Source: a virus. From it: DNA of 22,605 bases. The stretch's first letter is position 1. Every line of letters starts with the position of its first letter. Below the pieces are notes generated by a model. It did not search any database. It was not told the DNA's origin and saw only the letters and a program-made list of their open reading frames with translations. The stretch spans positions 1-22,605 of the IMG/VR virus record IMGVR_UViG_3300048105_000071; one strand, written 5' to 3'. Shown in pieces: positions 1-22,605 of this stretch. The translations under genes were made by a program, and so were the position numbers.

Positions 1-309
1 CGACTAAATATAGTAGACAGAGCAACTATAACCGAACTAATGACCTTTGTTATCAAAGGTAACTCATATGAGGCTGATAGAGGTTATAATGATGATTTGG
101 TTATGAACAATGTATTGTTTGCATGGTTTATAACAACTGAATACTTTAGTCACTTAACAGATACTAGAGTTAAAGACTTACTGTATTCGGAACAACAGAA
201 AATGATAGAAGATGATATTCTACCAGCAGGTCATTTTGGTAGTGGTTCTTATGATGAACCCGAGACTTTTGTAGATTCTACAGGGGATAGATGGTTCAAT
301 ATTTCTTAA
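1..309 (+). CDS. 17: Terminase large subunit, C-terminal fragment (gp17-like)
   Basis: The reading frame is open from base 1, so this is the 3' end of a gene that begins outside the window; the ATG at 40 is probably internal. About 102 residues are visible. The motif GYNDDLVMNNVLFAWF matches the end of the T4 gp17 nuclease domain, where the Asp of the (H/N)DD triplet is one of the metal-binding acidic residues of the RNase H-like nuclease. The following segment (YFSHLTD..KDLLYSEQQKMIEDDI) resembles the C-terminal tail of marine T4-like terminases. gp17 is the packaging motor that pumps DNA through the portal (gp20, encoded downstream) and cuts concatemers. Its place directly before gp18 is the canonical T4 order. 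The ATPase domain is not in the window. Confidence 0.85.
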   Translation, partial: RLNIVDRATITELMTFVIKGNSYEADRGYNDDLVMNNVLFAWFITTEYFSHLTDTRVKDLLYSEQQKMIEDDILPAGHFGSGSYDEPETFVDSTGDRWFNIS

Positions 310-337
310 TTAATTTATTTGTTAGAGTTATTAAAGT

Positions 338-345
338 TATAAATA
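338..345 (+). promoter_or_regulatory. T4-type late promoter upstream of gp18
   Basis: An exact TATAAATA octamer, the T4 late-promoter -10 consensus recognised by gp55-bound RNA polymerase, lies in the short gap after gp17 and about 40 bases before the sheath ATG. A good ribosome binding site (AGGAG at 376-380) follows. It would give a leader of roughly 35 nt. Confidence 0.75.
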
Positions 346-386
346 TATCAAGTAAAACAAACTTTTTACATTAACAGGAGAAAAGT

Positions 387-2399
387 ATGGCATTTCAAGT
401 ATCACCAGGCGTACAGGTCAAAGAAGTCGACCTTACAAATGTTGTACCAGCAGTTTCAAGCACAACTGGTGCATTCGCTGGTTCATTTCAATGGGGCCCT
501 GTTGATGAAGTAATAACAGTTTCAGATTCAAAAGGTTTTAATAGTGTGTTCGGTAATCCTGCAAATACAGAAGCAGGTTCAGAAGACTATTTTACTGCAG
601 AATCTTTCTTAAAATATGGTTCTTCATTGAGAGTGGTAAGATTAAATTCAACAGGATTACTTTCTGCAAACGCATTAGGTGGGTCTAAACTACTAAAAAA
701 TAATGAACAATATATAGAAGATTATAGAGACGGTTCACAAGCATCAACGGTAGGAACATTTATATCAAAATATGCAGGAGCATTAGGTAATTCACTTTCA
801 GTAGAAGTATGTGCTTCTTCAAATGCATATTACAATGATGCAGTAACCGCTGTTAACAGTGTTTCAGGAGATTCTGCAGTAGACCTTGCAGTAGGAACAA
901 CAACAGTTGAGGTAGACGGTAGTAATGTATTCCAAATTGGAGACATAGTACAGTTTGCAAACCACTCACAACAATATAAAGTATTAACAACACCGACTGC
1001 AGTAACATTAACAATTGAGACTATAGGAACACCAACAAAGACAGGTTTAACAGTTGCAGTCCCTGATGGAACTACTATCGATAGATATTGGAAATTCCAC
1101 AACTTATTCGATAAGGCACCAGGCTCATCTGCAAACGCAATTAAAGTAGGTGCAGTAAATGACGAGTGTCATATTGTTGTTTTAGACGAAGAAGGTCTAT
1201 TAACAGGAATTCCAGGCGAAGTATTAGAAACATACGGGTTCTTATCAATGGCATCAGATGCTAAAGATGAACAAGGTCGTTCTAACTACTACAGAGATGT
1301 ACTCGCAAGAGGTTCAGACTATGTTTATTGGTCAGGTAACGCTACTACAACTCACACATCTGCAACAGAATCAAGAACACTTGCAACAGTTGCTGGTGGA
1401 ACTGCATTCGGACAACCTTTATTACCATTACAAACAGGATTTAGTGGTGGAAGTGATGGAAGATTAGGTACTGCAGGACAAAAAACAGACGCTTACACAA
1501 CACACTTCGGAGATGCAGAAACAATAGACATCTCTTTAGTCTTAGTTGGTTCAACAAGAACAGATAACGGTAGTGGAACAGAACAAGACACTATTGCAGA
1601 CCATAACACAATTTTAAATCAATTAGTATTACTTTGTGAAGATAGAAAAGACTGTATGCTGGTTGCTTCTCCAAGAAGAAGTTCACTAGTTAATGTCGCA
1701 TTAGAATCTACTCAAGTTGAAAATGTTAAGACTGATTTCACAAACGTGACATCTAGTTCTTACGCAGTATTAGACAGTGGTTGGGTATACCAATACGACA
1801 GATTTAACGACAGATACTGTTGGGTGCCAGGAAATGGACACACTGCAGGTATTATGGCAAGGTCAGACTTATTGAGTGATGCATGGTTCTCACCTGCTGG
1901 ATTCTCAAGAGGTCAATACTTAGGTATTACTAAACTTGCATTTAATCCTAAGAAGTCTTCAAGAGACGACTTATATCGTGCAAGAATCAACCCAATAGTT
2001 ACATTTGCAGGTCAAGGAACAGTATTGTTCGGAGATAAAACTGCATTAACAAGTCCTTCTGCATTCGATAGAGTCAATGTAAGAAGACTATTCATTGTCC
2101 TAGAAAAGGCAATTGCAACTGCCGCTAAAGCACAATTATTTGAATACAATGATGCATTCACTCGTGCTCAATTTAGAAGTGCAGTAGAACCTTTCCTAAG
2201 AGATGTTAAGAACAGAAGAGGTTTAGTAGACTTTTCAGTAGTTTGTGACGAAACAAACAATACTGATTCAGTGATTGATAGAAACGAATTTGTTTGTTCA
2301 ATCTTTGTAAAACCTGCTAAATCAATCAACTTCATTACACTTAACTTCGTGGCTGCAAGGTCAGGGATTGAGTTTGAAGAAATTTATAGTGCAGTATAA
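387..2399 (+). CDS. 18: Tail sheath protein (gp18-like)
   Basis: This 670-residue protein is the contractile sheath that surrounds the tail tube. The N-terminus (MAFQVSPGVQVKEVDLTNVVP, then TTGAFAGSFQWGPVDEV) is the standard T4-like sheath start. The C-terminal domain ends in DRNEFVCSIFVKPAKSINFI and FVAARSGIEFEEI, the conserved part that forms the sheath mesh. Residues about 145-235 are a Thr/Val/Ala-rich beta-type stretch, consistent with the variable surface domains inserted in T4-like sheaths. The length is close to that of T4 gp18 (about 660). AGGAG sits 6 bases before the ATG and a late promoter is at 338. The tube gene gp19 follows 13 bases later, so the two are probably co-transcribed late. 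Confidence 0.95.
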   Translation: MAFQVSPGVQVKEVDLTNVVPAVSSTTGAFAGSFQWGPVDEVITVSDSKGFNSVFGNPANTEAGSEDYFTAESFLKYGSSLRVVRLNSTGLLSANALGGSKLLKNNEQYIEDYRDGSQASTVGTFISKYAGALGNSLSVEVCASSNAYYNDAVTAVNSVSGDSAVDLAVGTTTVEVDGSNVFQIGDIVQFANHSQQYKVLTTPTAVTLTIETIGTPTKTGLTVAVPDGTTIDRYWKFHNLFDKAPGSSANAIKVGAVNDECHIVVLDEEGLLTGIPGEVLETYGFLSMASDAKDEQGRSNYYRDVLARGSDYVYWSGNATTTHTSATESRTLATVAGGTAFGQPLLPLQTGFSGGSDGRLGTAGQKTDAYTTHFGDAETIDISLVLVGSTRTDNGSGTEQDTIADHNTILNQLVLLCEDRKDCMLVASPRRSSLVNVALESTQVENVKTDFTNVTSSSYAVLDSGWVYQYDRFNDRYCWVPGNGHTAGIMARSDLLSDAWFSPAGFSRGQYLGITKLAFNPKKSSRDDLYRARINPIVTFAGQGTVLFGDKTALTSPSAFDRVNVRRLFIVLEKAIATAAKAQLFEYNDAFTRAQFRSAVEPFLRDVKNRRGLVDFSVVCDETNNTDSVIDRNEFVCSIFVKPAKSINFITLNFVAARSGIEFEEIYSAV

Positions 2400-2412
2400 C
2401 AGGAGTATATAA

Positions 2413-2910
2413 ATGGCAACAATAGACCAATTTAAAGCACAACTTGTAGGTGGAGGCCCTAGGGCAAACAGATACAGAGTCTTTATACCTAGAAGTGGAG
2501 AAAAGATAGAATTTTTATGTTCTGCTGCTCAGATTCCTGCTGCTAGTGTAAATGTTATTAGTGTACCATTCAGAGGACAAAATCTTAAACTCGCAGGAGA
2601 TAGGACTTTTGAAGACTGGACAATCACATTAATAAATGATGTAGAATTTTCTTCTAGAACTGCTTTAGAGGCATGGCAAGAAGATATTGCTTCATTGACT
2701 ACAACTGATGCATCAACAAACACGGATTATTTACTTTCTCGTGCATATGTTGAACAGTTACATAAAGACGACTCCGTCCTTGCTAGATATGAGTTCTTTA
2801 ATATTTTCCCAAATGCAATAAACGCTATCTCTTTATCAAGTGATGAGGCTTCTGCATTGGAAACATTTGAAGTTACGTTCTCATACTCGCATTGGGATAG
2901 AGTTAAGTAA
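2413..2910 (+). CDS. 19: Tail tube protein (gp19-like)
   Basis: A 165-residue protein matching T4 gp19 in length, position and pattern: N-terminal MATIDQFKAQLVGGGPRANRY, then FLCSAAQIPAASVNVISVPFRGQ, and GDRTFEDWTITLINDVEF in the middle. gp19 hexamers stack to form the inner tube through which DNA passes, wrapped by gp18. The C-terminus (LETFEVTFSYSHWDRVK) is typical of the family. AGGAG at 2401-2405 gives a start 7 bases downstream. The sheath stop is 13 bases upstream, so translation is likely linked to gp18 transcription. Confidence 0.93.
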   Translation: MATIDQFKAQLVGGGPRANRYRVFIPRSGEKIEFLCSAAQIPAASVNVISVPFRGQNLKLAGDRTFEDWTITLINDVEFSSRTALEAWQEDIASLTTTDASTNTDYLLSRAYVEQLHKDDSVLARYEFFNIFPNAINAISLSSDEASALETFEVTFSYSHWDRVK

Positions 2911-2925
2911 ATAGTTGTGAATATC

Positions 2926-2948
2926 ACCACATTTAGGTGGTATAAATA
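2926..2948 (+). promoter_or_regulatory. Late promoter with adjoining inverted repeat, before gp20
   Basis: TATAAATA at 2941-2948 is an exact T4 late -10 element. It is immediately preceded by an inverted repeat ACCAC (2926-2930) / GTGGT (2937-2941) with a 6-nt loop whose right arm runs into the first T of the octamer. The portal ATG lies at 2954, where a T4 late promoter would be expected to initiate, so the transcript could be leaderless or carry almost no leader. No Shine-Dalgarno sequence is visible. Confidence 0.65.
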
Positions 2949-2953
2949 TTAGT

Positions 2954-4489
2954 ATGGAATTATTTGGGTACGAAATTACTCGTAAAAAAGACGAGTTAAG
3001 GAATACGGAGGCACCGAATGCTAAGTCATTCGTGCCACCAGTTGATGATGATGGAACACCCGTCATTGCTCAACAGGCAGGTTATGTCGCAGGAGGTGCT
3101 TATGGTGCCTATGTCGACATGGAAGGTGGTATCAAAAATGAGGCAGAACTCATTCGTAGATATCGTGAAACTTCTTTGGTGCCAGAGTGTGACTCTGCAA
3201 TCGAAGACATAGTTAATGAGTGTATCACGTCTGATGTTTCAGATAAGATTGTGACACTCGACTTGAGAGACGTTAAACTCTCTGATAGTATCAAAGGAAA
3301 GATACAAGACGAGTTTAATCACATCTTAGGGATGATGAAGTTCAATCAGAACTCTCATGAAATATTCAGAAAGTGGTACGTTGATGGAAGAGTATATTTC
3401 CATAAAGTCGTTGACTCTAAAAGACCTAAATTAGGTATAGTAGACTTAAGGAACGTAGACCCATTAAAAATTAAAAAAGTTAGACATGTTGAAAAGGATA
3501 AAGACCCTAAGACAGGTATAGAACGAATCAAAAAGATGGAAGAGTTCTACATGTTTAATGACAGAGGATTCGATAAGTCTTCTGCAACAGAAGGAACAAC
3601 AGTTAAAATTGCACCCGAGGCTGTATCATATACTACTTCAGGTCTACTTGATTACACAAAGAATGTTGTAATCGGGTATTTGCATAAGGCATTGAAGACT
3701 GCAAATCAGTTATCAATGATGGAAGATGCACTTGTTATATACCGTATATCAAGGGCTCCTGAAAGAAGAATTTTTTATATTGATGTAGGTAACTTACCTA
3801 AGGCAAAGGCAGAACAGTACCTTGCAGAGACAATGAACAAGTATAAGAATAAACTTGTTTACAATGCAGATACTGGTGAAATCAAAGATGATAGAAAACA
3901 TATGAGTATGTTAGAAGATTTTTGGTTACCTAGAAGAGAGGGTGGTAGAGGAACAGAGATTAGTACATTGCCTGGTGGACAAAACCTTGCAGACATAGAT
4001 GATATAGAATACTTCAAGAAGAAGTTATATCAATCTCTTAATGTACCTGCTTCTAGAATGGAGGCCGACAATGGATTTAACATGGGTCGTGCTTCAGAGA
4101 TTAATAGAGATGAACTTAAGTTTAATAAGTTCACTAACAGACTTCAGAAGAAGTTTGCAAGGGTTTTTATTGATATCCTTAGAACACAATTAGTTCTAAA
4201 AGAGATAATCAATGCAGAAGAGTATGATAGTACAGTAAAAGAATTTGTTCAGTTTCAATTTGCAACCGACAACCACTTTACAGAGTTGAAAGATGCAGAG
4301 ATACTAAAGGAGAGAATAGACACTCTCGGACAAGTATCAGAGTATGTTGGACAGTATTACTCTAAAGATTGGGTTAGAAAATATGTTTTAATGCAATCAG
4401 ATGAGGATATAAAATTAATTGATAAACAAATCAACACCGAAAAAGATGAAGGTGGAGATGAAGATAATGATGACTTTGGAGGATTCTAA
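2954..4489 (+). CDS. 20: Portal protein (gp20-like)
   Basis: A 511-residue protein with the T4-like portal signature: N-terminal MELFGYEITRKKDE, RYRETSLVPECDSAIEDIVNECI, WYVDGRVYFHKVVD, the conserved DYTKNVVIGYLHKALKTANQLSMMEDALVIYRISRAPERRIFYIDVGNLPK core (seen in successive pieces), and ASRMEADNGFNMGRASEI. gp20 forms the dodecameric ring at the unique vertex that nucleates prohead assembly, docks the terminase and connects to the neck. The C-terminus is strongly acidic (about 20 residues rich in E/D). The start is fixed by the family-typical (M)xLFGxEIxRKKDE beginning even though no ribosome binding site precedes it. T4 gp20 is of similar length (524). Confidence 0.96.
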   Translation: MELFGYEITRKKDELRNTEAPNAKSFVPPVDDDGTPVIAQQAGYVAGGAYGAYVDMEGGIKNEAELIRRYRETSLVPECDSAIEDIVNECITSDVSDKIVTLDLRDVKLSDSIKGKIQDEFNHILGMMKFNQNSHEIFRKWYVDGRVYFHKVVDSKRPKLGIVDLRNVDPLKIKKVRHVEKDKDPKTGIERIKKMEEFYMFNDRGFDKSSATEGTTVKIAPEAVSYTTSGLLDYTKNVVIGYLHKALKTANQLSMMEDALVIYRISRAPERRIFYIDVGNLPKAKAEQYLAETMNKYKNKLVYNADTGEIKDDRKHMSMLEDFWLPRREGGRGTEISTLPGGQNLADIDDIEYFKKKLYQSLNVPASRMEADNGFNMGRASEINRDELKFNKFTNRLQKKFARVFIDILRTQLVLKEIINAEEYDSTVKEFVQFQFATDNHFTELKDAEILKERIDTLGQVSEYVGQYYSKDWVRKYVLMQSDEDIKLIDKQINTEKDEGGDEDNDDFGGF

Positions 4490-4491
4490 TA

Positions 4492-4671
4492 ATGAGTAGT
4501 GAAATTGCAAAACAAATAGTAGACCAAATAGAAAATGGTCAACTGCAAGATGCAAAGACAAGTATTGCACAAGGTATTAAACAAAAGGCTGCAGATGCAG
4601 TTGATATGAAAAGAGTTGAGATGCAAGTAGACTGGGTAGATGCACCAACAACTGAACCAACAGGTGAGTAA
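4492..4671 (+). CDS. 67: Small prohead core protein, gp67 position
   Basis: A 59-residue frame (MSSEIAKQIVDQIENGQLQD...PTTEPTGE) sits exactly where T4 gene 67 lies, between gp20 and gp68. It starts 2 bases after the portal stop (TAATAATG) and its TAA overlaps the next ATG by one base (TAATG), indicating translational coupling. The N-terminal 40 residues are amphipathic and helix-like. This fits a scaffold-core protein, which in T4 fills the prohead and is degraded by gp21. The assignment rests mainly on position and size; sequence identity with T4 gp67 (80 residues) cannot be judged by eye. Confidence 0.7.
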   Translation: MSSEIAKQIVDQIENGQLQDAKTSIAQGIKQKAADAVDMKRVEMQVDWVDAPTTEPTGE

Positions 4672-4970
4672 TGAAAAGTTTCTCTTCTGTTTTAACTGAA
4701 TTAAACGAATCTCGTAATGATATTCCGTTTAATGCATTTGAAGTTAAAAGAAACTTCGTTGAAATAGGAGAACAAAGAGTTAATGTAGTCTTAACTAGAA
4801 CTAATGAAGACTTCAATATCATCATAGATGGTAACAAATTAAGTGAATCTTTTACAAGTGTAAGAGAAGCAGAGAAAGAATTTAACAATATCCGTATTAT
4901 TATGAATGATTTGATTGAAAAGGATACAAAGATAGAGGAAATTATCAATGAAATTAATATCAGAGTTTAA
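4671..4970 (+). CDS. 68: Prohead core protein, gp68-like
   Basis: A 99-residue protein in the T4 gene 68 position, overlapping the upstream frame by 1 base and gp21 by 23 bases. It begins MKSFSSVLTELNES. This resembles the short capsid-targeting/core N-termini of T4-like phages and contains possible gp21 cleavage sites of the L-x-E type (LTE at 8-10, LNE at 11-13). The remainder is charged and probably mixed beta/alpha. The role inferred from the family is a minor component of the prohead core, processed during head maturation. T4 gp68 is longer (about 140), so this is a short version. Confidence 0.75.
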   Translation: MKSFSSVLTELNESRNDIPFNAFEVKRNFVEIGEQRVNVVLTRTNEDFNIIIDGNKLSESFTSVREAEKEFNNIRIIMNDLIEKDTKIEEIINEINIRV

Positions 4971-5601
4971 TGATTACGCAGTTCAACCTGTAATTATAGA
5001 ACAAAACGAAAAGGGTGAAAAAGAATACTTCATAGAAGGTATTTTTATGCAATCTGAAATTAAAAACAGAAACGGTAGAGTATATCCTAAAGAGGTTATG
5101 AGAAAAGAAGTTAACCGTTATTGTAAAGAATTTGTAGAGAAAAAACGTGCATTCGGTGAGTTAGGACATCCTGACGGCCCGACAATTAATTTGGATAAAG
5201 TATCACACATGATTACATCTTTAGAAGAAGATGGTAACAATTATGTGGGTAAAGCAAAGATTTTAAGTACACCAAACGGTCAAATTGTAAGAAATTTGAT
5301 AGATGACGGTGCTAAATTAGGAGTATCATCTCGTGGACTAGGTTCACTAGAACAAAAAGGTGGTGCTCAATATGTGAAGGACGATTTTCAACTTGCAACT
5401 GCAGGTGATATCGTTGCTGACCCCTCTGCTCCCGAGGCCTTCGTTGAAGGTATCATGGAAGGAGTAGAATGGGTAATGGAGAATGGTATATTAAAGGCAG
5501 TAGAAATGGAAAGGATGCAAAGACAACTAAAGTCTGCTTCCCTAAATAACTTAGAAGAAACGAAGTTAAACCTTTGGAAAAAGTTCGTTGAGAACCTATA
5601 A
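4948..5601 (+). CDS. 21: Prohead core maturation protease (gp21-like)
   Basis: A 217-residue serine protease of the T4 gp21 (U9/S77-type prohead protease) family. The signature is visible in order: GIFMQSEIKNRNGRVYP at about 31-47, AFGELGHPDGP with catalytic His74, LGVSSRGLGSL with the nucleophilic Ser (127 or 128), and GDIVADPSAPEAFV with the likely third acidic residue. gp21 is packaged in the prohead core, becomes active after assembly and cuts gp22, gp23 and core proteins after (L/I)-x-E. The start overlaps gp68 by 23 bases. The C-terminal 40 residues (MERMQRQLKSASLNNLEETKLNLWKKF) are helical and probably the pro-region that keeps it in the core. Confidence 0.93.
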   Translation: MKLISEFNDYAVQPVIIEQNEKGEKEYFIEGIFMQSEIKNRNGRVYPKEVMRKEVNRYCKEFVEKKRAFGELGHPDGPTINLDKVSHMITSLEEDGNNYVGKAKILSTPNGQIVRNLIDDGAKLGVSSRGLGSLEQKGGAQYVKDDFQLATAGDIVADPSAPEAFVEGIMEGVEWVMENGILKAVEMERMQRQLKSASLNNLEETKLNLWKKFVENL

Positions 5602-5603
5602 TA

Positions 5604-5611
5604 TATAAATA
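5604..5611 (+). promoter_or_regulatory. T4-type late promoter upstream of gp22
   Basis: Exact TATAAATA just after the gp21 stop, 39 bases before the gp22 ATG. AGGAG at 5640-5644 is a good ribosome binding site. This gives the scaffold and capsid genes their own late transcript, as expected for the most heavily needed head proteins. Confidence 0.75.
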
Positions 5612-5650
5612 AATTAAGTAGTTCAATTAGAAACTAAACAGGAGAAAAAA

Positions 5651-6991
5651 ATGGCAGAGTTAGAAAACAACCTAGAAAGTATCGAAGAGGTAAAACAACC
5701 TCATGACGGTGCTGAGAAAGGCGACACTAAACCAGTCAAACAAGGTTCATCTGATGCTGAGTCAATAGAGTCAGGAAAAGTTGAAGTCGTCAAACCTGAA
5801 GAAAATCCTGTTGACAAAGCAGTCTCAAGTATCAAATCTGCAGAAAATGTGAAACCTGTAACTGGTGATGCACAACAAAAAAATGCAGACAAGGCAGAAG
5901 GACAACCAAAATTGAAAAAGGTTTCAGAAGATGAAGAAGAGTCTAAAAAAGACGAAGTCAAATCTTCAAAAATGGAATCAATCAAGGCTATCGTCAACAA
6001 CATGAAGGAAATGACTAAGGAAGAAATCCAATCAGTATTGGGAACAATATCTGAAGAGGAAGTTGACGAAAGTTTGACAAAGGCAGAAGTTGCTAGAAAA
6101 GTAGTAGAATCTTTAAAGTCTATGACAGAAGAAGAAGTTACTGAAACTTATGGCAAAATGTCTAAAAAGAAAGACGAAGAAGTTGAAGAAGAAGTTGAAG
6201 TAGAAGTAGATGAAGAAGTATCTACTGAACTTGAGTCTTCTTTAGTTGAAATCGAAATAGATGACGACCTATCTAAAATTTCAGAATCTTTAGACCTTTC
6301 AGAAGAAAATGCTGAAAAGGCGAAAACAATCTTTAAGGCTGCAGTAACTTCAAAAGTTGCAGAGATTAAAGAAGAGTTGGAGTCTCAATACTCCGAAGAA
6401 TTAAAAACCTCGGTTGAGAAAGTTAAAACTGACCTTTCGGAAGGTGTTGACAAATACTTAACATATTGTGCAGAAGAGTGGACGAAAGAAAACGAACTTG
6501 CGATAGAAAGAGGTTTGAGGTCAGAAATGACTGAAAACTTTATCGAAGGATTAAAAACATTGTTCGTAGAACATTATGTTGATGTCCCTGAAGATAAGTA
6601 TGATGTTATTGATGAACTCGCAAATCGTTTGGATGAGATGGAACAAAAACTTGACGGTGAAGTCACTAAGAACATGGACATCACTGAAGAGTTGGATACA
6701 CTCAAAAGAGCAAATGTGATAACAGAGGCCTGCGAAGACCTAACTGAATCACAAACAGAGAAACTAGTTTCACTTGCAGAAGGAGTAGACTTTAAAGACG
6801 CTGAAGATTTCGCTGAGAAAGTTTCAGAAGTTAAGAATGCATACTTCCCTGTTGAAGGTGAAAAACTAGTTGAAGATACTGTTGTTGAAGAAGGTACAGG
6901 GGTGATATCTGAAGAATCAGACGAACCAGTACTTGCACCTGAAATCGCAACTTATGCTAACGCATTATCAAAACTAAAACCATTAGGTTAA
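5651..6991 (+). CDS. 22: Prohead scaffold/core protein (gp22-like)
   Basis: A 446-residue, extremely acidic and Lys/Glu-rich protein with long predicted helices and low-complexity stretches (for example EEVEEEVEVEVDEEV near residue 180). It lies between gp21 and gp23, the fixed position of the T4 scaffold gene. gp22 forms the prohead core on which gp23 assembles and is then cut to small peptides by gp21. Many (L/I)-x-E sites are present, such as ITEA near residue 350. It is clearly longer than T4 gp22 (269). The extra length is the acidic/Lys-rich N-terminal half (about residues 1-200), which looks disordered. The C-terminal half (VEHYVDVPEDKYDVIDELA, then a coiled coil) resembles the conserved scaffold domain. 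Confidence 0.9.
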   Translation: MAELENNLESIEEVKQPHDGAEKGDTKPVKQGSSDAESIESGKVEVVKPEENPVDKAVSSIKSAENVKPVTGDAQQKNADKAEGQPKLKKVSEDEEESKKDEVKSSKMESIKAIVNNMKEMTKEEIQSVLGTISEEEVDESLTKAEVARKVVESLKSMTEEEVTETYGKMSKKKDEEVEEEVEVEVDEEVSTELESSLVEIEIDDDLSKISESLDLSEENAEKAKTIFKAAVTSKVAEIKEELESQYSEELKTSVEKVKTDLSEGVDKYLTYCAEEWTKENELAIERGLRSEMTENFIEGLKTLFVEHYVDVPEDKYDVIDELANRLDEMEQKLDGEVTKNMDITEELDTLKRANVITEACEDLTESQTEKLVSLAEGVDFKDAEDFAEKVSEVKNAYFPVEGEKLVEDTVVEEGTGVISEESDEPVLAPEIATYANALSKLKPLG

Positions 6992-7008
6992 TTTAAAGGA
7001 AAAATAAT

Positions 7009-8304
7009 ATGTTTTTATCAGAAAACTTACAAGAAAAGTGGAGTCCGATTCTAGAACATTCCGATTTGCCAAAAATCGAGGATAACTACAAGAAGGCTGT
7101 TACTGCTGTAATATTAGAAAACCAAGAAATTGCTCTTAAAGAAGATAGAGCAACTCTAGGTGAAGCAGCACCTTTAAATGCTACTGGAAGTGCGATATCT
7201 AACTGGGACCCGATTTTAATCAGTCTCGTTAGACGTGCTATGCCAAATCTCGTTGCTTACGACATTTGTGGTGTTCAACCAATGACTGGCCCTACAGGTC
7301 TTATCTTTGCTATGAAGGCAAGATATCATGATGACGTAAACGCTGTTAGGACAGCAGAATCAGAGGCGCTTCACAACGAAGCAAGAACTGGTTATTCTGC
7401 TAACCCACAAACAGAATCTACGACTGTAGGTACAGACCACAGTGGAGACCCGTTTAACGGTTCTTACGCTTCTCAAACAGAAACAGGTATGTCAACAGCT
7501 GAAGCGGAAGCTTTAGGTGATGCATCAGACAATCATTTCGCAGAAATGAGTTTCTCAATTGAAAAAGCTACTGTGACAGCAGTTTCCAGAGCATTAAAAG
7601 CAGAATACACATTAGAACTTGCACAAGACCTTAAAGCAATTCATGGTCTTGACGCTGAGTCAGAACTTGCAAACATTCTTTCAAGTGAAATACTTGCAGA
7701 GATAAACAGAGAAGTAATCAGAGGAGTTAACAACCAGGCTAAAACTGGTGCGGCTGCTACTGCTGCTGCTGGTACATTCAACTTAGATGTTGATGCTAAC
7801 GGTAGATGGTCTGTTGAGAAGTTCAAAGGATTATTGTTCCAAATCGAAAGAGAAGCTAACGTAATCGCAAAAGAAACAAGAAGAGGAAAAGGTAACTTTA
7901 TCTTATGTTCTTCTGATGTTGCTTCTGCATTATCAATGGCTGGTGTATTAGATTATACACCTGCTCTTAATACAGGACTAAATGTAGATGACACTGGTAA
8001 TACTTTTGCTGGTACATTAAACGGAAGAGTTAAAGTCTATATAGACCCATATGCTTCTTCAGACTACATGACTGTAGGTTACAGAGGTTCAAATCCTTAT
8101 GACGCTGGTTTATTCTATTGCCCATACGTTCCATTACAAATGGTTCGTGCAGTCGGTGAGAATACTTTCCAACCAAAAATCGGTTTCAAAACTAGATATG
8201 GTATGGTAAGTAATCCTTTTGTTGGTTCAACACCACCAAATGGTCTTGCTTCTGCAGGTACTAACCAGTACTTCAGAAAAATGGCAGTTTCTAACATTCT
8301 GTAA
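7009..8304 (+). CDS. 23: Major capsid protein (gp23-like)
   Basis: A 431-residue HK97-fold capsid protein. Typical T4-superfamily blocks are present: SNWDPILISLVRRAMPNLVAYDICGVQPM at about 65-92 (in pieces), GPTGLIFAMKARY, the helix with AELANILSSEILAEINREV, VIAKETRRGKGNFILCS and CPYVPLQMVRAVGENTFQPKIGFKTRYG near the C-terminus. An L-G-E|A site at residues 50-53 fits gp21 removal of an N-terminal pro-segment of about 52 residues. It is shorter than T4 gp23 (521), as in marine T4-like phages. AAAGGA is 8 bases before the ATG. A strong terminator follows directly. No gp24 (vertex) paralogue follows in this window. Confidence 0.96.
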   Translation: MFLSENLQEKWSPILEHSDLPKIEDNYKKAVTAVILENQEIALKEDRATLGEAAPLNATGSAISNWDPILISLVRRAMPNLVAYDICGVQPMTGPTGLIFAMKARYHDDVNAVRTAESEALHNEARTGYSANPQTESTTVGTDHSGDPFNGSYASQTETGMSTAEAEALGDASDNHFAEMSFSIEKATVTAVSRALKAEYTLELAQDLKAIHGLDAESELANILSSEILAEINREVIRGVNNQAKTGAAATAAAGTFNLDVDANGRWSVEKFKGLLFQIEREANVIAKETRRGKGNFILCSSDVASALSMAGVLDYTPALNTGLNVDDTGNTFAGTLNGRVKVYIDPYASSDYMTVGYRGSNPYDAGLFYCPYVPLQMVRAVGENTFQPKIGFKTRYGMVSNPFVGSTPPNGLASAGTNQYFRKMAVSNIL

Positions 8305-8323
8305 GAATTTTAGTAGTTCATTT

Positions 8324-8351
8324 AAAAGGGTCTTTCGAGACCCTTTTTTTT
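8324..8351 (+). terminator. Rho-independent terminator after gp23
   Basis: A perfect 10-bp stem (8324-8333 pairs with 8338-8347) is closed by a TTCG tetraloop and followed by a run of T residues to 8351. It lies 20 bases after the capsid stop codon. On the minus strand the same hairpin is followed by only a short T-run, so it may also end transcription arriving from the minus-strand promoter at 8701-8730. Confidence 0.92.
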
Positions 8352-8694
8352 GTCTTTAAATTGGGACTGCATCTTTCCGAATCATGCCTTATTATCCTTT
8401 CCTTCAAAGTTAACTCTAATCGTTCAATGTCTTGGGGATTAACCCAATTCTTTACACCGTGTCCTTCTAGTGAGGCCTTACCCCAATTTTATCTAGGTCA
8501 ATAGGTAGTGACCATAAAGAAATTCGTTTACCATACTTTCCCAATTCGTCAAAAATTTCAAGTACTTCTCTGTTCGGTTTCTATCCACACCTCACGATTA
8601 TATGCCACGTCTTAATTGACTTTAACAGTGTGGAACACCTTTTCTATACGGAACAACCTCTCACAACCAACTTACTTCCGTCTCGATTTCCTAC
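8352..8694 (-). pseudogene. Decayed minus-strand protein gene (remnant), function unknown
   Basis: No intact frame spans this 340-base region, but the minus strand carries three protein-like pieces in succession. The first (8662-8582) reads ERLFRIEKVFHTVKVN-stop-DVAYNREVWI with an in-frame TAA at 8614-8612. A one-base shift at about 8581 leads into KPNREVLEIFDELGKYGKRI and SLWSLPIDLDKIG. A second shift in a GGGG run at 8484-8481 leads into GKASLEGHGVKNWVNPQDIE and RLELTLKERIIRHD. No good start codon is present at the 5' end. The pieces join without loss and use the same AT-rich codons as neighbours, so a recently inactivated gene is the simplest reading. I do not recognise the family. Indel sequencing errors are an alternative, but all other genes here are intact. 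Confidence 0.6.
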
Positions 8695-8700
8695 TTTACT

Positions 8701-8730
8701 AGTATACCAAAAAGTTAGGTGCATTGTCAA
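8701..8730 (-). promoter_or_regulatory. Sigma70-like (early-type) promoter, minus strand
   Basis: On the minus strand, TTGACA (8730-8725), an 18-base spacer and TATACT (8706-8701). The spacer shares a C-rich start and a CACC..AACTTTTT core with the two plus-strand promoters at 19741 and 20464, including the same 18-base length. It would start RNA at about 8694 and read through the remnant gene toward the gp23 terminator. Confidence 0.7.
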
Positions 8731-8746
8731 CCTAAATACTAGTATA

Positions 8747-8756
8747 AGAATAAATA
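8747..8756 (+). promoter_or_regulatory. Possible late promoter before the 8782 gene
   Basis: AATAAATA (7 of 8 matches to TATAAATA) lies about 27 bases before the ATG at 8782, followed by GGAG as ribosome binding site. A duplicated decamer TACTAGTATA (8697-8706 and 8737-8746) sits just upstream. The late-promoter call is weaker than at gp18, gp20 and gp22. Confidence 0.4.
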
Positions 8757-8781
8757 CACCTAAATATTATGGAGAATATAA

Positions 8782-9003
8782 ATGAGTGAATATGAAAAGA
8801 CCGTGAAAGTCTTAGAAGGCCCTTGGGAAAGAAGTGCTTTTCCGAATGGCAAAGAAATAACAAATGGAGTTATCAATAGAAAAATAACTACACTATACGA
8901 AGAAGATGGTTATCTATGTGAAGAGATAGTAACTAGAGAGTATAGGAATAACGACTATTTTGATACTACCACAAATAAGAGAGTACTGAAACTCAATGAC
9001 TGA
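8782..9003 (+). CDS. Small conserved-looking protein of unknown function
   Basis: A 73-residue hydrophilic protein (MSEYEKTVKVLEGPWERSAF...). It shows alternating beta-like stretches (GVINRKITTLYEEDGYLCEEIVTREY) and no membrane segment or known motif. GGAG (8771-8774) supports the start. Its last 8 bases overlap the tail-tube-fold gene at 8996, so the pair is translationally coupled and may share a structural role. I do not recognise the family. Confidence 0.7.
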   Translation: MSEYEKTVKVLEGPWERSAFPNGKEITNGVINRKITTLYEEDGYLCEEIVTREYRNNDYFDTTTNKRVLKLND

Positions 9004-9532
9004 TATAAACAAATCTTTACTTAACACCAATAACTTTAGACTTCTTATAGATAAAGTTCCTACTGTTGAGTATTATGTCCAATCTGTAAATATACCTAGT
9101 ATGGTATTTCTAGAAACTGTTATGCCTTCGAGAGTTGGTATAGATGCATTCTTCCCTGGCGATAAAGTCACATTCGGTAATTTAAGTGTCACATTCCTTG
9201 TTGATGAAGACTTAGAAAACTACAAAGAAATGTACGACTGGATGAATGCGATTGTTCCTATTTCAGATACAAGAGACTATAAAGATTATGTTGAAACAGA
9301 TTCATTATCAACAGGTGAGTTAGCAAGTATAAATTCTGATTTAGTTCAGTATTCACAAATTACATTGGTGACTAACACCAATAAAAACTTACCAAATAAA
9401 TTTTTCAAATTTTACGACTGTTTCCCTACAGGATTAGGTGAAATAGAACTGAAATCAGGTTCTGCTGGAGAAGCCGTAACTTGTACTGCAGAATTTAGAT
9501 TTACTTACTTTGACATAAATACCACTAGTTAG
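8996..9532 (+). CDS. Tail-tube-fold structural protein (candidate tail completion/sheath stabiliser gp3)
   Basis: A 178-residue protein with the pattern of T4-like tube-fold proteins: NNFRLLIDKVPTVEYYVQSV, NIPSMVF, then FPGDKVTFGNLSVTFLVDED and NYKEMYDWMNAI. The C-terminal beta stretch (AVTCTAEFRFTYFDI) is also tube-like. It is not a close copy of gp19 at 2413. In marine T4-like genomes the gene between gp23 and uvsY is usually annotated gp3 (tail completion), and the length agrees with T4 gp3 (176). That name is an inference from position and size, while the tube-like pattern is seen directly. Other possibilities are a gp19 paralogue or a gp54-type tube initiator. It overlaps the preceding gene by 8 bases. 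Confidence 0.75.
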   Translation: MTDINKSLLNTNNFRLLIDKVPTVEYYVQSVNIPSMVFLETVMPSRVGIDAFFPGDKVTFGNLSVTFLVDEDLENYKEMYDWMNAIVPISDTRDYKDYVETDSLSTGELASINSDLVQYSQITLVTNTNKNLPNKFFKFYDCFPTGLGEIELKSGSAGEAVTCTAEFRFTYFDINTTS

Positions 9533-9554
9533 AACACCCTTTTTGTGGTATAAT
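9519..9554 (+). promoter_or_regulatory. TATAAT promoter with inverted repeat before uvsY
   Basis: TATAAT at 9549-9554 is preceded by TGG (an extended -10 form) and lies 8 bases before the uvsY ATG at 9563. A 7-base perfect inverted repeat, ATACCAC (9519-9525) and GTGGTAT (9545-9551), spans the region and its right arm overlaps the -10. No convincing -35 or Shine-Dalgarno is visible. If used, the mRNA would be leaderless or nearly so. Confidence 0.5.
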
Positions 9555-9562
9555 TGTATATT

Positions 9563-10006
9563 ATGACTTTAGATGAAATTAAATTATTGTGGGAAAAGGA
9601 TTGTATAATAGATGATATCGAACTAGATAAATCATCATTAGAAGTCCCTAGACTACATGCAAAATATCAAGACTTACTATCTAGTAAGATTCTATTATTA
9701 AAACAACATGAATTTAAGTATAACACTTTACTTAAAGATAAGTGGTTGTGGTTCAATGGTAAAATGGACGAGGATAGAATTAACGAACTAGGTTGGTCTC
9801 ATGACCCATTTGACGGGTTAAAAATTATGAAGAATGACATGCAAATGTTTTTCAATTCAGATACTGATTTACAATCTGCAAAAGCAAAAATAGAGTATCT
9901 AAAAGTTACTATAGATTTTCTTAAAGAATGTATGCAAAATATCACATGGAGACACCAAACGATTAAGAACACAATCGATTGGAGAAAATTCATGGCAGGA
10001 CAATAG
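9563..10006 (+). CDS. uvsY: UvsY recombination mediator
   Basis: A 147-residue helical protein matching T4 UvsY (137 residues): the N-terminus MTLDEIKLLWEKDCIID aligns with the T4 start, and the C-terminal LEYL/TIDFLKECMQNITWRHQTIKNTIDWRKFMAGQ block with the conserved end (FxxGK in T4, FMAGQ here). UvsY loads UvsX recombinase onto gp32-coated single-stranded DNA during recombination-dependent replication. ATG 9563 is preferred over an in-frame TTG at 9554, which falls inside the TATAAT element. It is followed one base later by a dioxygenase gene and then uvsW. Confidence 0.85.
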   Translation: MTLDEIKLLWEKDCIIDDIELDKSSLEVPRLHAKYQDLLSSKILLLKQHEFKYNTLLKDKWLWFNGKMDEDRINELGWSHDPFDGLKIMKNDMQMFFNSDTDLQSAKAKIEYLKVTIDFLKECMQNITWRHQTIKNTIDWRKFMAGQ

Positions 10007-10007
10007 A

Positions 10008-10667
10008 ATGATACTACAAAATTATGTGTGTGAAATACCTGGCTTCTTTACAGATAAAGAAGTACAAGAGTTTCATACTTATGCAAATACCTTACCAGTT
10101 GATGAAGGAAGAGTTGGAGATAATTTCAATGACCAAGATTCAGATGATTCAGACTTTAATATAAATGATTCTATAAGAAGGTCTACTGTAAAATGGTTTA
10201 AGAATGATGAGTTTAGTCTCATGAATAAAATCAATGATGGTATACACGAAGCAAAAGAAATAAGTGGTTGGGGACATGAGTATAGTTACATAGAAAATCT
10301 TCAGTATACAATCTATCAAGAACAAGAAAATAAGAAAGGTGACTTCTATACATGGCATACTGATGCAGGCCCTGATGTATATGATAATGGAATGCATAGA
10401 AAGTTAAGTTTCACCATACAATTAACAGACCCTGATGAGTATGAAGGTGGACACTTTCAATGGTTAGAACCTCAAAATGAATTTAATAAATTAGATTCAA
10501 ATCTTCAAGTTGATTTACAAAATTCTGTAAGAACGATTCCGTTCTCTGCAAAAGCAAAAGGAAGTATGATTGTATTTCCTTCATTCCTATATCACCAAGT
10601 GACCCCAGTGTTGAGAGGAACTCGTATATCCTTAGTTGGATGGTGTGTAGGAAATCGATATGTCTGA
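10008..10667 (+). CDS. Fe(II)/2-oxoglutarate dioxygenase, prolyl 4-hydroxylase/PKHD type
   Basis: A 219-residue oxygenase with the full double-stranded beta-helix iron site: H117 and D119 in YTWHTDAGP, distal H196 in FLYHQVTPV and the 2-oxoglutarate-binding R206 in RGTRISLVGW. The EGGHFQW segment before the second half is typical of the prolyl 4-hydroxylase/PiuC-like group. Such enzymes hydroxylate proteins or small molecules using O2 and 2-oxoglutarate, and the substrate here is unknown. It starts one base after the uvsY stop and overlaps uvsW by 8 bases, so it is part of the recombination operon at least for expression. It is one of three distinct dioxygenases in the window. Confidence 0.88.
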   Translation: MILQNYVCEIPGFFTDKEVQEFHTYANTLPVDEGRVGDNFNDQDSDDSDFNINDSIRRSTVKWFKNDEFSLMNKINDGIHEAKEISGWGHEYSYIENLQYTIYQEQENKKGDFYTWHTDAGPDVYDNGMHRKLSFTIQLTDPDEYEGGHFQWLEPQNEFNKLDSNLQVDLQNSVRTIPFSAKAKGSMIVFPSFLYHQVTPVLRGTRISLVGWCVGNRYV

Positions 10668-12117
10668 TATAGTTAAAGTATCAAAAATAGACGAAGTGTT
10701 TATGAAAGTTCATTGTGATGATGGACTTGCAAGAGACCTCTTTGAGTTCTTCTCATTCACTGTACCTAATGCAAAGTTTATGCCTTCATACAAGAATCGT
10801 ATGTGGGATGGTAAGGTTCGTCTTTTCTCAATTAAAACACACAAAATATACATTGGTTTACTTCCATATGTTGATGAGTTCTGTAGAGAAAGAGGTTACG
10901 GGTTCGAGGGTATAGAAGAAGTTATCGGAGATAAGAATAGAATGTCTGATGAAGATGTTGACTTCTTTGTCAATGGGGATGGTTTAATACCTGGCCTTGG
11001 TCTTCCATTTGCACCTCGTGATTATCAAGTAGATGCATTTAAGACTGCAGTGCAGTATGGTAGACAACTCTTATTATCCCCTACTGCAAGTGGTAAGTCT
11101 CTAATCATTTATATGTTATGTAGATGGTTTGAAGGAGAGATGTCATTACCTAACTGTAAGACTGTAATCATAGTTCCCACCACCTCACTGGTAGAACAAA
11201 TGACAAAAGATTTTGAAGAGTACGGATATAAAGAAAGAGTATGTAAGATATATCATGGACAAGAAGTCTTTGATGCACCTATTACCGTCACCACATGGCA
11301 ATCATTCGCAAAAGCTCCAAAGGAGGTGCTAGAGTCTTTTGATGTTGTCATTGGTGACGAAGCACATTTATTCAAAGCACAAACACTCAAGTCTATCCTA
11401 GAGAAGATGAAGACTACTGCAATCCGTATTGGAACCACGGGAACCTTAGATGGTTCAGAGGTTCATAGACTACAACTAGAAGGTTTGTTCGGCCCAGTCA
11501 AAAAGGTAATCTCAACTAAAGAATTGATGGAAGAAGGCACTATCGCAAACTTAGAGATAGATTGTGTTATACTTCGTCATCTTAAACAAAAGAAAACTAC
11601 ATACCAAGATGAGATGGATTACTTGGTATCGAATGATAGTAGAAACGACTTTATCTGTAACCTAGTGTATAGTCTGAAAGGAAACACACTTGTACTATTC
11701 CAGTATGTTGAAAAACATGGTGAAGTCTTGCATGGTAAAATGTTTAATAGACTTGGAGATAAGTTACACTATGTGTATGGTGGAACAGATACCGAAGATA
11801 GGGAAGAGGTGAGAACCTTAGTAGAGAAAGCGAATGACAATGTTATCCTCGCATCTTATGGAACATTTTCTACTGGTGTGAATATTAAAAAGATAGACAA
11901 TGTTATCTTCGCATCCCCTTCTAAATCTAGAATACGAAACCTACAGTCAATTGGTAGGGGTCTTCGTAAGACTGATGGAAAGACATCTATGAGATTGTTT
12001 GATATAGCAGATGACCTTCAATGTGATAATTATACTCTTAATCATCTTAAGGAAAGAATAAATATTTACAATGAAGAAGGATTCTCTTATAACATCAAAC
12101 AGTTTGATTTAAAATGA
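10660..12117 (+). CDS. uvsW: UvsW-type SF2 DNA/RNA helicase
   Basis: A 485-residue superfamily 2 helicase: N-terminal substrate domain (about 1-115; SYKNRMWDGKVRLF is typical of UvsW), Q-like PRDYQVDAF at 119, Walker A SPTASGKS at 140-147, motif II DEAH at 233-236, motif III GTTGT at about 258-262, and motif VI QSIGRGLRKTDG in the C-terminal RecA-like domain. T4 UvsW (about 500 residues) unwinds R-loops and branched DNA, shutting off origin-initiated replication and supporting recombination-dependent replication. It overlaps the upstream dioxygenase by 8 bases and the downstream PhyH-type gene by 4, suggesting a single translationally coupled unit. Confidence 0.95.
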   Translation: MSDIVKVSKIDEVFMKVHCDDGLARDLFEFFSFTVPNAKFMPSYKNRMWDGKVRLFSIKTHKIYIGLLPYVDEFCRERGYGFEGIEEVIGDKNRMSDEDVDFFVNGDGLIPGLGLPFAPRDYQVDAFKTAVQYGRQLLLSPTASGKSLIIYMLCRWFEGEMSLPNCKTVIIVPTTSLVEQMTKDFEEYGYKERVCKIYHGQEVFDAPITVTTWQSFAKAPKEVLESFDVVIGDEAHLFKAQTLKSILEKMKTTAIRIGTTGTLDGSEVHRLQLEGLFGPVKKVISTKELMEEGTIANLEIDCVILRHLKQKKTTYQDEMDYLVSNDSRNDFICNLVYSLKGNTLVLFQYVEKHGEVLHGKMFNRLGDKLHYVYGGTDTEDREEVRTLVEKANDNVILASYGTFSTGVNIKKIDNVIFASPSKSRIRNLQSIGRGLRKTDGKTSMRLFDIADDLQCDNYTLNHLKERINIYNEEGFSYNIKQFDLK

Positions 12118-12827
12118 TTCAATGGCCTAATAATCAAGGATACGACATACTAGATAAATTTCTCACCAAAGAGGAATATGAACACTATTACAATGTCTGT
12201 AAGAATGTATACAATGAAGTCCTAAACAATCCAAACAAGGAAGAGTACTGTTGGAATGACAGGGATGAACTGAATCTCAATAAAATAGAAGGTGCTTGTA
12301 AGTTTGAACCCGAATTTCTTAAACTTGCATCCCATCCATCTCTCGTAGAGAAAGCAAAAAAACTCCTAAATACTAGTGAAAGTATTGATGTTTACATTAG
12401 TAAATTCTTCCCAATGAAAGCTGGGACTGGTCATTCTACATATATGCACCAAGATAATTACTTCTTCAATGGAGATAGTAATGAGATTATAAGTTGTGCA
12501 GTTTATATGGAAGATACCTCTAAAGAGAATGGTTGTTTAAGACTTGCACATAAGAGTCATACAAATGGATTAGTTCCACATAATCATTCAAGTAACATAG
12601 ATGGTATCAGTTGGATTGAACCTAGAATTGCTAATAAGATGAAGATAGTTGATATGGAGAGAGAAGCACCATATGCAACATTCTTTGATATCAATTTAGT
12701 TCACGGATGTTATAATAACAAATCTAATAGAACTCGTTTCAGTCTTGCATGGGAATACATCAAGACCAGTAACAAAGACGTAGTCAATTCAGATTTACCA
12801 TTTTGCGATAGGAGTACAATTGGGTGA
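12114..12827 (+). CDS. Phytanoyl-CoA dioxygenase (PhyH)-like 2-oxoglutarate oxygenase
   Basis: A 237-residue protein of the PhyH branch of Fe(II)/2-oxoglutarate oxygenases. Iron ligands are H112 and D114 in YMHQDNYFF, with the distal His in LVHGCYNN (H197) and R208 in NRTRFSLAW. SCAVYMEDTSKENGCLRLAHKSH is the characteristic central block of the family, in which the enzyme reads 'x-D-x-x-x-x-N-G-x-L'. The substrate is not predictable; PhyH relatives act on acyl chains, amino-acid derivatives and antibiotics. The ATG overlaps the uvsW stop (ATGA), and its stop overlaps the GTG of the next gene. Confidence 0.85.
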   Translation: MIQWPNNQGYDILDKFLTKEEYEHYYNVCKNVYNEVLNNPNKEEYCWNDRDELNLNKIEGACKFEPEFLKLASHPSLVEKAKKLLNTSESIDVYISKFFPMKAGTGHSTYMHQDNYFFNGDSNEIISCAVYMEDTSKENGCLRLAHKSHTNGLVPHNHSSNIDGISWIEPRIANKMKIVDMEREAPYATFFDINLVHGCYNNKSNRTRFSLAWEYIKTSNKDVVNSDLPFCDRSTIG

Positions 12828-13282
12828 GACCAAAAGATTTAGCAGCGAGAAAGTACGAAGTTCTTAAACTTAAGACAGGAACTGAAATATGTGGTATGAC
12901 TAGGGATACTGGAAAGGGTACTGAAGTGATACTTCCTATGATATGTCAACTCAATGCAATCACAAAGAAACAAACACTCGCAACTTTTTATCCATATGCA
13001 CCTCTATCAAAAGACCCTGCAATAACTATTGCATCTGAACAAATTCTACATAGAAGTAATATGAACGACCAGTTCATTCCATTCTATGATGAAGCATCTT
13101 CCCAATGGCAAACAATGGTAGAAGAAGGTAGAATACCTTTAACTAATAAATCTAATATAAGAGGATTAGTTGAACAAACTATTGAAGAAATGATTTCTAA
13201 TACTTATGATGAGTATGAAGATGTCTCCGAAGAAGACATAGACCTTTACGATATCGCTAAAGGAAATAAAGTAATTCACTAG
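12824..13282 (+). CDS. Conserved-looking phage protein, unknown (possible Sm-like N-terminal fold)
   Basis: A 152-residue protein started by GTG overlapping the preceding TGA (GTGA). The N-terminal 60 residues (YEVLKLKTGTEICGMTRDTG, EVILPMICQLNAI) have the beta-strand and 'KTGTEI.G' pattern of small Sm/LSm-like barrels, but this is a resemblance only. The C-terminal 40 residues are acidic and helical (EEMISNTYDEYEDVSEEDID), the kind of tail that can carry an interaction motif. The gene sits between uvsW and the late-transcription factor gp55 in marine T4-like order, so a role in transcription or recombination is possible but not shown. It ends the coupled uvsY-uvsW run. Confidence 0.7.
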   Translation: MRPKDLAARKYEVLKLKTGTEICGMTRDTGKGTEVILPMICQLNAITKKQTLATFYPYAPLSKDPAITIASEQILHRSNMNDQFIPFYDEASSQWQTMVEEGRIPLTNKSNIRGLVEQTIEEMISNTYDEYEDVSEEDIDLYDIAKGNKVIH

Positions 13283-13315
13283 GCTAAAAAACTTACTAAA
13301 TAACTGCGTATAACC

Positions 13316-13344
13316 TTGACTTATAATCAATTATAGGTTATAAT
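13316..13344 (+). promoter_or_regulatory. Sigma70-like promoter of the small-protein cassette
   Basis: TTGACT (13316-13321), a 17-base spacer and TATAAT (13339-13344) make a near-consensus bacterial promoter. RNA would start near 13351, about 17 bases before the first small ORF, with AGGA at 13358-13361 as ribosome binding site. Confidence 0.75.
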
Positions 13345-13367
13345 GATAATTTAATATAGGAAAAACC

Positions 13368-13538
13368 ATGACCACAGCAACTTATTTTGCGAAGAGCATG
13401 GTGCGAAAAGCTAGAGAAGTCAACCACCTCATCCGTCCTCAAAAACGAAACTTGGTTGATGTTATTGAATTTTTAGTACTGATGACTCTTCCCTTCATAC
13501 TACCATTCATTGTAATGTACTATACGGTACAATTCTAA
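13368..13538 (+). CDS. Small membrane protein 1 (56 aa), unknown
   Basis: Too short for usual gene callers, but it follows a promoter and ribosome binding site (AGGA, 6 bases away). The product has a basic N-terminal half (KSMVRKAREVNHLIRPQKR) and a hydrophobic segment at about residues 33-52 (FLVLMTLPFILPFIVMYY), so it is probably a single-pass inner membrane protein with its N-terminus inside. The TAA overlaps the next ATG by one base (TAATG). Function unknown; early host-directed effects are a guess. Confidence 0.65.
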   Translation: MTTATYFAKSMVRKAREVNHLIRPQKRNLVDVIEFLVLMTLPFILPFIVMYYTVQF

Positions 13539-13636
13539 TGTCTAATACAACTAAAACTAAACTAACTGAGCGATTAGAGATAGGAACACTTATTACTGTT
13601 TTTATATTCTCTACTATGTCTCTTACTGGAATCTAA
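13538..13636 (+). CDS. Small hydrophobic peptide 2 (32 aa), unknown
   Basis: A 32-residue frame coupled to the upstream gene by TAATG. The first 14 residues are hydrophilic (MSNTTKTKLTERLE) and residues 15-32 are hydrophobic (IGTLITVFIFSTMSLTGI), reading as one short membrane segment. Its position inside a run of four tightly packed small frames supports translation. Alone it would not be callable. Confidence 0.45.
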   Translation: MSNTTKTKLTERLEIGTLITVFIFSTMSLTGI

Positions 13637-13637
13637 T

Positions 13638-13841
13638 ATGTTTATACCTTGGTTCTCAAGACCTGAAACTGAAAAGAAAGTATTACAAGTAGTTAACCTT
13701 TCACCAAATGAAGATATCATAGAAAAGTTAACAGAGATACATCCAATGAGACAAGTCTTTTGGGCATCCATAATTCAAGTATGTGTGTTTGGAGTTATGC
13801 TCCTCGCATTTTTTACTATTGACTCATTTTTGGGTCACTAA
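13638..13841 (+). CDS. Small membrane protein 3 (67 aa), unknown
   Basis: Begins one base after the preceding stop (TAATATG). Residues 1-38 are mostly soluble and charged (FSRPETEKKVLQVVNLSPNE), and a clear transmembrane segment follows at about 40-63 (FWASIIQVCVFGVMLLAFF). It is therefore a predicted tail-anchored or single-pass membrane protein. No family recognised. The next ATG directly follows its TAA. Confidence 0.65.
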   Translation: MFIPWFSRPETEKKVLQVVNLSPNEDIIEKLTEIHPMRQVFWASIIQVCVFGVMLLAFFTIDSFLGH

Positions 13842-13979
13842 ATGAAACACTATATAATATATACAATATTATCATTAACTATGTTCTATTTGGCTATTGG
13901 TGATTTGGAAAGAATGTCTCGTGCTTTACCATCAAAAAGTCGTACCATTCCGTTGGATGCATATATCCCCAAGTTATAA
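13842..13979 (+). CDS. Small membrane or exported peptide 4 (45 aa), unknown
   Basis: Starts directly after the previous stop (TAAATG). The N-terminal MKHYIIYTILSLTMFYLAIG is a hydrophobic helix (residues 4-20) that could be a membrane anchor or uncleaved signal; the remainder (RALPSKSRTIPLDAYIPKL) is basic and proline-containing. It is the last member of the four-gene cassette, with a terminator-like hairpin 15-70 bases downstream. Function unknown. Confidence 0.5.
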   Translation: MKHYIIYTILSLTMFYLAIGDLERMSRALPSKSRTIPLDAYIPKL

Positions 13980-13992
13980 CTGCTATATAGCT

Positions 13993-14050
13993 TCTCCCGT
14001 GGGACATATTAATCATATCATGAGAAATGAAATCCCACAAGGGGTTTTTT
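13993..14050 (+). terminator. Terminator-like hairpin after the small-protein cassette
   Basis: CTCCCGTGGGA (13993-14004 region) pairs with TCCCACAAGGGG (14033-14044), a GC-rich stem with a two-base bulge and a large AT-rich loop, followed by TTTTTT (14045-14050). This fits intrinsic termination, though the loop is long. The right arm can instead pair with a downstream sequence (see the 14039-14098 inverted repeat). Confidence 0.55.
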
Positions 14051-14098
14051 GAAATAACTGCTAAAAACTTCAATAAAATAAATACTTAAAAACCCCTT
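14039..14098. repeat. 11-bp perfect inverted repeat between the cassette and gp55
   Basis: AAGGGGTTTTT (14039-14049) and AAAAACCCCTT (14088-14098) are perfect complements separated by 38 bases. The left arm is also the right arm and T-run of the terminator-like hairpin, so the two structures exclude each other. The right arm runs into the possible -35 of the gp55 promoter. The loop contains AATAAATA (14077-14084), 7 of 8 matches to a late promoter. Confidence 0.6.
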
Positions 14099-14124
14099 AC
14101 AATATACAAATTATTGTGTATAAT
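14097..14124 (+). promoter_or_regulatory. Promoter of gp55
   Basis: TATAAT at 14119-14124 with a weaker -35 TTACAA at 14097-14102 (16-base spacer). A palindrome TATACA...TGTATA (14104-14109 region and 14116-14122) overlaps the -10. The ATG at 14131 lies where transcription should begin, so the mRNA may be leaderless. Only a weak AGG precedes the start. Confidence 0.5.
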
Positions 14125-14130
14125 AGGTAC

Positions 14131-14688
14131 ATGACTACTAAAAAAGACCCTAAAAAAGCAGAACATTACGTCAACAACAAAGAGTTCACGGCTGCAGTTG
14201 CAGAATATGTTGCTCAAATAAAAGAAGCAAAAGAGAAGGAGAATACTTCTCCTCAAATGTCAGAGTACATAGGAGAGTGCATTTATAAGATTGCAACAAG
14301 ACTATCTACAAGACCAAACTTCATAAACTATACCTATAGAGATGAGATGATTTGTGATGCAATAGAAAACTGCATACAATACATAGGTAACTTTAATGTT
14401 GAGAAATCAAATAATGCATTCGCATATATTACTCAAATTTGTTATTACGCTTTCTTAAGAAGAATACAAAAAGAAAAGAAACAAGTGTACATTAAACAAC
14501 AGGCCATAGATGCAACTAATGTTACTATGGATGCATTCGATACTATAGATGGTCAACATGACCCATCATTAATAAACACAAATGTTGAATGGATGCAGGA
14601 AAATATGACTAGGGTTGAATATCAACCAAGAAAATCTAAAAAAACAAAAGTAAAAAAAGAAACCAATTTAGAGAAATTTAGTAAATGA
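14131..14688 (+). CDS. 55: Late-transcription sigma factor (gp55-like)
   Basis: A 185-residue protein from ATG 14131, the same length as T4 gp55. The match runs through YVNNKEFTAAVAEYV (T4 has YVNNKEL at the same place), the region-2-like RDEMICDAIENCIQYIGNFN, and NAFAYITQICYYAFLRRIQK followed by EKK. gp55 binds host RNA polymerase core and recognises TATAAATA. With the sliding clamp it drives late genes, so it would activate the octamers mapped here. The C-terminal NLEKFSK is in the place of the T4 clamp-binding tail, but the motif is poor. An in-frame GTG at 14116 lies just before the -10 and is unlikely to be the start. The stop overlaps gp47 (ATGA). Confidence 0.9.
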   Translation: MTTKKDPKKAEHYVNNKEFTAAVAEYVAQIKEAKEKENTSPQMSEYIGECIYKIATRLSTRPNFINYTYRDEMICDAIENCIQYIGNFNVEKSNNAFAYITQICYYAFLRRIQKEKKQVYIKQQAIDATNVTMDAFDTIDGQHDPSLINTNVEWMQENMTRVEYQPRKSKKTKVKKETNLEKFSK

Positions 14689-15752
14689 AGATTGCTATGC
14701 TGAATGACACCCATTGTGGTGTCCGTGGAGATATGTTAGAAATGTCCAAATATCAAGGTCGTTTCTATAATGAAGTTTTCTTCCCATACTTAGATGAACA
14801 TAATATAAAACAAATCATACACATGGGAGACTACTTCGATAGAAGAAAGTATATCAACTTTGCATCTATGAAGGCAAACATAAAACATTTTATAGAACCC
14901 ATGACAGAACGTGGTATAACCATGGACTTGATAATCGGTAACCACGATACATATTACAAAAATACCAATGATGTAAATGCACCCGAGTTACTTCTATATA
15001 ACCAACCAAATGTGACTGTCTTTTCCGAATGTGCAGTCAAAGAATATGACGACTTTCCTATCGCATTAGTTCCATGGATTAATCCCGAAAACTATGCAGA
15101 CTCAATTGAATTTCTAACATCAGCACCAGCATCTATTGCTATGGGTCACTTTGAAATAGAAGGTGCATTGGTACATCCAGGCATGACATGTCAACATGGT
15201 TTAGACCACTCGTATCTGAAAAGATTCGATAAAGTATACAGTGGTCATTTCCATCAGAAATCAGAAGTTAAAAACATAAGATACGTTGGTTCACAAATGC
15301 AATTTACTTGGTCTGATTACAATGACCCAAAATACTTTCACATATTTGATACAGAAACTTTAGAGTTGACACCAGTTCTAAATCCAATAACAATGTTTGA
15401 GAAGGCCTTCTATGACGACAGTAAAGAAAGTTTTGAGACACTCTCTAATGCAGATTACTCAAACCTTGCAGGAAAGTTTGTAAAGGTTGTAGTTGTAAAC
15501 AAAGACAATCCATACTGGTTTGACACATACTTAGATAAAATACATGCACAAAATCCATTACATGTATCTGTTGTAGATGATAACAAACACATGGACTTTT
15601 TTGATGATGATGATATAGAGGATATAGAAGATACTCTTACAATCCTATCCAAGTATGTTGATGGGTTGGATATACAAGGTAAGAAAAAACCTCTTAACGA
15701 ATTAATGACTACATTGTATAATGAAGCATTGGATGAACATAACTACTTATGA
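14685..15752 (+). CDS. 47: Recombination nuclease subunit gp47 (SbcD/Mre11-like)
   Basis: A 355-residue calcineurin-like phosphoesterase with the Mre11/SbcD metal motifs: D8-T-H10 in LNDTHCG, GDYFDRR at 48-54, GNHD at 85-88, GH at 154-155 and GHFH at 187-190. Together with gp46 it forms the nuclease complex that resects double-strand ends for recombination and degrades host DNA. The C-terminal acidic patch (MDFFDDDDIEDIEDT) is probably part of the gp46 contact region. It overlaps gp55 and gp46 by 4 bases at each end, forming a coupled 55-47-46 unit. Confidence 0.95.
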   Translation: MKIAMLNDTHCGVRGDMLEMSKYQGRFYNEVFFPYLDEHNIKQIIHMGDYFDRRKYINFASMKANIKHFIEPMTERGITMDLIIGNHDTYYKNTNDVNAPELLLYNQPNVTVFSECAVKEYDDFPIALVPWINPENYADSIEFLTSAPASIAMGHFEIEGALVHPGMTCQHGLDHSYLKRFDKVYSGHFHQKSEVKNIRYVGSQMQFTWSDYNDPKYFHIFDTETLELTPVLNPITMFEKAFYDDSKESFETLSNADYSNLAGKFVKVVVVNKDNPYWFDTYLDKIHAQNPLHVSVVDDNKHMDFFDDDDIEDIEDTLTILSKYVDGLDIQGKKKPLNELMTTLYNEALDEHNYL

Positions 15753-17464
15753 TAAACTTTAAAAAAGTTAGATGGAAGAACCTACTTTCGTCAGGAAATA
15801 AATTTACTGAAATACAATTGGATGCACACCAAACAACTCTTATACTTGGAGAAAATGGTGCAGGTAAGTCTACACTATTAGATGCATTGTGTTTTGGTTT
15901 ATATGGAAAGGGATTCCGTAATCTAAAAAAAGATTTACTTATCAATAGTATAAATGAAAAAGAACTTCTAGTAGAAGTAGAATTCAGTATAGGTAAAAGA
16001 GAATATAAAGTAATCCGTGGTGCAAAACCAAATAAGTTTGAGTTGTATGTAAATGATGTTATGTTAAATCAAGATGCAACAGTCAGAGACTATCAAGAAC
16101 ACTTAGAGAAGAACGTACTCAAAATGAGTTTTCGTTCCTTTACCCAAGTCGCAATATTGGGTTCTGCAAACTTTACTCCTTTCATGCAACTTCGTGCTGT
16201 AGAGAGACGGAAACTTGTAGAAGACTTACTAGACATTTCCATATTTTCAACTATGAGAGACTTACTTCGTAAGAAAGTGTCTGAACACAATATAGAAATA
16301 AAAGAAACCAACCATGAAGTTGAACTCATGGAAGAACGAGTCAGTGGACTCAATGACCAACTTAATGCACTTCGTGAGAATCGTGATAAAAAAATATTAC
16401 AATATGAGAATACTGTTGAAGAAACAGAAACTAATATCTCAAATCTACTGGAGAAAGTTGATGAAAAGACGAAAAATGTGGTGGAGAAAAAATCCACTAT
16501 CTCGGATAAAAACCCTCAAACGGATAGACTCAAACAGGCTCTTGACGTGGAGAAACGACTTAATGAATCTAAAACAAAAGCAGTCAAAGAAATTAAGTTC
16601 TATGAAGAAAATGATGACTGCCCAACATGTAAACAAGGATTAGACCATGAACATAAAAAGAAACATATTGAAGCCAAGACTAAAAAAGTTGAAGAAGTCA
16701 AGAACGCCATCACACAAATTGATGACCTTATCCTCGAAGTACGAGGTCGGATACAAGAAATCAACCTAGTACAAGATGAGATAGAGACTATTCAAAAATC
16801 TGTTGGAATTCTACAAACAGAAATACTATCCAATCAGAAGTTTGTCAATAAGATGCAAAAGGAGATAACACTACTAGAACAAGAAAAGAGTGGTAACTCT
16901 GATGTGCATGAAAGAATTGATGATACCGAAGAGAAGTTGGATATCCTTCATAAGAAAAAGGAGAACATGGTTGACAGAGGTCACTACTATGACATTGCAA
17001 CAACACTCCTAAGAGACCAAGGTGTAAAAGAAAAGATTATTAAACAGTACGTTCCAATTATGAACAAACTTATTAATAAGTATCTTGCACAACTTGAGTT
17101 CTATGTTGGGTTTGAGTTGAATGAGTCTTTTGAAGAAACCATCAAGTCAAGGTTTAGAGACGTATTTAAATACGATAACTTCTCTCAAGGTGAGAAGATG
17201 AGAATCGATTTGTCATTACTATTCACATGGAGAAGTGTTGCAAGAATGAAGAACAGTGTTAACACTAATCTATTAATATTAGATGAAGTGTTCGACTCTT
17301 CACTTGACACTAACGGAACAGACGACTTTCTAAAACTTTTAAATTCTCTTACAGAGAAGACCAATGCATTTATCATATCACATAAAGGTGATGCATTATA
17401 CGACAAGTTTAATGATGTAATACGATTTGAGAAACATAAAAACTTCTCACGGGTTGCAGAATAG
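15749..17464 (+). CDS. 46: Recombination ATPase subunit gp46 (SbcC/Rad50-like)
   Basis: A 571-residue SMC-like ATPase: Walker A GENGAGKST at 34-42, a long coiled coil (about 170-410) broken by a zinc hook CPTC at 291-294, ABC signature FSQGEKMR at 478-485 and Walker B LLILDEVFDSSLD at 508-520. The length is about that of T4 gp46 (560). It pairs with gp47 in end resection. The ATG overlaps the gp47 stop. A late-type promoter and the next gene follow within 13 bases of its stop. Confidence 0.96.
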   Translation: MINFKKVRWKNLLSSGNKFTEIQLDAHQTTLILGENGAGKSTLLDALCFGLYGKGFRNLKKDLLINSINEKELLVEVEFSIGKREYKVIRGAKPNKFELYVNDVMLNQDATVRDYQEHLEKNVLKMSFRSFTQVAILGSANFTPFMQLRAVERRKLVEDLLDISIFSTMRDLLRKKVSEHNIEIKETNHEVELMEERVSGLNDQLNALRENRDKKILQYENTVEETETNISNLLEKVDEKTKNVVEKKSTISDKNPQTDRLKQALDVEKRLNESKTKAVKEIKFYEENDDCPTCKQGLDHEHKKKHIEAKTKKVEEVKNAITQIDDLILEVRGRIQEINLVQDEIETIQKSVGILQTEILSNQKFVNKMQKEITLLEQEKSGNSDVHERIDDTEEKLDILHKKKENMVDRGHYYDIATTLLRDQGVKEKIIKQYVPIMNKLINKYLAQLEFYVGFELNESFEETIKSRFRDVFKYDNFSQGEKMRIDLSLLFTWRSVARMKNSVNTNLLILDEVFDSSLDTNGTDDFLKLLNSLTEKTNAFIISHKGDALYDKFNDVIRFEKHKNFSRVAE

Positions 17465-17471
17465 ATAAATA
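17464..17471 (+). promoter_or_regulatory. Late-type promoter abutting the 17477 gene
   Basis: GATAAATA (7 of 8 matches to TATAAATA), then five bases and ATG at 17477. The block from the octamer to the ATG differs from the gp20 start (2941-2956) at only two positions: octamer first base G instead of T, and first spacer base G instead of T. This supports a real promoter with a leaderless or near-leaderless start. Confidence 0.55.
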
Positions 17472-17476
17472 GTAGT

Positions 17477-18610
17477 ATGAAATCTTTTAACGAGTATCTA
17501 ACACCTAAACTTAGTAAGTTAGACTTACCCAGTTACACTATTGGTATGCCTCTCGATTTACTTGAGGGTATGGGTGAAACTACACAAAACGCATCCGTAA
17601 CAGAATTATTCCCATGCTTAGCATTTAACAAAAAGTTTAGACCTAGTAGTGTGGAAGATTTTAAAAAGTTTCTTTATAAGTTGAATATAAAATCTGCAAA
17701 AAGTTCTTATGCAGCTTCAGATGCAGATGCAGCCGCAGAGGTTATAGAAAGACTTAGTACTATGGAAGAAAGATTCGTTAAGATGAAAATGGAAAATGCA
17801 ATCGGTATTACAAATTTTCTATATGATTTAAACACATCCAAACCCATAAAAAAAGTTGTATGGGGATATCGTGCAAAACCCAGTGGAGTTCCTAAAAGTC
17901 ATGCAGGAGATATTTTTGTATTCTTTAAAAATAAAGAGATACTAGGTATCTCATTAAAGGCAGGAACAACAAAATCTACAGAACCATTATTAAACTCTTA
18001 TGTTAAGACTCAACTTAAAAAGATGGATAAAGAGTCAGCACTTAAACCTATGGAAGATGAACTTTGGGATGCAGTGTATTCTAAAATTCCAAACATAGAA
18101 TCGGTTGCATCTAAAAGCACTTATGCAAGTGGAGATAGAACGGTGACTGCAGGTGTCAGACAACTATACTTAGATTATCATTTACAAGATGAAACAGAGT
18201 CTAACAATTTGTATGCTGCAATGGTAAGAATACAAAGAACTCATGTGTGTAAAGCACTAAATGAATTATCACTAGAAGATTTTAAAAGTTGGGTTTACGA
18301 AAACTTTAATCTACAAAAACCTGCAAAGGTTCCACTAATATTAGTAAAGGCAGTAGGTAAAGTAGCAGAACAAAAAGGTGACGACCTTGCATCATTACTA
18401 CCATTAGTTACAAGTTTTAATGCATACCTAAATAAATCGTCAGTGCAAGAATGGTTTATAGATATAGATACGCCTGATGACCAAAAGAAACTAAAGATGA
18501 CCATTAGAAGTGATGCAGGAGTTAGAGAAGGTAAGAAACTCGCAACACTAGGAAGATTGGCAAAATTTAGTATGTTAAAATTACAATATAGTGGAGTAGT
18601 AGATAGATAA
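17477..18610 (+). CDS. Possible capsid-targeted internal protein with PD-(D/E)XK-like nuclease motif
   Basis: A 377-residue protein, family not firmly recognised. The first ten residues, MKSFNEYLTP, match position by position (identity or conservative change) the N-terminal capsid-targeting sequence of T4 internal proteins as I recall it (MKTYQEFIAE). LLE|G at 28-31 fits a gp21 cleavage site, which would release a mature protein from residue 31. Residues 143-162 read AGDIFVFF..KEILGISLKAG, the spacing of a PD-(D/E)XK site (D145...S159-L-K161) with Ser replacing the usual acidic residue, as in some restriction enzymes. The late-type promoter directly upstream suits a virion protein, although the neighbours are early/middle genes. 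Alternatives: an unrelated replication-associated protein or a tail/head minor protein. Its stop overlaps the deformylase ATG. Confidence 0.6.
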   Translation: MKSFNEYLTPKLSKLDLPSYTIGMPLDLLEGMGETTQNASVTELFPCLAFNKKFRPSSVEDFKKFLYKLNIKSAKSSYAASDADAAAEVIERLSTMEERFVKMKMENAIGITNFLYDLNTSKPIKKVVWGYRAKPSGVPKSHAGDIFVFFKNKEILGISLKAGTTKSTEPLLNSYVKTQLKKMDKESALKPMEDELWDAVYSKIPNIESVASKSTYASGDRTVTAGVRQLYLDYHLQDETESNNLYAAMVRIQRTHVCKALNELSLEDFKSWVYENFNLQKPAKVPLILVKAVGKVAEQKGDDLASLLPLVTSFNAYLNKSSVQEWFIDIDTPDDQKKLKMTIRSDAGVREGKKLATLGRLAKFSMLKLQYSGVVDR

Positions 18611-19230
18611 TGTATGAATTGATTGAAGAAGCAAGTAGAGTTTTAAGAACACCCCCAGTTGCATTTGACTTTGAAGAAAGAGATGATGCAAAAGAAATAG
18701 AAGAAAAACTATCTGAGGCCATGGATAGATTCGGTGGTCTAGGATTGAGTGCAAACCAAGTAGGTTTAGATGCAAGAGTTTTTGTAATGAGAACACAAGA
18801 TGGTAATAAATCATTCTTCAATCCCGAAGTTACCAAAGTATCTCAAGAAACAGATTTACTTAAAGAAGGTTGTCTCTCATTTCCCGATATATATCTTATG
18901 ATAAAGAGACCTAGAGTTTGTGAAATAAAATATCATGATTCGGATGGTAAAGAACATTCAACACTGTTGGATGGAATTGGTGCTAGATGTGCCCAACATG
19001 AAATAGACCACTTAAATGGAATAGTGTTCTTACAACGTGCATCCAAATTGAAACTAGACCGTGCATTGAAAGCACGTCCTAAAGAAAAGAGAAAAAGAAT
19101 AGAGTATGAAAAACGACAAGCAATCGCACAATACATCCAACAAGTTCAATCTGCTAAAGATTCCGAACATGTTGACGGAGAATCAGTCAAGGAATCTGAT
19201 TCACTTCCACAAAACTCACAAGCATCTTAG
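18610..19230 (+). CDS. Peptide deformylase
   Basis: A 206-residue deformylase with all three family motifs: GLGLSANQVGL at 43-53 (motif 1), EGCLSFP at 86-92 with the metal ligand C88, and QHEIDHLNG at 129-137 with H130, E131 and H134. It removes the formyl group from new proteins' N-terminal methionine; marine phages carry such genes, probably to support rapid turnover of host or photosystem proteins. The catalytic core ends near residue 150, and the last 50 residues are a charged tail (ARPKEKRKRIEYEKRQA...). That tail overlaps the next gene out of frame by 125 bases. The ATG overlaps the upstream TAA. Confidence 0.92.
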   Translation: MYELIEEASRVLRTPPVAFDFEERDDAKEIEEKLSEAMDRFGGLGLSANQVGLDARVFVMRTQDGNKSFFNPEVTKVSQETDLLKEGCLSFPDIYLMIKRPRVCEIKYHDSDGKEHSTLLDGIGARCAQHEIDHLNGIVFLQRASKLKLDRALKARPKEKRKRIEYEKRQAIAQYIQQVQSAKDSEHVDGESVKESDSLPQNSQAS

Positions 19231-19744
19231 GAGTGTTGGAGACGGTTCAGATTACCGTGCAATAGATATAATACACATCCACACCCAGTGGGTTCGTGAT
19301 ATATTCAACCGTATAGCATACCAATCAGTTGGTGAAATCCGTAAGCATTCAGACCAAGTGGTATATCCTGAAATGACTGCAATAAATGAGTGGGATATAG
19401 GTGGTGTACAAACTCCACACTTAGACACATACTCTCAAGTAGAGTTAGATAATGATATTGTAGAAGATAAACCAAGTAGAGAATGGACACTCATACTATA
19501 CTTAAACCAAAATTTTAGAGGTGGGGAGACATACTTTCCCGACCAAGACAATTATGTACACAAACCAGTTGCAAGAGAAGGAATCTTGTTTCAAGGCTTG
19601 TATCATGAACATGGTGTGTATCCTGTTCGAAGGAATTCAAGACACACTATCTCAATGTGGTTCTCCACAAATCCCGATAATATCATTACAGATGATAGAA
19701 CTAAAGACTTAGAAAAAGACCACTACAGACTTCGTAACGCTTGA
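19106..19744 (+). CDS. Fe(II)/2-oxoglutarate dioxygenase, prolyl 4-hydroxylase type
   Basis: A 212-residue oxygenase with iron ligands H105 and D107 in TPHLDTYS, distal H169 in HEHGVYPV and the co-substrate Arg R179 in NSRHTISMW. The RGGETYFPD block at 138-146 is typical of prolyl 4-hydroxylases. Start choice: the ATG at 19106 gives an N-terminus (FNLLKIPNMLTENQSRNLIH) that fits the family's first strand and helix; an alternative ATG at 19169 would cut into it. This start lies inside the deformylase gene in another frame, with no strong ribosome binding site. The TGA stop lies inside the TTGACA of the next promoter. Substrate unknown. Confidence 0.85.
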   Translation: MKNDKQSHNTSNKFNLLKIPNMLTENQSRNLIHFHKTHKHLRSVGDGSDYRAIDIIHIHTQWVRDIFNRIAYQSVGEIRKHSDQVVYPEMTAINEWDIGGVQTPHLDTYSQVELDNDIVEDKPSREWTLILYLNQNFRGGETYFPDQDNYVHKPVAREGILFQGLYHEHGVYPVRRNSRHTISMWFSTNPDNIITDDRTKDLEKDHYRLRNA

Positions 19745-19770
19745 CAATCCCCGCCACTTTTTTGTATACT
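19741..19770 (+). promoter_or_regulatory. Early-type sigma70-like promoter before small genes
   Basis: TTGACA (19741-19746), an 18-base spacer and TATACT (19765-19770). The dioxygenase stop codon TGA is embedded in the -35. The sequence is almost the same as the promoter at 20464 through the spacer (ATCCC(C/T)GCCACTTTTT). Transcription would begin near 19777. Confidence 0.82.
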
Positions 19771-19797
19771 ATGTATATAATGAAAAAAGGAGATAAC

Positions 19798-19995
19798 ATG
19801 TCAAACATTCACAACGACAACATTAATCAAGAAATTATGGAAGATATCCTATCTATGGCAGATAAGGATATTTGGAATGTAATTTTTGCAATTGAAAACG
19901 AATTTGGTATTGCAGAAGTACCAAGTCCTACAGGTGGTGCAAATGGTTTCATTGCAAAACTGTTCGAACTTAGAAAAGAAGCGAGGTGCATTTAA
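19798..19995 (+). CDS. Small protein, unknown (65 aa)
   Basis: The start at ATG 19798 is chosen because AGGAGA lies 4-5 bases upstream and the promoter places RNA initiation near 19777; earlier in-frame starts (TTG 19741, ATG 19771) overlap the promoter. The product is acidic and helical (MSNIHNDNINQEIMEDILSM...DIWNVIFAIENEFGIAEVPS), then Gly-rich (PTGGANG) and basic at the end. No membrane segment. Function not recognised. The TAA overlaps the next ATG. Confidence 0.7.
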   Translation: MSNIHNDNINQEIMEDILSMADKDIWNVIFAIENEFGIAEVPSPTGGANGFIAKLFELRKEARCI

Positions 19996-20294
19996 TGTTA
20001 GATACGAATTACATTGAAACTGGGTTAGATACCTGTCAATATACTTTAAATGGTGTAACAACCACTGCAATAATCGAAGAGGTTACTCCTCATCATATCG
20101 CAGTAAAACCTATCAGTAGAATAGGTAAGAATGTATATGAGACTAATTTAGATACTACTTTCATAGGACAAATATTCTCTTCTGATTGTTATGAAGATAT
20201 TAATCTAGAAATATGGATGGACGGTAGAGGTTGTGATAACTCTGCAATTGGTGTAAGTGGTTGTTATGAACCATACACTAGGTTGGTCGCATAA
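19995..20294 (+). CDS. Small protein, unknown (99 aa)
   Basis: ATG 19995 overlaps the previous TAA, with GAGG 8 bases upstream; an in-frame GTG at 19986 is less likely. The protein looks beta-rich (CQYTLNGVTTTAIIEEVTPH, HIAVKPISRIG) and has four cysteines (CQY, SSDC, GRGC, SGC), three of them in the last third, which might bind metal or form disulphides. No family recognised. Its stop overlaps the next small gene (TAATG). Confidence 0.68.
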   Translation: MLDTNYIETGLDTCQYTLNGVTTTAIIEEVTPHHIAVKPISRIGKNVYETNLDTTFIGQIFSSDCYEDINLEIWMDGRGCDNSAIGVSGCYEPYTRLVA

Positions 20295-20467
20295 TGAATA
20301 CTTATCTTAAAGAAATAACTGATTGGAAATTTCCCAGCAATACTTACATAGTCAACAAGAAAATGGAACTGGTTGGCTATATTAAAGAGGGTACTAAAGA
20401 AGAGATAATCTTTAAAACCCCAATGAAAAACTTCTCCAAATCATGGAGAAAATTTACCACGGCTTGA
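20294..20467 (+). CDS. Small basic protein, unknown (57 aa)
   Basis: Coupled by TAATG to the previous gene. The product, MNTYLKEITDWKFPSNTYIV then NKKMELVGYIKEGTKE and a C-terminal KNFSKSWRKFTTA, is basic and of a type often seen beside other small genes in marine T4-like phages (recollection, not checked). The TGA stop lies inside TTGACA of the next promoter. The coding sequence contains a 7-bp perfect hairpin (TTCTCCA/TGGAGAA, 20432-20450). Confidence 0.65.
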   Translation: MNTYLKEITDWKFPSNTYIVNKKMELVGYIKEGTKEEIIFKTPMKNFSKSWRKFTTA

Positions 20468-20493
20468 CAATCCCTGCCACTTTTTAGTATACT
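20464..20493 (+). promoter_or_regulatory. Early-type promoter of the zincin/VWA gene
   Basis: TTGACA (20464-20469), an 18-base spacer and TATACT (20488-20493), a near-copy of the promoter at 19741. The ATG at 20500 is 7 bases after the -10, where RNA synthesis should begin, so the mRNA is predicted to be leaderless. The upstream stop codon is again inside the -35. Confidence 0.82.
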
Positions 20494-20499
20494 ATAAAC

Positions 20500-22605
20500 A
20501 TGACAAAAACAACAAGAAACCAAAAAGACCAACTCGCTAAACTAATGGCGACAGAGAACCTAACTATTGTGCATAGGAACATACCTACTGCATATTTTGA
20601 TATCAAGAATAGAATCCTTGCATGTCCTACTTTCAAGGATGATATCAGTAATGAACTTTATGACCTATTCATGGGACACGAAGTTGGACATGCATTACAC
20701 ACACCTTATGAAGGTGTTCATAGTGCATTAGAAAAGAATAAGACTCTTAAGGGTTACCTTAATGTAGTGGAAGATGTAAGAATTGAAAGTGCAATTAAAG
20801 AGAGATACCAAGGACTAAGGAAGTCATTCTACGCTGCTTACAATGAACTTATGGAAAAAGATTTCTTCGGTATTAAAAACAGAGACCTACAAGAACTTTC
20901 ATTGATTGATAAAATCAATCTTATAACTAAGGTTGGTTCTAGAGTTCAAATTCAATTGACTGATGAAGAACAAGTTTTTCTAGACAAGTGTTATGCTTGT
21001 AAGACATGGGAAGATGTTGAGGCAGTTGCAACTGAAATTTACGAATGGTCTAAAGAGAATGAGACTAGAGATGAGACTGATGAAAATATTGTTCCACAAA
21101 CACTTGAAATCGGTGGAGACGAAGACGAAGATGAAGAATCAGAATCATGGGGTGATGAGGAATCAGAAGAAGGCTCTGAAGAACAGGAAAGTTCTACAGG
21201 TGGTGGTGATTCTATGCCTGACCTTGAAGACATTGACCAAGGAGATTCAACTGGTCAAGAAGATTCAAATGAAACTGAAACTGAATTGACTGATGAAGAA
21301 GAGTCTAAAGAAACTGGTCAAAAAGGTGGACTGGGTTATGGTTCTTATGACCCACAAGACGGTGCAAGAGAATCAGTCACTGAACACGCTGCACATAACA
21401 ATGAAGGGGATTACATTTCAGACACTGTAAAAATTACATCTCAACATGACTTGGGTAAAGTCTTCTCTGAAAGAAAAGAAGATATAGATTCAATTGAAGT
21501 TTCTTACAAACAAGTTCTTAAGGATTGGGATACACACTGGTCAACTACTGAAGATACCAGTAAAGACAAACAGTTTGCAAGGTCAAAACTTGCTGCTAAG
21601 TATCTAGTTGATAAAAACAAAAAACTTGTTGCTCACATGGCAAAAGAATTCGATATGAAACAAACTGCACAAAGAAGTAAACTTGCATACACTGGTAAGA
21701 CTGGTAAGTTAGATATGAATAGACTTGCAAAGTATCAGATTGTAGAAGATGTTTTCAAAAAGGCACTCTATTTGCCAGAGGGTCAAAACCATGGTGTCAA
21801 TGTTCTTTTAGATTGGAGTGGTTCAATTGTAGACCAGGCATCAGACTTGATTGAACAAACTATTATACTTGCAATGTTCTGTAGAAAAGTAAACATCCCA
21901 CACAGAATGTATCTATTTTCAGATTCATATATGGCTGGAGATGATTACTGGTCATACAGAAGTGACTACACTTCTTTATTGACTGTTGCTTCAGATGAGA
22001 TGTCCAACAAAGAATGGACTAAAATGTTAGAGTGTTTAGGTACTAAGTGGACAAACTTCCATTTCTCTAAAGTCTCGGGTAGACAAGTCGAGAAGGCGAT
22101 TGATGAATGGAACAACCTGTTTGGTAGTGTAGATATGATGGATAAAGAATACTCATACTACGTTCACTTCGACACTCATGCAGGGCCTAGAAACTATAGA
22201 CTGGGTGGTACTCCTCTTGACCAATCTTTGGTCGCATTGAGAAAACTACTTCCTAAATTCAACAGTAAGTATTCAATTGAGAAATCAATACTAACAATCA
22301 TCACTGATGGATATTCACATCAAGGTGACTTACTCCAACAAACTAGAGAAGAACAAGATTCAGTGGACAGTCAGAGAGATAATGACATGGGTTGGAGAAC
22401 TCCAATGTTAAGACAACTTATTGACCCATATTCAAAAAGAGTTTATGACCTAAGTGAACATGGTGGTTACAGTAGTAACTCATTCAAAACCACACAAAAT
22501 CTTTTAGAGTGGATATCAATAGAGTGTAATGTAATAGTTACTGGATACTTTGTTCTAACCAAGAAAAGAGATTTGTATGACCTACTATCACACATCAACC
22601 CATTA
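20500..22605 (+). CDS. Zincin-motif and von Willebrand A domain protein (CobT/peptidase-like), 3' truncated by window
   Basis: An open frame of 702 codons runs to the window edge; it has no stop here and so continues beyond it. Domains in order: N-terminal helical part with the zincin motif HEVGH at 60-64 (GHEVGHALHTP) and the downstream E in VVEDVRIES near 91 as possible third ligand; a helical region to about 190; an acidic, Ser/Glu-rich linker at about 205-270; and a VWA domain with MIDAS D-x-S-x-S at 438-442 (LLDWSGS), the Thr in GGTPLD near 571 and IITDG near 601-604. The layout resembles the CobT/VWA partners of MoxR/CobS-type AAA+ ATPases. Proteolysis or metal-dependent remodelling is inferred. 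A MoxR-type ATPase might lie downstream, outside the window. Confidence 0.85.
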   Translation, partial: MTKTTRNQKDQLAKLMATENLTIVHRNIPTAYFDIKNRILACPTFKDDISNELYDLFMGHEVGHALHTPYEGVHSALEKNKTLKGYLNVVEDVRIESAIKERYQGLRKSFYAAYNELMEKDFFGIKNRDLQELSLIDKINLITKVGSRVQIQLTDEEQVFLDKCYACKTWEDVEAVATEIYEWSKENETRDETDENIVPQTLEIGGDEDEDEESESWGDEESEEGSEEQESSTGGGDSMPDLEDIDQGDSTGQEDSNETETELTDEEESKETGQKGGLGYGSYDPQDGARESVTEHAAHNNEGDYISDTVKITSQHDLGKVFSERKEDIDSIEVSYKQVLKDWDTHWSTTEDTSKDKQFARSKLAAKYLVDKNKKLVAHMAKEFDMKQTAQRSKLAYTGKTGKLDMNRLAKYQIVEDVFKKALYLPEGQNHGVNVLLDWSGSIVDQASDLIEQTIILAMFCRKVNIPHRMYLFSDSYMAGDDYWSYRSDYTSLLTVASDEMSNKEWTKMLECLGTKWTNFHFSKVSGRQVEKAIDEWNNLFGSVDMMDKEYSYYVHFDTHAGPRNYRLGGTPLDQSLVALRKLLPKFNSKYSIEKSILTIITDGYSHQGDLLQQTREEQDSVDSQRDNDMGWRTPMLRQLIDPYSKRVYDLSEHGGYSSNSFKTTQNLLEWISIECNVIVTGYFVLTKKRDLYDLLSHINPL

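Follow-up and report, generated by a model that had tools for sequence, protein, structure and literature searches.

Results

A gene of unknown function between gp46 and peptide deformylase

The window, which is the whole stretch of 22,605 nucleotides (22.6 kb) that was analysed, is an IMG/VR fragment from a T4-like phage. It carries gp18, gp19, gp20, an ORF at the gp68 position, gp21, gp22, gp23, UvsW, gp55, gp47, gp46, a candidate nuclease ORF, a peptide deformylase gene and a 2OG oxygenase gene. The candidate nuclease ORF is flanked by gp46 and the deformylase gene:

17477..18610, plus strand: candidate nuclease CDS, 377 aa, PHROG 2496 family (phrog_2496, E 7e-57)

PHROG 2496, whose function is unknown, corresponds to the family core, and its profile is longer by about 90 positions at the N-terminus. 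A profile scan recovered 547 IMG/VR relatives of the 377-aa protein together with two contigs filed as bacterial MAGs, at least one of the two having a T4-type capsid protein gene as well. With tblastn, 81 Synechococcus/marine phage records were matched, in which the homology starts only at residue 28–31. Searches of Pfam, NCBIfam and PADLOC with the 377-aa protein gave no match, and a sequence search of the PDB gave no meaningful match. The family gene of Synechococcus phage metaG-MbCM1 (L016 2995-4091) is annotated as two ORFs, as if it were broken or misassembled.

The N-terminus resembles a T4 head-targeting peptide with a predicted protease site

The following features bear on the N-terminus and its predicted processing:

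17477..17506, plus strand: residues 1–10 (MKSFNEYLTP), capsid-targeting-like start, aromatic at residues 4 and 7
17558..17566, plus strand: residues 28–30 (LLE), predicted gp21 protease site with the cut after E30
17567..18607, plus strand: predicted mature chain, residues 31–377; homology to cyanophage proteins sets in at residues 28–31
4671..4970, plus strand: gp68-position ORF starting MKSFSSVLTELNE, a tag-like N-terminus that scores highest among the unlabelled ORFs
4948..5601, plus strand: gp21-type prohead protease (phrog_207, E 4e-80), which would cut the LxE site
7009..8304, plus strand: gp23 major capsid protein with ATLGE/AAPLN, a predicted LxE/A cleavage site in the same phage

In T4 IPIII, residues 4 and 7 govern targeting and residues 8 and 10 govern processing, and the T4 gp21 protease cleaves after L/I-X-E (PMC9026906). 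A sequence-only reading of the window had aligned MKSFNEYLTP with a T4 internal-protein targeting sequence, MKTYQEFIAE, which is 100% identical to the ipIII N-terminus in AF158101, and had described LLE/G at residues 28–31, which is present. It had also pointed to an MKSF start of gp68; the ORF does begin in this way and owes its name to position only. The corresponding residues of the window protein are F4, Y7, L8 and P10; because of the proline, the cut is expected at residue 30 and not at residue 10. When scored with a PSSM derived from the neighbouring cassette proteins, MKSFNEYLTP outscores 97% of the core-gene N-termini.

The N-termini of 48 non-redundant members vary extremely, both in length and in sequence. 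An LxE with its E no more than 6 residues from the core is found in 46 of the 48, compared with 9.4 expected and a maximum of 20 in 2000 shuffles. CTS-like starts such as MKTFRTFLAE, MLRFKTYLME and MKKFRSFLTE occur among the members, and 13 of 45 members score beyond the 95th percentile of core-gene N-termini, which supports a CTS in part of the family. About half of the members carry a second, non-CTS-like type of N-terminus (e.g. MSLQQYVRQVKPRNESYIPPVDKIQFLLSE), which has only the LxE in common with the first. The members of L089, L091 and L095 start 7 residues ahead of the core, untagged and with no propeptide, and the cyanophage members have a domain of ~90 aa in place of the propeptide, with no obvious LxE. 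The conservation of residues 1–30, on which the sequence-only reading had staked part of its case, extends to the LxE before the core and, in many members, to a CTS-like start, but not to the sequence itself. A shared head-targeting tag in marine phages is apparently undescribed in the open-access papers searched, where the one paper found was a review on the T4 head.

A late-type octamer lies 5 nt upstream of the start codon

Two promoter-like elements were compared in the window:

17464..17471, plus strand: late-type octamer GATAAATA, with 5 nt between its end and the ATG of the candidate nuclease ORF, in the same 15-mer context as at the gp20 start; predicted leaderless late promoter
2941..2956, plus strand: TATAAATATTAGTATG, the element used for comparison, where the portal gene gp20 starts

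gp20 is preceded by TATAAATA with the same 5-nt spacing as at the candidate nuclease ORF. There are exactly two copies of ATAAATA-N-TAGTATG in the window, at the candidate nuclease ORF and at the gp20 start, with 0.63 occurrences expected when up to 2 mismatches are allowed, and no Shine-Dalgarno sequence is found ahead of either gene (17464-17479 and 2941-2956). In the related contigs (loci L104-L140), most octamers of the form (T/G/C/A)ATAAATA that are close before an ATG precede it by exactly 5 nt. The T4 late-promoter geometry, applied to an octamer at this distance, would put +1 on the A of the ATG. An initial view that the window holds no usable late promoter was dropped given the parallel with gp20.

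The late-type octamer of the sequence-only reading stands with its gp20-matched context and its spacing; on the other side, GATAAATA differs from TATAAATA by one mismatch, and such one-mismatch octamers are not enriched in the window (51 seen vs 57.7 expected from shuffles). Taken together, GATAAATA is probably a real late promoter of leaderless type, and the arrangement suggests that these T4-like phages have late mRNAs without leaders. In 25 of 48 family members, exact TATAAATA occurs in the 120 nt upstream, mostly 26–42 nt ahead of the ATG, as against 7 of 218 other ORFs of the same loci (Fisher p 6e-16); this match to the consensus points to late transcription of the candidate nuclease family.

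Cassette partners with similar N-termini occur in virions

Most of the 53 loci examined have the gene order gp41, the family gene, a DUF6267 gene (KWDGAPA), a small ORF and an NMNAT-like gene, and the DUF6267 and NMNAT-like genes frequently share the start type MxxF..xL.E. This conserved cassette, which the sequence-only reading had overlooked, was seen in L034, L062, L072, L076, L089, L096 and others; KWDGAPA resembles ligase motif I. MKxFxxFLxE starts were also observed in P-loop kinase and HAD proteins, and these and the cassette proteins are possible head cargo as a set. In the window-lineage fragments no DUF6267 or NMNAT gene was found, and the candidate nuclease gene lies between gp46 and deformylase instead.

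NMNAT/cytidylyltransferase proteins have been detected by mass spectrometry in cyanomyovirus virions (PMC3037559, PMC9602691, PMC10665884, PMC9146016), and the T4-GC190 cytidylyltransferase was detected in S-SM1 virions. NMNAT-like proteins starting MKSFLQFLKEAAE, MKNFSSFLTEAD and MRFRQFIIEA are among those found by mass spectrometry in the virions of S-SCSM1, S-CREM2 and S-SZBM1. The slot before the NMNAT gene is occupied in S-SCSM1 by S-SCSM1_90 (PHROG 1462), which is listed as a virion protein (PMC9602691), shares its N-terminal domain with the cyanophage members of the PHROG 2496 family (hhalign E 2.3e-5) and has a D..SLK motif of its own (SPADIYV...GVSLKK). Comparison of the PHROG 1462 profile with the larger family alignment gave nothing usable in the core; only the shared N-terminal domain was significant, and the model of PHROG 1462 (pLDDT 77) has no PDB match at E ≤ 1e-3. 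S-SZBM1_142, a D..SxK protein in the same slot, was not seen among the virion proteins in its table.

Strict CTS-like starts belong to virion proteins in 6 of 9 cases vs 1.7 expected (p 0.002; three proteomes, with the pattern picked post hoc). A general rule that an MKxF start marks a virion protein was set aside, since 6 of 9 across three proteomes is suggestive only. The S-CREM2 virion proteins SAM hydrolase, kinase and ORF136 have CTS-like starts: ORF6 (SAM hydrolase) begins MKDFDSFLEE and ORF14 (APH-like kinase) MKRFDAFLTEE (L149). The authors of the S-CREM2 study noted that such proteins might also be contaminants of the CsCl fraction. Two other listed virion proteins, S-CREM2 ORF160 (L142 28343-29236) and S-SCSM1_97 (L143 43122-43307), contain GFTGxxAxEGPxAGYDPLM, which resembles the N-arm of the major capsid protein right after its cleavage site.

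We consider it likely that the 377-aa protein is packaged into the head. The strongest competing explanation, to which we give a low but appreciable probability, is a nuclease that stays unpackaged and serves late DNA processing inside the infected cell (debranching, recombination or breakdown of host DNA) beside gp41 or gp46/47. It would account for the position of the gene next to genes of replication and recombination (gp41 in most loci, gp46/47 in the lineage of the window), for the members that lack any tag and for S-SZBM1_142 not being seen in the virion table, but it leaves aside the late promoter directly upstream, the LxE of 46 of the 48 members and the occurrence in virions of cassette partners with like N-termini.

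A predicted restriction-enzyme-like fold with an invariant SxK motif

AlphaFold2 was run on the family alignment, and the model was compared with the PDB by Foldseek at E ≤ 1e-3. The model of the 377-aa protein has a mean pLDDT of 87.9, with residues 21–35 disordered. Its sole PDB match at this threshold is the restriction endonuclease HinP1I (E 6.8e-4, probability 1.00), with low TM-scores of 0.30/0.42. The invariant residues in the 48 aligned members are E43, W129-G130, H142, G144-D145-I146-F147, G157, S159-L160-K161-A162-G163 and E169-P170, and D145 and K161 are invariant in the cyanophage members too. Four of these sites may bear on catalysis:

17603..17605, plus strand: E43 of TELFP, invariant, in the first long helix
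17909..17911, plus strand: D145 of AGDIF, invariant, candidate catalytic acid
17951..17959, plus strand: S159-L160-K161, invariant, SxK replacing (D/E)xK
17981..17983, plus strand: E169 of EPLLN, invariant, candidate relocated acid

The strands were modelled at residues 124–129, 146–150 and 155–161; D145 starts one strand, and S159 and K161 end a neighbouring one, as expected for PD-(D/E)XK. The AGDIFVFF...GISLKAG segment holds D145 and S159-L-K161 as the sequence-only reading had described. Its expectations of a nuclease core and of conserved D145 and K161 agree with the HinP1I match of the predicted structure and with the alignment, respectively. The invariant E43 and E169 had escaped that reading. 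BFVD entry A0A3G5AE67 of Satyrvirus, a giant virus, also matches the model (E 2e-6), which hints that the fold extends beyond phages.

On the strength of this model and the invariant residues, the 377-aa protein probably has a PD-(D/E)XK nuclease fold. The canonical D...(D/E)xK signature is absent, as the acidic position is a serine in all members. Active PD-(D/E)XK variants with other residues at the acidic position exist, and in Cfr10I-type enzymes an S-x-K goes with an acid that has moved elsewhere. The acid missing from the SxK site may come from E169 or E43, and the protein may act like a PD-(D/E)XK enzyme without being a canonical member. Because D145 and K161 are invariant and the acid could be relocated to E169 or E43, the predicted nuclease is likely to be catalytic.

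The serine could instead reflect lost catalysis, with the dead nuclease fold serving as a packaged, DNA-binding core protein that aids DNA packing or ejection. We regard this explanation as unlikely, since a dead site has no need of an invariant D145, K161, E43 and E169, and the Cfr10I-type enzymes manage with the same S-x-K; what it does capture is the replacement of the acidic residue in every member and the behaviour of the T4 internal proteins, which sit amid packaged DNA with lysines contacting DNA phosphates (PMC3012670). That both the N-terminal likeness and the nuclease reading arose by chance, and that the protein has another fold and an uncharacterised role in the head or in metabolism, would fit the empty Pfam, NCBIfam, PADLOC and PDB sequence searches but is very improbable, as the Foldseek match, the set of invariant motifs and the statistics on LxE and promoter independently point the same way.

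Missing palindromes do not track the family

GATC, CCGG, CGCG or TCGA is nearly absent in several carriers of the family gene, and GATC in the window was seen 0 times vs 75 expected. In contigs G003, G006, G008 and G014, palindromic tetramers (GATC, CCGG, CGCG, TCGA, ACGT) are nearly absent, with the set varying by phage. The idea that carriers purge the site of their own nuclease was rejected, because the palindrome gaps do not track the family: HTVC008M and P-SSM2, which lack the family, have similar missing tetramers, and no missing tetramers were seen in the carriers G001, G002 and Bellamy. Host restriction is a simpler cause of the gaps.

Discussion

The explanation that we favour, with moderate confidence, is that the gene product is an internal head protein of the T4 type, that its cargo domain is a PD-(D/E)XK nuclease resembling restriction enzymes and that it is injected with the genome; that nuclease fold and head packaging hold together is probable to nearly the same degree. 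The head-packaged nuclease put forward by the sequence-only reading is supported as a hypothesis, and the tests that it had named for its own refutation came out favourably or nearly so. The candidate nuclease gene would be transcribed late, and the N-terminal targeting peptide would take the protein into the prohead core. A gp21-type protease would cut after E30, leaving residues 31–377 in the head with the DNA. On infection, the nuclease would exit with the genome to act in the new host, where the DNA that it cuts would most likely be that of the host or defence-related. The T4 head accepts a CTS-tagged staphylococcal nuclease, and the packaged DNA is digested only once calcium is added (PMC3012670); together with the restriction enzymes of chloroviruses (PMC7019647), this makes a head-carried nuclease feasible.

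The predicted protein resembles T4 IPI, IPII, IPIII and Alt in being probable late head cargo with an N-terminal peptide (residues 4 and 7) that gp21 would remove after L/I-X-E (PMC9026906). It differs from them in that the cargo is a predicted 347-aa nuclease, the cut site is at residue 30 and the cyanophage members have a different domain as N-terminus. With the HinP1I/MspI-type PD-(D/E)XK restriction endonucleases it shares the overall predicted fold, in which the acid starts a β strand and the xxK lies on the next, whereas the SxK in all members, the additional helices and the lack of a methylase beside the gene in the window set it apart. The likeness to the chlorovirus PBCV-1 lies in the idea of a site-specific nuclease inside the particle, presumed to break down host DNA upon entry (PMC7019647); however, this algal virus is unrelated and its enzymes are accompanied by methylases. 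Closer to the family, PHROG 1462 (S-SCSM1_90) shares the slot, the cyanophage N-terminal domain and the D..SLK motif, and the NMNAT virion proteins of cyanomyoviruses (T4-GC190) have the cassette and the N-terminus type in common but are a different enzyme.

More tentatively, the late cassette of marine T4-like phages (the SxK nuclease, the DUF6267 KWDG protein, the NMNAT-like protein and sometimes a P-loop kinase and a HAD phosphatase) might share a common head tag and form a co-injected takeover or counter-defence kit, in which the nuclease would be the bacterial-virus counterpart of the chlorovirus-packaged restriction enzymes. It is chiefly in coliphages that T4 internal proteins are known, and one of them, IPI, acts there as an inhibitor of a host restriction enzyme. 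If the favoured explanation is true, a sequence rule for head cargo would be an MxxF..F/YL.E start plus an LxE before the core, the recurrent NMNAT-like enzymes in cyanophage virions would be explained and a PHROG with hundreds of members would gain a function. A common, unnamed gene of marine T4-like phages would then encode an apparent head-loaded nuclease that probably enters the bacterium along with the viral DNA, and abundant ocean phages would use a T4-type address system to deliver enzymes, one of them DNA-cutting, at the first moments of infection.
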